DNA of 64,000 nt from Flavobacteriaceae bacterium (GTDB lineage Bacteria > Bacteroidota > Bacteroidia > Flavobacteriales > Flavobacteriaceae). The notes under the pieces were generated by a model, which was not told the DNA's origin, searched no databases, and saw nothing but the letters and a program-made list of their open reading frames with translations. This document shows positions 1 to 64,000 of the stretch, piece after piece. The position numbers and the translations under genes were made by a program. The stretch covers positions 434,001 through 498,000 of the forward strand of contig JANQSO010000007.1 of NCBI GenBank assembly GCA_028284005.1. The letters are read 5' to 3'. Each line of letters begins with the position of its first letter. Within the stretch, counting starts at the first letter, position 1.

Positions 1-246
1 TCCACGCACCTGCTATCCAAAGTGATCAACAAGAAGTCCGGTAAGAACTTTAACGCTTTTATAAACGATTACCGCTTAAAAGAAGCAGAAAACCTGTTGC
101 TTACAAGCAAAGATGAATATATTAAGAATATTTACTTTGATGTGGGCTTCAACAACAAAGCTACTTTCTATAAAGCCTTTAAAAGTAAACACAACTGCAC
201 TCCTTCAGAATATAAAATGAAACAGGAAAAGGTCAAATTTTCTTAA
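1..246 (+). CDS. AraC-family transcriptional regulator, C-terminal part (gene starts before the window)
   Basis: The reading frame is open from the first base, so this is the 3' end of a longer gene; the GTG at 22 is an internal Val codon. The visible residues form the second half of an AraC-type HTH domain: a helix beginning LLSKVINKKSG, then FINDYRLKEAENLL, then the second HTH with the typical DVGFNNKATFYKAFK and the closing TPSEYK. AraC regulators bind DNA through this domain, but the sensor part lies outside the window, so no ligand or target can be named. No terminator is obvious after it. Confidence 0.9.
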   Translation, partial: STHLLSKVINKKSGKNFNAFINDYRLKEAENLLLTSKDEYIKNIYFDVGFNNKATFYKAFKSKHNCTPSEYKMKQEKVKFS

Positions 247-331
247 AATAGGTTTCATTTTATAATTCTAAACCCTTTTTGCACCCACCTTACTGACCTT
301 TGGTTTGTATTAATTTCTAAATCGTATAACA

Positions 332-1456
332 ATGAAAAAAATAAACACTTTTGTAACCATTGGTATATTTCTTATTACTTCTATCCTTTATGCTCAAAAT
401 CTGGCAGTATATGTTAGTGATGCGGGGGGTTTTAGTAACGGACCATGGCAAATAGCCAAATTTGATGAGAATGGTAATTTTCTGGGACAGCTTATAAGAA
501 CAGAGGACGGGCTCGTTTGGCCCCAGGATATTATCTTCCTGGACAGTGAAGAAGCTGTATTGATATCTAACCTGTCTACAGATGGAATTATCTCCAAGCA
601 CGATTGGGACGATGGAGATTTTATCGAAAACTTTGCGGAAGGCCTTGGAGGGCCTACCCGAATGAAAGTTGGCCCGGACGGACTATTGTATGTCCTTCAA
701 TGGAGCAATACAAATAATAAAGTGTTGCGCTATGATCTTGACGGTACTTTTATAGACGAGTTTACTGCAGTAGGTGTGCCTCAAAGCATTGGTATTGACT
801 GGGACAGTGCCGGGGACCTCTATGTTTCGTCTTACAATGGATCTTCTATTCGGAAATTCGATGGTACCAATGGCGATGACCTGGGGCTTTTTATTGATTC
901 CGGGCTACAGGGCCCAACCAATATCTGGTTTGAAGCAAACGGGAACCTGATCGTATTTAACTACAACAGTGGTATTGTAAAGCGTTTTGACGCGACTGGG
1001 AATTTTGTAGAAGATCTTATCACCGGGGTAAACGGTTGTGAAGGATTTGCCTTTTTCCCGAACGGAGATATTTTAATTGGTGTGGGAAGTGATGGCTCGG
1101 TAAGGCGCTATGACAGCGACTTTAATTTTATTGAAAATTTTGTGGATCCGGGAATTTTAGATACTCCCAATGCTATCGTTATTAGAGATGATATCCCTCT
1201 TTCGGTAACGGAAAATGGCCTTAGCACCGTATTTGTTACTCCAACCATAGGAAACAAATTTGTCATAAATCGTTTGGCAACAACCTTCTTTGAAGCGCTT
1301 GAAGTTTATAACACTTCCGGTACCCTTGTTGAGACCATTACCCTTAAAGAGACTACGGTATGGGACGCTTCAAAATATGCTGAAGGGATGTATTTTATAG
1401 TAGCCAAGCAAAACAGCAGCAAGGTCACCCAAAAGATAATTGTAAAGAAAAAGTAA
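332..1456 (+). CDS. Secreted NHL/SMP-30-like beta-propeller protein with T9SS type A sorting domain
   Basis: Residues 1-21 form a signal peptide ending in LYAQ. About six repeats of roughly 40-45 residues follow (for example GPTRMKVGPDGLLYV and GPTNIWFEANGNLIV), the pattern of an NHL or gluconolactonase-like propeller. The last 75 or so residues look like a Por secretion tail: LEVYNTSGTLVETI, then WDASKYAEGMYFIV, ending in IIVKKK, which in Bacteroidota directs export by the type IX system. It is probably a cell-surface or released protein. Substrate unknown. It stands alone, closed by a hairpin terminator, and shows no link to the respiratory genes downstream. Confidence 0.8.
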   Translation: MKKINTFVTIGIFLITSILYAQNLAVYVSDAGGFSNGPWQIAKFDENGNFLGQLIRTEDGLVWPQDIIFLDSEEAVLISNLSTDGIISKHDWDDGDFIENFAEGLGGPTRMKVGPDGLLYVLQWSNTNNKVLRYDLDGTFIDEFTAVGVPQSIGIDWDSAGDLYVSSYNGSSIRKFDGTNGDDLGLFIDSGLQGPTNIWFEANGNLIVFNYNSGIVKRFDATGNFVEDLITGVNGCEGFAFFPNGDILIGVGSDGSVRRYDSDFNFIENFVDPGILDTPNAIVIRDDIPLSVTENGLSTVFVTPTIGNKFVINRLATTFFEALEVYNTSGTLVETITLKETTVWDASKYAEGMYFIVAKQNSSKVTQKIIVKKK

Positions 1457-1482
1457 AACGCTTAAGAGTTCCGGTTAATATT

Positions 1483-1515
1483 AAAGGTTCATTTCTTCTG
1501 AAATGAGCCTTTTTT
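1483..1515. terminator. Hairpin terminator between convergent genes
   Basis: The arms GGTTCATTTC and GAAATGAGCC pair with one G-T pair around the loop TTCT, followed by six T on the plus strand. It ends the propeller gene and touches the stop codon of the convergent minus-strand gene. Confidence 0.8.
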
Positions 1516-2350
1516 AATAGCCCGCGAAGTTGAAATTCAGCAATTTCCTGGTATAATCATACAATTTCGGGAAATGCGTTTTGAAATCGGTTGGAGATTC
1601 TATGAAATATTCTGTCATTACCGCCATGAACTCATATTGATTGGTAAAAGCATACGACCTGAAATAGCGGGTTTCGTCCAATTTGTCTTTTACTTCCTGC
1701 TGGGTTAGCTGTTTTAGAATATTCTGAAATTGTTTTCCGAAGCGGGAAGAATCCAGATCTTTACTTTGCATGGCTTCCAATTGCATGGCATGCATAAATT
1801 CGTGGATCCCAAGATTAAAATTATCGTCTGTTATCTTGTACCCTATTTCAAAATCTTTCCAGGAAAGTACCAGTGCTTTTTCGCGGGGGTTGAATTCACC
1901 TTTATGATAATCGTCATTGATAGCACTATAGAATTCATTTGGGTAAATAAGGATATATTCAATTAACACATATTCATAGTTTTTTCTGCCAAAACTAAGC
2001 ATACATCCCATCGCGGCTATTAAGATCTTCATTCGTTCCGTAACCTCGAGCCCTTCCCTGCCAACAAACTTTTTGTCGCCAATGAACATAGCCACTCTGT
2101 GTACAAATTGTTTTTTATGTTTTTCTGAAAGTTTCTTGTAAAAAGTGAACTCATCCTCAAGGATCGACATTTGCAAAGGCTTCAATTTCTTATACACGAA
2201 ATAATGCCGGAAAAGAGGCTTGTTATATCTATTGGAATACCAATTTTCAAACAACCTGAACAATACAAAAGCAAACCCCAAAAGCACAATAACATATGCG
2301 TAAGGAGCCAGCCAGGTAGCGTTTTCATCAGCTTGTATTAATAGCATCAT
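1514..2350 (-). CDS. MtfA/M90-like zinc-dependent peptidase, membrane anchored
   Basis: One predicted membrane segment lies near the N-terminus (PYAYVIVLLGFAFVLF). The soluble part carries the zinc metalloprotease motif HEFMH, a downstream YEFMAVMTEYF that could supply the third ligand, and a phenylalanine/tyrosine-rich core typical of the MtfA (peptidase M90, DUF980) family. MtfA in E. coli links to glucose-PTS control through Mlc; whether that holds here is unknown. A longer frame begins at a TTG at 2377, but two adjacent ATG codons at 2350 and 2347 are more likely starts. It has no operon partner. Confidence 0.7.
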   Translation of the reverse strand: MMLLIQADENATWLAPYAYVIVLLGFAFVLFRLFENWYSNRYNKPLFRHYFVYKKLKPLQMSILEDEFTFYKKLSEKHKKQFVHRVAMFIGDKKFVGREGLEVTERMKILIAAMGCMLSFGRKNYEYVLIEYILIYPNEFYSAINDDYHKGEFNPREKALVLSWKDFEIGYKITDDNFNLGIHEFMHAMQLEAMQSKDLDSSRFGKQFQNILKQLTQQEVKDKLDETRYFRSYAFTNQYEFMAVMTEYFIESPTDFKTHFPKLYDYTRKLLNFNFAGY

Positions 2351-2512
2351 ACAAATTTGGGATTCGAAATATAACAATTATTTGATTGCAGCAGGTATTC
2401 TGCTGTATGTAAACGCATTAAAACTCAATTTTATTACGTTCTAAAGTAGCAATTAGTCTCTTGACAGAATGCTAAGAATATACTAAAAAGTAACCACAGG
2501 GGAGCAAATAAC

Positions 2513-3046
2513 CTAATTCTTCGAACTATCTCCTTTAAAATGTTGTGAATTGTTCTTAAATAGGATATTGAAAGTGGTTAAACTCCCGTAACAACGTGTA
2601 ATGTATTGCTGAAGGTCTATTTTATCCTGATCGTCCAACGTTTTACTGGAATTGATCTTCTGTTCCATCACTCTCAACCTGTCCCGCAACATTACAATTT
2701 TATGAAAAAAAGTTTCAATGGGAACCTCTTTACTCGACAGGTTCACATCCTTTGGCTGTAATACCATGGTCCCTCCCCTGTATTTATCGGCTATAGGGAC
2801 TATCTCACTGGCATCACTCCATTTTTTAAGAATATCACGAAGGCTCTTTTCTATTTCATAGAAACTAACGGTATCTACCTCATCTTCTGCTATTTCAATA
2901 ATTTCAAAATCATCGTCAACAGGGATGGTCTCCAGTCCGTTGTCAATAAAAGTAACCCAATACATTTTAGAAGTAACATTTGTAACCACTCCTTTTCCAT
3001 GTTCGGGATGATCGATCCGTGAGCCAATTCCTAAAATTTTCTGCAT
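2513..3046 (-). CDS. Conserved flavobacterial protein of unknown function
   Basis: About 177 residues from the ATG at 3046. The frame extends to 3136, but the extra 30 residues are AT-rich and unconvincing, and they would overlap the regulatory box of hemN. The N-terminal 45 residues (GIGSRIDHPEHGKGVVTNV, then YWVTFIDNGLETIP) look like a small SH3-like or CarD/KOW-like barrel of the kind that begins with a hydrophobic-His-Pro-x-His-Gly motif. The rest is helical and charged. No catalytic motif is visible. I do not recognise a function. Confidence 0.6.
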   Translation of the reverse strand: MQKILGIGSRIDHPEHGKGVVTNVTSKMYWVTFIDNGLETIPVDDDFEIIEIAEDEVDTVSFYEIEKSLRDILKKWSDASEIVPIADKYRGGTMVLQPKDVNLSSKEVPIETFFHKIVMLRDRLRVMEQKINSSKTLDDQDKIDLQQYITRCYGSLTTFNILFKNNSQHFKGDSSKN

Positions 3047-3123
3047 AGTATATAATTCTAAAAAGTGAAAATACACATTTTTGTTTTTTAGAATGATTTT
3101 AATTTCAAAAAAATCTCTCAATC

Positions 3124-3166
3124 TGACAAATATCATATTTCAGCAGAGCCATCTCTCCTATTTTTG
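3124..3166 (+). promoter_or_regulatory. CRP/FNR-type box and -7 element of hemN
   Basis: The box is TGACaaatATCA at 3124-3135 and the -7 element TATTTTTG at 3159-3166. Centre to TTTG centre is 35 nt, class II spacing. hemN is a usual FNR-type target in other bacteria. Confidence 0.85.
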
Positions 3167-3186
3167 AAAACACAAATCTGCAAACT

Positions 3187-4551
3187 ATGTGCGTATCCTT
3201 AGTTTCAAAATACAATGTGGCAGGGCCTCGCTACACAAGTTATCCTACGGTTCCTTATTGGGATAACGAAAGTTTTTCCTTAAAAAAGTGGAAAGAAACC
3301 CTGAAAAAAAGTTTTGAAGAGACCAATAGCTCACAAGGGATCAGCATATATATCCACCTGCCATTTTGTGAAAGCTTATGTACATTTTGCGGTTGTAATA
3401 AACGCATTACAAAAAATCATGAAGTAGAAGTTCCTTATTTAAAATCTATACTGAAAGAACTGCAATTGTATGCAGATCTGTTTGGAGAACGGCCTGTTAT
3501 AAAAGAGTTGCATTTAGGCGGAGGGACACCAACTTTTTTTACTCCAAGAAACTTACAGATGTTGATGGAAGGGCTTTTCAGAAAAGGTAAAAAAGCCCCC
3601 GATGCCGTACTGAGCTTTGAAGGGCACCCCAACAATACGACTATAGAGCACTTGCAGACTTTAGCAGATTTTGGTTTTACACGTGTTAGTTACGGAGTAC
3701 AGGACTATAATGAAACCGTACAAAAAGCCATCCATAGAATTCAGCCGTTTGAAAATGTAAGATCTGTAACCGAAGCCGCTCGTAAAACAGGATTTACTTC
3801 CGTAGGCCACGATATTATCTTTGGTTTACCGTTTCAAACCAGGGAACACATCGTTCAGACCATTGAAAAAACAAAACAGCTAATGCCAGATCGTATTGCC
3901 TTTTACAGCTATGCACATGTACCGTGGATAAAAGGGAATGGCCAACGCGGTTTTAAAGAAGAAGACCTGCCAACAGCAGAACAAAAGCGAATGCAATACG
4001 AAACTGGAAAACAAATGCTTCTGGAAGCCGGGTATATTGAGATTGGGATGGATCATTTCGCATTGCCAACAGACAGTTTGTACAAGGCACTGGAAAACAA
4101 AACGATCCACCGGAATTTCATGGGGTATACAGATTCAAAAACGCAGGTGATGATAGGACTGGGAGCTTCCTCAATAAGTGACAGTTGGTACAGTTTTGCA
4201 CAAAATGAAAAGGGAGTAGAAGCCTATCAAAATCTAGTAGAGAACAATATTATCCCGGTATATCGGGGCCATATTTTAACGGTGGAGGACCTCGTTATAC
4301 GAAAACACATTCTTAACCTTATGTGCAAGCTGGAAACTTCATGGAAGGATAAAAAACTATATTTTAAGGAAATACCGGATGTGCTATCAAATTTGAAAGA
4401 ATTGGAAAAGGACGGATTGCTGGAAGTTCATCCCGAAGCAATAAAAGTGACAGAAAAAGGACGTCCGTTCGTTCGTAATATCTGTATGGCCTTCGACTTG
4501 CTTTTACAACAAAAGAAGCCGGAGACCCAACTATTTTCAATGACTATTTAA
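3187..4551 (+). CDS. hemN: Oxygen-independent coproporphyrinogen III oxidase
   Basis: This radical-SAM enzyme decarboxylates coproporphyrinogen III to protoporphyrinogen IX without O2, supplying heme for the cytochromes encoded around it. The cluster motif is Cys61-x3-Cys65-x2-Cys68 followed by Cys70, the order seen in true HemN. The SAM-binding HLGGGTPT and the GRP/YTSYP start (GPRYTSYPT) are present, and the length of 454 aa matches HemN rather than HemW. The upstream TGAC-N4-ATCA box with correctly placed -7 element indicates anaerobic induction. Confidence 0.95.
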   Translation: MCVSLVSKYNVAGPRYTSYPTVPYWDNESFSLKKWKETLKKSFEETNSSQGISIYIHLPFCESLCTFCGCNKRITKNHEVEVPYLKSILKELQLYADLFGERPVIKELHLGGGTPTFFTPRNLQMLMEGLFRKGKKAPDAVLSFEGHPNNTTIEHLQTLADFGFTRVSYGVQDYNETVQKAIHRIQPFENVRSVTEAARKTGFTSVGHDIIFGLPFQTREHIVQTIEKTKQLMPDRIAFYSYAHVPWIKGNGQRGFKEEDLPTAEQKRMQYETGKQMLLEAGYIEIGMDHFALPTDSLYKALENKTIHRNFMGYTDSKTQVMIGLGASSISDSWYSFAQNEKGVEAYQNLVENNIIPVYRGHILTVEDLVIRKHILNLMCKLETSWKDKKLYFKEIPDVLSNLKELEKDGLLEVHPEAIKVTEKGRPFVRNICMAFDLLLQQKKPETQLFSMTI

Positions 4552-4567
4552 TTATTTTCATATAAAA

Positions 4568-4610
4568 TGATTAATATCATATTTTATAGCGAACCGTAAT
4601 GTTTATTTTG
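4568..4610 (+). promoter_or_regulatory. CRP/FNR-type box and -7 element of the nirK operon
   Basis: TGATtaatATCA at 4568-4579 is a near-perfect dyad. TTATTTTG at 4603-4610 follows at 35 nt centre to centre. The same -7 sequence is used at norC. Confidence 0.85.
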
Positions 4611-4618
4611 TTATTTTT

Positions 4619-4636
4619 AAAGATAAAAAGGTCTTT
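4619..4636 (+). promoter_or_regulatory. AAAGA-N8-TCTTT dyad at the nirK operon start, candidate Rrf2/NsrR operator
   Basis: AAAGA and TCTTT flank the core TAAAAAGG. It begins 8 nt after the -7 element, at about +1, where a repressor would block initiation. Copies with the same spacing occur at 18243, 23802 and 41880. Confidence 0.6.
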
Positions 4637-4654
4637 TTATATTATAAGTGAATT

Positions 4655-5944
4655 ATGAAAAAACTCAACCCTAAACTACTCAACTCTAAACAAGTAATCT
4701 TATCACTATTTCTAACCATTTTTTTTAGCGCAACAATAAAAGCACAGCTTACAGTCGATGCACAGGTGCGTCCCAGACTGGAATACAGGCATGGTTTCAA
4801 AACTCTTTTCCCGGACAATACAGATGCTGCCACTTTTATATCGCAGCGTACACGGTTAAATACCCGGTATAAAAATGAGAAACTAAACTTTTATCTAAGC
4901 CTTCAGGATGTAAGGGTTTGGGGGGATGTGCCTCAATTAAATACATCGGACAAAAATGGCTTTAGTGTTCATCAGGCATGGGGAGAGGTTTTATTGAACC
5001 CACAATTTTCGTTTAAAATAGGAAGGCAGGAGATTTTCTATGACGATCAAAGGATCTTTGGAAATGTTGGATGGGCCCAACAAGCACGTAGCCATGATGC
5101 GGCTCTTTTAAAGTATCGTAAAAACAAATTTAAAATAGACCTGGGATATGCATTTAACCAGGATAGCGAATCATTAGCGGGTCATGTATTGACCACCAAT
5201 ACGTATAAAAGTCTTTTCTATGCCTGGTTGCATAAAGATTGGGAAAATGTTGGTGCCAGTATTTTATACCTGAATAACGGATTGCAATACATAGATGAGG
5301 ATGTACCTGCCAACAACGAAACCCGATATAGTCATACGGCCGGTTCACACATCTATTATAAGAAAGGAAAACTGGCTCTTTCCGCCAATCTTTATTATCA
5401 GTATGGGAAGGACAAAGCAGATAATGACCTAAGTGCCTACCTTTTAGGGCTTGATGCAAAATATGCCTTTTCAAAAAGCGTCACTTCCGGCCTGGGAGTG
5501 GAACTACAAAGCGGTAATGACAATGGGGCTCCAAATAATGGTGAAAACAATGCATTTACACCTCTTTATGGTACCAATCACAAATTCAACGGGCTTATGG
5601 ATTACTTCTACGTAGGTAATCACATTAACAACGTTGGCCTTATAGACCTGAATGCCCATACCAAAATAAAGATCAACACCAAGAACAATTTAAATGTAGC
5701 TGTGCACAATTTCCTTGCTGCAGCAGATATAGCGGGTAGTGATTCAAAACAGTTGGGAACGGAAGTAGACCTGGTGTATACATATGTTCTTTCTAAAGAT
5801 ATCAATTTTAAAGCCGGGTACAGCCAGATGTTTGCTTCGGAAGGACTGGAAATTTTAAAGAACAATGTAGATAATAATACCAATAACTGGGGATGGGTTA
5901 TGGTAACCATAAGCCCTACCCTGTTTCAAACCGAATCTAAGTAA
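4655..5944 (+). CDS. Outer-membrane porin, alginate-export (AlgE-like) family
   Basis: A signal peptide of about 31 residues ends in TIKAQ. The mature protein begins TVDAQVRPRLEYRHG and is made of alternating aromatic beta strands (RLNTRYKNEKLNFYLSLQD, FSFKIGRQEIFYDDQR), the pattern of the alginate_exp barrel family, often placed next to anaerobic respiratory genes in Bacteroidota. First gene of the nirK operon, 21 nt before nirK. Likely role: outer-membrane passage of nitrite or another small anion; this is inferred from position only. Alginate itself is unlikely, as no alginate genes are present. Confidence 0.75.
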   Translation: MKKLNPKLLNSKQVILSLFLTIFFSATIKAQLTVDAQVRPRLEYRHGFKTLFPDNTDAATFISQRTRLNTRYKNEKLNFYLSLQDVRVWGDVPQLNTSDKNGFSVHQAWGEVLLNPQFSFKIGRQEIFYDDQRIFGNVGWAQQARSHDAALLKYRKNKFKIDLGYAFNQDSESLAGHVLTTNTYKSLFYAWLHKDWENVGASILYLNNGLQYIDEDVPANNETRYSHTAGSHIYYKKGKLALSANLYYQYGKDKADNDLSAYLLGLDAKYAFSKSVTSGLGVELQSGNDNGAPNNGENNAFTPLYGTNHKFNGLMDYFYVGNHINNVGLIDLNAHTKIKINTKNNLNVAVHNFLAAADIAGSDSKQLGTEVDLVYTYVLSKDINFKAGYSQMFASEGLEILKNNVDNNTNNWGWVMVTISPTLFQTESK

Positions 5945-5965
5945 ATCAACCATAAATTAAACAAC

Positions 5966-7429
5966 ATGAAAACAACTTTCAGTAAAAAAATGTATGCCGG
6001 AATATGTATTTTGGGCATCTTTATTATGTTCTCATCTTGCGTGAGCAATACCGAAGATAAAACATATGACGATGCTGCAGACATTCCTGTTTCCAGAGAA
6101 ATGATAGCCGAATTAACTCCACCTCCTTATGTACCAACTCCGGTTGGAAAAAGAAAAGCTAAAAAACTCATAGTCAATATGGAGATCTTAGAACAAGAAG
6201 GAGAAATGACCGATGGTGTAAAATATGTGTATTGGACCTTTGGTGGTTCTGTACCGGGAAGCTTTATAAGAACACGTGTTGGAGATGAAGTGGAGTTTCA
6301 CCTTAAAAATCATCCCGATAACAAATTACCTCATAACATTGACCTGCACGCGGTAACAGGGCCCGGAGGAGGGGCTACTTCCTCATTTGTTGCTCCCGGC
6401 CACGAAGCAAAATTTTCTTTTAAAGTGATAAATCCCGGATTATACGTATATCACTGTGCTACCGCTCCTGTAGGAATGCACGTAGCCAATGGTATGTACG
6501 GACTCATTTTGGTTGAACCGGAAGGAGGTTTACCTGAAGTTGATAAAGAATACTATATCATGCAGGGTGATTTTTATACCAAAGGAGAGAATGGAGACAG
6601 AGGATTGCAGCCTTTCGATATGCAAAAAGCTGTTGATGAAGATGCCGATTATGTTGTATTTAACGGAAAAGTGGGGTCTTTGACCGGGGATAACGCTATT
6701 ACAGCAAATGTGGGTGAGACCGTACGCCTTTATGTTGGAAACGGAGGGCCAAATTTAGTGTCTTCTTTCCACGTGATTGGAGAAATCTTTGACAAAGTAC
6801 ATGTTGAAGGAGGCGACTTTATAAATGAAAACGTACAAACTACCTTGGTTCCCGCTGGTGGTGCTGCCATTGTAGAATTTAGAGTGGACGTTCCGGGAAC
6901 TTTTATTCTTGTTGACCACTCGATCTTCAGGGCATTTAATAAAGGTGCATTGGGAATGCTTAAAGTGCAGGGAGAAGAAAACAAAACCATCTACTCAGGG
7001 AAGCAGGAAGAAGGTATTTACCAACCGGAAGGAGGTGGTATCCAGGAAATGCCCTCTGAAAATGGTGTAGTAGAGTCTGAAATTCCTGCAAAATCGTTTG
7101 AAGAAATGATGGAATTTGGAAAAGCTACCTATATGCAAACATGTTTTGCCTGTCACCAGGCAGAAGGGCAAGGTATTCCAAATGCATTTCCTCCCTTGGC
7201 AGAGTCTGATTACCTGAACGCAGATGTGAATAGAGCCATAGATATCATATTAAATGGTAAGTCCGGAGAAATAACTGTAAACGGACAAAAGTATAATAGT
7301 GTAATGACGCGACAAGATCTTAATGATGATGAGGTTGCCAATGTTCTTACCTATATTTACAATAGTTGGGGGAACTCTAAAAAGCAGGTAACTCCGGCAA
7401 TGGTTAAGAGCAGAAGAAATTCTCACTAA
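5966..7429 (+). CDS. nirK: Copper nitrite reductase with C-terminal cytochrome c domain, lipoprotein
   Basis: Reduces nitrite to NO in the periplasm. The signal peptide has a lipobox FSSC with Cys25, so the enzyme is membrane-tethered. Type 1 copper ligands are His123, Cys164, His172 and Met177; type 2 ligands are His128, His163 and His318, with catalytic Asp126 and His269. After the two cupredoxin domains (about 60-340) and a linker rich in Gly/Glu, a cytochrome c domain carries CFACH at 393-397 and a C-terminal Met (SVMT). The fused heme should pass electrons to the type 1 copper directly. It lies between the porin and nirV. Confidence 0.95.
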
Positions 7430-7440
7430 TAAACTTAAAA

Positions 7441-8214
7441 ATGCCTCCATTAACTAAATTTATATTTCTTGTAAGTTTTTGTATTGGTTCTTTTGGTTTT
7501 GCACAAGAAACACAAATGGTCTTAGTTAGTGGAGGTTCTTTTGTTCCTCTTTACGGGGTTGACAGCTTAACGGTTAAAGTGAATTCGTTCTATATGGATG
7601 TATATCCGGTAACGAATAGCGAATATTTACTTTTTCTGAAAAAATTTCCCAAATGGAAACGCAGTAAAATAAAGCGATTGTTTGCAGATAAAAATTACCT
7701 GTCGAATTGGGAAAGCGATGATGCCTTTGGTTCCCACCTTCTTCCCAATGCACCGGCAACTAATATTTCCTGGTTTGCCGCCAAAAAATACTGTGAGTGC
7801 CAGGGTAAAAGATTACCCACTGTAGACGAATGGGAATATGCAGCTATGGCAGATGAGAATCTGGCAGATGCAAGAAAAGATGAAGCATATAATCAATACA
7901 TCCTGGGATGGTATGAAACTTCAAATTCTTATAACAAAGAAATAGGTTCTACCTTTAAAAACTACTGGGGGGTTTATGATCTGCATGGCCTGGTATGGGA
8001 ATGGACAATAGATTTTAATTCGGTTCTTATCTCCGGTGAGTCACGTAAGGATGTAGATAAAGACAGCAACCTCTTTTGTGGAAGTGCTGCTGTGGGGGCT
8101 TCGGACCTAATGAACTATGCCGCTTTTATGCGTTATGCATTCAGAGGTAGTATGAAAGCAAATTATTCAGTTAAGAACTTAGGTTTCAGATGTGTAAAGG
8201 ACATCGAAAACTAA
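7441..8214 (+). CDS. nirV: NirV-like FGE-sulfatase-fold protein
   Basis: The fold of formylglycine-generating enzyme is clear: MVLVSGGSF at the start, FYMDVYPVTNSEYLLF, RLPTVDEWEYAAM, LHGLVWEWT and the closing NLGFRC. A signal peptide ending GFAQ exports it. The region where FGE has its catalytic cysteine pair reads FCGSAAVGASDLMNYAAFM and has no equivalent cysteine pair, so it should not oxidise cysteine to formylglycine. NirV next to NirK is a known arrangement in several phyla, with an undefined role, possibly NirK maturation. It ends 29 nt before the SCO start. Confidence 0.85.
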   Translation: MPPLTKFIFLVSFCIGSFGFAQETQMVLVSGGSFVPLYGVDSLTVKVNSFYMDVYPVTNSEYLLFLKKFPKWKRSKIKRLFADKNYLSNWESDDAFGSHLLPNAPATNISWFAAKKYCECQGKRLPTVDEWEYAAMADENLADARKDEAYNQYILGWYETSNSYNKEIGSTFKNYWGVYDLHGLVWEWTIDFNSVLISGESRKDVDKDSNLFCGSAAVGASDLMNYAAFMRYAFRGSMKANYSVKNLGFRCVKDIEN

Positions 8215-8243
8215 TACTAATTTCTTCGGAAAAAAATAAAAGT

Positions 8244-8843
8244 ATGCTAAAAAAAATCTTCTTAATTTCAAGTATTCTGTTGCTTTTTGTATCATGCAAA
8301 AACAAGAACACCGAAGTAGTAGCTGAAGTGGTTGAAAATGATACTGCCATTTCTGAACTATCCATATACAACCTGCCTTCTGTATGGACCACACAAAACG
8401 ATACTGAGATCGAATTAAAAGACCTTAAAGGGGACGTCCTTGTAATGGTTATGATCTATACATCATGTAAAGCAGCTTGCCCAAGGTTAGTAGCGGATAT
8501 GAGAGCAATTGAAGCTCAAATTCCCGAAGCCAAAAAAGACAATGTAAAACTGGTTCTGGTAAGTATAGACCCCGAAACAGATACGCCACAGCGATTAAAA
8601 ACCTTTTCAATTGAAAATAATATGGAAAGTGAACAATGGCTGTTTTTAAGAGGTTCTAAAGAAGACACCCGAGAGTTTGCAGCAGTTTTGGCTGTAAACT
8701 ATAAAAAAATATCTCCCATGGATTTTTCCCATTCCAATATCATAAGCGTCTTTGACCAAAAAGGGGAACTTGCACAGCAGCAAGAAGGCCTGGGAGTAAA
8801 TAATAAAGAAACCGTTGCAAAGATCATTGAATTGGCACATTAA
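8244..8843 (+). CDS. SCO1/SenC/PrrC family copper chaperone, lipoprotein
   Basis: Start chosen at the ATG at 8244 because it opens a lipoprotein signal peptide (LLFVSC, Cys18); the longer frame from 8190 would overlap nirV and hide that signal. The thioredoxin-like domain has the SCO copper motif Cys75-x3-Cys79-Pro (TSCKAACP) and the distant His in FSHSN. SCO proteins deliver Cu(I) to CuA or other copper sites. Beside nirK, insertion of copper into NirK is the likely job; the nos and cbb3 enzymes are alternative clients. Confidence 0.9.
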   Translation: MLKKIFLISSILLLFVSCKNKNTEVVAEVVENDTAISELSIYNLPSVWTTQNDTEIELKDLKGDVLVMVMIYTSCKAACPRLVADMRAIEAQIPEAKKDNVKLVLVSIDPETDTPQRLKTFSIENNMESEQWLFLRGSKEDTREFAAVLAVNYKKISPMDFSHSNIISVFDQKGELAQQQEGLGVNNKETVAKIIELAH

Positions 8844-8867
8844 TTTAAGTGCCTAAAAACCATATAA

Positions 8868-9590
8868 ATGAATATTACAAAAGATAGAACAGTTGCAGAG
8901 ATAGTAACAGAAAATATTAAAGCCTCTCACATTTTTAAAAAATACAACATAGACTTTTGTTGTGGAGGCGGTGTGACAATAGAGAAAGTTTGTTTAAAAA
9001 AGGGAATTGACTATGAACTTCTGGAAAAAGAGATTCTCGAAATAGATACTAAGGCAGAAGACTCTAATGACTATAATAAGTGGGAGCTACCCTTTTTAAT
9101 TGATTATATTGTCAATGTACATCATAAATATGTAACTGAAAATATCCCTTTGCTAAGTATGTATGCTACCAAGGTGGCAAAGGTACACGGACATCATTAC
9201 GAAGAAGTTGTTACCGTAAACAATCTGTTTCAAGAAGTGGCAAAAGAACTTTCTGCCCATATGATGAAAGAAGAACTTGTCCTCTTTCCATTCATAAAAC
9301 AACTGACCCGGGCAAAAAAAGAAGGAATAGTGCCTTCACGGCCACATTTTTCATCTGTTACAAACCCAATTAGCATGATGGAAAGTGAGCATGAAAACGC
9401 CGGAGATATTTTTAAAGAGATCTCAAAATTGACCCATAAGTATACACCGCCTGAAGGAGCCTGTAATACTTTTAGAGCACTTTATGACAAATTGGAAGAA
9501 TTTGAAGAGGATCTACATAAACACATCCATCTGGAGAATAACATTTTACATCCAAAAGCTATAAAATTAGAAGAAGAGGTGAGGCTATAA
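8868..9590 (+). CDS. ric: RIC/YtfE/ScdA di-iron protein for repair of iron-sulfur clusters
   Basis: The N-terminal ScdA_N domain has the CCGGG motif (Cys31-Cys32) after KYNIDF, followed by a hemerythrin-like four-helix domain with the expected His and Glu ligands: HHKYV, HGHHYEE, HMMKEELVLFPF, SEHENAG and HIHLENNILHP. RIC proteins repair clusters damaged by NO and release NO-bound iron. Placing it in the nirK transcript couples the repair enzyme to the source of NO. 240 aa is the usual length for the family. Confidence 0.93.
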   Translation: MNITKDRTVAEIVTENIKASHIFKKYNIDFCCGGGVTIEKVCLKKGIDYELLEKEILEIDTKAEDSNDYNKWELPFLIDYIVNVHHKYVTENIPLLSMYATKVAKVHGHHYEEVVTVNNLFQEVAKELSAHMMKEELVLFPFIKQLTRAKKEGIVPSRPHFSSVTNPISMMESEHENAGDIFKEISKLTHKYTPPEGACNTFRALYDKLEEFEEDLHKHIHLENNILHPKAIKLEEEVRL

Positions 9591-9592
9591 TT

Positions 9593-10816
9593 TTGTACTT
9601 TAGTTTTGTGGCCGATCTAAAAATACATATAAAAATAGCCCTTGGTTATTTTTTTATAACTGCGCTTTTAGGATTCCTTCTTCGGTTAGACCATATTAGT
9701 GATCTTTTGCCTAACTATAGATATATTGTACATACGCATTCGCATATTGCCTTACTGGGTTGGGTATATACTGCATTGACAACACTTATTTACCAACTCT
9801 TTTTACACAAAAAAGAGCTTTCAAAGAAGTACAGAATACTATTTCTCTTTACCCAGATCACGATAGTTGGTATGTTGATAACATTTCCCATACAGGGGTA
9901 TGGCCTGTTTTCAATTATTTTTTCAACCCTGTATCTTTTTGCTTCGTACGGATTCATGTGGTTTTTCATCAGATATACCTCCAAAGATCAAAAACAAACC
10001 TTTTCGTACAAATTAATTCGTGCAGGTCTATGGTATCTGGTAATTTCCAGTTTAGGGCCCTGGGTACTTGGAATCATAATGAATACGGCCGGTAGTTCTT
10101 CGGACTGGTATCGAAGTTCTATCTACTTTTTTCTTCACTTCCAATACAACGGATGGTTTATAGTAACTCTTTTCGGGATACTGTTCCATATACTTGAAAA
10201 AAGTATGGTTTCCATTTCGAAAAGGGAATTCAAGCTCTTTTTCCTGCTTTTGAATTTAGGTGTCATCTGCTCGTTCTTTACATCGATCTTGTGGCTAGAA
10301 CCGCATTCTTTTTTTTATGCAATAGCTCTTATCGCAGTATTATTGCATGGAATTGCATTCTATATTTTGTTTAAGAAGATTCGTAACAACTGGAAAGTAG
10401 TAAGGACTAAACTTGAAGGCAGTACGCAACTGCTTTTAAAAATTGCAGGAGCACTATTAGCAACCAAATTATTATTTCAGTTCAGTGGGTCACTACCGCA
10501 TTATGCATATCAGATTTCACAAAACATTGACCTTATAGTTGCTTTTTTACACTGGATCTTCTTAGGTGTAGTAAGCATTTGCATATTTGCTTTTTTAGGT
10601 CATTTCAAACTATTAGCCTATTCCGGGAAGGCTTTGCTTTTGTATATCGCGGGGTTCGCGTTAACTGAAATACTATTGTTCTACAAAGGGGCAGTTGCCT
10701 GGCTGGGAACAGTTTCTATTGACAATCTGCCAATGCTTATAACGATTTCCAGTGGAGTGCTTCTACTGGCAATAGGGATGCTGTTTTTAAAACAATTGAA
10801 CTTCAAAAAAAGCTAA
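9593..10816 (+). CDS. Polytopic membrane protein resembling heme-copper oxidase subunit I, with most active-site ligands missing
   Basis: About twelve hydrophobic segments. By eye three segments align with NorB of this window (numbering from the TTG at 9593). YIVHTHSHIALLGW (His47/49/51) matches helix II with its low-spin heme ligand. LHFQYNGWFIVTLFGIL (His182) matches HLWVEGVWELIMGGIL without gaps, with the NorB Glu as Asn186. AFLHWIFLG (His320) matches MHGHLAFWG, keeping the low-spin ligand but replacing the heme b3 ligand with Phe. So a single low-spin heme is plausible but catalysis is not. It starts at TTG 9593, or at GTG 9608, and overlaps the convergent gene by 4 nt. Function unknown; perhaps NO-related given its place after ric. 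Confidence 0.6.
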   Translation: MYFSFVADLKIHIKIALGYFFITALLGFLLRLDHISDLLPNYRYIVHTHSHIALLGWVYTALTTLIYQLFLHKKELSKKYRILFLFTQITIVGMLITFPIQGYGLFSIIFSTLYLFASYGFMWFFIRYTSKDQKQTFSYKLIRAGLWYLVISSLGPWVLGIIMNTAGSSSDWYRSSIYFFLHFQYNGWFIVTLFGILFHILEKSMVSISKREFKLFFLLLNLGVICSFFTSILWLEPHSFFYAIALIAVLLHGIAFYILFKKIRNNWKVVRTKLEGSTQLLLKIAGALLATKLLFQFSGSLPHYAYQISQNIDLIVAFLHWIFLGVVSICIFAFLGHFKLLAYSGKALLLYIAGFALTEILLFYKGAVAWLGTVSIDNLPMLITISSGVLLLAIGMLFLKQLNFKKS

Positions 10817-11427
10817 GCGGTTCTGTCCTCTACTAGTTTCAGGCTATCTACGATAGCAGAAATTTCTTCAACAATAGATTTTCCCTTGTCTTTGTTGTAC
10901 CAGATTTGAAGATTTTTTCTAAATTCATCATCTATCTTCCCGTGGGCAGCTTTATAATCCAATACCAATTTTGTAGCCGCTTTGGATCTTGCCCCCCATA
11001 AAGCCAGAACGTTATGATCTTCATCAACAATAATGACTTTTGGAATTGCCCTCGCACCATTGGTAAGAAATTTATCCATTAATTCGGGGTTTTCGTCGCG
11101 AAGTACAATTTTGAGCCCTACATTCTCTGAGGACAGTGCCATTTTGTTTAAATAAGGGAGTGTTTGTGCGGCATCGCCACACCATGCTTCGGTCAAAACA
11201 AGCCATATTTGTTTCGATCTGAGTCTTTTAAAAGATTCTGTTTCAGTAAGAGAAATCGTTTTATCCAAACGCTTCATCCTACTCAAATTGAGTTTTGTAA
11301 AATCTATTTTCTCCGGACTTTGTTCATTTCCGGTGGTCTTATGTTCCAAAACCATTTGCTTTACCAGTAGAATGTATTCATTATAACTCATACCGGCCTT
11401 AATACTGTCTTTTATTAAACTTTTCAT
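10813..11427 (-). CDS. Thioredoxin-fold protein (Thioredoxin_9 type)
   Basis: The core reads WLVLTEAWCGDAAQTLPYLN, followed by the cis-proline loop GARAIPKVI, so the fold is thioredoxin. The active site is CGDA, with a single cysteine, so it cannot form the usual disulfide. There is no signal peptide, hence it is cytoplasmic. It is the last gene of nadA-nadB-trx, 4 nt after nadB. Its partner is unknown; protection or repair of the iron-sulfur enzyme NadA would fit the position but is a guess. Confidence 0.75.
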   Translation of the reverse strand: MKSLIKDSIKAGMSYNEYILLVKQMVLEHKTTGNEQSPEKIDFTKLNLSRMKRLDKTISLTETESFKRLRSKQIWLVLTEAWCGDAAQTLPYLNKMALSSENVGLKIVLRDENPELMDKFLTNGARAIPKVIIVDEDHNVLALWGARSKAATKLVLDYKAAHGKIDDEFRKNLQIWYNKDKGKSIVEEISAIVDSLKLVEDRTA

Positions 11428-11431
11428 ATTT

Positions 11432-13003
11432 TTAATTTTGAGAGGTAGTTAGAATATTATCATAGTTAAAAAAAACACCTCTGTTTTCTTTTCTTTCAAG
11501 TGACTGTTCAATAATTAAATACGCCACAGCAATCATATTCCTCAGCTCACAAAGAGGTGTGGATATCTCTGCTTTGTTGTATAATTCTTCAACTCTTTTT
11601 TTCATTGTGGTCAAATGCCTCAAGGCTTTCAATAAATCTGTATTGGTACGTATAATTCCGGCATTGTCTCTCATCAATTCTTGTAATTCATTTAGGTCTT
11701 GCCGAATTAAATCTAAATCTATTGGGGCCCGAGTAGTTTCATTGAACCATCCGGAGACCTCAATTTCAGGCATCTTTGGATCATGTTCACACAGGTATTC
11801 ATATATGTTATGAGCATATACCAATGCTTCCAATAAAGAGTTTGAAGCCAATCTGTTAGCTCCATGTAATCCTGTTCCGGAAGATTCTCCGCAGGAAAAA
11901 AGATTTTCAATAGATGTTTTTCCGTTTTTATCTACCGCAATTCCACCACATACATAATGTGCGGCAGGTACGACAGGAATCCAGTCCTTAGTGATATCTA
12001 TATTATTGTTTATGCACGCTTTATAGATGTTCGGAAAATGTGCTAAAAACTTTGCTTTGTTCAAATGTGTACAATCCAAATAGACACATGAATCACCATG
12101 TTTTTTAAGTTCGTTGACAATACTTTGTGAAACAACATCTCGTGGAGCCAATTCTGCCATCTCGCTATAGTCTGGCATAAAACGATGTCCGTTCTTAGTT
12201 CGGAGGTATGCTCCAAACCCTCTAACTGCTTCAGAAATTAAAAACGAAACGCTTTCTTTATCATCATAAAGGGCCGTGGGATGAAATTGCACAAACTCCA
12301 TATCTTTTATTTGTGCTTTCACCCTGTACGCCATAGCTATACCATCGCCGGTGGCAATAACAGGATTGGTAGTATGTCCGTACACAACTCCAATACCTCC
12401 GGATGCCAATATGGTATGGTCTGCCTGAATTGTAAAAATATTTCCTGTTCTCTCATTGAGTACATCTGCTCCGCAGCAATATTTATTTTCTGCATCCATA
12501 CTTTCCGAAGGGCAGCCAGTAATTAGATCTATTGCAAAATGATATTGTAAGATCGTGATATTGGGAAGCTCATTTACTTTTCGCAACAATGCCCTTTCTA
12601 TTTCATACCCTGTTATATCTTTATAATGGATCACACGATATTCCGAATGCCCTCCTTCCTTAGCCAGATCCAGCTTTCCATCATTATCCGTGTCAAAATT
12701 AGCACCCCACCGCATAAGTTCTTTTAAGTGCTCCGGGCCTTCTTTAATCACCATCTTTACTACTTCTTCATCGCACAATCCGCCTCCTGCCGATAATGTA
12801 TCCCGAATATGTTTTTGAAAAGAGTCTTCTTCTGAATCCAGTACTGCCGCAACGCCTCCCTGAGCATACTTGGTATTGGACTCATCCTTGCTAGCCTTGG
12901 TAACAATAATACTTTCTTTATGCGGAAACCTTTCAGCAATTTTAATGGCAAAAGTAAGTCCTGCAACACCGGAGCCTATTATAAGAAAGTTTGTATCCTT
13001 CAT
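11432..13003 (-). CDS. nadB: L-aspartate oxidase
   Basis: Oxidises L-aspartate to iminoaspartate with FAD, the first step of de novo NAD synthesis. The FAD motif GSGVAGLTFAIKIAE is at the N-terminus, followed by TKYAQGGVAAVL, the family HPTALYD motif and the C-terminal helical domain. 523 aa matches NadB. NadB can reoxidise its flavin with fumarate instead of O2, so it works in anoxia. It sits 1 nt after nadA and shares the anaerobic-type promoter upstream of nadA. Confidence 0.95.
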   Translation of the reverse strand: MKDTNFLIIGSGVAGLTFAIKIAERFPHKESIIVTKASKDESNTKYAQGGVAAVLDSEEDSFQKHIRDTLSAGGGLCDEEVVKMVIKEGPEHLKELMRWGANFDTDNDGKLDLAKEGGHSEYRVIHYKDITGYEIERALLRKVNELPNITILQYHFAIDLITGCPSESMDAENKYCCGADVLNERTGNIFTIQADHTILASGGIGVVYGHTTNPVIATGDGIAMAYRVKAQIKDMEFVQFHPTALYDDKESVSFLISEAVRGFGAYLRTKNGHRFMPDYSEMAELAPRDVVSQSIVNELKKHGDSCVYLDCTHLNKAKFLAHFPNIYKACINNNIDITKDWIPVVPAAHYVCGGIAVDKNGKTSIENLFSCGESSGTGLHGANRLASNSLLEALVYAHNIYEYLCEHDPKMPEIEVSGWFNETTRAPIDLDLIRQDLNELQELMRDNAGIIRTNTDLLKALRHLTTMKKRVEELYNKAEISTPLCELRNMIAVAYLIIEQSLERKENRGVFFNYDNILTTSQN

Positions 13004-13004
13004 A

Positions 13005-13931
13005 TCATTTTGATAATTCTAACATCCGTTCTATTGGCTGTAGTGCCATTTTTCTGATATCCTCGGGGACTTCTATTTGTGGAGTTTCGTTATAAAGGCA
13101 ATCGTACAATTTTTGGAGAGTGTTCATTTTCATAAAGCTACACTCACTGCATGCGCAAGTATTATCTGCTTTTGCCGGAGCAGGAACTAACATCGTATCG
13201 GGAACTTCCTGCTGCATTTTATGTAGTATGCCGGCTTCGGTAGCTACTATATATTTTTCTAAAGGATGCTGTTTTACATACTTGATCATACCGGCTGTTG
13301 AGCCTATATAGGTTGCCGTATTTAAAATATGCTCTTCAGATTCCGGATGTGCTATTATTTTAGCGCCCGGATTCTCTTTATACAATGCAAGCAGTTTCTC
13401 AATGGAAAATGCTTCATGAACAATACAGGACCCGTCCCACAATAACATATTCCTCCCGGTTTTTCTGTTAATATACTTCCCCAGGTTCTTGTCCGGGGCA
13501 AATAGTATTGGAACTTTTTTGGGAATGGAGTTTACAATTTTCAGAGCATTGGATGATGTACAAACAATATCACTTAAAGCTTTGATCTCCGCAGAGCAAT
13601 TAATATATGTAATGACCACATGCTGTGGATGCGCCTTTATTAATTCACGGAATAATTCCGGCGGGCAGGAATCTGCCAGAGAGCAACCTGCATTTAGGTC
13701 GGGAAGTACTACTTTTTTTGACGGGTTCAATATTTTTGCTGTTTCCGCCATAAAGTGTACGCCAGCAAAAACAATAATATCTGCATTAGTTTCAGATGCT
13801 TTTTGAGATAAGCCTAAACTATCCCCCACAAAATCTGCTATTTCCTGTATTTCAGGTTGTTGATAGTAATGCGCGAGAATAATAGCATTTTTCTCTTTCT
13901 TGAGTTGTACTATTTTGCTAACTAAACTCAT
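13005..13931 (-). CDS. nadA: Quinolinate synthase A
   Basis: Condenses iminoaspartate with dihydroxyacetone phosphate to quinolinate, using an O2-sensitive 4Fe-4S cluster. Family features are [19 protein letters not shown] near the N-terminus, [13 protein letters not shown], the Cys in [10 protein letters not shown] and the C-terminal [11 protein letters not shown]. 308 aa is typical. First gene of nadA-nadB-trx, with a TGAT-N4-ATCA box upstream in activator position. Confidence 0.95.
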
Positions 13932-13958
13932 GAGTTACTACAATTATATTTTTGACCG

Positions 13959-14001
13959 CAAAATTATGGGTATATGAAATCAATAAATATGATAAAAATC
14001 A
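13959..14001 (-). promoter_or_regulatory. CRP/FNR-type box and -7 element of nadAB
   Basis: Box TGATaaaaATCA (plus-strand reading) at 13990-14001; -7 TAATTTTG on the minus strand at 13966-13959. Spacing is 35 nt centre to centre. Confidence 0.8.
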
Positions 14002-14039
14002 CTTATAAGGCAATATATAGAGCGCTTTTGCAGAATTTG

Positions 14040-15404
14040 TCAATTATCTTTTACAGCTGTTGATTGAACATTGGGATATTTTTCCCGGATTCCGGTTAAA
14101 AACACTTTTACAATAGGTATTGAGATCATTACAATAGCTATAAAAAGACCTACTCCAAAAACAAAAAACGAGATAAAAACCAAAGTCAATCCTTCTTGCA
14201 TTTCAGAAAACAACCCTTCCTTTACAACATACATCCAATAACTTTTTTTAATACCGGCTACAAGCAGGGAACACCAAAAAAAGAAAAGTGAGATATTGAA
14301 TATCATAAATCCTTTTTTTATCAAAAACCGGTCTGTTGCAAAGTGTTTATTTACTTTCGATGTAGTAAACAACAAAGCAGAAAGTAAAATGGTTGTATTT
14401 ATCCCAATGGTCGTACCCATAGAATGTGCAACGGTTATATGAGTTCCGTGCGTAAAAAAGTTAATGGCAGGGATAGAAATCAGTAATGCAAGAATTAAAT
14501 TCAGAAATATCCAAAAGTCTGTAGCCAATAAAAAGCGATATGCCATTGGATGATTATCTTTCTCAATTTTCGGTAAAGTGCGTTTCCAATTAAAAATAAT
14601 GGTTGCCAGGACGATCCATTCTGTCATACTAACTCCATATGCTACATATCGTATCCATGGATAGGTTGGCAATATATAGGTATGGTGTGCCCACCCGAAC
14701 ATAAGATTGGTGAGGCCCAGAAAATAAAAGAAAAATGCTGTCTTGTTCTTAGCGAAAGAATCATCTCCTTTAATTTTGGTCATCAAATACATGGAGATCC
14801 CATACACCAGCATATTCCATGATCCGGTAAAAGAACCATAAGACTTCCATTGTACGGACATGTCCTTTATAAAATGTAGCCTGAAGAAGTCAAAAAACCA
14901 GAGATGTGCCTCACACAAGTGAAAGATCATAAATACAATCCCAGTTCCCCACATCCAATAATATACCGGCCAGTTCCTAACATTTTTATATAATGTCTTA
15001 AAGTAATTGATCCCAAATAATGCCCAACCTATAAGAATAGGGATAATGAGTACTGGTGTAAAAGACAGATACTCGCGCCCTTCTGTTTTACCAAATAAAA
15101 AAGAAGCATATATAGCGATACCTGTAAGAAAAAATATCCATAAATGAATTTTCATCAATGCTGTAGAATAGAATCTAAGTTTTTCCACATATACCATAAA
15201 AAAATAGATACATCCCGAAGCAGAGAGAACGATCCAGGAGATTACCGAAGTAACATGGAAAGGACGCAATGTTGAAAAGGGAAAATGTTCTTTTAGAAAA
15301 TCCGGCAGAAGGTATTGCAGCGATGTACACAATCCAAAAAATACTCCCAGAAGTAATGAGGTAATAGCAAAAATTAAAAAATAAAGAGGTGTTTTATTTC
15401 TCAT
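14040..15404 (-). CDS. NorB-like heme-copper oxidase family catalytic subunit with altered active-site ligands
   Basis: About twelve membrane helices and clear gap-free similarity to NorB. Aligned to NorB of this window: helix II His50 is kept (low-spin heme), the helix VI FeB ligand His is Tyr189, the FeB-site glutamates are Thr193 and Asn197, the HH pair is kept as His240-His241, the heme b3 ligand His327 is kept, and the second low-spin ligand is Met329. A canonical cNOR site therefore cannot form. It is co-transcribed with a NorC-like cytochrome (11 nt overlap). Substrate unknown: NO, O2 or a sensor role are open. Not a pseudogene by appearance, since the frame and helices are intact. Confidence 0.75.
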   Translation of the reverse strand: MRNKTPLYFLIFAITSLLLGVFFGLCTSLQYLLPDFLKEHFPFSTLRPFHVTSVISWIVLSASGCIYFFMVYVEKLRFYSTALMKIHLWIFFLTGIAIYASFLFGKTEGREYLSFTPVLIIPILIGWALFGINYFKTLYKNVRNWPVYYWMWGTGIVFMIFHLCEAHLWFFDFFRLHFIKDMSVQWKSYGSFTGSWNMLVYGISMYLMTKIKGDDSFAKNKTAFFFYFLGLTNLMFGWAHHTYILPTYPWIRYVAYGVSMTEWIVLATIIFNWKRTLPKIEKDNHPMAYRFLLATDFWIFLNLILALLISIPAINFFTHGTHITVAHSMGTTIGINTTILLSALLFTTSKVNKHFATDRFLIKKGFMIFNISLFFFWCSLLVAGIKKSYWMYVVKEGLFSEMQEGLTLVFISFFVFGVGLFIAIVMISIPIVKVFLTGIREKYPNVQSTAVKDN

Positions 15405-15825
15405 TCTTATACTTTATTTTCACCCAACCGCTAACTTCTATATTTGCATCGTAGTTTGGATAATATCCGGTGCTGTCTACAAATTTTAAATACTCTACAA
15501 TAGCCTCTTTTTCTTTTTCAGAAAAATTGAATTTTGGCATGGCCTTTACACCGCTGTTCAAGAAGGCTTTTATATATAAAGGCCCTTTATCCTGGTGAGA
15601 AAAGGTATTTGTAAGGTCCGGACCCAAATAACCCCCGAGTCCATATATCTGATGGCAGCTCCAACAATTGTTAGTTTGCCACAATTGCTGCCCCTCAATT
15701 GCTTTAGGAGTTAATATGATAGATGTAGTATAACGTTCGGAATTATAGATCACATAATTATAAACCGAAAAAATTACAATTAGTAAGGCAAGGATAAGAA
15801 TGTACTTTTTTGTAATTCCTGACAT
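15394..15825 (-). CDS. NorC-like membrane-anchored cytochrome c
   Basis: A single N-terminal membrane segment (ILILALLIVIFSVYNYVIY) is followed by a monoheme domain with CWSCH, then GGYLGPDLTN and the likely axial Met in KAMPKF. The order and length (143 aa) match NorC (compare CMGCH and AYYAPELT in the norC of this window). It would feed electrons to the NorB-like subunit encoded 11 nt into its 3' end. Confidence 0.85.
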   Translation of the reverse strand: MSGITKKYILILALLIVIFSVYNYVIYNSERYTTSIILTPKAIEGQQLWQTNNCWSCHQIYGLGGYLGPDLTNTFSHQDKGPLYIKAFLNSGVKAMPKFNFSEKEKEAIVEYLKFVDSTGYYPNYDANIEVSGWVKIKYKNEK

Positions 15826-15847
15826 TATTCAATAGATGATTGGTGCT

Positions 15848-15890
15848 TAAATATATTTATATACTTAGTTGCGAAATATGATTTATCTCA
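15848..15890 (-). promoter_or_regulatory. CRP/FNR-type box and -7 element of the NorC/NorB-like pair
   Basis: Box TGATttatCTCA (plus-strand reading, one mismatch) at 15879-15890; -7 TATATTTA on the minus strand at 15855-15848. Spacing is 35 nt, as at the other sites. Confidence 0.7.
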
Positions 15891-15916
15891 GGTTTTAAAA
15901 TTATTTACCAAAAACA

Positions 15917-17779
15917 TTAATCCGCAATCCTTTTAACACCAGACCTTTTAAACTTATCTTTAGTCATCATCTTAACTCTGTGAGTTGACAGATTATTTGC
16001 AAATTGTTTTTTGTGGTAATGTCTTAAACGGTGCTCATTCTGGCGTCCGGAGCTAAAACTTGATATTCTTTTCAGGTAGCCAATAACACGTGTTGCATGA
16101 TCCACATTTACAGAATCACAATTACTGCATTTGTATAAAGTTCTTTTATCTATATATTCACATTCATTACATATTGTAATTCTTATGTTGAAACAAAAAT
16201 AGTTGCATCCTGCAGCAGCTGTTGCATGGATTAGTTTAACAAATCCTTCCCGGTTAGGGGTTTCTTCAAGATTGAGATGCAGGGCCGAACCTCCATCCAG
16301 ATATTTTATAATTTCGTTTCCATGCAAAATTATCTTATCCAATGAATTTGTTTCTTCGTCTTCTACTACATAGAAATAAGAATTATAGCAATCTCTGGGC
16401 ACTAACAGTCCATCTGCTCTATCCCATTTTGCATTTTTTACTCCCAGGTTTTCAGCCGGAACAAATTCTGTATTGAACATATATCCGTATTTCTGTTTTG
16501 CCAATTTATTTTCATCGTAAATGGCTTTGAGGTATGTGTTTATGAATTTTTTATAGGTTGGGTTATTTCCTACTTTGATCCCAAGGCTTTCTGCTGCTTC
16601 TACCATTCCATTGATACCAATAGTTAAGAATTGCTTGTCCAGTGAAATAAAGTTTGCATCGTAAACCGGTAACAGGCCGGCTTCTTTATACTCTTCAACC
16701 AATTTTCTATACGCTACCTGATATTGATGTATCTTCCTAACCTCCTCGACAATATTGGCTCCCTTTTGTATCAACCTGTTCATATTAAGGGTGATCACAT
16801 TAATGGATCCTGTTGCTACCCCTCCTGCCCCTAAAGAATAGCTAAAAGTATTATCACTAATCTCATTTCTTAAACGGCAGCATGAAGCAAGGCTATCTGC
16901 ATTTTCAGATTGATATATGAAAAATGAATTTCCTTCACTTAGTTCCTGTGCGCACATATTCGTAAAATCCATATCGGCTGGTTTTCCATCTTTTACCAGC
17001 ATGGCCGCTGTTACTACGGGAAATGTTAGTATGGCTTTACTTCGTTCTGCATTGAACCATTTCATGAAGTATTTCTGAAGTTTTTTAACGCTTTCCCACT
17101 TAGGCTTGGTCATATCCGGAAATAAAAACTCTCCAAACATACTATTGAAATAAGATTCATCATACAAAGAGATATTCCAAAAAACAGATTGATACCCTCT
17201 TGCTGCCGCCGGTTGGTTGATAGCATACACAACATGCTGTAAATGATTGGCTATCATTTTTTCATTCGTCTTCAAATACTCTTTTCCATAATCTTTTCTT
17301 GCAAAGTGGTCAAAGTACAATAGGAACTCGACTGTTGCCAATGCCCCGGCAAATTGAGAGCTTACTGCAAACACAAGATTGACAAACTCACCACAAAAGC
17401 TTTCCAAATGTTTGGGAGCCCTGCTTTCTCCGCCAATTTTTGTAAGTCCGTCAAGCAAAAAAGGGTACATACTAATAGAAACACAATAGGGTTTCAATGA
17501 AGTTTCATCATGCACGTAGATCTCATGTGCTTCAATTTGCCTTATATATTCGTTAGCGGTCTCTTCACCAAATAACAGTTCTATTTTTCGTTTTACCAAA
17601 GCTCTGTTCACTTGTATATTGACATCTTTATTAAGTTCTGCTTCCATAGTTGCAATATTCTTGGAAGTAACATTGGCATTGGCATCTACCTTTGAACCAT
17701 CCGCAGCATTGGCAGATTGAATATAACTATCTATAAATTCAATTTTCTTGGCAACCTGAGTGTCTGTTAGTCGTATCAT
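15917..17779 (-). CDS. nrdD: Anaerobic (class III) ribonucleoside-triphosphate reductase
   Basis: Makes dNTPs with a glycyl radical installed by NrdG, so it works only without O2. 620 aa, without an N-terminal ATP-cone. A C-terminal zinc site is formed by CNECEY and CSNCDS. The glycyl-radical loop is RVIGYLK followed by SSFSSGRQNEHR, with Gly578 the likely radical residue. The 40 residues after it are basic and longer than usual. It overlaps nrdG by 4 nt. Confidence 0.93.
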   Translation of the reverse strand: MIRLTDTQVAKKIEFIDSYIQSANAADGSKVDANANVTSKNIATMEAELNKDVNIQVNRALVKRKIELLFGEETANEYIRQIEAHEIYVHDETSLKPYCVSISMYPFLLDGLTKIGGESRAPKHLESFCGEFVNLVFAVSSQFAGALATVEFLLYFDHFARKDYGKEYLKTNEKMIANHLQHVVYAINQPAAARGYQSVFWNISLYDESYFNSMFGEFLFPDMTKPKWESVKKLQKYFMKWFNAERSKAILTFPVVTAAMLVKDGKPADMDFTNMCAQELSEGNSFFIYQSENADSLASCCRLRNEISDNTFSYSLGAGGVATGSINVITLNMNRLIQKGANIVEEVRKIHQYQVAYRKLVEEYKEAGLLPVYDANFISLDKQFLTIGINGMVEAAESLGIKVGNNPTYKKFINTYLKAIYDENKLAKQKYGYMFNTEFVPAENLGVKNAKWDRADGLLVPRDCYNSYFYVVEDEETNSLDKIILHGNEIIKYLDGGSALHLNLEETPNREGFVKLIHATAAAGCNYFCFNIRITICNECEYIDKRTLYKCSNCDSVNVDHATRVIGYLKRISSFSSGRQNEHRLRHYHKKQFANNLSTHRVKMMTKDKFKRSGVKRIAD

Positions 17780-18234
17780 GAATGTTCGGTTTTTATAAAT
17801 AAATGATTGAGTATTTTATTTGTTTTTACTTCTATAAATCTTTGGTTGGTTCTTTGGGAGTCCAGCCCTCCCAACGATACCTTCCAACGGCCTGTTTTTA
17901 TCCAGTTAAGCTGATCCAAAATTTCTTTGTCTACTTCTTCTTCTCCCGTGTACAAACATGTTTTATAATTCTCTTCCCTGGCTATTTTAAGAAGCTCGAC
18001 AAGTTTCTTTTTGTGCCACTCGCCTCCCATAAAGACCACACAACTGGCCAACCCTTTATAACGACAAATCGTTTGGCAAAAAACCTTTTTAGTTAACTTT
18101 TTTCCTTTTCCTTTTTTCCACAAATGTGTCGAATGGCATCCTTCACACCTTAACGAACAACCGGAAATGGAAAAACATAAACTTACTTCTCCGGGTACTT
18201 CCTGAAGTACTACTTGAAAATCTTGAAAATACAT
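17776..18234 (-). CDS. nrdG: Anaerobic ribonucleotide reductase activating protein
   Basis: Radical-SAM activase that generates the glycyl radical on NrdD. The cluster motif is SGCSLRCEGCHSTHLW (C-x3-C-x2-C). 152 aa fits NrdG. It is first in the nrdG-nrdD transcript. Unlike most neighbours it has no TGAY-N4-RTCA box; instead an AAAAGA-N8-TCTTTT dyad lies only 8 nt before the start codon. Confidence 0.92.
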   Translation of the reverse strand: MYFQDFQVVLQEVPGEVSLCFSISGCSLRCEGCHSTHLWKKGKGKKLTKKVFCQTICRYKGLASCVVFMGGEWHKKKLVELLKIAREENYKTCLYTGEEEVDKEILDQLNWIKTGRWKVSLGGLDSQRTNQRFIEVKTNKILNHLFIKTEHS

Positions 18235-18242
18235 TTGATATT

Positions 18243-18271
18243 AAAAGACCTTTTTATCTTTTATAAAAATA
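18243..18271 (-). promoter_or_regulatory. AAAAGA-N8-TCTTTT dyad and -7 element of nrdGD, candidate Rrf2/NsrR operator
   Basis: The dyad at 18243-18262 has the core CCTTTTTA on the plus strand, identical to the norC copy. TATTTTTA on the minus strand at 18271-18264 abuts it and is a likely -7 element. 18272-18428 holds nothing else I can recognise. Confidence 0.6.
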
Positions 18272-18428
18272 TGAAGTAATAGAACTAGTATGCAGGCTCC
18301 GGCAAATGAGTTATTAATAATGTTATGAACACCGGTACAGATCTTATTTTCGGAAAGAATAAATGCTATATCAAAGTATTAGAGATCTTTAACTAATTAC
18401 ACATCAGTATGCAAACAACAAGTTCCTT

Positions 18429-18668
18429 TCATTTCATGATTAAGATCCCGATCATGAATAGTGTCAAAAAACCTAACAAAGTTACTTTCCATAGCATGTG
18501 AGCTTTCCTAAGTTCCATGAAGTAAAAGGATATACCTATAAATTTAAAAGAGGAAAGCATTAAAATAAGTACCCCAATATATTCAAAGCTTGTCCTGGTA
18601 ATAAGTGCAGTTATTATAGTTAATACCACTAATACCGTCCAAACTGTAAAAAACAAGTCTCTTTTCAT
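18429..18668 (-). CDS. norF: NorF-like / cytochrome oxidase subunit IV-type small membrane protein
   Basis: 79 aa with three membrane helices of the prokaryotic COX4 type (TVLVVLTIITALIT, GVLILMLSSFKFIGISFYFMEL, then a final helix after AHMLWK). It directly follows norE, the usual place of norF, and is last in norQ-norD-norE-norF. NorF is needed for full NO reductase activity in other bacteria, by an undefined mechanism. Confidence 0.75.
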   Translation of the reverse strand: MKRDLFFTVWTVLVVLTIITALITRTSFEYIGVLILMLSSFKFIGISFYFMELRKAHMLWKVTLLGFLTLFMIGILIMK

Positions 18669-19265
18669 TTAAAAAAACAGATAGATTACCGGAAATAAAA
18701 GAATCCATATTAGATCGCACATATGCCAAAAAGCAGCACTGGTTTCGACATCTTCCATTTTCAATGATGGGTTCTTTTTATAGAGGCCTGCCATTAGAGA
18801 TCCTAAAATAACCAGGCCTACAACTACATGGATCACGTGAAATAATGTAAGCATCCAATAAAACGCAAAGAAATTATTGTATCCTATTGTAAGGCCAGCA
18901 TCTATTTTATCACTATACTCTATTGCTTTCAAAAACAAAAAGGCAATCCCTCCCAACATTGTTAAAACCAGAAATAGTTTTGATCTTTTAAGATTTAATT
19001 CCCTTTGAAACCTGACAAATTGAGTCATAAAGAATCCGCTAGTCAATAAAAACACGGTATTTAGTGCTCCATAAGTGGTATTTAGTAAAAGTCGGGACTC
19101 ACGGAATACAACCGGTTCTTCCTTAGCAGAGTATACCATTATGATCAGTGCTATACCAAAGGTTAGCAATTCAAGGAAAATTATGATCCACATTAGTAAC
19201 CCGCCCGGCGGGTAGTACATATGTTTGTATGTGCCCTTTTTTACTTCAAGACCCGGATTAGCCAT
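18669..19265 (-). CDS. norE: NorE, heme-copper oxidase subunit III-like
   Basis: Five to six helices of the COX3 family (GLLMWIIIFLELLTFGIAL, then FYWMLTLFHVIHVVVGLVIL, and AAFWHMCDLIWILLFPVIY at the end). 198 aa is the short NorE form. It overlaps norD by 8 nt at its start. NorE helps assembly or function of the cytochrome bc NO reductase and is not a catalytic subunit. Confidence 0.85.
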   Translation of the reverse strand: MANPGLEVKKGTYKHMYYPPGGLLMWIIIFLELLTFGIALIIMVYSAKEEPVVFRESRLLLNTTYGALNTVFLLTSGFFMTQFVRFQRELNLKRSKLFLVLTMLGGIAFLFLKAIEYSDKIDAGLTIGYNNFFAFYWMLTLFHVIHVVVGLVILGSLMAGLYKKNPSLKMEDVETSAAFWHMCDLIWILLFPVIYLFF

Positions 19266-21027
19266 TATGTTTAATTTTTTCGTACAGCTTTACCAGGGAT
19301 TCTAGCAATTCTACCGGGGTAGTTAAAATTTGGTAATGATTTTGCCCAAACATTTGTGGTAAATAATATTTTGCCTGGGCTTCAATAGCCAGTGCATAGG
19401 AATTGATTTGACGCTGATTTAATTCTCTAAGTGCCTGCTTCACATCATTGATCCCATACTTTCCTTCGTACTTATCATAATCATTAGGTTTTCCATCGGA
19501 TAAGAGAATGACCCATTTATTTTTACTATCCCGCTCATCCAGTAACGCCCCTGAATGCCTCAATGCTGCTCCTATTCGGGTATAACCGGATGGTTCTACC
19601 GCTCCAATTCTGTGTTTGGCCTTATTCCAATCTTCTTCAAAAGATTTTAAACTTAAGTAAGTTGTATAATTCCTGGTTTTTGAATAAAAACAATCAATGG
19701 AAAAATCCACATTGAATTCTGTCAATATCTCGCCAAATATGATGGAAACCTGTTTCTCTACATCGATCACCCTGTTTCCGGCAGCATAACCATCACTGGA
19801 AAGACTAATATCCAAAAGGATCAATATGGAAAGGTCTTTTTCCTTTTTCCGCTTGGATAAGTATATTTTTTCTGAAGGAGTATGCCTGGAATGTATATCA
19901 ACATATAGATCTGTAATTGCATCCAGATCAAACTCTTCTCCTTGTATTTGCCTTCTTTTTTGCTGGTATTTATTATTGACCGAAGTTAGCATCTTACGCA
20001 ATCCCATGAGCGTAGAAGTATTTTTCAACAAGGTATTCTTATAGTACGCACTGTCTGTTTCCAGTTGTACCTTAGGATATACTTTACAAAATTCGGGTTT
20101 ATAGGTTCGTTTTGAAAAATCCCATTCATCATACAAAAAATGAAACTCGTTGGTATCGAGTTCGGCACTTTCAGAAATGGTCGTATTTTCCATAAAATCT
20201 GCCTGATAGACCGAATGTACCGGGTCATCCACACGCACCGTATGTTTCATATTTAGGTCCTCCAGGGCATTAGAATGGTCTTTTAGATCGTCATCTCCAT
20301 CAAAATCACGCCATCCTCCCTCCCATTCTTCTGCTGTCTCGACTTTTTCAAAATTATGGGTAAGCACATAGTCTTCCTGTGCTTTCTGATCGACCTCCAA
20401 CGTTTTGATCTCTTCAACCGCATTGGCCTTTAATATGGTATTAATTTCTTTCTGAATTGCTTTCTGGGCCTTTTCTGAAATATTGTTTAGCACTTTAGCA
20501 GCATCTAATTCAGGGTTGTTTCGCATCCATTTTCCATAGATAAATGAAAAATCCGGTTGCTTGTCTTTGCCAGGCTTGGAACTATAATGACCTTTAAGTT
20601 CATTATAAATACTTTGGGTTACCGGAAACTCATGGAACATTCTTTTTAATACCTTGTCTGAATGATCCAAAGCCATAGATCTTGCTTCTTCTATTGGATG
20701 TTCCTGATTTTCGTTATAGTTGAATTGAAGATTTTTTTGAACAGAAAGGTATATGACCCTGAATAAATAAAATGAAAAATTCTTCTCTTTGGAAATAAAT
20801 TCTGAATAACGTTTTGGAAGAAAAAAACTGCTATTCTTATACCCGCCTTCTCGCTCCGCTTCAAATATCTCTATAGGTGAGCCGGTAATTGCTCTAGCAA
20901 AAATAGTTAGCCTGGGTTTAATATCGTTCAGCTTAACCGCATGTGCCAGTGCATCCTGAGAGTTTTTTTTTCGCCTTTTTAAAAAACCCGCAACTTTACT
21001 GAAGAGAAATTCATCCGGTTCGAACAT
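19258..21027 (-). CDS. norD: NorD, VWA-domain protein for NO reductase activation
   Basis: The C-terminal von Willebrand A domain has the metal site DISLSSD (DxSxS) after LSILILL, then GYTRIGAAL and ILLSDGKPND. The long N-terminal part is charged and helical. NorD works with the AAA+ ATPase NorQ to insert non-heme iron into NorB. The frame opens at TTG 21033, but the ATG at 21027 is the better start. It lies 14 nt after norQ. Confidence 0.92.
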   Translation of the reverse strand: MFEPDEFLFSKVAGFLKRRKKNSQDALAHAVKLNDIKPRLTIFARAITGSPIEIFEAEREGGYKNSSFFLPKRYSEFISKEKNFSFYLFRVIYLSVQKNLQFNYNENQEHPIEEARSMALDHSDKVLKRMFHEFPVTQSIYNELKGHYSSKPGKDKQPDFSFIYGKWMRNNPELDAAKVLNNISEKAQKAIQKEINTILKANAVEEIKTLEVDQKAQEDYVLTHNFEKVETAEEWEGGWRDFDGDDDLKDHSNALEDLNMKHTVRVDDPVHSVYQADFMENTTISESAELDTNEFHFLYDEWDFSKRTYKPEFCKVYPKVQLETDSAYYKNTLLKNTSTLMGLRKMLTSVNNKYQQKRRQIQGEEFDLDAITDLYVDIHSRHTPSEKIYLSKRKKEKDLSILILLDISLSSDGYAAGNRVIDVEKQVSIIFGEILTEFNVDFSIDCFYSKTRNYTTYLSLKSFEEDWNKAKHRIGAVEPSGYTRIGAALRHSGALLDERDSKNKWVILLSDGKPNDYDKYEGKYGINDVKQALRELNQRQINSYALAIEAQAKYYLPQMFGQNHYQILTTPVELLESLVKLYEKIKHNG

Positions 21028-21041
21028 AGTCAATACATAGT

Positions 21042-21872
21042 TTAGATCATTAGATCACAGAGGTCTGTCAGCGCGCCAATTATTTCAAGGTCATCGGTTA
21101 GCGGTTCAACGACTGCAACTTTTACAGCTAATCTTTTTGGCAATCCGGAATGAATCAGCTTAGCAGCATCAACAAGTAATCGTGTTGATACGGTCTCGGT
21201 AAGTCCAAGGTCCGTTAAGTTTCTGATCTTATTGGCAATTGTAACCAGCTTTTTAGATATGCTTACATCTAATTGCGTTTCTTTAGAAATAATTTCTGCC
21301 TCATCTTTTGGCTTAGGGTAATGAAATGACAAAGCAACAAATCGCTGCCTGGTAGAAGGTTTTAGTTCTTTGAAGCCCTTTTGGTACCCCGGATTAAATG
21401 AAGCTACTAATATGAAATTTTCATGAGCTTTAATACTCTTACCAAGTTTATCAATATAAAGTTCTTTCCTGTGATCTGTAAGCGAATGAATCGCCACAAC
21501 AACATCCGGCCTTGCTTCGGCAACCTCATCCAAATACAATATAGCACCTTCTTTTACTGCTTTTGTTAAGGGCCCGTCCATCCAAACTGTTTCTGCGCCT
21601 TTAATGATAAAACGGCCAATTAAATCTGTAGATGACGTTTCCTCATGACATGAGATCGTAATAAGAGGTATACCCAGTTGATATGATACATACTCCACAA
21701 ACCTTGTTTTACCGGTTCCGGTTGGTCCCTTTAATAACACAGGTATTTTATTGGAATACGCATGATTAAAAACCTCGACTTCTTTCCCTATAGGTTTATA
21801 AAAAGGGCAGCTTTGAGGAATGATCTCAGTCTCATTTTCTGTCTTGGGTGTTATTTGCTCCAATGGTTTCAT
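21042..21872 (-). CDS. norQ: NorQ/CbbQ-type AAA+ ATPase
   Basis: A MoxR-class ATPase with Walker A GPTGTGKT, Walker B AILYLDEVAE, sensor 1 FILVASFNPG and the arginine-finger motif STRQRF. The C-terminal CbbQ_C part is present. It acts with NorD to activate NO reductase. First gene of norQDEF; its promoter is distinct from that of norCB. Confidence 0.92.
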   Translation of the reverse strand: MKPLEQITPKTENETEIIPQSCPFYKPIGKEVEVFNHAYSNKIPVLLKGPTGTGKTRFVEYVSYQLGIPLITISCHEETSSTDLIGRFIIKGAETVWMDGPLTKAVKEGAILYLDEVAEARPDVVVAIHSLTDHRKELYIDKLGKSIKAHENFILVASFNPGYQKGFKELKPSTRQRFVALSFHYPKPKDEAEIISKETQLDVSISKKLVTIANKIRNLTDLGLTETVSTRLLVDAAKLIHSGLPKRLAVKVAVVEPLTDDLEIIGALTDLCDLMI

Positions 21873-21883
21873 ATTAATAAGTA

Positions 21884-21949
21884 AAAAAAGGTCTAAAAAA
21901 GTGAAGGCAGGTAAGCTATGATCATATATTACAAAAATATATAAGCCCT
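21884..21949 (-). promoter_or_regulatory. -7 element and leader of norQDEF
   Basis: TATTTTTG on the minus strand at 21949-21942 is a perfect -7 element. No TGAY box lies 35 nt upstream of it. The leader holds a degenerate relative of the AAGA-N8-TCTT motif (AAGT, nine bases, TCTA on the plus strand) at about 21880-21896; I give this little weight. Confidence 0.45.
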
Positions 21950-21983
21950 TTTCTAGACCTTATGATTGTTTATTATAAAGGTT

Positions 21984-23324
21984 TTAACTCTCTATTTGTT
22001 CCAGCGCCTCGTTATTGGGTCGCCCGTGCTTAATAAAATCAACTATATAGAGTATAATCCCTGCTGTGAATAATGTTGCACAAATTATCAATACAACAAA
22101 ATGGATGCTTATCTCATTTTGAACCTCCATAAATTCCATTTTAAACTTACGTTCCAAATAGACCTGTGCAACTCCGGCAACACCAAAAGCAACGGTCATA
22201 CCGATCATCCCAATATTTGAAGTCCAAAATGCAGCCCTGCCTCTAACTCCATCGTATAACTTCCTTCCTGTCATATTAGGTAATGAATAACTTATAATTG
22301 CCAGGACGATCATGGCATATGCCCCCCAGAAAGCTAAATGGCCATGCATTGCCGTAACGAGCGTACCGTGAGTATATAAATTGGTTTGCGGTAAAGTGTG
22401 AGCAAAGCCCAGTAGTCCCGCACCAACAAACGAAACAATTGCAGATCCTAAAGTCCAGAACAATGCTATCTTATTTGGATGTCTTTTTTCTCCTTTTCTG
22501 TACATATTTACCGCAAACAAAGCCATTGCCAAAAATGCAAGAGGCTCTAATGCAGAGAATATACCTCCTACAACCAACCAGATCTTGTTGACCCCTATGT
22601 AATAATAATGGTGACCTGTACCTAATACACCTGATAAAAATGTAAGTCCTACGATCACATAAAGCCATTTTTCAATAACTTCTCTATCTACACCGGTAAG
22701 CTTGATCAATAAAAATGAAAGAATACCTCCCATGATCAATTCCCAAACACCTTCTACCCATAAGTGTACAACCCACCATCTAAAGAAAGAATCCTTCACC
22801 TGGCTATCAAATGGAAGCATTCCCGGTAAGTACAGTAATGCTGCAAAAAGTAATCCCATGGAAAGTACTAAAGCAGTTGTGGTTTTCCTTTTCCCTTTAA
22901 AGAGAGTCACTAATATCAGCCCCAGAAATAGCAATACATTTATTACCACTAAAAAGTCTAATTGTCTTGGTATTTCTAAAAACTTACGTCCTTCCCACCA
23001 ATTAAAATGATAGCCAATTACTGCTGCTACACCAACCAATGCAAGTGAAATCAATTGTACATAAGCCAGTTTAACACTTACAAGTTCCCTTTGAGCTTCT
23101 TCAGGTATGATATAGTATGCAGCACCCATAAAACCGGATAACAGCCATACCACCAGTAAATTTGTATGAACAGCTCTTGCTGTGTTAAAAGGTATAAATT
23201 CATGTAATCCATCCAGGCCTACTCTGGCAAAGCCCATAATAAACCCGTATGTTAATTGTAAAACTAGTAGTAGCATTGAAAGTGCAAAAAACCAATAAGC
23301 TACTTTTTGAGATTTGTATTTCAT
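21984..23324 (-). CDS. norB: Nitric oxide reductase, catalytic subunit (cNOR)
   Basis: Reduces two NO to N2O in the inner membrane. Twelve helices. All canonical residues are present: low-spin heme His53 and His329, heme b3 His327, FeB ligands His187, His238 and His239, and the glutamates Glu191 and Glu195. 446 aa with no quinol-oxidase-type N-terminal extension, so it uses NorC as electron donor. It is 16 nt after norC. Confidence 0.96.
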   Translation of the reverse strand: MKYKSQKVAYWFFALSMLLLVLQLTYGFIMGFARVGLDGLHEFIPFNTARAVHTNLLVVWLLSGFMGAAYYIIPEEAQRELVSVKLAYVQLISLALVGVAAVIGYHFNWWEGRKFLEIPRQLDFLVVINVLLFLGLILVTLFKGKRKTTTALVLSMGLLFAALLYLPGMLPFDSQVKDSFFRWWVVHLWVEGVWELIMGGILSFLLIKLTGVDREVIEKWLYVIVGLTFLSGVLGTGHHYYYIGVNKIWLVVGGIFSALEPLAFLAMALFAVNMYRKGEKRHPNKIALFWTLGSAIVSFVGAGLLGFAHTLPQTNLYTHGTLVTAMHGHLAFWGAYAMIVLAIISYSLPNMTGRKLYDGVRGRAAFWTSNIGMIGMTVAFGVAGVAQVYLERKFKMEFMEVQNEISIHFVVLIICATLFTAGIILYIVDFIKHGRPNNEALEQIES

Positions 23325-23340
23325 AATAGTAATAGGTTAG

Positions 23341-23775
23341 TTATTCATTATCTTTTGATAATGGAGATACAACAGTATCAAAGCCATTAAGGTCTATATC
23401 ATCTATCCAGTCAAAAAATGCTATTAAATCGGCTGCTTCTTCATCCGAAAAACCATAAGCCACCATTTTTCTTCCGTTTGGAGCCCATGGAACAGGTGTC
23501 GTCAAAACAGCCTTTACATATCCTTCGCCCCTACGGTCCAAAACCTTTGTTAATTCGGGAGCATAGTAGGCTCCTTCTCCTAGAATTGTATGACATCCCA
23601 TACAGTTATTGGTTTCCCATAAATGTTTTCCGCGAACAACTTGTTCGGTAATGGCTTCATAGTTTGATTGATCCTGTTCTGCACTAAATGAGTAAATAGT
23701 CAAACCGATAAATACTAAAAAAGTGACTAAAGTACCGCCCAGAAAGAAATTTCGTGCTTGCTTTTTTGATAACAT
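23341..23775 (-). CDS. norC: Nitric oxide reductase, cytochrome c subunit
   Basis: One N-terminal membrane anchor (FLGGTLVTFLVFIGLTIYSF) and a monoheme domain with CMGCH, then EGAYYAPELT and an axial Met (RKMVAYGF). It transfers electrons to NorB. First gene of norCB, with both an activator-type box and an AAGA-N8-TCTT dyad upstream. Confidence 0.95.
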   Translation of the reverse strand: MLSKKQARNFFLGGTLVTFLVFIGLTIYSFSAEQDQSNYEAITEQVVRGKHLWETNNCMGCHTILGEGAYYAPELTKVLDRRGEGYVKAVLTTPVPWAPNGRKMVAYGFSDEEAADLIAFFDWIDDIDLNGFDTVVSPLSKDNE

Positions 23776-23801
23776 AGTTAGTGAAATTAAATATTAATAT
23801 T

Positions 23802-23821
23802 TTAAGACCTTTTTATCTTAA
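23802..23821 (-). promoter_or_regulatory. TTAAGA-N8-TCTTAA dyad at norC start, candidate Rrf2/NsrR operator
   Basis: Perfect 6-bp arms around the core CCTTTTTA, the same eight bases as at nrdG. It begins 4 nt after the -7 element, so it covers the expected transcription start. Confidence 0.65.
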
Positions 23822-23825
23822 ATGT

Positions 23826-23868
23826 CAAAATAAGCAATAACTCTTCTATAATAATATGACAAAAGTCA
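23826..23868 (-). promoter_or_regulatory. CRP/FNR-type box and -7 element of norCB
   Basis: ATATGAC-AAAA-GTCATAT is a perfect dyad, core at 23857-23868. The -7 element TTATTTTG on the minus strand is at 23833-23826. Spacing is 35 nt. Confidence 0.85.
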
Positions 23869-23955
23869 TATTTTACTTCTCAATAAATAGAACTAATTAT
23901 GAATATTTAAGGTAAATGTACACCCCGAAAGTATTTCTTGTGCATTTAATTATTT

Positions 23956-23974
23956 GTAAAGTGAGGCACTTTAC
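23956..23974 (-). terminator. Short hairpin at the end of the cbb3 operon
   Basis: Perfect 8-bp arms GTAAAGTG and CACTTTAC around AGG. It contains the stop codon of the small membrane protein. No strong T run follows, so termination is only possible. The rest of 23869-23955 shows nothing. Confidence 0.4.
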
Positions 23975-24099
23975 TTCTTTTTGTCGCTTTTCATAAGATT
24001 TAAAACGACCAGAATCATGATCACACACACAACACCAAATACAGCTATGAGTGCTGTTCCCATTCCCCAATCTACCAAAGATATATTATTTAAAATCAT
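23971..24099 (-). CDS. 42-residue single-helix membrane protein at the end of the cbb3 operon
   Basis: An ATG at 24099 opens a frame of 42 codons. The product starts MILNNISLVDWGMG, continues as one hydrophobic helix (TALIAVFGVVCVIMILVVL) and ends in the basic tail MKSDKKK, so it should insert with the tail in the cytoplasm. It lies 27 nt after the SafE-like gene in the same direction. Small single-helix proteins such as CcoQ, CcoS and CydX are common in oxidase operons; a role in cbb3 assembly or stability is inferred from that. Confidence 0.65.
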   Translation of the reverse strand: MILNNISLVDWGMGTALIAVFGVVCVIMILVVLNLMKSDKKK

Positions 24100-24126
24100 A
24101 AGTCATAAATTTTACAGTTAGTTAAA

Positions 24127-24852
24127 TCATTCTAAAATAACAGAAGCAGTGTTGTGACAGTTGTAATTGGCTTCTACTTTATCCACCATGGGTTTAGGTG
24201 ATATATAGGGTATACCAAGTCCCATTCCCCGCATTACAAATAAGCAGCCCATAAGTACTACAAATACCGGGATCGTTCTTCTTATATGTTGCCTTACTTT
24301 TCCGCTTAAAAAATTTCCGAAGTAAATAGCGGTGGTCATTAAAGGAACGGTCCCCAATCCAAAAACTGCCATATATAAGCTTCCTTCCGGTGCATTACCC
24401 GAAGCTATTGCCCCAAATACAGCCATATAAACCAATCCACAAGGTAAAAACCCATTTAAGAATCCTATCGTAAGGAAAGTATCGGGGGTCTTCTTCTTTA
24501 AAGCAGCACCTAGAGAACTTTTTACCTTTGAAATAAGCCTAAAAACTGGTTTTGAAAAATTATATTTATTGAATGTCTTATACGGAACAAGAATCACCAA
24601 GATCATCAAGATTCCAACAACAATGGAAAGTTGTTGTTGCATTCCGAAGAGGTAAAAACCTTTTCCAAGTAAGCCAAACAACAAACCTATGATGCTATAT
24701 GCGAACAGCCTTCCAAAATGATACAAGAATATTTGCCCTGTTTTTTTTATATTATTAGTACGGTCTACCGGTAATATAAAAGCAATAGGGCCACACATGC
24801 CAACACAGTGAAAACTTCCTAAAAGGCCAAATATGAAAGCCGACATTAACAT
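24127..24852 (-). CDS. SafE/TauE-type (DsbD_2-like) membrane protein of the cbb3 operon
   Basis: About six helices, with the family signature SFHCVGMCGPIAF at the start and FLPCGLVYMAVFGAIASG in the middle, both with conserved cysteines inside helices. Members of this family follow ccoH in many cbb3 operons and are linked to copper handling or reductant transfer for oxidase assembly. A HNC-containing tail (ANYNCHNT) may bind metal. It starts 2 nt after ccoH. Named SafE-like by family only; sulfite export is not implied. Confidence 0.75.
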   Translation of the reverse strand: MLMSAFIFGLLGSFHCVGMCGPIAFILPVDRTNNIKKTGQIFLYHFGRLFAYSIIGLLFGLLGKGFYLFGMQQQLSIVVGILMILVILVPYKTFNKYNFSKPVFRLISKVKSSLGAALKKKTPDTFLTIGFLNGFLPCGLVYMAVFGAIASGNAPEGSLYMAVFGLGTVPLMTTAIYFGNFLSGKVRQHIRRTIPVFVVLMGCLFVMRGMGLGIPYISPKPMVDKVEANYNCHNTASVILE

Positions 24853-24854
24853 CT

Positions 24855-25301
24855 TTAATAGGTGATCGATTTTTTATAGAGGTATTTTTTCTTTTCATAT
24901 TCCCACTCTATGGTAATGTTCCATCGACCGTCTAACAAACGTTTGTCAGGTATGAGCAAATTTGATCCGGATAAGACAATAGGGAAATCAAAATCCAGCT
25001 GTTTATTAGACGGCCTGTATAGGAACACTGTCCCTTTAACCTTTGAGGGGTTAATTTCTTCAGGGAATTTTAGCAGCCATCCTTCCGCTACTTTTTCCCC
25101 GGTAATACTTTCAGAAAAATCTTTAAGGTTTTCCTCCGCATCAATTTCTTCCTGGTAAGCCAGTTCCTTTTTATAATATTCTTCGGTTACCAAGTCATGA
25201 TTAAAGTCTTTATTGGTACTCATTTTTATTACAAAAAACATAATGAAGCCAATAAAGAGTATCATCCCTATAACCAATCCTGTTCCCCAATTTATTTTCA
25301 T
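24855..25301 (-). CDS. ccoH: CcoH/FixH cbb3 oxidase assembly protein
   Basis: One N-terminal membrane helix (GLVIGMILFIGFIMFFVIKM), then DLVTEEYYKKELAYQEEID, the characteristic FixH segment, and a periplasmic beta domain ending RWNITIEWEYEKKKY. FixH/CcoH acts late in assembly of cbb3 oxidase. It lies 8 nt after ccoG. Confidence 0.88.
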   Translation of the reverse strand: MKINWGTGLVIGMILFIGFIMFFVIKMSTNKDFNHDLVTEEYYKKELAYQEEIDAEENLKDFSESITGEKVAEGWLLKFPEEINPSKVKGTVFLYRPSNKQLDFDFPIVLSGSNLLIPDKRLLDGRWNITIEWEYEKKKYLYKKSITY

Positions 25302-25309
25302 AACTCTAG

Positions 25310-26731
25310 TTATTTATAACTACGAGGCCCTAAAAAAGCTGCCGTAGTTGTTTCTATTAATTTATCTCCACTATAGACACCAATCTCTACCCTGTCTTTA
25401 TCTCCGCTAAGCCCGCTGGCATTAATTTCAATAAATAATGTTCCTTCAGAGAGGCCTTGTTCCGGTACCACAAAGTCATCGTGTGCTACTAATTTGATCT
25501 CCCCTTTATGGGATAATAACCTGAAGTTTACATTATCTATCGCTTTCGTGGTCTTATTCACTAATTTGAATGTATATACATTACTAATAATATTATCTGC
25601 CTTATGCTCATATAGCTGGCCCGGTAGTCTAAGAACCCTGGCCTCTACATCATTTCGTAAAAAGAGCATCCCAATAAATACAGAGGTCAAAATAAACAGG
25701 ACGACCGTATACCCTTTCAATCTTGGACTAAACGTAAATTTCGCTTTCTTCTCTATATTGTCTTCACTTGCATAGCGGATCAATCCTTTTGGAAGGTTTA
25801 CAGATTCCATCATATGGTCACATGCATCGATACAAGCGGTACAGTTTACACATTCCAACTGTGTTCCATTACGAATATCTATTCCCGTAGGGCAAACATG
25901 TACACATTGAAAACAATCGATACAGTCTCCTTTTCCTGTTGTTGCCCTGTCCTCATTCTTTCTGAACTTTGCCCGTCCCGCTTCTTTTTCTCCTCTTTTA
26001 TGATCGTATGCAACTACTATGGATTTATTATCCAGCAGAACACCCTGAAGTCGTCCGTAAGGACAGGCAATGATACAAACCTGTTCTCTAAACCAGGCAA
26101 ATACAAAGTAAAACACCCCTGTAAAGATCAACAAGGAAATTAATGTACTTACATGGTTTAATGGGCCATCAAGTATATATTGTATAAGCCTGTCACTGCC
26201 TATTAAATAGGCTAGAAAAACATTTGCAATTAGAAACGAAATAATAAAAAAGATGAACCATTTTAAAACTCGCTTTCTTATCTTTTCGGCATTCCAGGGC
26301 ATTTTATCTAGCCTGATCTGCTTTCCTCGGTCTCCATCGATCCAATATTCAATTCTTCGAAAGACCATTTCCATAAAAATGGTCTGTGGACACATCCACC
26401 CGCAAAAGATCCTTCCAAATGCCACTGTAAAAAAGATGACAAAGACCACACCGATCAACATCATTATGACAAAGAGGTGAAAATCCTGCGGCCAAAACGG
26501 AAATCCAAAAATATTGAACCTGCGTTCCAGTACATTGAACATCAAAAACTGGTTTCCCCCTACTTTTATAAATGGTGACAAAAACAAGATCGCCAGCAAT
26601 ACATAGCTTACATATTTTCGATATTTATAAAACTTTCCCGAAGGTTTCTTAGGAAATAACCATGCTCTTTTCCCTTCTTTGTTTATGGTAGCAATACTAT
26701 CTCTAAAACGTTCGTTATCGGGTGCTTCCAA
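25310..26731 (-). CDS. ccoG: CcoG/FixG/RdxA, iron-sulfur cbb3 oxidase accessory protein
   Basis: Polytopic protein with several membrane helices and two 4Fe-4S ferredoxin motifs (CIDCFQCVHVCPTGID and CVNCTACIDACDHMM), followed by an Ig-like C-terminal domain. The CGWMCPQTIFME and CIIACPYGRLQG segments mark the family. CcoG reduces Cu(II) for copper insertion into cbb3 oxidase. The start codon appears to be TTG at 26731: an in-frame stop lies just upstream and no ATG comes early enough. Confidence 0.93.
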   Translation of the reverse strand: MEAPDNERFRDSIATINKEGKRAWLFPKKPSGKFYKYRKYVSYVLLAILFLSPFIKVGGNQFLMFNVLERRFNIFGFPFWPQDFHLFVIMMLIGVVFVIFFTVAFGRIFCGWMCPQTIFMEMVFRRIEYWIDGDRGKQIRLDKMPWNAEKIRKRVLKWFIFFIISFLIANVFLAYLIGSDRLIQYILDGPLNHVSTLISLLIFTGVFYFVFAWFREQVCIIACPYGRLQGVLLDNKSIVVAYDHKRGEKEAGRAKFRKNEDRATTGKGDCIDCFQCVHVCPTGIDIRNGTQLECVNCTACIDACDHMMESVNLPKGLIRYASEDNIEKKAKFTFSPRLKGYTVVLFILTSVFIGMLFLRNDVEARVLRLPGQLYEHKADNIISNVYTFKLVNKTTKAIDNVNFRLLSHKGEIKLVAHDDFVVPEQGLSEGTLFIEINASGLSGDKDRVEIGVYSGDKLIETTTAAFLGPRSYK

Positions 26732-26751
26732 TTTTATTGATGTTTATATCC

Positions 26752-27711
26752 TTATTGATTCATGCTAATTTTAGCAGCAATAGAATCTGTAACCTCTTCT
26801 TTTACCTCTTCAATAGTTTCGCTTTCTGGAGCATCCGGATCTACCCATAAATCGCCTTCGGCTTCTTTAGGTTCTGCCGGTGTTGTTCCTTGAAACGTTA
26901 ATAAATAACTGGCAACCTGTGCCATTTCGGCCGGTTTTAGGTCGGCCTTCCAGGATACCATTCCTTTACCGTCACGACCTCCTTCGGAAATCGTATTGAA
27001 AACATTTTTAATTCCTCCTCCCAATATCCAGTATTCATCAGTTAAATTAGGGCCAATTCCTCCTCCTCCATCAGCTTTATGACATGCAATACAGTTCACA
27101 TCATAAATGGCTTTTCCTGCACTTAGGTCTGAAGCATCCGTAAGTAGTTCAACGGTATTTACATCAACCAGGTCTTTGGCTGTTTTTTTGTATTCTTCTA
27201 TGGCTGCTTTGGCTTCGGCAACTTCTATTTCATATTCTTCAGCTTGATTTACATCATCAAATACTTCATAGCGAACCAAGTATACCACAGCAAAAATGAT
27301 CGTGATGTAAAATCCGTATACCCACCATGGCGGTAATTTATTATCCAGTTCCTTAATACCATCATAATTATGGTCAAGTATAATTTCGCCCTCTTTTTCG
27401 ATAGGCTTACTCCCCAATAATTTTTTATATGTCTTTTTAAACCAACTAAAACGTTGCTCTTTTCTTGTTCCTTCCGCTTGTAAATATCGCTCTTGAGCTT
27501 CAGGAGCCAATCCTCTAAAAAGAATACGTTTTAATGTTTCTGAAACTACTTCAATAGCAATAGCGAATAATAACAGCATTGCTAATACGGCCCAAATAAT
27601 AGGATATTTTTCAATAGCCATTTGTTCACCGGAATCTATGGTAAACTCCAGCAGAAAAAATGCAAGGACCATAAATGCTATAACACGTAAATAGGATGCT
27701 CCTGTTCTCAT
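26752..27711 (-). CDS. ccoP: cbb3 oxidase subunit III, monoheme form
   Basis: Two N-terminal membrane segments, a central helix after LPPWWVYGFYITIIF (the CcoP anchor motif), a coiled-coil-like linker and one cytochrome c domain with CIACH and an axial Met in GKGMVSW. Most CcoP proteins have two hemes; only one CXXCH is present here. The tail is acidic. It overlaps ccoQ by 4 nt. Confidence 0.92.
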   Translation of the reverse strand: MRTGASYLRVIAFMVLAFFLLEFTIDSGEQMAIEKYPIIWAVLAMLLLFAIAIEVVSETLKRILFRGLAPEAQERYLQAEGTRKEQRFSWFKKTYKKLLGSKPIEKEGEIILDHNYDGIKELDNKLPPWWVYGFYITIIFAVVYLVRYEVFDDVNQAEEYEIEVAEAKAAIEEYKKTAKDLVDVNTVELLTDASDLSAGKAIYDVNCIACHKADGGGGIGPNLTDEYWILGGGIKNVFNTISEGGRDGKGMVSWKADLKPAEMAQVASYLLTFQGTTPAEPKEAEGDLWVDPDAPESETIEEVKEEVTDSIAAKISMNQ

Positions 27712-27899
27712 AATAAATCTTCGTTTTGGTTGTTGTTTTCTAATGGAATATTGCTTACTTCGGCAATGTGGTCTTTTTTAGCTGTAAATACCCACCAAAA
27801 AAGCACTACAAAAAAGATGAAGAATATCAATAGCGATATAATAGGATAGACTTCCACTCCATCTATATTCTCTAAATTTCCTTTGATAAATCGTAACAT
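27708..27899 (-). CDS. ccoQ: CcoQ-like small cbb3 subunit
   Basis: 63 aa with one helix (IISLLIFFIFFVVLFWWVFTAKKD) and a polar tail, the CcoQ/FixQ pattern, placed between ccoNO and ccoP. It probably stabilises the CcoNO-CcoP interaction. Confidence 0.8.
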   Translation of the reverse strand: MLRFIKGNLENIDGVEVYPIISLLIFFIFFVVLFWWVFTAKKDHIAEVSNIPLENNNQNEDLL

Positions 27900-27901
27900 A
27901 A

Positions 27902-30103
27902 TTATTCGTTTTTGGCTGAAGCGTCAGCGTTATTTTCCACTTTAATATCTGTTCCAAGGCGTTGCAAATAAGCTATAATAGCAACTACCTCACGGTTTCT
28001 CATTTCAATGAAATCCTCTCCGTTTTCCTCTGCATACTTTTTATCTGCTTCATACGTCTTTACAAAATCCGGGTCACTGTATAGGTTTTGTTCTATTTGT
28101 GTTCCCTGCTCGGTCATCCACTCTTGTGCCCGTGCTATTTCTTCTTCAGTATAAGGAACACCCAAACTAACCATAGTTTCCATTTTCTTTTCGGTCATAG
28201 ACTTATCAAGTTCTTTAGCGATCAACCATTTATAAGATGGCATAATAGAACCTGATGAAGTACTCTGTGGGTCATAAAAGTGGTTTAAGTGCCAGTTGTC
28301 GGAATATTTCCCCCCTACTCTGTGTAAGTCGGGGCCCGTACGTTTACTTCCCCATAAGAATGGATGGTCGTATACGTATTCTCCGGCCTTAGAATATTCG
28401 CCATAGCGTTCAACTTCACTTCTAAAAGGCCTGATCATTTGTGAGTGGCAGGAAACACAGCCCTCTCTAATATAGATATCGCGTCCTTCCAACTCCAAAG
28501 GAGTATAAGGTTTCACACTTGTAATGGCCGGCACATAATCATCTACCATTAATGATGGTATAATTTGTACCATCCCTCCTATTAGAATGGCTATGGTTGC
28601 ATAAATGGTAAGTTTTACCGGTCTTCTCTCCAACCAGGTATGGTATCCTTCTTTTAACGTACGTCTTTTTGTAACACGTTGTAGTGGTGCCGCTTCAGCT
28701 AACTCATCGGTTACTTTACTACCCTGTTTAACTGTTTTTACTATGTTATACAGCAATATAAATGCTCCTACAATGTAAAGAGTTCCTCCTATCGCTCTCA
28801 TCCAGTACATAGGAATGATCTCACTCACTGTTTCCAGGAAGTTTCCATACATCAAAGTACCATCCGGATTAAATTGTTTCCACATAATGGCCTGCGTAAA
28901 ACCGGCCACGTACATAGGCAATGCATACATGATAATCCCAAGGGTACCAATCCAAAAATGAGCATTTGCCAACTTGGTAGACCATAATCTTGTTTTAAAC
29001 AATTTTGGCACTAACCAATAGATCATACCAAAGGTTAAGAAACCATTCCATGCAAGTGCTCCTACGTGAACGTGTGCAATGATCCAGTCACTAAAGTGTG
29101 CAATCGCGTTTACATTTTTAAGGGAAAGCATTGGCCCTTCAAAAGTTGCCATACCATAACCGGTAATTGCAACCACCATAAATTTTAAAACAGGGTCCGT
29201 ACGTACTTTATCCCAGGCTCCTCGAAGTGTCAATAATCCGTTGATCATCCCTCCCCAGGAAGGAGCTATTAACATTACCGAAAATGCAACACCCAGGTTT
29301 TGAGCCCAGTCCGGTAGCGCAGAATATAATAAATGGTGAGGCCCTGCCCAGATATATATAAAGATCAGGGACCAGAAATGGACAATGGACAGCCGGTAAG
29401 AATATACGGGCCTGTTTGCAGCTTTAGGCACAAAATAGTACATCAATCCCAAAAATGGAGTTGTTAAGAAAAATGCCACCGCATTGTGACCATACCACCA
29501 TTGTACCAATGCATCCTGAACACCTGCAAAAGCAGAATAGCTCTTTAAAGCACTCACCGGAAGCTCCATACTATTTACGATATGCAATACTGCAACCGTA
29601 ACGAATGTTGCCAAATAAAACCAGATCGCAACATACAAATGCCGTTGCCTTCTTTTTAGCATGGTACCAATTAAGTTTGCTCCAAAAACAACCCAGATAA
29701 GTGCAATTGCGATATCAAATGGCCATTCTAATTCTGCGTATTCTTTCGAGGTGGTATATCCCAGTGGAAGCGTGATAGCGGCTCCCACAATTAATAATTG
29801 CCATCCCCAAAAATTGATGTTACTTAAAAGGTCACTCCACATCCTCGCTTTTAACAAGCGTTGCGTAGAGTAATATACCCCGGCAAAAATTGCATTCCCC
29901 ACAAAAGCGAAAATAACTGCATTGGTGTGCAATGGACGTATTCTTCCAAAGCTTAACCACGAGATTCCATCTGTGATGTTAGGGAATAAAAACATAAAGG
30001 CCAGTAGCAGACCAACGGCCATACCTACTATACCCCAAATAATGGTGGCCCAGACAAACTTTTTAACGATCTTGTTATCGTAATAAAACTGTTCTACTTC
30101 CAT
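27902..30103 (-). CDS. ccoNO: Fused cbb3 oxidase subunits I and II
   Basis: The first ~480 residues are CcoN: RPLHTNAVIFAFVGNAIF (low-spin heme His), VQWWYGHNAVAFFLTTPFLG with the CuB His and Tyr region, GPHHLLYSALPDW (CuB His pair) and IIAHVHVGALAWNGFLTFG (heme ligands). A linker and one helix lead to CcoO, a monoheme domain with CVSCHSQMIRPF and a distal Met (GSIMPSYKW). The N-O fusion is typical of Bacteroidota. High-affinity O2 reduction in the inner membrane. Confidence 0.95.
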   Translation of the reverse strand: MEVEQFYYDNKIVKKFVWATIIWGIVGMAVGLLLAFMFLFPNITDGISWLSFGRIRPLHTNAVIFAFVGNAIFAGVYYSTQRLLKARMWSDLLSNINFWGWQLLIVGAAITLPLGYTTSKEYAELEWPFDIAIALIWVVFGANLIGTMLKRRQRHLYVAIWFYLATFVTVAVLHIVNSMELPVSALKSYSAFAGVQDALVQWWYGHNAVAFFLTTPFLGLMYYFVPKAANRPVYSYRLSIVHFWSLIFIYIWAGPHHLLYSALPDWAQNLGVAFSVMLIAPSWGGMINGLLTLRGAWDKVRTDPVLKFMVVAITGYGMATFEGPMLSLKNVNAIAHFSDWIIAHVHVGALAWNGFLTFGMIYWLVPKLFKTRLWSTKLANAHFWIGTLGIIMYALPMYVAGFTQAIMWKQFNPDGTLMYGNFLETVSEIIPMYWMRAIGGTLYIVGAFILLYNIVKTVKQGSKVTDELAEAAPLQRVTKRRTLKEGYHTWLERRPVKLTIYATIAILIGGMVQIIPSLMVDDYVPAITSVKPYTPLELEGRDIYIREGCVSCHSQMIRPFRSEVERYGEYSKAGEYVYDHPFLWGSKRTGPDLHRVGGKYSDNWHLNHFYDPQSTSSGSIMPSYKWLIAKELDKSMTEKKMETMVSLGVPYTEEEIARAQEWMTEQGTQIEQNLYSDPDFVKTYEADKKYAEENGEDFIEMRNREVVAIIAYLQRLGTDIKVENNADASAKNE

Positions 30104-30108
30104 AGTGA

Positions 30109-30321
30109 TTATTGTTTCTCTTGATTATTGATTGGTTTTTCTTCTGAAATTTCTTGTGACGGGGTACTGCTTTCTTTTACAAGTTCATCTTCAAAAAGCA
30201 TACGTACCGAGGGTGTATAAGTATCGTCATACTGGCCTCTTCTTACTGAAAGAATAAATGCTGCAAAGAAAATTAAAGCCACTATGACACTTATTGTTAG
30301 TAATACATAAATAATGCTCAT
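30109..30321 (-). CDS. ccoS: CcoS cbb3 oxidase maturation protein
   Basis: 70 aa: N-terminal helix MSIIYVLLTISVIVALIFFA, then VRRGQYDD, the CcoS signature, and an acidic tail. CcoS is needed for cofactor insertion. It is the first gene of the transcript that continues through ccoNO, ccoQ, ccoP, ccoG, ccoH, the SafE-like gene and the 42-residue protein. Confidence 0.9.
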   Translation of the reverse strand: MSIIYVLLTISVIVALIFFAAFILSVRRGQYDDTYTPSVRMLFEDELVKESSTPSQEISEEKPINNQEKQ

Positions 30322-30340
30322 ACCTACCTAAATTAAGGTG

Positions 30341-30383
30341 TAAAAATATTGCCGACCGGTTTTCTAAAATATGATATTAGTCA
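30341..30383 (-). promoter_or_regulatory. CRP/FNR-type box and -7 element of the ccoS-ccoNOQPGH operon
   Basis: Box TGATattaGTCA at 30372-30383; -7 TATTTTTA on the minus strand at 30348-30341. Spacing is 35 nt. Confidence 0.8.
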
Positions 30384-30401
30384 GCTTTTCTTTATTTAGT
30401 T

Positions 30402-32825
30402 TCATTTTAAATTCCTACTCACATATTGTGTTGCCAGGGTTGTAAAAACAACAATACTTATCGAGCTCAACGGCATTAAAATAGCCGCTATTACCGGTTT
30501 TAAATGCCCGGTCACAGCAAATGACAACCCAATTAAATTATAAGCCAACGAGAGGATAAAGCTCCATTTAATAATACTTATCCCTTTTTTTGACAACTTA
30601 AAAAACCGAATAAGATCTTTAAATCTTGAAGCATCTAAAATTCCATCGCAAGCCGGTGAAAACACATTGATATTCTCTGAAATGGCTATTCCAACCTCAC
30701 TTTGCTTTAAAGCACCGGCATCATTCAATCCATCCCCTACCATCATTACCGTCCTTCCTTTTTGCTGAAGAGACTTTATAAACTGAAGCTTGTCTTCCGG
30801 TTTCTGGTTAAAATATAATTCTGTGTCCTTTGGAAGTAATGCCTCTAACCTTTTTCTTTCCCCGTCATTATCTCCCGAAAGCACGATTACTTCCTTGTCT
30901 GTTTCCAGTTCTTCAAATAGAGCTGCAACTCCTTCCCGGTATTCATTGTGGAAAATATAGCATCCCTTGTATTTATTATTGCTGCTTACATGGACTGTGG
31001 TCTTGATACGGTTTTCTGAAAGTTCTGTTGCCGGTGAAGCAGTTGAATCCCCAACAAAGGCATAGGATCCAATTTTAATACTATTCTCATTAAGTTTTGC
31101 TGAAATACCTTTTCCGGTCTCTTCTTCAAATTCATCTAATGTCTGAATGTCGTTCTTATCCAAAATAGCATACAAAGCCCTACTTAAAGGATGATTGGAA
31201 GATCGAAGCGTACTGGTCAACAGTATTTTTTCTTCAGTGGAAAGAGCCACTCCTTCGTAGGTGATTATATTTTTTTTATTGGTAGTAAGTGTTCCTGTTT
31301 TGTCAAAGACAACAGTATCCACTTTTGCTATTTGTTCAATAACCGAAGCTTCTTTTAAATACAACTTATTGCTTCCAAAGATGCGCAATAAATTACCCAG
31401 TGTAAAGGGTGACGCCAATGCAATGGCACAGGGGCAAGCTACAATAAGTACTGCGGTAAATACATTAAAAGCTTTGGAAGGGTCATATACCAACCAGAAT
31501 AATGTAGCAATAAAAGCAATGGAAAGTACAGCGACGGTAAACCGCTTACTAATACTATCTGTCAATGATTGAAAGATATTTGGCCTTTCTTTACTAAAGA
31601 CCTCATTGCTCCAAAGTTGCGTTAAATAACTTTGCGCTACAGGCTTTAGTACTTCTACTTCAAGCACGCCGGCTTGTTGTTTTCCTCCTGCAAAGAGCTT
31701 ATCACCACTTTTTTTGCTAACCGGTTCAGCTTCGCCGGTAACAAAACTGTAATCTATAAGAGCATTCCCTTTAATAAGAATAGCATCAACAGGAATTAAT
31801 TCATTATTACGAATAAGCAACCTGTCTCCCTTCTTTATCTTAAAAACTTCGGCCTGTTCTTCAGTTGTTCTTTCTTCGGAAGAACGAACCAAACGGGTTA
31901 CCGCGATAGGGAAATATGATTTGTAATCTCGCTCAAACGATAAGAATGCATAGGTTTTTTGCTGAAAAAATTTCCCCAGCAATAAAAAGAAGATCAATCC
32001 CGTAAGGCTATCAAAAAAACCTGTTCCCCAATCAAAAACAATATCGATCGTACTTCGTATGAATAATACAGCGACCCCAATGGCTATTGGGACATCTATA
32101 TTTAAGATCCCGCTTCGTAGCCCTTTGTAAGCTGAAGTAAAATAATCACGCCCGGAGTAGAACACCACCGGAAGTGAAAATGCGAACATCAACCATCGAA
32201 ATACATGTTTAAACTGGTCGAGCCAAAATTCTTGCCCCCCCGTTTCGTTCACCGGCAGGTCAAAATATTCAGGAAAGGAAAGGAACATTACATTTCCAAA
32301 AGCAAAACCAGCAACCCCTAATTTATAGATAAGGCTCCGGTTGTAATTCTTTTTCTTCTTTTTTGAATCTTCCAGTGAAATGTAAGGTTCGTAACCTATT
32401 CGACTTAAAAGAATCACCAGTTCTTTTAAAGAAACCTCTTCACCGGAAAAAGTTATTCTAACTGTCTTTTCGGGAAAATTAACCTGCGATGTCTTTACTG
32501 CCGGACTCAGTTTATTGAGATTTTCCAGCACCCAAATACAGGAACTACAGTGTATGGAAGGAATTAAAAAGGAAACTATTCTGGTGGTTTGATCATTAAA
32601 TTCCAGGAGTTTCTCAACAATAGAGGTATTATCGAGAAAGTCAAATTTACCGGCAATATGTACCGGTGTGATCCCGGGATTTTGTTCTAAGGTATAATAA
32701 TAATCAAGATCATTATCATGCAGAATATCGAAAACTGTCTTACAACCATTACAACAAAAGGACTTTTCCCTGTGTTCAATTATAGTCTCTAAGCAGTCGT
32801 CTCCGCAATGAAAACACTTTGCCAT
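30402..32825 (-). CDS. ccoI: CcoI/FixI copper-transporting P1B-type ATPase
   Basis: Exports Cu(I) for cbb3 oxidase assembly. The N-terminus has an unusual cysteine-rich zinc-finger-like segment (CFHCGDDC, CCNGCKTV), then a degenerate heavy-metal domain (HCSSCIWVLENL), eight helices with the CPC motif (VACPCAIALASP), the phosphorylation site DKTGTLT and the hinge GDGLNDAGAL. 807 aa. Separate promoter from ccoS. Confidence 0.94.
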   Translation of the reverse strand: MAKCFHCGDDCLETIIEHREKSFCCNGCKTVFDILHDNDLDYYYTLEQNPGITPVHIAGKFDFLDNTSIVEKLLEFNDQTTRIVSFLIPSIHCSSCIWVLENLNKLSPAVKTSQVNFPEKTVRITFSGEEVSLKELVILLSRIGYEPYISLEDSKKKKKNYNRSLIYKLGVAGFAFGNVMFLSFPEYFDLPVNETGGQEFWLDQFKHVFRWLMFAFSLPVVFYSGRDYFTSAYKGLRSGILNIDVPIAIGVAVLFIRSTIDIVFDWGTGFFDSLTGLIFFLLLGKFFQQKTYAFLSFERDYKSYFPIAVTRLVRSSEERTTEEQAEVFKIKKGDRLLIRNNELIPVDAILIKGNALIDYSFVTGEAEPVSKKSGDKLFAGGKQQAGVLEVEVLKPVAQSYLTQLWSNEVFSKERPNIFQSLTDSISKRFTVAVLSIAFIATLFWLVYDPSKAFNVFTAVLIVACPCAIALASPFTLGNLLRIFGSNKLYLKEASVIEQIAKVDTVVFDKTGTLTTNKKNIITYEGVALSTEEKILLTSTLRSSNHPLSRALYAILDKNDIQTLDEFEEETGKGISAKLNENSIKIGSYAFVGDSTASPATELSENRIKTTVHVSSNNKYKGCYIFHNEYREGVAALFEELETDKEVIVLSGDNDGERKRLEALLPKDTELYFNQKPEDKLQFIKSLQQKGRTVMMVGDGLNDAGALKQSEVGIAISENINVFSPACDGILDASRFKDLIRFFKLSKKGISIIKWSFILSLAYNLIGLSFAVTGHLKPVIAAILMPLSSISIVVFTTLATQYVSRNLK

Positions 32826-32855
32826 ACAATCTTAATTTGCTCATTATACCTTTGG

Positions 32856-32898
32856 CAAAGGTTGAAATTGTGTTCTGTTTAAAAAATGATAAATATCA
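32856..32898 (-). promoter_or_regulatory. CRP/FNR-type box and -7 element of ccoI
   Basis: Box TGATaaatATCA at 32887-32898; -7 AACCTTTG on the minus strand at 32863-32856. Spacing is 35 nt. The element lies in a small dyad, ACCTTTGGCAAAGGT. Confidence 0.8.
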
Positions 32899-32900
32899 GT

Positions 32901-34196
32901 TTATACTTTTTTAAACCGTTTGAATGCTTCCTCTTCCAGTATGCTTCTATGATCGGGGTGCGCTATGGAAATAAGTTCTTTGGCGCGTTGTTCTAAACTT
33001 TTTCCAAATAAATTAACCACACCATATTCGGTCACAACATAATGTACGTGTGCCCTTGTTGTAGTTACACTTGCACCCTGTTTTAAAAAAGGGGTGATCT
33101 TTGAAATACCTTTTGCGGTAACAGAAGGCATTGCTATAATCGGTTTGCCTTTTTCAGAAAGAGAAGCACCGCGAATAAAATCCATCTGGCCTCCAACCCC
33201 AGAATATTGGTAAGCACCTATAGAATCTGCACAGACCTGTCCGGTTAGATCAATTTCAATAGCACTATTAATAGCCGTTACTTTTGGGTTTTGCCTAATG
33301 ATAGCTGTATCGTTAGTATAACCGGCCTCTTTGAAATGCACTATTGGGTTATCGTCTACAAAATCATACAAATTTTTGGTTCCCATTGCAAAACAGGTTA
33401 CAATTTTCCCGGTTTTAATTTCTTTTTCTTCACCGGTAATAATGCCTTGTTCCACTAATGGCAAGAGGCCGTCACTAAACATTTCGGTATGGATCCCTAA
33501 GCGTTTATGGTTTGTAAGGTTACTAAGAACCGCATTTGGAATATTACCAATACCCATTTGTAATGTAGCGCCATCTTCAACCAATCCCGCAACATGCTTT
33601 CCAATCGTAGATTCAATTTGGGATGGTACTCCCAAAGGAGATTCGTGGATAGGTTTATCTATTTCTACTGCATAATCGATATGGCTTATGTGAATGATCC
33701 CGTCACCATGCGTTCTGGGTACCTTTGGGTTTATCAATGCCACAACTGTTTTTGCAGTTTGTATTGCAGGTAGTGTAATATCTACGGAAACACCCAAAGA
33801 GCAATAACCGTGTTTATCCGGTGGAGAGACTTGAATAAATGCTACATCCAAAGGAATGATATTTCTTCTGAAAAGCCAGTGAATCTCGCTTAAAAAAACC
33901 GGAATATAGTCTCCCCGGTTCGTATCCACTCCCGCTCTTACATTATCCCCAACAAAGCAGCTATACAACCTAAATGCATTTGAGTAAGGAAGTTTTGTAT
34001 ACTTTGCTTCTCCATTGGTATGTATTTCAAATATTTCTACATTGCTCAACTCTTTATAACGTTCGCATAAAGTATCTATCAATAAATTAGGGGTCATGGA
34101 CGCTCCCTGAAAAAAAAGACGGTCGTTGGATTTCACTACTGATACAGCTTCTGCTGCTGAAACAATTTTTAATTCGGGTTTCATAGCTACATTCAT
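32901..34196 (-). CDS. Acetyl-CoA hydrolase/transferase family (4-hydroxybutyrate- or succinyl-CoA:acetate-type CoA-transferase)
   Basis: Family features are FFQGASMTPNLLIDTL, QVSPPDKHGYCSLGVSVD, the GIGNIPNAVL motif and INSAIEIDLTGQVCADS, which carries the likely catalytic Glu. These enzymes move CoA between acyl groups and acetate or butyrate. Starts: the TTG at 34217 lies inside the -7 element, so the ATG at 34196 is chosen; the ATG at 34184 is an alternative. Induction by low O2 suggests acetate or overflow-acid metabolism in anoxia, but the substrate cannot be read from sequence. Confidence 0.85.
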   Translation of the reverse strand: MNVAMKPELKIVSAAEAVSVVKSNDRLFFQGASMTPNLLIDTLCERYKELSNVEIFEIHTNGEAKYTKLPYSNAFRLYSCFVGDNVRAGVDTNRGDYIPVFLSEIHWLFRRNIIPLDVAFIQVSPPDKHGYCSLGVSVDITLPAIQTAKTVVALINPKVPRTHGDGIIHISHIDYAVEIDKPIHESPLGVPSQIESTIGKHVAGLVEDGATLQMGIGNIPNAVLSNLTNHKRLGIHTEMFSDGLLPLVEQGIITGEEKEIKTGKIVTCFAMGTKNLYDFVDDNPIVHFKEAGYTNDTAIIRQNPKVTAINSAIEIDLTGQVCADSIGAYQYSGVGGQMDFIRGASLSEKGKPIIAMPSVTAKGISKITPFLKQGASVTTTRAHVHYVVTEYGVVNLFGKSLEQRAKELISIAHPDHRSILEEEAFKRFKKV

Positions 34197-34214
34197 TATA
34201 CGTTTTATTTGTGG

Positions 34215-34257
34215 CAAAGGTTCGGCTTAATCTATTTTAATCATATGACAATAATCA
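34215..34257 (-). promoter_or_regulatory. CRP/FNR-type box and -7 element of the CoA-transferase gene
   Basis: Box TGACaataATCA at 34246-34257; -7 AACCTTTG on the minus strand at 34222-34215, identical to the ccoI element. Spacing is 35 nt. Confidence 0.75.
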
Positions 34258-34261
34258 TATA

Positions 34262-35044
34262 TTAAAAATCCTTTTTACCAGCTTTTCTTTTGATAAGCAG
34301 TGTTGGAACCAGAACCCAAAGTAAGAGCATCACTGAAGATACCACGATCCCAAAGTTGGTTCCGAAAAACTTTTGAAACAACGCCCCCGTATAACCCAGC
34401 AAGGCTGAAATGTCCAGTTTTAGTAAAATTAAAACCCGGGAGAGGTCTATTGGGTTCACCATCGTACCAACCAGCGAAAAAGTATCTAATGGATACTCTT
34501 CAAAAGCTATTAAAGACATTAAAAAAATACCGTCATAGATCACTGCCATAAAGAGCCAAAGTAAAATAGCATATCCAAACCCTTTGATCTTATTTTCATT
34601 GTAAAGCGCAATATTAAAAGCAAGCGCTGTAAAAATGAGTGTTAAAAAAGTTCCGGTAATAAGCAAGAGGGAGAAGTCCCATATTGCAGAAGACCTAAAA
34701 ATTCCATAAAAGATAAAAGGCACTCCCAAACCAATAATAAGGCTCATAGAAAGTGATAGGGCCACTCCCAGGTATTGTCCTAAAAAAATAGAGGATCGTT
34801 TAACAGGTTGTGCCAAAAGAAGTTCTGTAAATTCCTTGGAATTATAATAGTACATCACGCCAAAAATGGTACCTATGAGCGGTACTAAAATGATAATGAC
34901 GTTCATTAGGGTAATAACCGCTTTAGAGAGGTCGTTATTGAGGAACAATAGAACAATTCCCAACAATAGATAGAACGCAAAATACACATAGCTCCATCTG
35001 CTTCTAAGTAAATCGTAACAACTATATTTTAGTATCTTAATCAT
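34262..35044 (-). CDS. nosY: NosY, ABC-2 type membrane component
   Basis: Six helices of the ABC-2 permease type (VYFAFYLLLGIVLLFLN at the start, LLLWVLVPTLLI near the end). With NosF it forms a transporter that, with NosD, delivers copper or sulfur to NosZ. It overlaps nosF by 8 nt and is last in the nos operon. Confidence 0.9.
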   Translation of the reverse strand: MIKILKYSCYDLLRSRWSYVYFAFYLLLGIVLLFLNNDLSKAVITLMNVIIILVPLIGTIFGVMYYYNSKEFTELLLAQPVKRSSIFLGQYLGVALSLSMSLIIGLGVPFIFYGIFRSSAIWDFSLLLITGTFLTLIFTALAFNIALYNENKIKGFGYAILLWLFMAVIYDGIFLMSLIAFEEYPLDTFSLVGTMVNPIDLSRVLILLKLDISALLGYTGALFQKFFGTNFGIVVSSVMLLLWVLVPTLLIKRKAGKKDF

Positions 35045-35747
35045 AATTATTTGATAAAATGGACGCTATGGCATGTTCGAAATCCGGTTGCCCGGTTTTG
35101 GATTTTAGTTCTAAAATACTTCCTTTAAAATAGATCTTTCCTTCCAGTAGAAAAACAATATCGTTGGTAACTTCTTCAACAAAACTCATAATATGTGAAG
35201 TTATTAAAATGGTCTTCCCTTTTTCTTTTTCTGCTGTTATCAATTCTTTTAGCCGTATCAGTGAAATTGGATCTAAACCAGAAGTTGGCTCGTCCAGAAT
35301 TATAAGAGGGCTATCAAACATAAAAGCAAGTACAATGTTTACTTTTTGCTTTGTACCCCCGGAGAGGTTACCCAGCTTTTTTGTTAAAAAAGGTTCTAAT
35401 TTGAAGAGTTCAATAAGTCTCTCGTCATCTACAGACTTATTGGACCTAAGGTCTTTGATCATTCGTATCAATTCCTTTACGGTAAGGTTAGCGGGAAAGT
35501 TTGCTATTTGTGGCAGGTAGTCAATCTTGCTGCGGTATTTCCAATCTTTTTTGACCTTTTTTCCTTCGATCTCTATAGTGCCGGAATTAGGAATTACCAT
35601 CCCTAAAATGCTCTTTATCAGTGTGGTCTTTCCGGAGCCATTGGGCCCTAAAATGGCAAATATTCCACCTCGTTCAATCTCCAGGTCCACACCTTTTAGT
35701 ACATGGTTCTTACCAAATTTCTTATGTAAATTCTTCAGGCTAATCAT
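35037..35747 (-). CDS. nosF: NosF, ABC transporter ATPase
   Basis: Walker A GPNGSGKT, signature LSGGTKQK, Walker B LIILDEPTSG and the switch TSHI are all present. 236 aa is the usual single-domain size. It pairs with NosY (8-nt overlap) and NosD (8-nt overlap). Confidence 0.93.
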   Translation of the reverse strand: MISLKNLHKKFGKNHVLKGVDLEIERGGIFAILGPNGSGKTTLIKSILGMVIPNSGTIEIEGKKVKKDWKYRSKIDYLPQIANFPANLTVKELIRMIKDLRSNKSVDDERLIELFKLEPFLTKKLGNLSGGTKQKVNIVLAFMFDSPLIILDEPTSGLDPISLIRLKELITAEKEKGKTILITSHIMSFVEEVTNDIVFLLEGKIYFKGSILELKSKTGQPDFEHAIASILSNNYD

Positions 35748-36987
35748 GGGCGATCATTTTCATTTTCGGTTTTGCGTCCAATAAATTATCAGGTGTAAAG
35801 ACCGGTGAAACTTTTTCAGAAAAATCAATAATATCTATAAACAGGCTCCTCAATAGAATTATGGCTTCCGGAGTTCTGTTCACAACATACGAAAACAGCT
35901 TTACCGGACGATACGGAACATCTCCAACACCATCCTTATCCAGGTCGTACCCGGTGTAATTACTCCAGTAATTACTTTCAAATTTATTATCATTAAGTTT
36001 ACTGTTATATGCCAGGTCAAAAGAATTGTACATAAAATTATTATTTATGAAATGATTGGCATAGCATGCTCCACGTGATTTTATGGCCCATCCGTTATTT
36101 ATAAAATCGTTGTTCTTATAATTGATACGGTTAGAGCCTTCTATGTTGATACCAATTGTATTGCTTTCAAAAATATTTCCAATTATTTCAGAATCATTGA
36201 TCTCTTTTAATAGAACTCCAAATGAAGCCGAGCCCCAATTATCTTTAAAGATATTGTGATACATTTCTATCTTTTTTGAAAACATTACCGCTACTCCGGC
36301 ACCATTGTTCTGAAATGTATTCCTTTCGTACAGATCGTCATTGGAAAACATAAAATGAAGTCCGTAACGAATATTATGTGAGCTTATATTATTAGTGATC
36401 TTACAAAAATTTGAAAATTCCAAATAGATACCGTCACGTACATGGGTCACTATATTTTTATCAACCTCAATATTTTGGCTGTACCATAACTGGATCCCAT
36501 TTCCCGAATTATATTCCTCTTCGGCATCGCCAATTATCTTATTATGATATACCCTTCCGTCGCTGGATTTTTCAAGGTAAATTCCAAAAAAAAGCTTTTC
36601 CAAAACCAAATTCTGGATTAGAAAATTCTTGCTCCTAATTACCCGTACAGCTGCATAGTCTTCCGTATAACTGGTTCCTACATTTATAATGAACAATCCG
36701 TCTAAAGTTACATTATCTGCGGTGACCTTTATTATTTCACCTTTAAGCTCCCCGTCAATAACAGGAAAATCTTCTCCCAAAAGTGTTAAGGGCTTATTGA
36801 CGTCAATGTTATACTCTTTATAAGTCCCTTTTTTAATAAGCAGTGTATCATGATCTTCCGCCTGAAGTATTCCCTCTTTAATTGTGCTTATATCACAACT
36901 TTTACAGACCTCTATAACTTGCGAGTAAACCGTTGAACTCAGTAAAAATATAATAAGGGAGATATTATGTAGGCGAAAAAAATTCAA
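35740..36987 (-). CDS. nosD: NosD, periplasmic beta-helix protein for NosZ maturation
   Basis: Signal peptide ending VYSQ, then about ten right-handed beta-helix rungs (NSGNGIQLWYSQNIEVDKNIV, ITNNISSHNIRYGLHFMFSN) of the CASH type, closing with NRTPEAIILLR. NosD works with NosFY in assembling the CuZ site. The start codon is TTG at 36987, 1 nt after the stop of the preceding gene; no ATG would keep the signal peptide. Confidence 0.93.
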   Translation of the reverse strand: MNFFRLHNISLIIFLLSSTVYSQVIEVCKSCDISTIKEGILQAEDHDTLLIKKGTYKEYNIDVNKPLTLLGEDFPVIDGELKGEIIKVTADNVTLDGLFIINVGTSYTEDYAAVRVIRSKNFLIQNLVLEKLFFGIYLEKSSDGRVYHNKIIGDAEEEYNSGNGIQLWYSQNIEVDKNIVTHVRDGIYLEFSNFCKITNNISSHNIRYGLHFMFSNDDLYERNTFQNNGAGVAVMFSKKIEMYHNIFKDNWGSASFGVLLKEINDSEIIGNIFESNTIGINIEGSNRINYKNNDFINNGWAIKSRGACYANHFINNNFMYNSFDLAYNSKLNDNKFESNYWSNYTGYDLDKDGVGDVPYRPVKLFSYVVNRTPEAIILLRSLFIDIIDFSEKVSPVFTPDNLLDAKPKMKMIAHD

Positions 36988-36988
36988 A

Positions 36989-37207
36989 TTATTCGGTTAT
37001 ATATATTTGTAATACTTCATACTTACCACCTAAATTTAGTGAAAAGTCTTCTTCCATTTGAGCTCCATTATAGTTTTCTACAATCGTCAGGTAAAGTTCA
37101 TCCTGTATATTCATATTACAATGCATACATTGCTTCCCTTTTTGCGCTATGACACTACTAAAAATTAGGCATAGGAAGAGTATAAAAACTATTGAGATAC
37201 GTTTCAT
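36989..37207 (-). CDS. Small exported NosL-like protein (72 aa)
   Basis: A signal peptide ending SVIAQ is followed by KQCMHCNMNIQDELYL, which resembles the metal-binding N-terminus of NosL in this operon (CHYCSMTIVD). The remainder of NosL, including FDAAECM, is absent. A small periplasmic Cu(I)-binding protein using C-x2-C-x-M is the best reading; a decayed nosL paralogue is possible. It sits between the cupin gene and nosD. Confidence 0.65.
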   Translation of the reverse strand: MKRISIVFILFLCLIFSSVIAQKGKQCMHCNMNIQDELYLTIVENYNGAQMEEDFSLNLGGKYEVLQIYITE

Positions 37208-37220
37208 AATAGTTGATTTT

Positions 37221-37514
37221 TTATCTAATGATCAAAAACGTTGAATTTTCCCTGGCGAGTACTTTATGTTTCTTTTCGGCAGGAAATGTAAAGGTTTGGT
37301 GCTTTTGTAATGAATAATCCTCATTGTTTATGGTAAAACTAATGTCGCCTTCCAACATTACTAATAAAGTATCTCTTGGAGATGTATGTTCGGGAAAAGT
37401 ATGTGCTTTCTCCAAAACAATCAATAGCGTTTCACATTTGTCTTTAGAAGCAAGTTTATCGACTTTCAAGCCTTTAACTTCAGTAGTATTTATTGTATTC
37501 CCTATTTGATACAT
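37221..37514 (-). CDS. Small cupin-domain protein in the nos operon
   Basis: 97 aa single cupin barrel: TFPEHTSPRDTLLVMLEGDISFTI and a later FPAEKKHKVLA. His in the first motif and in KKHK could bind a metal. No signal peptide, so cytoplasmic. Role unknown; a similar exported cupin is encoded at 60738. It is 5 nt after nosL. Confidence 0.75.
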   Translation of the reverse strand: MYQIGNTINTTEVKGLKVDKLASKDKCETLLIVLEKAHTFPEHTSPRDTLLVMLEGDISFTINNEDYSLQKHQTFTFPAEKKHKVLARENSTFLIIR

Positions 37515-37519
37515 TGTTA

Positions 37520-37948
37520 CTAATTGTTTAAGTGTTTTAATAATTCTTCCCAGGTAAATAACTCTCCATCTTTTTCTTCTTGCAAAGAAATTGCATCTTC
37601 TCTTTTTTCTAAAGCTGAAAGATTTGCTTTCATTGGACTGGGAATATTAGGTGAAATAATAAATGTGGCTTTTTCTGCATCGATCAATGATTCCGGAGTA
37701 CTGTAATCTGTAACCAAATAAAGTGCTATTGGTGTTGTGGTTTCAGAAAGTTGGTGGATCATACATTCCGCTGCATCAAATTTATATACTTTACCTTTAT
37801 CCGTAACCAGTTGAGCAGCATGTTGCCTGTCTACAATTGTCATACTACAATAGTGGCAAGTATCTTCACCGTAATTTATTTCCTGTGGTTTTATAGTACA
37901 CGAGATAAAAAGCGTAGAAAGAATGAAAAGTGTGATTAGTTTTTTCAT
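37520..37948 (-). CDS. nosL: NosL copper-binding lipoprotein
   Basis: Lipobox LFISC (Cys17), then CHYCSMTIVD (Cys31, Cys34, Met36), DKGKVYKFDAAECMIHQL and the C-terminal FTWEELL helix, all typical of NosL. It supplies Cu(I) for the CuZ site of NosZ. 142 aa. Confidence 0.92.
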   Translation of the reverse strand: MKKLITLFILSTLFISCTIKPQEINYGEDTCHYCSMTIVDRQHAAQLVTDKGKVYKFDAAECMIHQLSETTTPIALYLVTDYSTPESLIDAEKATFIISPNIPSPMKANLSALEKREDAISLQEEKDGELFTWEELLKHLNN

Positions 37949-37958
37949 GATCTCTAAT

Positions 37959-38552
37959 TTAGTTTGTAGCTCTTTTTTCTTTTCTTCCTATAAAGAAGGC
38001 TAAAAGAGATAGCCCCATTCCTCCTGCCATCAGGTATGCTCCTAATTGCGGATAAGAGTGTGCTGTGAAGTTCAAAATGTCCTTTGATCCAAATAAAGGA
38101 GGTTGAAATCCCATAATACTACCATCCGGATTGGTAAATTTCATAATGGCTTTTGGGTCTAAATTGTGACCATAATCGTGTTCCCACAAATAAAAATCAT
38201 AGATTCCTGCCGCCGCTAATATTGCCATAATACTAAACCATACCAGGAACCACTTGTAACCCGCTTTTATTCCTATTAAAAGTCCCAGAATTGACATTAC
38301 TATAATGACTACAGGAAATATTTTAAACTCAGGAATACTTTCCGGAATGTATTTCATCCCTACGTAATGGTTCATTAAGTTGATATTTTTAATATCGTGT
38401 GGATGGGTGTCTGCAAAATCATTGATATAAATATCCATTCCCAGTGGAATAGGATATTGCGGAGCTTCCAAAGTGATATTCCAAAGAGGAAAGACAAACA
38501 ACCCTAAAATCAATAAGGCTCCTAAACTCATTATGATGCGTGATTTTTTCAT
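37959..38552 (-). CDS. Conserved membrane protein of clade II nos operons
   Basis: Four predicted helices: one N-terminal (LGALLILGLFVFPLW), two central (VVIIVMSILGLLIGI, FLVWFSIMAILAAAGIYDFY) and one C-terminal. Histidines cluster in the exported loops (DTHPHDI, NHYVGMKYI, WEHDYGHNLD), which suggests copper or heme binding. It lies between nosZ and nosL. The name is not certain; NosB of other clade II operons is a different-looking membrane protein and I do not equate them. Confidence 0.6.
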   Translation of the reverse strand: MKKSRIIMSLGALLILGLFVFPLWNITLEAPQYPIPLGMDIYINDFADTHPHDIKNINLMNHYVGMKYIPESIPEFKIFPVVIIVMSILGLLIGIKAGYKWFLVWFSIMAILAAAGIYDFYLWEHDYGHNLDPKAIMKFTNPDGSIMGFQPPLFGSKDILNFTAHSYPQLGAYLMAGGMGLSLLAFFIGRKEKRATN

Positions 38553-38570
38553 GACAATTGTGCTTTAATG

Positions 38571-38602
38571 AAAGACGGGAGTAGTCGATAACTCCCGTCT
38601 TT
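38571..38602 (-). terminator. Intra-operon hairpin after nosZ (probable attenuator)
   Basis: Perfect 12-bp arms AAAGACGGGAGT and ACTCCCGTCTTT around an 8-nt loop. Only a short T run follows on the minus strand, so partial termination or 3'-end protection of nosZ mRNA is likely. Confidence 0.65.
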
Positions 38603-38655
38603 TGTGGAAATACTACTAATCACTACTCTATTGGTATTTCCAATATTAAAAAATA

Positions 38656-40620
38656 TTAATCTTCTCCTAGCGACCAGCTAAGCTCAATATTAGATGACGC
38701 TGGAGAAACTCTTACATACCCCTGCATTTCCTGGTGTAATGCCGAACAGAAATCTGTACAATAGAATGGCCATACTCCAACTTGTTTTGGTTCCCAGACA
38801 AATGTTTCGGTTTGCCCCGGCATGATCAATAATTCTGAAGTATTTGCTCCAATCATACTTACACCGTGAGGTACATCATAGTCTTGTTCCAGATTAGTTA
38901 CGTGGAAATACACTTTATCCCCTACTTTAATACCTTCAATATTATCCGGGTTAAAGTGACTACGGATCATAGACATATAAACATGTACTTCTTTTCCGTT
39001 TCGCTCTACTCTGGCTTCTGCTTCTGTTGTTATAGCGTATTTATGTTTATTCTCTTCCAGTTTGAAGATCTTTTTAGAATTCTTCATAACTATATCTGCT
39101 CTAATACCAGCAGCGTAATGCGGTTCACCTACTGTTGGAAAATCTAATAACAGTTCCATTTTATCACCTGAGATATCATATAACTGAGCAGATTGTGTTA
39201 CTTCGGGCCCTGTTGGCAAATAACGATCCTTTGTAATCTTGTTCATTGCCAATACATAATCTCCAAAAGGTTCTCTTGAATTACCACCTGGAATCATTAA
39301 GTGACCTACAGAATAATAACATGGCTGTCTGTCCACTACTTCCCAGGTTCCTAATTTCCATTTTACAACTTCTGAAGAGATAAAGAAAGTAGTATATCCG
39401 TTTCCTTTTCCGTCAAATTCTGTATGCAGAGGTCCTAATCCTGCCTGTTCTACAACACCAGCTAACACGTCTTCAAATTTTAAGATAGGAATTCCGTATG
39501 CATCACCATCAAAGTTTTCGGCTTCAATAGCAGCAAGCATTTTGGTAAATGAATGTACCGTTAAGTTAGCAGAAAGTTTTCCATTCCCAACAATATATTC
39601 TCCTGAAGGGTCAACATCACAACCGTGAGGTGATTTAGGTGTTGGTAATAGATATACCAATCCTGGTAATTCTGAAGCATCCAACATCAATACTTCTTTC
39701 TTCATAGTTGAAGTAGCAGTATGTGTTTCTTCATCATACACATTATGTGCATAGTTAGCAGGCATTTTTTTACCTTTTCCTTCTTTAATATACTCTTCCG
39801 CTTTTTTCCAGTTTACAGCAGCGATAAAATCTTTATCGTTCTGAGAAGCATTTACTTCCATTAGTGTACTGGCTTCTTCTGAATTATAGGTTGAGAAGAA
39901 GAACCATCCGTGAGATTCGCCTCTACCCGGGTGGGCAAGGTCATAATCAAATCCCGGCATCATGATCTGGAAACTCAGGTCCATACCACCGTCTTCAGGA
40001 TCAACACTTATAAAGGACAAAGATCCTTTAAAGTTTCCTTTATATTCTTTTATAGGCATATCTCTTTGTGGAATAGGCACCGAGAAACGTGTACCTGCAA
40101 CAACATACTCTGTATTTTCAGTAACAAACGAAGAACTGTGATTTCCGGCACTATTAGGAATCTCAATGATCTCTGTTGTTTCGAATGTTGTAAGATCGAT
40201 TTTTGCAATACGTGGCGTATTATTACCATTTATAAATACCCATCTACCGTCTACTACCCCATTGGTTTGAGATATATCCGGGTGGTGAGAATCATCCCAA
40301 GGCACAAAACCATGGGAAGTATTTAACATAGGCTTGGTTTCTTCATTATAACCCCAGGCCTTTTCGGCATCCTGTGAAAATACCGGAATCACTTTAAACA
40401 ATCTTCCCGACGGTAAACCGTATACAGATAATTGTCCGCTAAATCCACCTGAAATAAAGGCGTAATACTCGTCGTATTCTCCGGGAGCGACATATACCTT
40501 TTCAGCAGCATTGGAGCCAAGTGCCCCTTTGCTTTGCTTACTTGAAGATTCACTATTGTTACAACTCATCAATCCAATCAGGACCAAGAGTGATAACACA
40601 AAATTTAATTGTTTTTTCAT
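38656..40620 (-). CDS. nosZ: Nitrous-oxide reductase, clade II (Sec-dependent, lipoprotein)
   Basis: Reduces N2O to N2 in the periplasm. The signal peptide is Sec-type with lipobox LMSC (Cys20) and no twin arginine, the mark of clade II. The propeller domain carries the CuZ His ligands (DDSHHPDIS, GRGESHGW, SPHGCDVDPSG, and later HTEFDGKGN and GEPHYAAG). The C-terminal cupredoxin has the CuA motif FYCTDFCSALHQEMQGY. Third gene of the operon, after a cytochrome c and a fasciclin protein. Confidence 0.97.
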   Translation of the reverse strand: MKKQLNFVLSLLVLIGLMSCNNSESSSKQSKGALGSNAAEKVYVAPGEYDEYYAFISGGFSGQLSVYGLPSGRLFKVIPVFSQDAEKAWGYNEETKPMLNTSHGFVPWDDSHHPDISQTNGVVDGRWVFINGNNTPRIAKIDLTTFETTEIIEIPNSAGNHSSSFVTENTEYVVAGTRFSVPIPQRDMPIKEYKGNFKGSLSFISVDPEDGGMDLSFQIMMPGFDYDLAHPGRGESHGWFFFSTYNSEEASTLMEVNASQNDKDFIAAVNWKKAEEYIKEGKGKKMPANYAHNVYDEETHTATSTMKKEVLMLDASELPGLVYLLPTPKSPHGCDVDPSGEYIVGNGKLSANLTVHSFTKMLAAIEAENFDGDAYGIPILKFEDVLAGVVEQAGLGPLHTEFDGKGNGYTTFFISSEVVKWKLGTWEVVDRQPCYYSVGHLMIPGGNSREPFGDYVLAMNKITKDRYLPTGPEVTQSAQLYDISGDKMELLLDFPTVGEPHYAAGIRADIVMKNSKKIFKLEENKHKYAITTEAEARVERNGKEVHVYMSMIRSHFNPDNIEGIKVGDKVYFHVTNLEQDYDVPHGVSMIGANTSELLIMPGQTETFVWEPKQVGVWPFYCTDFCSALHQEMQGYVRVSPASSNIELSWSLGED

Positions 40621-40643
40621 GGTTATATTTATTAAGTTGTTTT

Positions 40644-41216
40644 TTAATTTTCAGGTAGGATCACTTTATCTACTACGTGAACAATACCATTACCTGCCGG
40701 AACACTTCCCAGTATCTTGGCGCCACCTACATAGACATCGTCACCCTTTACTTCTACAGTAATGTTTTCATTACTGGCTTGTCCCAATGTTTTAAACTTC
40801 TTTAAAAAGTCTTTGCTGTAATTTCCGGGAGTTACGTGGTGCTTCAGTATAAAGGCCAACTGGTCCTTATTCTCAGGCTTCAGTAAATTTTCTACTGTTC
40901 CTTCCGGAAGCGCATCAAACGCCGCATTTGTAGGAGCGAATACCATTAAAGGGCCAGCATTTACCAATGCGTTCTCCAGTTCGGCTGCTTGTACTGCCGC
41001 TACCAAAGTAGTATGATCTTTAGAGCCAATCGCTATGTGTAAAACCGTTGGTTTGGCTTCATCGTCTTTAAGAAAAGCTTGTCCTTGTTTTTCAGAAGAA
41101 GTAGCTTCCTGTACAGTGTCTTCAGATGCTGTGACCGCATCATTTTTTGTTTCAGATTTACAACTACTTATGAGTATTAATAATGAAACAAATAGTAGTT
41201 TGATCATTGTTTTCAT
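40644..41216 (-). CDS. Fasciclin-domain lipoprotein
   Basis: Lipobox LISSC gives an anchored protein with an acidic linker and one fasciclin (FAS1) domain: TTLVAAVQAAELENALVN, GPLMVFAPTNAAFDALP and the closing NGIVHVVDKVILP. FAS1 domains mediate adhesion or protein contacts. Why it lies between a cytochrome and nosZ is unknown; this pairing is seen in other Bacteroidota nos clusters to my recollection, so a NosZ-related role is possible. Confidence 0.85.
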   Translation of the reverse strand: MKTMIKLLFVSLLILISSCKSETKNDAVTASEDTVQEATSSEKQGQAFLKDDEAKPTVLHIAIGSKDHTTLVAAVQAAELENALVNAGPLMVFAPTNAAFDALPEGTVENLLKPENKDQLAFILKHHVTPGNYSKDFLKKFKTLGQASNENITVEVKGDDVYVGGAKILGSVPAGNGIVHVVDKVILPEN

Positions 41217-41231
41217 AATTTTACTTTTTTG

Positions 41232-41264
41232 GCCATCAATACTATTATATAGTGTTGTAATGGC
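41232..41264 (-). other. Stem-loop in the leader between the cytochrome c and fasciclin genes
   Basis: GCCAT...ACTAT pairs with ATAGT...ATGGC, about 14 bp with a small bulge and a 3-nt loop. No T run follows on the minus strand, so an RNA-stability element is more likely than a terminator. Confidence 0.45.
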
Positions 41265-41305
41265 AATTTTGGTTAATTAATGAGAATGTGAATAGATACC
41301 ATTCT

Positions 41306-41806
41306 TTAAAGAGTCCTGAAATATTCCAGAATACTTCTAGCTTCAGGTTCTGTTAAACTCTGGTTTGCCATAGGCGAACCATTATATTCTATTAAAAGCT
41401 GTTTGGCAATTGGATCGTTCTTTACCATTCCTTCCGGATCCAGGATCATATTCATAATCCATTCCGGGGAGCGTCTTTCCAAAATACCTACAGGAGCAGG
41501 GCCAATGAATTTTTTTGTGGGCTTGTGACAAGCCGTACATTTTGTTTTAAATAGTTCCTGCCCTTCCGCTGCCATAGCTTGGTCTATGGTTTCCGGCAGT
41601 TCCAGATTTTTTACAGGGCCAACCCCTTTGTTTGAAAGGTCAATTGTTTCTGTCTTAGTGGTTGCGCTCTCTGAAGTTTTTTTGGTTTCAGTTTTTTTAT
41701 AGCTTCCAATTTTAACTTGCTCTTTTTCCTTTTTTTCATCTTTGCCGCCGCAACTAATAAGCGATACAACAAATATGAGAGCCAGCGTTTTAATTAAATA
41801 TTTCAT
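41306..41806 (-). CDS. Monoheme cytochrome c lipoprotein, first gene of the nos operon
   Basis: Lipobox SLISC, a Lys/Thr-rich linker of about 50 residues, then one cytochrome c domain with CTACH, KFIGPAP and the axial Met in GSPMANQSL. It is the likely electron donor to NosZ, since clade II operons usually encode such a cytochrome. Confidence 0.88.
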   Translation of the reverse strand: MKYLIKTLALIFVVSLISCGGKDEKKEKEQVKIGSYKKTETKKTSESATTKTETIDLSNKGVGPVKNLELPETIDQAMAAEGQELFKTKCTACHKPTKKFIGPAPVGILERRSPEWIMNMILDPEGMVKNDPIAKQLLIEYNGSPMANQSLTEPEARSILEYFRTL

Positions 41807-41833
41807 AGTGTAATTGATTAATATTTTCTAGGT

Positions 41834-41876
41834 CAAAAATACCAGTGAAAGAACTCATAAAATATGATAATTATCA
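41834..41876 (-). promoter_or_regulatory. CRP/FNR-type box and -7 element of the nos operon
   Basis: Box TGATaattATCA at 41865-41876, a perfect dyad; -7 TATTTTTG on the minus strand at 41841-41834. Spacing is 35 nt. Confidence 0.88.
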
Positions 41877-41879
41877 TAA

Positions 41880-41897
41880 AAAGATTTTTTTGTCTTT
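41880..41897 (+). promoter_or_regulatory. AAAGA-N8-TCTTT dyad upstream of the rrf2 gene, candidate autoregulatory operator
   Basis: Same arms and 8-nt spacing as at nirK, nrdG and norC, but the core is TTTTTTTG. It lies 19 nt before the rrf2 -7 element and 3 nt from the nos-operon activator box. Confidence 0.5.
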
Positions 41898-41916
41898 TAT
41901 TATAAATAATTGAATG

Positions 41917-41924
41917 TATATTTG
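41917..41924 (+). promoter_or_regulatory. -7 element of the rrf2 gene
   Basis: TATATTTG matches TAnnTTTG exactly. The TGAT box is 52 nt away, too far for the class II geometry seen elsewhere. Confidence 0.55.
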
Positions 41925-41954
41925 ATGTGATTTAAAAAAAGAGCTAGTAAAATA

Positions 41955-42383
41955 ATGTTATCAAATTCTTCAAAATATGCTGTGAAAGCATTGGCATATA
42001 TTGTAACGGCCTCTTCAGAAGAAAATAAATTACTTGTAAAGAATATCGCTGAAGAGACAGATGTCCCAAAACCATTTCTATCTAAGATCTTACAACAATT
42101 ATCTACCAAAAAGTACATCTCTTCCACAAAGGGACCCAATGGTGGTTTTTTTGTAACCGAAGAACAATTAAAGCATTCTGTATTAGATATTGTCATTGAA
42201 ATTGAAGGTAAAGACAGGTTACAGCTTTGTGCTCTCAATTTTGAGAACTGCGATGCGGAAAATCCCTGCCCTATTCACAAATTCATTGCACCTGCAAAAG
42301 AGGCCCTAAGAGAAAGTTTTGAGGCCATCACACTGGAAGACCTTAAGGATAAAGGAGCTTTTGAAAATCTTGACATGACATAA
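41955..42383 (+). CDS. Rrf2-family iron-sulfur regulator, NsrR-like
   Basis: Rrf2 winged helix: SSKYAVKALAYIV, the recognition segment VPKPFLSKILQQLS and the wing GPNGGFFV. Three cysteines, Cys92-x6-Cys99-x5-Cys105, sit where IscR and NsrR bind their cluster. NsrR senses NO through that cluster and represses NO-detoxifying genes. The setting among nir, nor and nos genes favours NsrR over IscR, as no isc or suf genes are near. Candidate operators are the AAGA-N8-TCTT dyads listed here, one of which precedes this gene. Confidence 0.85.
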   Translation: MLSNSSKYAVKALAYIVTASSEENKLLVKNIAEETDVPKPFLSKILQQLSTKKYISSTKGPNGGFFVTEEQLKHSVLDIVIEIEGKDRLQLCALNFENCDAENPCPIHKFIAPAKEALRESFEAITLEDLKDKGAFENLDMT

Positions 42384-42418
42384 ATCATAGTTATAGAAGC
42401 CCATTCCATCTAATTTTG
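42376..42418 (+). promoter_or_regulatory. CRP/FNR-type box and -7 element of a Usp gene
   Basis: Box TGACataaATCA at 42376-42387 overlaps the rrf2 stop codon; -7 TAATTTTG at 42411-42418. Spacing is 35 nt. Confidence 0.8.
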
Positions 42419-42431
42419 AGTAGAAAACCAA

Positions 42432-43268
42432 ATGAAAATGAAGAATATTCTCTTACCCACAGACTTCTCTAAAAATTCTATCAATGCCATACGATATGCC
42501 CTGGGATTCTTTAAGAATACTGAAACGAATTTCTTTGTATTGAATGTTCAGAAAGCATCAAATTATACAACAAGCGAATTGATGTCAACTTCCGGAACTT
42601 CTTCTGTTTATGAAGCTGTTTTAGATGACAATAAAAAAGCGCTTCAGGAATTGACAGACAAATTGAAAAAGGAATATGCTTCAGAAAAATACAGCTTTAA
42701 GGCGTTATTGGACTTTGATGTCTTTACAGATGCTATGAAACAAGCGGTAAGTTCAAACAAGATAGACCTTATCGTAATGGGAACCAACGGAGCTACTGGA
42801 GCCGAAGAAGTGATTTTTGGGAGCAATACTTTAAAAGTAATTCGGCAGGTAGACTGCCCTTTGATCACAGTTCCAGAGGGGTATGAATTTAAAAAAATTG
42901 AATCCGTTCTATTCTCTACCAACCATAAAAAATTTCCTTTCAGTAAATTAAAGCCACTTACTGAGACTTTAGTGATCCATAATGCAGTATTAAAAGTTTT
43001 AGATATTGAAGAAAAGAGTTCTGAGGTATCTACAACCGAAATCGAATCTTTTCTGAAAAACATTCCCGAAAGCATCAACTATACAATAGACACAATAGTT
43101 GGAATAACGCCTTTTGATGCTATCAACGCATTTGAACAACTCTTCCCGGTAGAATTACATGCGATGTTTGTAGAAAAGCAGAGTTTTTTAGACCGGTTGA
43201 TATTTGGTTCCAAAACTTCTAAAATCAATTACAATAGTAAGGTGCCCATGCTTATAATGCATTACTAA
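42432..43268 (+). CDS. Tandem-domain universal stress protein
   Basis: Two UspA domains in 278 aa. The first starts ILLPTDFSKNSINAIRYAL and has the ATP-binding G-x2-G-x9-G-S pattern in MGTNGATGAEEVIFGSNT. The second (from about 160) lacks that glycine pattern, so only one nucleotide site is expected. Monocistronic, with its own activator box. Role: probably survival in low O2, as inferred from the shared regulation with denitrification. Confidence 0.9.
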   Translation: MKMKNILLPTDFSKNSINAIRYALGFFKNTETNFFVLNVQKASNYTTSELMSTSGTSSVYEAVLDDNKKALQELTDKLKKEYASEKYSFKALLDFDVFTDAMKQAVSSNKIDLIVMGTNGATGAEEVIFGSNTLKVIRQVDCPLITVPEGYEFKKIESVLFSTNHKKFPFSKLKPLTETLVIHNAVLKVLDIEEKSSEVSTTEIESFLKNIPESINYTIDTIVGITPFDAINAFEQLFPVELHAMFVEKQSFLDRLIFGSKTSKINYNSKVPMLIMHY

Positions 43269-43281
43269 TAGGCATAGCTAA

Positions 43282-44280
43282 TTAGTGAATGAGTTCATTT
43301 ATGGGAGTTGTATTTTGCTTCCAGCATCTAATGTTGTAAAAAGTAGTTTCGGCAATTTTTGTTAAGGCATCTTCCGTTACAAACGCCTGGTGTGGTGTCA
43401 GCACAATTTTAGGATGGTCTATTACTTCCTGGAGTAACTTATCGTTTATTTTATCTTTAGAATGATCGTAGAAAAAGATACCGCTTTCATTTTCATAGAC
43501 ATCTGTTGCGTAGCCTCCTATTTTTTTAGCGTTTAGCCCTTCCAAAACATCCATAGTATTTACAATAGCCCCTCTTGCAATATTGACCAAAAGGGCTTTA
43601 GGCTTCATTACATCAATTAACTCTTTGTGGATCAGGTAATGTGTTTCGGAAGTTAAAGGAACGCATACAAATAGAATATCTGCTTGCATACAAACCTCTT
43701 TAAGGGTTGTATATTGAATGTTGAATGATGTTTCAAGTTTAGGATCTTTTTTTAGATCATTTGCTAAAATATTACATCCAAAACCATGCAGGATCTTTAC
43801 CAGTACACCTCCTATTTTACCTGTTCCTATTATTCCGACAATCTTTTTATGCACATTAAAGCCTACCAGGTTGTCCAAGCTAAAGTCGTGCGTCTCTATT
43901 TGCTTGTTGGCAGGAATTAGCTTTCTATTTAATGCAAGCATTAATGCAACAGCATGTTCGGCAATTGCATTTGGAGAATACCCCGAGGCATTTGCAACCT
44001 TAAAATTTAGTTTTTTTGCAATTTTAAGATTGACATTATCATATCCCGCAGAGCGAAGGGTAATATATTTTACTCCGAAGTCCCTTAACTTTTGAAGTAC
44101 GACCGGAGAGGCATCATCTGCAGAAAAAATTGAAATAATTTCAAAGCCTACAGACAACATTGCTGTTTTTGAGGTTAACCTTTCCTGAGTATATGTAATG
44201 TCAAATTCGTTTTTATTAGCATTGTCCAGAAAGGGTATTTCAAAATTTTTGGCGCTATAGACCAGTACCTTATTTTTCAT
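43282..44280 (-). CDS. ldhA: D-lactate dehydrogenase, 2-hydroxyacid dehydrogenase family
   Basis: NAD-binding GTGKIGG, the substrate segment LRSAGYDNVNL, NIARGAIVNTMDVLEGL and the catalytic His in TPHQAFVTEDAL match fermentative LdhA. 332 aa. It would convert pyruvate to D-lactate and reoxidise NADH when acceptors run out. It follows a lipoprotein gene with a 1-nt stop-start overlap, in the transcript direction of hsp20. Confidence 0.88.
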   Translation of the reverse strand: MKNKVLVYSAKNFEIPFLDNANKNEFDITYTQERLTSKTAMLSVGFEIISIFSADDASPVVLQKLRDFGVKYITLRSAGYDNVNLKIAKKLNFKVANASGYSPNAIAEHAVALMLALNRKLIPANKQIETHDFSLDNLVGFNVHKKIVGIIGTGKIGGVLVKILHGFGCNILANDLKKDPKLETSFNIQYTTLKEVCMQADILFVCVPLTSETHYLIHKELIDVMKPKALLVNIARGAIVNTMDVLEGLNAKKIGGYATDVYENESGIFFYDHSKDKINDKLLQEVIDHPKIVLTPHQAFVTEDALTKIAETTFYNIRCWKQNTTPINELIH

Positions 44281-44915
44281 TATTGAACTACTAAAAGCTG
44301 TTGATCCTCAAACTCTCTAATTAGAACTTTTACATAATCTGAAATTGATTTTTGAGTCTTTTGCGGATCAACAATATCGATAGATCCTTTCCACAATAAT
44401 TCTCGTTCTTTACCGGGGCAGATACAGTATAGTGATGTTTCAGAGTGGTATACCTGATAAGATTCCCTTTTTTGTTCTTTGTAATAAACATTCTGATTTT
44501 CATAGAAATAGTCTCTAAAACTGTCTATGTTATTACTAAAACTATTAAAAGAGTTTACCAAATTGGTTTTACTTACCGAGCCTGTGATCTTTGAAAATAA
44601 TACCGCATCAAAACCTGCCTCAAGTAATTGGTTTTCTATTTCATTGAGTTCATCTTCAGATTTTTCGGCATTTGTAAAGGCCTGGCCAAAAAAATCAATA
44701 CTTCGCACAGCGACGAGGTCTTTCTTTTCTAATTGCGAAGTGAGTGTTTCCTCATACATTCTTCTGGTATCTTCATTTGCCGACATTCCAATAACCAACA
44801 CTTTATTAGCTTCAAAGACCGGAGTATCCGGGCTCTTCCATTGATGTACCAACTTAGTGGTTGAGCAACTGAAAAGGCTAAATGCAAGAAACAGAAATAT
44901 AAATTTGATTTTCAT
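44280..44915 (-). CDS. Lipoprotein of unknown function
   Basis: Lipobox LFSC at the N-terminus, then TTKLVHQWKSPD and KVLVIGMSANEDTRRMYE, a pattern seen in DUF4136-like envelope lipoproteins. A Cys-containing LYCICPGKERELLW follows. No catalytic site is visible. It is sandwiched between a small coiled-coil protein and ldhA. Confidence 0.65.
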   Translation of the reverse strand: MKIKFIFLFLAFSLFSCSTTKLVHQWKSPDTPVFEANKVLVIGMSANEDTRRMYEETLTSQLEKKDLVAVRSIDFFGQAFTNAEKSEDELNEIENQLLEAGFDAVLFSKITGSVSKTNLVNSFNSFSNNIDSFRDYFYENQNVYYKEQKRESYQVYHSETSLYCICPGKERELLWKGSIDIVDPQKTQKSISDYVKVLIREFEDQQLLVVQ

Positions 44916-44952
44916 AATAAATGGTTTTAAAGTTTTTTGATAAATGAATTGT

Positions 44953-45396
44953 TTATTTTAATAATCTTCTTTGTTTTCCCTCTTTCATGATTTGCTTGAT
45001 GAGGTTGAATATTTTTCGTTTTATTTTTTTAAATTTTGAATAATAGGCTACTACTTCGAACATTAATTTATAGTGGTCCTCTTTATAACCTTCCAGTTCT
45101 CCGGGGACCTCTTCTTCATCCAAAAGGATTTGAAGGTTATTACTATGGGCCATTGCTTTCTTTAGCAGAGGCTTTAATTTCTTTTTATGCTGTGATAACT
45201 TACTGACGGCCTCTTTACTTTTTTCAAATGCATTACCGGAAATAAGGTCTAATGTGTGATTTTTAATAAGATCTTCTAAAAATTGCTGTTCATCTTTTAT
45301 GAAACGCAACTCCGAAATGCTGTTCAATATATCTTCATGCAGGTCTTCTGTGCTGCGCCATTCTATATATTTTATATTCGACTTATTTATTTCCAT
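44953..45396 (-). CDS. Small helical protein of unknown function
   Basis: 147 aa, Lys/Glu-rich and almost wholly helical (HEDILNSISELRFIKDEQQF, SKLSQHKKKLKPLLKKAM), ending in a basic KQRRLLK. No cysteines, no membrane segment. It may form a coiled-coil or four-helix bundle. It follows hsp20 beyond a terminator, so some read-through or its own weak promoter must drive it. Confidence 0.6.
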   Translation of the reverse strand: MEINKSNIKYIEWRSTEDLHEDILNSISELRFIKDEQQFLEDLIKNHTLDLISGNAFEKSKEAVSKLSQHKKKLKPLLKKAMAHSNNLQILLDEEEVPGELEGYKEDHYKLMFEVVAYYSKFKKIKRKIFNLIKQIMKEGKQRRLLK

Positions 45397-45408
45397 GATC
45401 TTATATTT

Positions 45409-45446
45409 TAAAAAGCAGAGAACAACTTTTCCATTATTCTCTGCCT
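45409..45446 (-). terminator. Terminator of hsp20
   Basis: Arms GCAGAGAA and TTCTCTGC around a 14-nt loop, followed by TTTTT on the minus strand. Confidence 0.75.
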
Positions 45447-45457
45447 CCTGTTACAGG

Positions 45458-45901
45458 TTAATCTATTTCAATAACTTTTTTGGGAATCTTTTTGGCTTCT
45501 CCCTTTTTTAAAAGGTTTAGTTTTAAAATTCCATTATTGTAAACAGCTTTCACCTTTTCTTTCGGGTCTACACTTTTAGGAAGCTGTAACTTTCTTTCAA
45601 ATTCATTACAACTAAATTCTTTTCTGTTATATCCTTCCTCAGTGTCCTCTTTTTCTTCGCTCTTTTGAGCACTTACTTTTAGTAGATCATCTTCCAAAAC
45701 AACTTCTATTTCATTTTTTGAAAAGCCGGGAACGGCTAATTCAATTTCAAAATTGTTTTCGTTCTCTTTCACGTTCATAGCAGGAATATTTCTTTCTTTC
45801 AGAAAAAAATCATCAGAAAGAAATTCATCTGCATCCAGCCAGGATGGTACTCCATCGCTTAGCCACGGAAATCGTCTTCGGTTTAATTTAATTAGTGACA
45901 T
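45458..45901 (-). CDS. Hsp20/alpha-crystallin small heat-shock protein
   Basis: 147 aa. The alpha-crystallin domain runs from ERNIPAMNVKENENNFEI to the closing NGILKLNLLKK, with the ELAVPGFSKNEIEVVLED strand pattern and the conserved A-x-x-x-N-G-I-L motif. A short C-terminal KIPKKVIEI provides the I-x-I/V-like oligomer contact. ATP-independent holdase. It has its own activator box, so it appears to be low-O2 induced. Confidence 0.92.
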   Translation of the reverse strand: MSLIKLNRRRFPWLSDGVPSWLDADEFLSDDFFLKERNIPAMNVKENENNFEIELAVPGFSKNEIEVVLEDDLLKVSAQKSEEKEDTEEGYNRKEFSCNEFERKLQLPKSVDPKEKVKAVYNNGILKLNLLKKGEAKKIPKKVIEID

Positions 45902-45928
45902 AGCGTTTAATTTATTGGTATTATACGC

Positions 45929-45971
45929 TAAATTTAAGGGTATAATGCTTCATAAAATATGACCATTATCA
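45929..45971 (-). promoter_or_regulatory. CRP/FNR-type box and -7 element of hsp20
   Basis: Box TGACcattATCA at 45960-45971; -7 TAAATTTA on the minus strand at 45936-45929. Spacing is 35 nt. Confidence 0.78.
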
Positions 45972-46000
45972 CTTTTAAATCTTTTTTTAAAATTAAAAAA

Positions 46001-47371
46001 CTACACTATAACTTCATGAATATCAAATAGTTTAGGAATAGTAACCCGCCATTTGTATTTGTCTTGGATTTTCATTCGCAAAGCGTCCATAGCAGTGGGT
46101 TCTCCATGAATTAAAAAAACATTTTCAGGAATATTTTTAATGCCTCCTATCCAATTTAATATTCCTTGCTGGTCTGCATGTGCCGATAAACTTTCTATGT
46201 GGTGAACTTGTGCTTTAACCGGGTAATATTTTCCGAAGAATTTAATTTCGTGTGTTCCTTCCAGAAGTTGCCTTCCCCTGGTTCCTTCGGCCTGGTATCC
46301 AACCAATAGAATTGTGGTTGTTTCTACATCGATCAATTGCTTAAGATACGTAAGTACCCTACCTCCGGTTACCATTCCACTACCGGCAATTACCACTTTA
46401 GGCCTCGGGTTGTCAATAGTCTCCCAGGTTTCTTTATATGAAGTAATGATCTGCATTCTATTGTTCATAGCCTTAAACTGTGACGGAGATAGTTTGTGCC
46501 ATATTGAAAAACGCTTGAATACAGAAAGGACGTTATTGCCCATGGGACTATCAATAAAAATTGGAATATTCGGGATTCTGTTTTCATGATACAGTTTCCA
46601 AAGAATGAACATTAATGTTTGCAGTCGCTCCACGGCAAAAGATGGAATAATGAGTGTTCCTCTTTGGTTAATGGTCTTTCTAATAAGTTCAACTAATTTC
46701 TCCGAGACACTCTCGTTGGGATGTAATTTATTACCATAGGTACTTTCTAAGAACAAATAATCTGCCCAGCGAGGCTTTTCGGGTGGAAATAGCAGCAGGT
46801 CCTGTTCCCGGCCTATGTCTCCCGAAAACACAAATATCTTTCCAAAAATATCCAATTCGATAAAGGTAGATCCAATGATATGTCCATTGTAACGAAACCG
46901 GTATTTTATATTTTCCGTTAGGCCTATCCAAGTATCCTTTTCTTTTGGTTGAAAATATTTGATTGTTGTTTCTGCATCCTTTGTAGTATAAAAAGGAATT
47001 GCCGGGGTATGCCTTGAATAGCCTTCCTTATTAGCCTTCTCAGCTTCTTCCTCGTGAATTTTAGCACTATCCTTCAAAATTATCTCTGTAATTGCTAAAG
47101 TGGGTGCGGTTCCAATTATCTTTCCACAAAAACCTTGTTGTACAAGTCGCGGTAAATAGCCTGTGTGGTCCAAATGACCGTGTGTAAGTAATATGGTATC
47201 TATTTCCGAAGCATCAAAAGGAAAATCTTCCCAATTACGTTCTCGAAGCTCTTTTAGTCCTTGAAACATTCCGCAATCAACCAAGATATTCTGTCCGGGT
47301 GTTTCCAGTAAAAACTTTGAACCTGTTACAGTCCTTGAAGCGCCCAGGAAATGAATTTTAGCTTTTCGCAT
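46001..47371 (-). CDS. MBL-fold beta-CASP nuclease (CPSF73/YSH1-like)
   Basis: Metallo-beta-lactamase motif LLTHGHLDHTG (HxHxDH), then VFSGDIGR, ESTYGN and a beta-CASP insert with VVIAGSGMVTGGR, the His in IESLSAHADQQG and a closing IHGEPTAM. This is the RNA- or DNA-processing type rather than a hydrolase of small molecules. The start was taken at ATG 47371 (MRKAKIHFLGA); the frame continues to 47413. It overlaps the ATP-cone nuclease gene by 14 nt and ends the Usp operon. Confidence 0.85.
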   Translation of the reverse strand: MRKAKIHFLGASRTVTGSKFLLETPGQNILVDCGMFQGLKELRERNWEDFPFDASEIDTILLTHGHLDHTGYLPRLVQQGFCGKIIGTAPTLAITEIILKDSAKIHEEEAEKANKEGYSRHTPAIPFYTTKDAETTIKYFQPKEKDTWIGLTENIKYRFRYNGHIIGSTFIELDIFGKIFVFSGDIGREQDLLLFPPEKPRWADYLFLESTYGNKLHPNESVSEKLVELIRKTINQRGTLIIPSFAVERLQTLMFILWKLYHENRIPNIPIFIDSPMGNNVLSVFKRFSIWHKLSPSQFKAMNNRMQIITSYKETWETIDNPRPKVVIAGSGMVTGGRVLTYLKQLIDVETTTILLVGYQAEGTRGRQLLEGTHEIKFFGKYYPVKAQVHHIESLSAHADQQGILNWIGGIKNIPENVFLIHGEPTAMDALRMKIQDKYKWRVTIPKLFDIHEVIV

Positions 47372-48236
47372 GTGTATTGTTTGAACTGCTGTGACACAGA
47401 AGATTGACCTCATCCAGAATATTCTTTTTTCTTTTTTCTGAAATACCCAAATGATCTAAATAGAAAACATCATTGATAAGTTCCCGGCACAGCACAACAT
47501 CACGACTTAACAAAAACTGCTTTTCCCTTTGTGTAAGTAATGTAGATACAGTGATTGGATATAGCCCTAAACGATCGATTCTTTCCTTGAGTCCGTTATT
47601 TTCAGGATAATCCCAACTTAGTAAAAACAATCCCGAACAATTGCCGTATTGTAATGCATCTGCAGTAAAACGGGTATTTGTAACCACCCAGCCTTCATTG
47701 GGAATCTCTTCTTCAGGTTTCGATTTTTCATAGTGATTGACAATATCCCGGTATCGGGAATGAATGTATAAAGGAACTTTAACATCACAATTTCTACCTT
47801 CTTCATTGTGGAATTTACATTCCGCAACAATATTTTGTCCATTTTTATATGCAATAACATCTACCTCATGTGAAACACATTTACCATTTAAAATTTGTCC
47901 TGTCTGAACTTCATATCCAGAATAGTATAAAATTGCTCCTACAAATTTCTCGAACGGAAAGCCTGTAGGGCCCAATTCGTAGATCGCCTTCTTCAGTTTG
48001 TACTTTGACGCATATACCCGCTTTTTCTTTTTTAGCAATGCAAAAGCGCGGTTGTAAATCTCTTTTGTAGAGATCCCCTGATATAATTCGTCACGGACTA
48101 TATCTACAATATTTTGCACAACAGCAGTGTCTGCTCCACTTCGCTTCAAGGAATTTTTCAGTTTTTCAATAGAAAAATTGGTTTTATGCCCCGATGACTT
48201 TATAATTTCTACTTCCTCGTCTTTTTGCTTTTTCAT
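47358..48236 (-). CDS. ATP-cone domain fused to a PD-(D/E)xK restriction-endonuclease-like domain
   Basis: Residues about 8-88 form an ATP-cone (IIKSSGHKTNFSIEKLKNSL, VYASKYKLKKAIYELG), the nucleotide-sensing module of ribonucleotide reductases and NrdR. Residues about 95-200 form an Mrr-like nuclease: GPTGFPFEKFVGAILYYSGY, then HEVDVIAY (Asp126) and VAECKFH (Glu139-x-Lys141). The C-terminal ~90 residues are helical. This suggests DNA or RNA cleavage gated by ATP/dATP level. It lies 9 nt after a Usp gene in a low-O2 operon. It is not next to a methylase, so ordinary restriction is unlikely. Confidence 0.8.
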   Translation of the reverse strand: MKKQKDEEVEIIKSSGHKTNFSIEKLKNSLKRSGADTAVVQNIVDIVRDELYQGISTKEIYNRAFALLKKKKRVYASKYKLKKAIYELGPTGFPFEKFVGAILYYSGYEVQTGQILNGKCVSHEVDVIAYKNGQNIVAECKFHNEEGRNCDVKVPLYIHSRYRDIVNHYEKSKPEEEIPNEGWVVTNTRFTADALQYGNCSGLFLLSWDYPENNGLKERIDRLGLYPITVSTLLTQREKQFLLSRDVVLCRELINDVFYLDHLGISEKRKKNILDEVNLLCHSSSNNTHAKS

Positions 48237-48245
48237 ATCTGAAAA

Positions 48246-49097
48246 CTAATTTCTAAAATCATGCAATGCCAAAACCGGAACTTTGGAATGCTCTCCTAAT
48301 GTTTTTACCATGGGGCGGGAAAATATGCTTGTAAAAAAATTGTGCTTTTTATTGATAAAAGCTATCATATCAATGTCCCTGCTCTGTACAAAACAATCCA
48401 GCCCTGTCTGTACATCTGTATTCCGAAGAGTGTGGAAACTAAACTCCGAGCCATCAAATATCTCTTCTAATAATTGTTTATTGTCAATTTGGTCTTGAGA
48501 TAATTCTTCCGTTTCAGAAACATGAAGGATACGAATGGGAGCATTTGTGATTTTCGAGATCTCAACCAGATACTTCAGTTCTCTCCGTTTGTAATGTGTT
48601 TTAAAACTAGTGGGAAACACAATTTCTCTGGGCTCAAGGTAAACAATATCCGGCGGAATAGCTAAAACGGGACAGTTTCGTACCTTTTCCATTACTGAGA
48701 CCGTATTACTTCCAAAAGCAATATCTATTGCGTTGGTAGCTCCTTTGGTACCCATGACGATCAATTCAATATCCTTTTTCGCAACTATATCCTTAATGGT
48801 TTCTATAAGTGATCCAAATGCCGAAATGGTTTCATACTTGTGCCTGGAATACTCATCTCTAAATGACAGCTTTTTCAATAATCTATCTAACCCTTCCCGA
48901 GATGCCTTTCTTGATGCTTCATACATCATTTCGCCGGGTTCCGGTGCCATCATATTGCCTGTAACATAGCTACTCACAGAGTATACGTTGAGTAAATAGA
49001 AGTTACAATCTTCTTCTTTATAGAGTTCAATAGCATAGCTTAAAGCACTCCAGGCATTTTTAGAGAAATCTGTAGGTATTAAAATTTTCTTTTTCAT
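48246..49097 (-). CDS. Tandem-domain universal stress protein
   Basis: 283 aa, two UspA domains. The first begins ILIPTDFSKNAWSALSYAI and has the nucleotide loop MGTKGATNAIDIAFGSNT. The second domain lacks the glycine loop. Fourth Usp of the operon starting at 51742; a 63-nt gap separates it from the previous Usp and 9 nt from the ATP-cone nuclease. Confidence 0.9.
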   Translation of the reverse strand: MKKKILIPTDFSKNAWSALSYAIELYKEEDCNFYLLNVYSVSSYVTGNMMAPEPGEMMYEASRKASREGLDRLLKKLSFRDEYSRHKYETISAFGSLIETIKDIVAKKDIELIVMGTKGATNAIDIAFGSNTVSVMEKVRNCPVLAIPPDIVYLEPREIVFPTSFKTHYKRRELKYLVEISKITNAPIRILHVSETEELSQDQIDNKQLLEEIFDGSEFSFHTLRNTDVQTGLDCFVQSRDIDMIAFINKKHNFFTSIFSRPMVKTLGEHSKVPVLALHDFRN

Positions 49098-49160
49098 GTT
49101 TACTTGGCATTTTGTTCATCATAAATATAACTTTGGCAAACGACTACACTGTAATTGAAA

Positions 49161-50009
49161 TTAGTTACGATGTGGTATCACTAAATATGGTATCGAGGTA
49201 TATTTACCTATTTTTTTTACTATGGATTCCCTAAATATTCTTTGAAGAAAGTTGTATCTATAGTAGATCATTACCAATAGGTTGATCTTGTGTAGCTTGA
49301 CAAATTGGTTGATCATTTTAGATTTAGACCCCTTTTTCTCTATAAAGTGAACCTTAGTGCTAATTGCTTCAAATTTGTTTTCAATCTGTTGCAAATGCTT
49401 TAATTGAACATCATTAAACTCGTCCTTACTACCAAAATGAATAACCTCAATTTGCGCATGGTTACGATCTGCTATAGACAATAAAAAGTGCAGTTCTACA
49501 TCTTTCACAGTATGCTTAAAACTTGTTGGATATGCAATTTTCTCCAGTTTGGTATAATTAACCTCTTCGGGGATAATAAGCAAGGGGCAATTCTTCAATC
49601 TTTTAAGAATTTGTATTGTGGTATTTCCCAAAATGACCTCTTCGGCAGCTGTTTTACCTTTTGTACCCATGACAATTAGTTCTGCACCTTCCTTTTTTAT
49701 CAATGTATTTAAGGCGTTAGGTAATCGTTGCGAGGTTATTATTAAAGAATACGTATGCCCTATTGTTTTGGTATCTTCTGTAATTTTTTTGATCAACTCG
49801 TCCCCTTCTTTTTGAGACTGAGTTTTTAGATCTGTTACGATCTTTTCAGACTTTCCAATGTCAACCCTACTGGTCAACCCGGAAACCTGCCTTTCAAAGG
49901 AATGCAGTATATAAAAAACACAGGGTTCGGCGCTATATAAGAATGCAGCGTACTTTAAAGCTTTGTATGCATTCTCTGAAAAATCTGATGGAACTATTAT
50001 TTTTCTCAT
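49161..50009 (-). CDS. Tandem-domain universal stress protein
   Basis: 282 aa. First domain IIVPSDFSENAYKALKYAA with loop MGTKGKTAAEEVILGNTT (GNTT in place of GSNT). The second domain is degenerate at the loop and ends RESIVKKIGKYTSIPYLVIP. Third Usp of the operon, 13 nt after the second. Confidence 0.9.
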   Translation of the reverse strand: MRKIIVPSDFSENAYKALKYAAFLYSAEPCVFYILHSFERQVSGLTSRVDIGKSEKIVTDLKTQSQKEGDELIKKITEDTKTIGHTYSLIITSQRLPNALNTLIKKEGAELIVMGTKGKTAAEEVILGNTTIQILKRLKNCPLLIIPEEVNYTKLEKIAYPTSFKHTVKDVELHFLLSIADRNHAQIEVIHFGSKDEFNDVQLKHLQQIENKFEAISTKVHFIEKKGSKSKMINQFVKLHKINLLVMIYYRYNFLQRIFRESIVKKIGKYTSIPYLVIPHRN

Positions 50010-50022
50010 TACTATCTTGAGT

Positions 50023-50877
50023 TTATGATTGGGCCCGTTCTTTAGAAGGAATCACTAAAAAAGGAATATTGGTGTGATACGCTACTTGATTGATCACAGG
50101 TTTAAAGAGCATATTTTCAAAGAATGAATGCTTATTATGTATCATTATTAAAAGATTGATCTTTTTCTTTACCTGAAATTTTTCAATAGCGCCTAATACA
50201 TCTGTATTTTCGGCTATATGAAATAGATGGGCATTCCCTTTAAAGTATGAATCCAAAAAGTCTTTCATTTCAATTTGGTCTTCTTTTAACGGTACGCCAT
50301 AGTAAGCATTAAGGATGTTTAACCTGGAAATATGACTATCACAAATTTCCTTGATAAGCGGAAGGTATTTGTTGGATTTATCCAAATGATAGTCTGTAGG
50401 GAACAGGATCTCCTTGGGGGCTTCGTACTTAAATCCGGAGGGAACCGCTATTACGGGGCATTTTACCTTCTTCATTGTAAAAGTGGTATGTGTGCCTAAA
50501 AAAACTTCTTTAGCTCCGGTAGCTCCTTTTGTTCCCATAATGATAAGATCGATCCCCTGTGTTTCCACCAGATCGATTATTTCCATCACTAACAGGTTAA
50601 AACTGGCTATTTTTTCAAAGCTGTGCTTTGGATTGTTGAACTCTTTTTTGAGCGATGCCTCGATCTTATCAAGGCTTTCTACTGAATTGGCTCTTACTAT
50701 TTCCTGTAGTCGTAATGCAGAATAGCTATCTGCCATCGCCCCAACATTGTATGCTGCCGGAGTAAATGTGTTTAGCAAATAGAATTTACATTCTTCCTTT
50801 TCAAAAAGTTTCATTCCATACTGAATGGCATTATATGCATTCTCTGAAAAATCCGTAGGTACTAATATCTTTTTCAT
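50023..50877 (-). CDS. Tandem-domain universal stress protein
   Basis: 284 aa. First domain ILVPTDFSENAYNAIQYGM with loop MGTKGATGAKEVFLGTHT. Second domain without a glycine loop, ending VAYHTNIPFLVIPSK. Second Usp of the operon, 16 nt after the first. Confidence 0.9.
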   Translation of the reverse strand: MKKILVPTDFSENAYNAIQYGMKLFEKEECKFYLLNTFTPAAYNVGAMADSYSALRLQEIVRANSVESLDKIEASLKKEFNNPKHSFEKIASFNLLVMEIIDLVETQGIDLIIMGTKGATGAKEVFLGTHTTFTMKKVKCPVIAVPSGFKYEAPKEILFPTDYHLDKSNKYLPLIKEICDSHISRLNILNAYYGVPLKEDQIEMKDFLDSYFKGNAHLFHIAENTDVLGAIEKFQVKKKINLLIMIHNKHSFFENMLFKPVINQVAYHTNIPFLVIPSKERAQS

Positions 50878-50893
50878 GAGGTTTTGTTTTAAA

Positions 50894-51742
50894 TTAATAG
50901 CGAGGTAAATTTTGAAGTACTAAAAATGGAATTTGAATGTGCAGGCCTATTTTTTGTATGGTAGATACATATAAGATATTCTCCAGGTAGGAGTGTCTTG
51001 AATTTATCATTACCAACATGTCAATTTTGTTTTTTTCAATAGAATCGTTGATCGCTGCCGCAATATCATTTCCCGACACATTCAAAAAAGTTGTTTTATT
51101 TTCAACCATATAACATTCTAACAAAGATTTATTGTCCTGCTGCCTGAATGAGAGGCTTTCAAACTTAGACACATATAAAAAATTAATTTTAGCGACAAAG
51201 TTCTTCGCAATAGTGCTCAAAAGTTTTAACTCTCTACGTTGATACGGTAATTGATAATCTGTTGGAAAAAGGATCTCTTGCGGATGGACATCATTGTATT
51301 TTGACGGAATGGCCAAAACAGGGCATTTTACATATTTGATCACCTGTAATGTATTGCTGCCAAAAGTGATATCCCTGTCATCTGTTTTTCCCCTTGTTCC
51401 CATAACAAGGACATCTATATTTTGTTTATCCACAATATCATTGGCTTCATCTACCAAACTCCCAAAAACAGACAGAAAATTATAATCATGCCTTGGATTT
51501 GGAGAAATTTCCAGCATTTCATCCAGTACTTTTTGCAATTCTTCGTCTGAATTCTTCCTTATTTTTTCTTTAAACTCTTCAAACAAAGCACGAGACATTT
51601 CTATATTATTTTCATATACTTCATCTGCAAAAGCATGCATGATAATAAACTCACTTCGCTGATATTTAAAAAGCTCCATGGCATATTTAATAGCATTCAT
51701 TGCATTTTCAGAAAAATCTGTTGGAATTAGCACTTTTCTCAT
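50894..51742 (-). CDS. Tandem-domain universal stress protein, first gene of the Usp operon
   Basis: 282 aa. First domain VLIPTDFSENAMNAIKYAM with loop MGTRGKTDDRDITFGSNT; second domain degenerate, ending IGLHIQIPFLVL. It leads a six-gene transcript (four Usp, ATP-cone nuclease, beta-CASP nuclease) under one activator box. Confidence 0.9.
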   Translation of the reverse strand: MRKVLIPTDFSENAMNAIKYAMELFKYQRSEFIIMHAFADEVYENNIEMSRALFEEFKEKIRKNSDEELQKVLDEMLEISPNPRHDYNFLSVFGSLVDEANDIVDKQNIDVLVMGTRGKTDDRDITFGSNTLQVIKYVKCPVLAIPSKYNDVHPQEILFPTDYQLPYQRRELKLLSTIAKNFVAKINFLYVSKFESLSFRQQDNKSLLECYMVENKTTFLNVSGNDIAAAINDSIEKNKIDMLVMINSRHSYLENILYVSTIQKIGLHIQIPFLVLQNLPRY

Positions 51743-51768
51743 CGCTTTGTTTTTTTTTGAGTTCTACT

Positions 51769-51811
51769 CAAATCTATCATTTCTGAGTGAAAAAAAATAT
51801 GACAATTGTCA
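51769..51811 (-). promoter_or_regulatory. CRP/FNR-type box and -7 element of the Usp-nuclease operon
   Basis: Box TGACaattGTCA, a perfect dyad, at 51800-51811; -7 TAGATTTG on the minus strand at 51776-51769. Spacing is 35 nt. Confidence 0.85.
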
Positions 51812-51867
51812 GCTAAGCCGTTGATTTTTAAGTGAGTTATCCTGTTAAGATGTAGTGAGGCCAATAA

Positions 51868-52707
51868 TTATTCGTGCAGTACCAAAAAAGGAATTTTGGT
51901 ATGGTAACTTATTTTTTCAACTGTGGGTTTGAACAATATTCGTTGGAAGAAATTGAGGTTTTTCGCGACCATAGCGATCATATCTACCTGGTTCTTTTTT
52001 GAAAAACTTTCTACGGCACTATCAATATTCTCATCTGTGATATAATAGAAATTGTATGGTTTGTCCTCCAAATGTTCCTGCAAAAAGGTCCTGTTCTTTT
52101 TTTGAAGAGGGCTCAGGTCGCGAACCTTCTTTGAGATGTATAGAATACTTAAGACCGTTTTTTTAATTTTAAGTATTTCGGAGAGGGTATTCAATATCCT
52201 GTTTTTATAAAATATATTGAAATCTGTAGGGAACACTATATTTTTCAGAGGCCTGTATGCAGCCTTTTCAGGGATAACAAAAATCGGGCATTTCACCCGT
52301 GTTATTACATCTCCCGTATGGCTACCTACGGTAGCATTATTATATTGTGAAGCACCTTTTGTTCCCATAACTATATAATCGATCTCCTTTTCGATCACAT
52401 GGTTTCTTATAGCTTCGATAAATTGTATATACTCGTGAATGGTATGAAAGCTATGGTTCTTATTTTTAGAGAAGGTCTTTATTTTTTTTAACTCGGTTTG
52501 TAATTTTTCTGAAGGGTTGTATATTATTTTTTCATTTAGAGCTGTATCTGAAAACTTATAAAAACATTCCTCTTCATCTACTTCATCCATTAAAGAAACA
52601 TGTAACAAATAGAAAGTTGCTACAGTATCTTTAAAAAAAGACACTGCATATTTAATGGCATTCTCGGCATTATCAGAAAAATCTGTTGGGATTAAAATCC
52701 TCTTCAT
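51868..52707 (-). CDS. Tandem-domain universal stress protein
   Basis: 279 aa. First domain ILIPTDFSDNAENAIKYAV with loop MGTKGASQYNNATVGSHT; second domain degenerate, ending ISYHTKIPFLVLH. It has its own activator box at 52758 and lies just downstream of the kinase-regulator pair. Confidence 0.9.
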   Translation of the reverse strand: MKRILIPTDFSDNAENAIKYAVSFFKDTVATFYLLHVSLMDEVDEEECFYKFSDTALNEKIIYNPSEKLQTELKKIKTFSKNKNHSFHTIHEYIQFIEAIRNHVIEKEIDYIVMGTKGASQYNNATVGSHTGDVITRVKCPIFVIPEKAAYRPLKNIVFPTDFNIFYKNRILNTLSEILKIKKTVLSILYISKKVRDLSPLQKKNRTFLQEHLEDKPYNFYYITDENIDSAVESFSKKNQVDMIAMVAKNLNFFQRILFKPTVEKISYHTKIPFLVLHE

Positions 52708-52726
52708 TTCAATACATTGTATGAAA

Positions 52727-52769
52727 CAAATGTATCCTGATGATTTTTTCTAAAGAATGACAATAATCA
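52727..52769 (-). promoter_or_regulatory. CRP/FNR-type box and -7 element of a Usp gene
   Basis: Box TGACaataATCA at 52758-52769; -7 TACATTTG on the minus strand at 52734-52727. Spacing is 35 nt. The box lies between this gene and the stop of the REC-CRP gene. Confidence 0.8.
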
Positions 52770-52787
52770 GTTTTTAAAAAAACTTGC

Positions 52788-53846
52788 TTAATCTATTAAT
52801 TGAAGTTTTTGCAGGTCGAGAATTTTTATGTTGCGGCCTTCAATATCTATAATCCCTTCTTTTTTGAATCCGGAAAGGGTTCTTATAAGGCTTTCTGTAG
52901 CAATACCGGCAACACTTGCAAGGTCGTTACGGGAAATTTTGATGGTATCTTCCGACTTTTTATTAAGTATTTCCGCAAATTGAAGTATGGTCTGAGCTGT
53001 TTTTTTACGCACCGAACTATATGCCATTTGCAAGAGTTGCTCTTTAACTTCAGAGAGGTTATCTGTTAATACATTCATTAGTTCCAGGGATACATTATTA
53101 CTTTTCCCCAGTACTTCTTTTAGTTCCATTTTTGAAATTGCTGCCAGTTCAACATCTCCTACGGCTGTGGAAGATTCCTGGTAGGGAATGTTCTCATCAA
53201 AAGAAGTAAAACCTAAAAAATCGTCCGCTTTATGTAGTGCGGTGGTCAATTCTTTACCGCTTTCATCCATTTTATGGCTCTTTACAACTCCTTTAAGAAT
53301 AAGAAAGATATTATTGGAATGGTCTCCGATCTTATAAATGGTTTCCCCTTTCCTATACGTAGAGATAATACCATTATCATCAAAAAAGTTTTTAAGCTCA
53401 TTGAGGTTTCTCAGGTTATTCTCATCCTCTTCATTTACCTCCTCATGAGGTTGCTCCTTCATAATTCTCGACAGAATACTGGCTTTGGCCAAGCGGCTTT
53501 CAATGGCACTCAATAATTCTCCTTCTTCAAAAGGCTTGGTAAGGTAATCATCGGCACCTAAATCCATTCCCTTACGAATCTCTTTATGCTCTGTTTTTGC
53601 AGAAAGGAATATAAATGGGATCTGGTTTACAGAAGAATCTCCGGCAAGTGATTCTAAAACACCATATCCGTCCACCACCGGCATCATAATATCACAAACT
53701 ATAATATCCGGTTTTTCCTGTTTGGCCTTATCAATTCCTAATTTTCCATTAGGAGCGGTGATCACCTTATAACTATTAAGTTCCAGTAACTCAGCCGTGT
53801 TTTCACGCAGGGCGGTATCATCTTCAATTATAAGGACAGTTTTCAT
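52788..53846 (-). CDS. Response-regulator receiver fused to a CRP/FNR-type DNA-binding protein
   Basis: Residues 1-120 are a receiver domain with acidic Asp9/Asp10, phospho-acceptor Asp52, Thr/Ser in LSAKT and Lys104 in LTKPF. After a Glu-rich linker, residues about 150-265 are a cNMP-type beta-barrel (GETIYKIGDHSNNIFLILKG) and 275-345 a CRP HTH. The recognition helix reads GIATESLIRTLSGFKKEG, with Glu318 and Arg322 at the positions that read TGA half-sites in CRP and FNR. There is no FNR-style cysteine cluster, so the signal should be phosphorylation. It lies 14 nt after the kinase gene. It is the prime candidate for activating the TGAY-N4-RTCA promoters. Confidence 0.9.
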   Translation of the reverse strand: MKTVLIIEDDTALRENTAELLELNSYKVITAPNGKLGIDKAKQEKPDIIVCDIMMPVVDGYGVLESLAGDSSVNQIPFIFLSAKTEHKEIRKGMDLGADDYLTKPFEEGELLSAIESRLAKASILSRIMKEQPHEEVNEEDENNLRNLNELKNFFDDNGIISTYRKGETIYKIGDHSNNIFLILKGVVKSHKMDESGKELTTALHKADDFLGFTSFDENIPYQESSTAVGDVELAAISKMELKEVLGKSNNVSLELMNVLTDNLSEVKEQLLQMAYSSVRKKTAQTILQFAEILNKKSEDTIKISRNDLASVAGIATESLIRTLSGFKKEGIIDIEGRNIKILDLQKLQLID

Positions 53847-53860
53847 GATAATTTGCAGTT

Positions 53861-55084
53861 CTAAGTGAGAGGAAATTCGACTGTAAAAGTGCTTCCTTTG
53901 TTTTCTTCACTTGTAAAGGTAATTGTCCCGCCCACATTTTCCAAATGACTTTTCACGATATTGAGCCCTATACCTGTCCCCTGGTCCAGCAGTGCATTTT
54001 CCGCCCTGAAATATCGATTGAAAATAAATTTTTGTTCCTTTTTTGGGATTCCCATTCCCTCATCTTGTATACTAATGGAAAGTTTATCTCCTTTTAACTT
54101 AACACTCACATCTATAGTACTATTTTCCGGTGAGTATTTAATGGCATTATTGATCAAATTGGTAAGGATAAGTTCTAATATCTTCTCATCAAAATTAACT
54201 ACTATATCATCTATATCTTGAGGATAATTAATTTTTTGGCCTGCTTTAAGCAACATATTGGCATCGTAAATAACTTCATTTATAACTTTACTAAGCGGAA
54301 ATGTATTAAACTTATACGTTGCTTTACCGGATTCAATACGTTCAATAGATAGAAAGTCACTTAAGATATTGTTCAAATACTTGACTTTACTTTGAATGGT
54401 CTTAAGGTGCTTTTCTCTTTTTTCCTGTTGCTCTGTTAGTGTATATTTCCCTGCCAGTGTAACAGAGGTTAGAATTCCACTTAATGGTGTTTTAAATTCA
54501 TGAGAGACCAAAGAAAGAAATTTAGTTTTAAGCTCATTAAGCTCTCGTTCTTTTTGCAATGATTCCTTAATCTTGTTTTCTGCTTCTTTACGTTTTATTA
54601 CCTCTTCTTTTAACTCCAGGATCGTGCTATGGAGCTCTTTGGTACGTTTTTCGATCTTCTGCTCCAGGCTCTCATTAAATTCCCTGATTTCCCTTTCCTG
54701 GTTCTTTCTAATGGTAATATCACTAACCAAAGCCATTACATATTGGGTCTCATAGATCATAAAAGGGTTTAACCCGGCTTCTACAGGAAAGACAACTCCG
54801 TCTTTTCGCAAACCAAATATATCCCTGCCGTGCCCCATTTGCCTTACACCGCTATGATCGACAAATTCTTCAAAATGACCTTCATGTTTTTTGTGATATT
54901 CCTTCGGAATTAGAAGATTGAGCTGCTTTCCTAATAATTCGTCATCTTTATAACCAAACATCTCATTAGCTGCTCCATTAGATGCCACGATCTCTTGTTT
55001 ATCATTTACAATGATAATGCCTTCAGAGATCGCTTCAGAGAGTAATCTAAAAATATTTCCCTGCTTTTCTTCAAAAACCTTCAT
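53861..55084 (-). CDS. Cytosolic PAS-domain sensor histidine kinase, FixL-like
   Basis: Start taken at ATG 55084 (MKVFEEKQGNIF); the longer frame to 55198 would cover the promoter. There is no membrane helix. A PAS domain (about 10-125) has YHKKHEGHFEEF and GHGRDIFGLRKDGVVFP, which align with the heme-bearing region of FixL (its heme His lies in the EHDGY segment), but similar sequences occur in non-heme PAS domains. A coiled coil, HisKA (SHEFKTPLSG, phospho-His about 195) and HATPase (NLINNAIKYSP, DEGMGIP, GTGIGL) follow. It is the evident partner of the REC-CRP regulator. Confidence 0.88.
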   Translation of the reverse strand: MKVFEEKQGNIFRLLSEAISEGIIIVNDKQEIVASNGAANEMFGYKDDELLGKQLNLLIPKEYHKKHEGHFEEFVDHSGVRQMGHGRDIFGLRKDGVVFPVEAGLNPFMIYETQYVMALVSDITIRKNQEREIREFNESLEQKIEKRTKELHSTILELKEEVIKRKEAENKIKESLQKERELNELKTKFLSLVSHEFKTPLSGILTSVTLAGKYTLTEQQEKREKHLKTIQSKVKYLNNILSDFLSIERIESGKATYKFNTFPLSKVINEVIYDANMLLKAGQKINYPQDIDDIVVNFDEKILELILTNLINNAIKYSPENSTIDVSVKLKGDKLSISIQDEGMGIPKKEQKFIFNRYFRAENALLDQGTGIGLNIVKSHLENVGGTITFTSEENKGSTFTVEFPLT

Positions 55085-55089
55085 GCCTT

Positions 55090-55164
55090 CAAAAATAGTA
55101 ATTAATAATAGTTTACCGAACTGATTTTTATCATAAAATAAGGGGCCGAAGTTTCCTACTTTTA
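55090..55164. promoter_or_regulatory. Shared CRP/FNR-type box for the divergent kinase and TerB-like genes
   Basis: Box TGATttttATCA at 55122-55133. Minus side: TATTTTTG at 55097-55090, 36 nt from the box centre. Plus side: TACTTTTA at 55157-55164, 35 nt. The kinase-regulator operon is thus probably autoregulated. Confidence 0.75.
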
Positions 55165-55190
55165 TAACGTATTTTTTAAGAAATGTAACT

Positions 55191-55595
55191 ATGGACATAT
55201 CTCAAAAACCCGAAATACTATTCTATCAAAAAATAGGAAAACTATTCTATGCAATTGCTGCTGCAGATAAAGTTGTGCATGAGAAAGAATACGAGGTCCT
55301 ATTGCAAATTGTAAAGTCCCACTGGACAAAACTTGATGACTTTGAAGACGAATTCCACTCGGATGCTGCATTTCAAATTGAAATTGTATTTGGATGGTCA
55401 GACTATAAGCAACTAAAAGCCAATGAATGTTTTGAAGAATTCAAGGATTTCAAAAAAGAGCACGAAAGACTATTTGGTGCCAAAAGAAAAGAACTTATCT
55501 GGAAAACTGCAAATACAATTGCCAGTGCTTTTGCCGGAAAAAACAAATCGGAATTAATAATGCTCACAAAACTTAAATTATTACTAGAACAGTAA
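55191..55595 (+). CDS. TerB-like protein
   Basis: 134 aa, helical. The N-terminal FYQKIGKLFYAIAAADKVVHEKEYEVL is the TerB/DUF533-like hallmark (A-D-G/K-x-x-x-x-E), followed by an EFKDFKKEHERLF repeat-like helix and a final helix. TerB proteins bind metal and associate with membranes in tellurite-resistance systems; no other ter genes are here. Role unknown. Confidence 0.75.
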   Translation: MDISQKPEILFYQKIGKLFYAIAAADKVVHEKEYEVLLQIVKSHWTKLDDFEDEFHSDAAFQIEIVFGWSDYKQLKANECFEEFKDFKKEHERLFGAKRKELIWKTANTIASAFAGKNKSELIMLTKLKLLLEQ

Positions 55596-55606
55596 AACCT
55601 TATTAC

Positions 55607-56488
55607 ATGAAACTTGTAGAAAAAATTTTCGTCATCCTGTTTTTTATTGCCTTTGCAGGCTGTAAAAGTGATCCGGATAAAAAGTCTGTTGAAGAAGTTG
55701 TTAACGACTCCATGGAGGTCGTTGAAGATAGTTTGATCGTTTCAGAAAAAGATATCGAACTAAAAAAACAGCAGACCATTACTATAAAAAGAGAAGAACT
55801 CATTAAAAAAGAAGATGAAAGAATAGAATTGCAGGACCTGGTAATCTCGAAATCTTTTTTTAAGGAAGAAGATTTATACGTTCTGGATTTTAAATATCCG
55901 TATCTCAATGAAGCAATAAAGCCTTCTTACGTAAACTTCAATGAATACCTTCACAAGTATTATATAGACATTAAAGGCGTGGAGGCCCAGATCCTGGAAG
56001 ATAAAGAATTATACTGTGATACTTTAAGAGCAAACAGCTACAGAGAAAAAAGGAAGGTAGACTATAAGATCTACAATGTCAATGAGCAGCTTATAAGCGT
56101 CTTGTTCTACAAGGAAAATTATTATTCGGGAGCGATGCACCCATCTTACACTTTTGACTGCTTAAACTTCGACCTTAACAGGTCAGTTTTTATGAACTAT
56201 GAAGACTTTTTTATTGACGGTTCTGAAGAAGAATTACGAGCTATTTTAAATGAGTTGCTTTCAGAAAAAATTGCCTCGGGAGAATTATTTTATGATTGCT
56301 GGGAAATATCGGCAGATGATTTTTTTGAATATAAGAACAATTTTGTAGTAGATGATACGGCAGTAGAGTTTTACTTTGATGATTGTGTTATATGCCCGTC
56401 ATACACAGGAACATATTCTATTAAGATACCTTTAGAAATACTGCTTCCCGTACTAAAAAAATATAATTTGAATCCGTTAATAGGTTAA
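55607..56488 (+). CDS. Lipoprotein with DUF4163/DUF3298 (RsiV-like) domains
   Basis: Lipobox FAGC at the N-terminus and an acidic linker. The folded part has LYVLDFKYPYL, GAMHPSYTFDCLNFD (the DUF3298 G-x-H-P motif) and FYFDDCVICPSYTG with an adjacent cysteine pair. Such domains occur in RsiV anti-sigma factors and in stand-alone lipoproteins that may bind lysozyme or peptidoglycan. It follows the TerB-like gene by 11 nt. Confidence 0.75.
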   Translation: MKLVEKIFVILFFIAFAGCKSDPDKKSVEEVVNDSMEVVEDSLIVSEKDIELKKQQTITIKREELIKKEDERIELQDLVISKSFFKEEDLYVLDFKYPYLNEAIKPSYVNFNEYLHKYYIDIKGVEAQILEDKELYCDTLRANSYREKRKVDYKIYNVNEQLISVLFYKENYYSGAMHPSYTFDCLNFDLNRSVFMNYEDFFIDGSEEELRAILNELLSEKIASGELFYDCWEISADDFFEYKNNFVVDDTAVEFYFDDCVICPSYTGTYSIKIPLEILLPVLKKYNLNPLIG

Positions 56489-56536
56489 AGTTCTTTTGCA
56501 AATTAGCATCTTACGTTTTAAAAACTTAACTTAAAC

Positions 56537-56836
56537 ATGAAAAGTAATTTTAATGCTATTATTAATTCTGAAATTCCTGTATTAATAGACTTTTTTGCAG
56601 ACTGGTGCGGTCCCTGCAAAATGTTGGCTCCCATACTTAAAGAAGTTAAAGATGAAATAGGAGACAATGTTAAGATCGTAAAAATAGATGTAGATAAAAA
56701 TCCATCTGTTGCAGAAAAATTCAATGTGCGCGGAGTACCTACCATGCTATTATTTAAAAACGGGAAACAACTTTGGAGGCAATCCGGTGTATTGCAAAAG
56801 GATGCGATTTTGGCAGTTATCAACTCATATAATTAA
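56537..56836 (+). CDS. Thioredoxin
   Basis: 99 aa, active site DWCGPCKML, then the cis-Pro loop GVPTMLLFKNGK. No signal peptide, so cytoplasmic disulfide reductase. Its stop TAA shares an A with the ATG of deoC. A -7-like TTCTTTTG lies at about 56491, but there is no activator box. Confidence 0.93.
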   Translation: MKSNFNAIINSEIPVLIDFFADWCGPCKMLAPILKEVKDEIGDNVKIVKIDVDKNPSVAEKFNVRGVPTMLLFKNGKQLWRQSGVLQKDAILAVINSYN

Positions 56837-57480
56837 TGGACCTGAACAACTATATAGACCATACCCTATTAAAACCTACGGCAACTCCTGCAGATATTGT
56901 TAAACTCTGTGACGAAGCTAAAGAATACAAATTTTACAGTGTTTGTGTTAATAGCTGCTATGTTTTTTTGGCTAGTAGTGAGCTGCTAAACTCTAAAGTA
57001 AAAGTTGTTGCCACTATAGGTTTTCCATTGGGCGCTTCTTCTTCCAAAGCTAAGCGTTCCGAAGCAAAAAGATGTATAAAAGATGGTGCAGATGAAATTG
57101 ATATGGTTATCAATATTGGTTTTTTAAAGCACAATCTTTACAAAAGTGTTCGTGAAGAAATCTCTGCTGTCAAAGACATTGTGGGGGATAAGATCCTGAA
57201 AGTAATTATTGAAACCTGCTACCTTACAGAAGAAGAAAAACGTATTGCTTGCCATATTGCTGCAAAAGCCGGTGCGGATTATGTAAAGACATCTACCGGT
57301 TTTGGCACCGGCGGAGCCACTGTTGAAGATGTAAGATTAATGCTGGAAGAAGTTGGCGGACAGTTGAAAGTAAAAGCTTCGGGGGGTATTAAGAATGCTG
57401 CGATGGCGCAACAATATATTGACCTGGGAATAAGCAGAATAGGAACCTCATCCGGAATAGCCATAGTCACTTCAACATAA
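56836..57480 (+). CDS. deoC: Deoxyribose-phosphate aldolase
   Basis: Cleaves deoxyribose-5-phosphate to acetaldehyde and glyceraldehyde-3-phosphate. DHTLLKPTATPADI at the start, the Schiff-base Lys in YVKTSTGFGTGGAT and the second Lys in LKVKASGGI are all present. 214 aa is the short DeoC form. Co-transcribed with thioredoxin and deoD. Confidence 0.95.
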   Translation: MDLNNYIDHTLLKPTATPADIVKLCDEAKEYKFYSVCVNSCYVFLASSELLNSKVKVVATIGFPLGASSSKAKRSEAKRCIKDGADEIDMVINIGFLKHNLYKSVREEISAVKDIVGDKILKVIIETCYLTEEEKRIACHIAAKAGADYVKTSTGFGTGGATVEDVRLMLEEVGGQLKVKASGGIKNAAMAQQYIDLGISRIGTSSGIAIVTST

Positions 57481-57494
57481 TAAAAACAATAAGC

Positions 57495-58196
57495 ATGAGC
57501 ATACACATAGGAGCAAAGAAAGGAGAAATTGCAGAATCTGTCCTATTACCCGGTGACCCGATGCGTGCCAAATGGATCGCAGAGACCTTTTTAAAGGATT
57601 CTTTTTGCTATAATGATGTTCGTGGAATGTTGGGGTATACCGGCACCTTCAATGGAAAGCCTGTTTCGGTACAAGGCACCGGGATGGGAATTCCTTCTGC
57701 TTTGATCTATTGCCATGAACTAATAAATGATTATGGAGTAAAAAACCTGATTCGTGTAGGTACTGCCGGTTCTTACCAACCCGATGTAAAATTGAGAGAT
57801 ATAGTTATTGCTATGGCAGCTTCTTCTACTTCAGGAATTAACAATACCAGATTCATTAACGCTGATTATTCTCCAACTGCAAACTTCGAATTGTTCATGA
57901 AGGCAGCCCAATATGCGCAGAAACATAATATTCCAATTAAGGCAGGGAATGTACTTTCTGCAGACGAATTTTACGGTGATGACTTAGAATCCTATAAAAA
58001 ATGGGCAAAATTTGGTGTGCTTTGTGTCGAAATGGAAGCTGCAGGCTTATATACCATTGCAGCAAAATTCAATGTAAAAGCATTGGCTATTTTAACTATT
58101 TCCGATTCTTTGGTCACAAAAAAAGAAACAACGGCAGATGAAAGAGAAAGTACTTTTAAAGCCATGATAGATATAGCTCTTAACACACTTTCATAA
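57495..58196 (+). CDS. deoD: Purine-nucleoside phosphorylase, DeoD type
   Basis: Phosphorolysis of purine (deoxy)nucleosides. LLPGDPMRAKWIAE, the GTGMGIPSA phosphate motif, RVGTAGS, and VEMEAAGLY with the base-binding Glu-Met-Glu; the DeoD catalytic Asp is in TISDSLV. 233 aa, hexameric bacterial type. With deoC it salvages deoxynucleosides for carbon and bases. Confidence 0.95.
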   Translation: MSIHIGAKKGEIAESVLLPGDPMRAKWIAETFLKDSFCYNDVRGMLGYTGTFNGKPVSVQGTGMGIPSALIYCHELINDYGVKNLIRVGTAGSYQPDVKLRDIVIAMAASSTSGINNTRFINADYSPTANFELFMKAAQYAQKHNIPIKAGNVLSADEFYGDDLESYKKWAKFGVLCVEMEAAGLYTIAAKFNVKALAILTISDSLVTKKETTADERESTFKAMIDIALNTLS

Positions 58197-58238
58197 AATA
58201 CAAAGGGTTTCAAAAAAATGAAACCCTTTGTATTCTTA
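58197..58238. terminator. Strong bidirectional terminator between deoD and a Usp gene
   Basis: A 15-bp perfect stem (AATACAAAGGGTTTC with GAAACCCTTTGTATT) around an 8-nt loop of mostly A. T-rich sequence follows on both sides. Confidence 0.9.
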
Positions 58239-58266
58239 TCAACCTTTACTCTTTAAACCGTGCTAA

Positions 58267-59103
58267 TTAGATTTTAAATGTGAGCACCGGTATATCCGAA
58301 TGATTTGCGAGGTCTTCCCCTACACTTCCGAAGAAGAAATGTGCCAATCCACGGCGACCATGCGTAGAAATTGCTATTGCATCTGCATTTATCTTATTGC
58401 TGTAAGTGAAGACCCCGTCTTCAACTGAATAATCGGATACGTATACCACTTTTTCCAGGTTCTCCATACTTCCGGAGTCTGCTTTATAAATAAACTCGCG
58501 AACCTTTTCTTCTATTTGTCCCGTACTTCTAAACTTCTCATTGGGAAGGTTTACGTACAGTAAATGAACGTCTGCATTGAAGATCTCAAAGAGCTTCTTT
58601 GCCCTTTGGTATGACGGAATGCTTTCGATTTCAAAATCACAGGCAAACACGACATTTTTAAAGCTGAATCCATTGATCGGGTTCTTAATGACCAATACCG
58701 GAATTTCTGAAGTCCTTACGACCTTCTCTGTATTGGAACCTACAAAAACTTCGCTTAAGCCACTGCTCCCGTGAGACCCCATTACAATAAGGTCTGCCTC
58801 CCGGTCTTTAGCCACCTCATTGATTTCGTTGAAGTGCCTGTAGTTATAAACAGAATCTGTCACTTTAACACCTTCGAGGTAGTCTTTATCAAGGAATTCT
58901 TCGAATCTCTTTTCTGCCAGTTTCAAATAATACATTGCTTCAAAGGCCTCTTTAGATTCATTTTTGTTGATCACAGATTCTGACAGGCCCATCATGTGCA
59001 AGGCTATGATTTCGGCGTTTTGTTTTTTTGCAATGGTTGCAGCCGCTTTTAAAGCATATTCAGAATGTTCTGAAAAGTCAATAGGTACTAATATCTTTTT
59101 CAT
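58267..59103 (-). CDS. Tandem-domain universal stress protein with two intact nucleotide loops
   Basis: 278 aa. Unlike the other six Usp here, both halves keep the glycine loop: MGSHGSSGLSEVFVGSNT in the first and STHGRRGLAHFFFGSVG in the second, so two ATP sites are likely. Start ILVPIDFSEHSEYALKAAA. It follows hpf by 10 nt and shares its activator box. Confidence 0.9.
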   Translation of the reverse strand: MKKILVPIDFSEHSEYALKAAATIAKKQNAEIIALHMMGLSESVINKNESKEAFEAMYYLKLAEKRFEEFLDKDYLEGVKVTDSVYNYRHFNEINEVAKDREADLIVMGSHGSSGLSEVFVGSNTEKVVRTSEIPVLVIKNPINGFSFKNVVFACDFEIESIPSYQRAKKLFEIFNADVHLLYVNLPNEKFRSTGQIEEKVREFIYKADSGSMENLEKVVYVSDYSVEDGVFTYSNKINADAIAISTHGRRGLAHFFFGSVGEDLANHSDIPVLTFKI

Positions 59104-59113
59104 GTTTTGGTTT

Positions 59114-59413
59114 TTAATGTGAAGTAAAATTTGCTTTGCGTTTTTTTAATTGTTTGTCCAGATCGGAAATTGTTTCTTTTACAGCCATTTCAAAATTCTT
59201 TTCTTTTGAAGTAGCAAACAATCTTGGGCCTGGTGCACTCAATTCTATTTCGCAGATCTTTCCTTTTCCTGCGGGATCCTTTTCATATTTAAAAAACACC
59301 TGCGCCCTTACTAACCAGTCATACTTTTTTGCCATTTTTTCAAGTTTTCCTGTCACATAATCAGACATGGTTTCACTCGTTGGCATCTTTACATATTGGA
59401 TTTCTATAATCAT
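59114..59413 (-). CDS. hpf: Ribosome hibernation promoting factor, short form
   Basis: 99 aa of the RaiA/HPF fold: IEIQYVKMPTSETMSDYVTGKLEKM at the start (quoted in parts), AQVFFKYEKD in the middle strands, and the C-terminal helix AVKETISDLDKQLKKRK with basic rRNA-binding residues. It inactivates idle ribosomes. No long-form dimerisation domain. It has its own low-O2-type promoter. Confidence 0.85.
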   Translation of the reverse strand: MIIEIQYVKMPTSETMSDYVTGKLEKMAKKYDWLVRAQVFFKYEKDPAGKGKICEIELSAPGPRLFATSKEKNFEMAVKETISDLDKQLKKRKANFTSH

Positions 59414-59433
59414 AACTCTTTATTTTACTGAAT

Positions 59434-59476
59434 CAAATTTACCTGGGAATTCTCAAAAAAAAAATGATATATGTCA
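59434..59476 (-). promoter_or_regulatory. CRP/FNR-type box and -7 element of hpf-usp
   Basis: Box TGATatatGTCA at 59465-59476; -7 TAAATTTG on the minus strand at 59441-59434. Spacing is 35 nt. 59477-59608 otherwise holds only an AT-rich leader for upp. Confidence 0.82.
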
Positions 59477-59608
59477 TTTGCAATTCACGAAAGTATTTCG
59501 CCTGCTTTTTATTTTGAAAATACAATACTATGCAACATAATAATTATATGGAAAATATCCTGTCAACTAATAGTATAAAAACGTAATTTTAGGATAAATT
59601 TAGTACTT

Positions 59609-60262
59609 ATGACCATTCACAATTTTGGAGAAGAAAATTCTGTTTTAAATCAATTTATAGCAGAGTTGCGAGATGTTGACATACAAAAAGACATGATGCG
59701 TTTTAGAAAGAACATTCAACGCATTGGAGAAATTTTAGGCTATGAATTAAGTAAGACCTTAGAGTACCAACCAAAAGAAATAGAAACTCCTTTAGGAACT
59801 AAGAAAATTTCATCTCCCAAAAATGAGCTTGTCCTATGCTCTGTTTTGAGGGCCGGATTACCATTACATCAAGGGCTCCTAAACTATTTTGACAAAGCTG
59901 AAAATGCCTTCATTTCTGCTTACAGACATCATCCGGAGGGTGATGATGCTTTTGACGTGATTGTAAATTACCTGGCTTCTCCGGGTATTGAAAATAAAAC
60001 TTTGATATTGACAGACCCAATGCTGGCTACCGGAAAAACGCTGGAAAATGTTCTAAAAGCTTTTAAAGACTACGGTAAACCCAAACAGATTCATATTGTT
60101 TCGGTAATTGGTTCAAAAAAAGGGGTTGATTATATAAAGAGTATTTTTCCCGAAGATACCCACCTATGGATCGCCGCGATAGATGATGACCTGAATAGTA
60201 AGGGATATATTATCCCCGGCTTAGGAGATGCAGGAGACCTTTCATTTGGGCCTAAACTCTAG
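59609..60262 (+). CDS. upp: Uracil phosphoribosyltransferase
   Basis: Converts uracil and PRPP to UMP. The PRPP site is LTDPMLATGKTLENVL, with LCSVLRAGLPLHQGLLN earlier and the uracil-binding GYIIPGLGDAGD at the C-terminus. 217 aa. It overlaps the convergent cytochrome gene by 4 nt. TAAATTTA just before the start may be its -7 element. Confidence 0.93.
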   Translation: MTIHNFGEENSVLNQFIAELRDVDIQKDMMRFRKNIQRIGEILGYELSKTLEYQPKEIETPLGTKKISSPKNELVLCSVLRAGLPLHQGLLNYFDKAENAFISAYRHHPEGDDAFDVIVNYLASPGIENKTLILTDPMLATGKTLENVLKAFKDYGKPKQIHIVSVIGSKKGVDYIKSIFPEDTHLWIAAIDDDLNSKGYIIPGLGDAGDLSFGPKL

Positions 60263-60729
60263 CCCTTTCTTCTTCCCTGTCCTTGTCTAAAATGAGATTC
60301 AAACCATTCCGGTTGCTCTATATCATTTTCGAAGATATATTCTGAAATCTTGATAATATCTTCTTCAGAAAACTTCTGATAGGACATAACTCCAAAACGC
60401 CTTACAGCACCGGGCATTTTAGATTTTTCTTCGGAAGGTTCTTTGATCCAGTCCAGCATATCACTTATAAATTCTTTCTTCGTGGTTCCTTCAGTAATAT
60501 AATGTCTTTTTATTGCGATCATTGGGGGTGCCAGTCTGTTCTCCATAGATGCTGAAGGATCATGGCAGGCATTACATTTAGATTCCATTAATAGCTTGCC
60601 GGGATGCTTCTGTTCATCCGTATCGTTAATACTTTTGGAATACCCTGAAGTAGCTTCATAACTGCTTTTCGGAATATCATTACATCCAAATAATGCCAAA
60701 GCAAAAACCAAAATGAGTATTCTCTTCAT
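60259..60729 (-). CDS. Monoheme cytochrome c lipoprotein
   Basis: Lipobox LFGC, then CNACH with HDPSASMENRLAPPM and a late candidate axial Met in GVMSY. The Arg/Gly-rich tail (RQGQGRRKG) is unusual. It ends a minus-strand series after the cupin lipoprotein, 8 nt away. It could accept electrons from sulfur oxidation by its neighbours, but a partner cannot be proven. Confidence 0.82.
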   Translation of the reverse strand: MKRILILVFALALFGCNDIPKSSYEATSGYSKSINDTDEQKHPGKLLMESKCNACHDPSASMENRLAPPMIAIKRHYITEGTTKKEFISDMLDWIKEPSEEKSKMPGAVRRFGVMSYQKFSEEDIIKISEYIFENDIEQPEWFESHFRQGQGRRKG

Positions 60730-60737
60730 AATTATTC

Positions 60738-61106
60738 TTATTTAAGTAATAAAAACTTGATATTAGTTTCCGGATATACTCCGTGATCTATATTTTTTGG
60801 AAGGGTAATCATATCCCCTTTAACAACAAAGTGCTCAGTACTGCCTATTGTGATCTTGGCACTACCTTCCAAAAGGACCAAAGGAGCATCCATTGGAGCA
60901 GAATGTGGTGGTAATACCTGGTCCTTTTTTATTGCAAAAAGTAACATCTTATAGTTTTCACCTTCAAATACTACTTTGTTTACAATCTTGTCACCATATT
61001 CAATTTTGGAAGCAAGGTCCAATTCACCCGAAATTTCCTTTTTACCCTGATCAGTACAACTTAAGGCCAACAAACCGGCCATCACAATAATTAGTATTTT
61101 TTTCAT
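60738..61106 (-). CDS. Cupin-domain lipoprotein
   Basis: Start set at the ATG at 61106 (a second ATG is directly upstream at 61109), since MKKILIIVMAGLLALSC is a lipoprotein signal. The cupin reads LPPHSAPMDAPLVLLEGSAKITI and KNIDHGVYPETN. The frame to 61226 lacks a signal and overlaps the rhodanese. It resembles the cytoplasmic cupin of the nos operon in its second half. Function unknown. Confidence 0.75.
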   Translation of the reverse strand: MKKILIIVMAGLLALSCTDQGKKEISGELDLASKIEYGDKIVNKVVFEGENYKMLLFAIKKDQVLPPHSAPMDAPLVLLEGSAKITIGSTEHFVVKGDMITLPKNIDHGVYPETNIKFLLLK

Positions 61107-61123
61107 CATCTCAGATTTTAAAT

Positions 61124-61489
61124 TTATCTCCAGGCCATATAGCCGCCTTTCAGGTCGTATACCTTTGTAAACCCCATTCCTACAAGCTTTCCGGCTGCTT
61201 TCCGACTTCTGGCACCGGAACGGCAATATAAATAAACGGGGTGATCTCTATCAAGTTTGTTACATCTTTCATGAAAAACGGATCGTTGAAAGAAGTCTAT
61301 GTTAACGGCATTTTCAATATGCCCGGCCCTGTATTCATTAGCAGTTCGAACATCTACCAATTGTACTTTACCAACACTAATGGCTTCTTTGAAATCAGTA
61401 GTGTTCAAAATTTTAATATTTTCTGAATTCTGAGCTTTTACGCTAAAAAGTGAGCTTAAAAAGGACATGATTATATTTATTTTTTTCAT
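61124..61489 (-). CDS. Exported single-domain rhodanese
   Basis: Start at ATG 61489: it gives a signal peptide (KINIIMSFLSSLFSVKAQ), and the terminator hairpin is directly upstream. The rhodanese domain has QLVDVRTANEYRAGHIENAVNID and the active loop YCRSGARSRKA with the catalytic Cys. Periplasmic sulfur transfer, for example of thiosulfate or persulfide sulfur. Confidence 0.85.
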   Translation of the reverse strand: MKKINIIMSFLSSLFSVKAQNSENIKILNTTDFKEAISVGKVQLVDVRTANEYRAGHIENAVNIDFFQRSVFHERCNKLDRDHPVYLYCRSGARSRKAAGKLVGMGFTKVYDLKGGYMAWR

Positions 61490-61495
61490 TGTGTT

Positions 61496-61530
61496 TTTAA
61501 AAGGAAGCAGCCTGCTAACAGACTGCTTCC
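61496..61530 (-). terminator. Terminator 6 nt before the rhodanese start
   Basis: 12-bp arms GGAAGCAGTCTG and CAGGCTGCTTCC (one G-T pair), loop TTAG, then TTTT on the minus strand. It must limit read-through from the persulfide-dioxygenase gene into the rhodanese. Confidence 0.85.
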
Positions 61531-61544
61531 TCAATCTAATCAAC

Positions 61545-61583
61545 CAAAACAACTCTCAGGTAAATCTTTAACCTGCCAGAGTT
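61545..61583 (-). terminator. Second hairpin after the persulfide-dioxygenase-like gene
   Basis: On the minus strand AACTCT-GG-CAGGT pairs with ACCTG-AGAGTT around a 9-nt loop, followed by GTTTT. Together with 61496-61530 it forms a tandem terminator. Confidence 0.6.
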
Positions 61584-61597
61584 TAATCTTTATATTT

Positions 61598-63013
61598 TTA
61601 TAGCATTGTTGTCGGGCAAACGTATTCAGACCTAGGCACCTCTGTTTTGGAGATATCCCTGAAGCCTCCTATTACATCTGTAAGCATATGCCAGCCTCTT
61701 TGTTTTAGAATGGAAGCTGCGATCATACTCCTGTATCCGCCAAGACAATGTAGTATAAAAGAACTGTCCTTTGGGAACTGAGCCAAATGCGTATTGATTT
61801 CATTTAAAGGAATATTTACTGCGCCTATAATATGTTCCGAATCAAATTCGCTCTTCTTTCGTACGTCAAATACAAGCGAATTATTTAGTTTGTATTCCTT
61901 TTCGAAATCCTTAGCAGTAATTCTTTTTATGGTTTCAATATCTTTTCCCGAATCTTTCCAGGACTCATAACCATCTTTTAGATATCCTATGGTATGATCA
62001 TATCCAACCCTGGACAAACGTGTTATTGCTTCCTCTTCTTTGCCCGGATAGGTTATTAATAGTATTTCCTGTTTTACATCCGGGATCATTTCTCCAACCC
62101 ACATAGCAAAATTGCCGTTAAGTCCAATGTTGATGGAATTGGGGATATATCCTTTTGCAAAATCTTCAGGGTCCCGCGTATCGAGCATTAATGCCTGGGT
62201 TTCGTTAGCTGCCATTTCAAAGGCCTCCGGTGATAAAGGCTTTTCCCCTCTTTCCATGATAGTATCCAAACTCTCATAACCTTTTATATTCAATAATACA
62301 TTTTGAGGAAAGTAGCCGGGAGGAGGAGTAAGTCCTGTTAACAGCTCCGTGATAAATTCTTCTTTGGTCATATCGGGCCTTAAAGCATAATTCACTTTCT
62401 TCTGATGCCCCAACGTGTCTGTAGTTTCCTTACTCATCATTTTTCCACAGGCGGATCCTGCTCCGTGATTTGGATATACGATCAGGTCGTCACTTAAAGG
62501 CATTATCTTATTTCTAAGAGAATCATACAGGTGTCCGGCCAATTTTTTTTCTGTAAGTTCGGAAACTACATGCTGTGCCAGATCCGGCCTTCCCACATCA
62601 CCAATAAACAAGGTGTCTCCGGTAATAATACCATGCTCCTGGCCATCTTCATCTATTAGAAGGTAGGTAGTACTCTCCATGGTATGGCCGGGTGTATGGA
62701 TCGCTTTTATCTTATAGTCGCCAATTTCAAAAACTTGATCGTCTTTTGCTATGACTGCATCATAACCGGGCTTTGCAGTAGGGCCAAATACAATCTTTGC
62801 TCCTGTCTTTTTTTGAAGGTCCAGATGGCCACTTACAAAGTCTGCATGAAAATGGGTTTCAAAGACATATTTGATCTTTGCATTGTCCCTTTCAGCACGG
62901 TCTATATAAGGCTGTACTTCTCTAAGTGGGTCAAAAATTGCCGCTTCCCCTTTATTTTCAATATAATATGCTGCGTGAGCTAAGCATCCGGTATATATTT
63001 GTTCTATCTTCAT
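61598..63013 (-). CDS. CstB-like persulfide dioxygenase with two rhodanese domains
   Basis: An N-terminal ETHE1-type metallo-beta-lactamase has ETHFHADFVSGH, HTPGHTMES and the Asp in GDTLFIGDVGRPDL. A first rhodanese-like domain (about 250-345) has no catalytic Cys (LITYPGKEEE); a second has HCLGGYRS with Cys about 423. This order matches CstB of Staphylococcus, which oxidises persulfide to thiosulfate. It lies after a TauE-like permease, also as in cst operons. It has its own promoter with a GTAAC-N4-GTTAC box. Confidence 0.88.
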   Translation of the reverse strand: MKIEQIYTGCLAHAAYYIENKGEAAIFDPLREVQPYIDRAERDNAKIKYVFETHFHADFVSGHLDLQKKTGAKIVFGPTAKPGYDAVIAKDDQVFEIGDYKIKAIHTPGHTMESTTYLLIDEDGQEHGIITGDTLFIGDVGRPDLAQHVVSELTEKKLAGHLYDSLRNKIMPLSDDLIVYPNHGAGSACGKMMSKETTDTLGHQKKVNYALRPDMTKEEFITELLTGLTPPPGYFPQNVLLNIKGYESLDTIMERGEKPLSPEAFEMAANETQALMLDTRDPEDFAKGYIPNSINIGLNGNFAMWVGEMIPDVKQEILLITYPGKEEEAITRLSRVGYDHTIGYLKDGYESWKDSGKDIETIKRITAKDFEKEYKLNNSLVFDVRKKSEFDSEHIIGAVNIPLNEINTHLAQFPKDSSFILHCLGGYRSMIAASILKQRGWHMLTDVIGGFRDISKTEVPRSEYVCPTTML

Positions 63014-63042
63014 ATCAAATCTATTGTGATCAATTATGAGTA

Positions 63043-63086
63043 CAAAAATACAACAGTCCCAAGGAGTTTTCAGTAACTTTAGTTAC
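63043..63086 (-). promoter_or_regulatory. GTAAC-N4-GTTAC box and -7 element of the CstB-like gene
   Basis: Perfect dyad GTAAC-TTTA-GTTAC at 63073-63086; TATTTTTG on the minus strand at 63050-63043. Spacing is 35 nt, the same geometry as the TGAY boxes but a different half-site. Confidence 0.7.
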
Positions 63087-63093
63087 ATAAATT

Positions 63094-63894
63094 TTATTTT
63101 GTGAATTCTCTAATAATAATGTAGATACCCATAACCAAAATAAACCATCCAAAGCCTTTTTTCAGCTTTTTTCCGTTGATAAACTTGTTTAACCAGACAC
63201 CAATAAAAATACCGGCTACGGACAAGGAAGAGAAACTTAGAAGGAAAAACCAATCTATTTTCATATTCTCTATATCGCCAATAAATCCAATTAGAGATTT
63301 AATTGCTATAATGAGCAAAGAAGTAGCAATTGCCTTCTTTATAGGCAATTTTGCCAGGAGAACCAAAGCCGGAATGATCAAAAAGCCTCCTCCGGCACCA
63401 ACAATACCGGTAAGTAAGCCCACTCCCAATCCTTCAATGATAATTAACGGATAATTATACTTTACATCAACGGTTTCTTCCGGGTCTTTAGATTTTGACC
63501 AGATCATGGATAAAGAGGCCAAAAGCATGATGATCCCAAAAAACACCATAATTCCAACATTCTTTGTAACCAAATTATCACCTATATAGAATAATTCTTC
63601 AGGAATTGCAGGAACAATAAATTTTCTGGTAGCATATACCGCGATAAAGGCAGGAATAGAAAATACAATGGCTGTTTTAAAATCTACCAGCCCCTTCTTC
63701 ATATTTTGAAAAGCACCTACCAAAGCAGAAACTCCTACAACAAATAAGGAATAAGCAGTAGCTGTTACAGGATTAATATATAAAAGATATACAAAGATTG
63801 GTACAGTTAATATGGAACCTCCACCGCCTATAAGTCCTAAGATGATACCTATTATCAAGGCTGCAACGTACCCTAATACTTCTGTTATTTCCAC
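63094..63894 (-). CDS. TauE/SafE-family sulfite/sulfonate permease
   Basis: 266 aa with about eight helices in two TauE repeats: GIILGLIGGGGSILTVPIFVYLL (first) and GLLTGIVGAGGGFLIIPALVLL (second), each with the glycine-rich hairpin of the family. Likely exports sulfite or a related anion made by persulfide oxidation. It stands upstream of the CstB-like gene with its own box. Confidence 0.85.
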   Translation of the reverse strand: MEITEVLGYVAALIIGIILGLIGGGGSILTVPIFVYLLYINPVTATAYSLFVVGVSALVGAFQNMKKGLVDFKTAIVFSIPAFIAVYATRKFIVPAIPEELFYIGDNLVTKNVGIMVFFGIIMLLASLSMIWSKSKDPEETVDVKYNYPLIIIEGLGVGLLTGIVGAGGGFLIIPALVLLAKLPIKKAIATSLLIIAIKSLIGFIGDIENMKIDWFFLLSFSSLSVAGIFIGVWLNKFINGKKLKKGFGWFILVMGIYIIIREFTK

Positions 63895-63918
63895 TATCTA
63901 TTGTTTGCTTTTCTTTGT

Positions 63919-63962
63919 CAAAAATATTTGGCAAGATACTATAAAGATGTAACTAATGTTAC
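63919..63962 (-). promoter_or_regulatory. GTAAC-N4-GTTAC box and -7 element of the TauE-like gene
   Basis: Perfect dyad GTAAC-TAAT-GTTAC at 63949-63962; TATTTTTG on the minus strand at 63926-63919. Spacing is 35 nt. Confidence 0.7.
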
Positions 63963-64000
63963 AAAAAAATAATTATAGAGAAATAATTTTAATATTATTT

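Follow-up and report, generated by a model that had tools for sequence, protein, structure and literature searches.

The window, by which we mean the whole 64,000-nucleotide stretch of DNA analyzed here, belongs to a marine bacterium. On its minus strand, it holds the gene of a soluble PAS sensor histidine kinase, followed after a gap of only 14 nucleotides by a gene encoding a receiver domain joined to a CRP-type protein (hereafter, the fusion), an arrangement that the original prediction had described correctly, in both coordinates and spacing (open reading frames [ORFs] and Pfam). The neighborhood of the fusion includes genes for a cbb3 oxidase and an NO reductase, a nos cluster, a nirK-like gene, hemN, nrdD, and stress genes. 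While an alternative, longer kinase ORF begins at ATG 55198, relatives and the promoter led us to favor the start at ATG 55084. The features of the pair are as follows:

53861..55084, minus strand: PAS sensor histidine kinase, soluble, 407 aa (ORF; Pfam PAS 12-123, HisKA 186-253, HATPase_c 299-406)
54716..55051, minus strand: kinase PAS domain, residues 12-123 (Pfam; best PDB relatives, the heme PAS domains of FixL, DosP, and FG214)
54884..54886, minus strand: His67, at the position of the FixL heme ligand (H194/H200) (phmmer alignment to 1d06; 49/49 PAS)
54824..54826, minus strand: Arg87, at the position of FixL R220 (R in 79/80 near-set kinases; M, L, or V in many distant families)
52788..53846, minus strand: receiver-CRP fusion response regulator, 352 aa (ORF; Pfam domains)
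53499..53837, minus strand: receiver domain of the fusion, residues 4-116, with Asp52 and Lys104 (Pfam Response_reg)
53106..53360, minus strand: cNMP-binding-type beta-roll of the fusion, residues 163-247 (Pfam cNMP_binding)
52800..52997, minus strand: HTH_Crp_2 of the fusion, residues 284-349, with recognition helix ATESLIR (E318, R322) (Pfam; model)

Anatomy, ancestry, and spread of the fusion

The receiver of the fusion matches Response_reg (Pfam, 2.5e-28), with the acidic pocket, the phospho-acceptor aspartate, and the lysine all in place, and by its sequence the fusion qualifies as a two-component response regulator. Among 140 distinct relatives, D9, D52, K104, E318, and R322 are invariant, which includes all four residues (Asp52, Lys104, Glu318, and Arg322) that had been singled out beforehand. 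Glu318 and Arg322 provide the E...R pair with which an FNR-type recognition helix contacts TGA; in the structure model, in which the receiver and CRP parts are confident and the linker is poorly defined, this helix spans residues 317 to 329. The second part of the protein, originally described as a CRP-type DNA-binding half, does contain the Crp-type helix-turn-helix (HTH) but is not merely that: since Pfam places a cNMP_binding domain ahead of HTH_Crp_2, it is a complete CRP/FNR protein. The cluster-ligating cysteines of FNR were looked for in the CRP halves of the 140 sequences and, as anticipated, were not found; 90 of these halves lack cysteine altogether, and no cysteine position is conserved in them. 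A cysteine elsewhere in the fusion, at residue 51 (window positions 53691-53693), immediately before the phospho-acceptor, is invariant (140/140).

The GerE/LuxR-type HTH of FixJ is absent from the fusion (no GerE match in Pfam), which carries HTH_Crp_2 and cNMP_binding instead. Its receiver is closest to OmpR/PhoB-type receivers, and descent of this domain from FixJ is not supported. Scored against the curated FixK model NF050806, the fusion, which is not a stand-alone protein, reached 64.1 bits (cutoff, 300), and against the curated CRP model NF008732 it reached 66.4 bits (cutoff, 266). In a tree of CRP halves, all fusions fell into one clade (95/100), beside stand-alone FNR-type proteins of Bacteroidia; neither this grouping nor the NF050806 score supports descent from FixK, and, judging from these comparisons, the CRP half is FNR-type. 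The E...R motif of its recognition helix also occurs in 13 of 15 stand-alone proteins bearing a CxxC motif.

The fusion was found in 194 of 396 sampled Bacteroidia genomes, and a kinase is adjacent to it in 118 of the 120 loci checked. In 79 of the 80 near loci (Flavobacteriaceae and neighbors), a related kinase lies directly upstream. Of a further 40 loci, drawn from different families of the class, 39 show this arrangement, and the gaps there reach up to 181 nucleotides. Two loci, L074 (one Aquimarina locus) and L152, have a fusion without an adjacent kinase, and plasmids NZ_CP007144.1 and NZ_CP051678.1 (Hymenobacter, Spirosoma) carry a copy of the fusion together with a kinase. A search of the phylum, the composition of which is known for the genomes listed only, gave no match outside the class Bacteroidia. 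The positions of both genes were listed for 75 genomes; in 30 of them, the fusion and ccoN are no more than 30 kb apart (within 11.1 kb in 26 of these 30), far more often than random placement in genomes several megabases long would produce. A literature search of incomplete coverage yielded no description of such a pair.

TGAYN4RTCA boxes and promoter geometry

The window contains 18 TGAYN4RTCA boxes, against 4.1 expected, a number reached in none of 100 shuffles. Of the 467 boxes counted across the 80 near loci, 360 fall between genes (reversed pattern, 4 of 54), and their positions peak sharply 50 to 70 nucleotides upstream of start codons. Chance origin is thus ruled out by both the shuffles and the reversed-pattern control. 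Boxes are present at the cbb3, NO reductase, nos, and hemN promoters, and the following sites precede genes:

3124..3135, plus strand: box + N23 + TAnnTTTG upstream of hemN; ATG 57 nucleotides from the box center
4568..4579, plus strand: box upstream of a beta-barrel protein gene (ORF at 4655), after which comes a NirK-like gene at 5966
13990..14001, minus strand: box + N23 + TAnnTTTG upstream of nadA
23857..23868, minus strand: box upstream of norC (NO reductase)
32887..32898, minus strand: box upstream of ccoI, which heads the cbb3 cluster
34246..34257, minus strand: box upstream of an acetyl-CoA hydrolase-like gene
41865..41876, no strand assigned: box + N23 + TAnnTTTG upstream of cytochrome c/nos cluster and divergent rrf2 gene
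42376..42387, plus strand: box + N23 + TAnnTTTG upstream of a universal stress protein gene
45960..45971, minus strand: box upstream of an HSP20 gene
51800..51811, minus strand: box + N23 + TAnnTTTG upstream of a universal stress protein gene
52758..52769, minus strand: box + N23 + TAnnTTTG upstream of a universal stress protein gene
55122..55133, no strand assigned: box TGATTTTTATCA, 38 to 49 nucleotides upstream of kinase ATG 55084, also upstream of a divergent ORF at 55191
59465..59476, minus strand: box + N23 + TAnnTTTG upstream of a ribosome hibernation factor-like gene

In related loci, the boxes sit in promoters, and the spacing between box and -7 element (TAnnTTTG) is most often 23 nucleotides (164 cases), less often 24 (26 cases) or 25 (12 cases); the control has none at these distances. 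In Flavobacterium psychrophilum, TAnnTTTG occupies positions -12 to -5 (PMC9723704), and, with the 23-nucleotide spacing, this puts the center of the box at -41.5, the position of a class II activator. Genome-wide, we counted 15 composite sites (box, N23, and -7 element; control, 1), of which 11 lie in a 68-kb stretch covering the window.

The promoter of the pair itself carries a box as well, as had been claimed for the window. When the window was compared with 79 relatives, 67 of these 80 sequences had a strict box no more than 170 nucleotides ahead of the kinase start, usually at -48/-49. In the window, this box lies 63 nucleotides before the divergent ORF at 55191 (window positions 55122-55198), with TACTTTTA 23 nucleotides downstream, and it may drive transcription in both directions. 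A regulator of the Rrf2 family with a C-x6-C-x5-C motif, possibly an NO or Fe-S sensor, adjoins the nos cluster (window positions 41955-42383) and shares the box at 41865. In loci L115 to L154, from many families, boxes also occur as tandem pairs exactly 22 nucleotides apart (51 pairs; next commonest spacing, 5); such tandem boxes are found at the ccoN loci of fusion-less genomes, too, and not in loci of the Flavobacteriaceae type.

Stand-alone FNR and the Fix cascade as points of comparison

The presence of boxes at ccoN failed as proof of a role for the fusion: ccoN loci of fusion-less genomes carry them equally often, so that boxes alone do not identify the regulator. It was this observation that led to the finding of an apparent replacement of FNR. 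In fusion-less genomes, stand-alone proteins with a CxxC motif, a CFIP cysteine, and the same recognition helix often adjoin ccoN. Of 249 genomes with ccoN, the fusion alone is present in 114, the FNR-type protein alone in 76, both in 43, and neither in 16. FNR-like proteins were called here with a single query and an E-value threshold, and the conclusions were stable for cuts from 1e-44 to 1e-54. The two regulators are thus mutually exclusive to a large extent: within families of cbb3-bearing genomes, the odds ratio for co-occurrence of the two is 0.035, and none of 20,000 within-family permutations gave as few double carriers as observed. The simplest reading of these sequence comparisons is that the fusion and the FNR-type protein replace one another and that the fusion serves the boxes in the genome of the window; across Bacteroidia, the pair appears usually to replace the classical iron-sulfur oxygen regulator FNR. 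The more specific statement, that a heme-PAS kinase and a receiver-FNR fusion took over from Fe-S FNR, in roughly half of Bacteroidia, the role of master switch for cbb3 respiration and denitrification, with boxes and promoters kept, we consider a little less than evenly balanced, and we are equally hesitant to call the outcome a one-step kinase-to-FNR oxygen circuit.

The stand-alone FNR proteins of Bacteroidia are the nearest relatives of the CRP half of the fusion and share its recognition helix (TES.IR) as well as the boxes and their spacing at ccoN loci. However, they have N-terminal cysteines and would sense O2 themselves, whereas the fusion lacks these cysteines and has a receiver attached. 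With OmpR/PhoB-type two-component systems, the pair shares a HisKA kinase beside a receiver protein with all phosphorylation residues, but their output domain is a winged helix and that of the fusion is a complete CRP/FNR protein. The FixL-FixJ-FixK cascade of rhizobia likewise has a FixL-type PAS kinase at the top and, at the bottom, an activator of the CRP/FNR family without Fe-S cysteines, acting on cbb3 and denitrification targets. It consists of three proteins, though, and the pair of only two, with the receiver on the CRP-type activator itself; the fusion lacks the GerE/LuxR-type HTH, its receiver is of the OmpR/PhoB type, and its CRP half belongs to the FNR-type lineage of Bacteroidia rather than to FixK. 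In the hFixL-FxkR-FixK system of Rhizobium, a FixL-type kinase also acts through a response regulator on FixK control of cbb3 (fixNOQP), but FxkR is an intermediate that induces FixK (PMC7888657), and the pair has no such intermediate.

The proposal that the locus represents a compressed FixL-FixJ-FixK cascade therefore stands as a two-protein functional analogy, given the PAS kinase and the boxes at the targets, and is not supported as a statement of ancestry, given the affinities of receiver and CRP half. As far as sequence can tell, the Fix cascade is a good functional analogy for the pair and not its ancestor, and the functional picture drawn from the window alone is largely supported by the comparative evidence. 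Because of the OmpR/PhoB-type receiver and FNR-type CRP half, a description as FNR under kinase control fits better; by analogy, this FNR-type regulator would function as the Fix cascade does, in shortened form.

Bacteroidota play a major part in microaerobic degradation and N2O reduction, and our literature search found no account of how they induce cbb3 oxidase or nos genes when oxygen is low. The present analysis names a likely regulator, the DNA box and promoter geometry that go with it, and the genes that it would control. The analysis also suggests that a regulon kept its binding sites while a phosphorylation switch took the place of a cysteine-bearing FNR as its sensor, a swap that would make the evolution of regulator replacement testable within one bacterial class.

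Proposed circuit and oxygen sensing

Taken together, the domain anatomy, the invariant catalytic and DNA-contact residues, the gene pairing, the linkage to cbb3, and the number, position, and spacing of the boxes, all read from sequence, make it probable, in our judgment, that the pair is a dedicated low-oxygen two-component system, and the pair appears to turn on genes for low-oxygen respiration and denitrification in the source bacterium. In such a system, the soluble kinase would sense oxygen, most likely via heme on His67 of its PAS domain, or a related redox signal. When oxygen falls, it would phosphorylate Asp52 of the fusion, the FNR-type half of which would then dimerize on TGAYN4RTCA boxes near -41.5 and activate RNA polymerase as a class II activator. 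Putative targets are the cbb3 oxidase, NO reductase, nos, hemN, and stress genes, as well as the operon of kinase and regulator itself.

That oxygen or redox sensing would sit in the kinase, as originally proposed, agrees with the pairing of a PAS kinase with a fusion devoid of FNR cysteines and with the boxes at its targets. The suspected FixL likeness also held: in sequence and fold, the PAS domain is nearest to the heme PAS domains of FixL, DosP, and FG214, and its His67, matching the heme-ligand histidine of FixL, is invariant in 49 of 49 PAS domains from near and distant loci. Heme sensing is likely on this evidence, but a serious, if less probable, competing view is that the transcriptional half of the scheme is right and the PAS domain, without heme or direct O2 sensing, reads, for instance, the quinone redox state, NO, or a flavin. 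Non-heme PAS domains may also have a histidine at the position of His67, and the distal pocket is unlike that of FixL, of which residues other than Arg87 are not kept (the I215 position is Q82 in the kinase); the AlphaFold2 model shows the right fold, with low confidence in the heme-pocket region. Sensor parts, moreover, differ strongly among distant families, with M, L, or V at the arginine position in many and, in a few, a receiver replacing PAS or transmembrane segments, and for these reasons the input signal may differ between lineages. Against the non-heme view, just four columns of the PAS domain are invariant, His67 among them, heme PAS domains make up all 14 of the closest PDB sequences, with a large E-value gap to the first non-heme PAS (5e-9 against 3e-4), and kinases of two families (L132 and L135) have a near-textbook FixL PAS.

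Doubts about the transcriptional half itself carry far less weight. It is improbable that another Crp/Fnr protein mainly serves the boxes of this genome, leaving few or other genes to the fusion, even though fusion-less genomes have the same boxes at ccoN: the box in the operon promoter of the fusion is conserved, and searches of the genome, which has the fusion, found no CxxC-bearing FNR-type protein. It does have three other Crp proteins, but two of them, L082 and L083, are without the E...R contact pair, and the third, L084, the helix of which has E and R, matches the HTH family only partially and below the cutoff. We think it just as improbable that the fusion is mainly a repressor, released, for example, by phosphorylation. 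The box in the kinase promoter of the window lies 24 nucleotides from the -7 element, centered near -42.5, and could for that reason mean repression rather than activation; the deduced kinase transcript would be nearly leaderless, and autorepression is common. Over hundreds of promoters, however, boxes cluster at the class II activator position, and the target genes are of a kind induced at low oxygen in other flavobacteria, cbb3 among them (PMC9723704).

Finally, in the fusion-paired kinases of L115, L130, L146, L147, and L153, a receiver is found instead of the PAS domain, suggesting that these kinases receive their input from another kinase.
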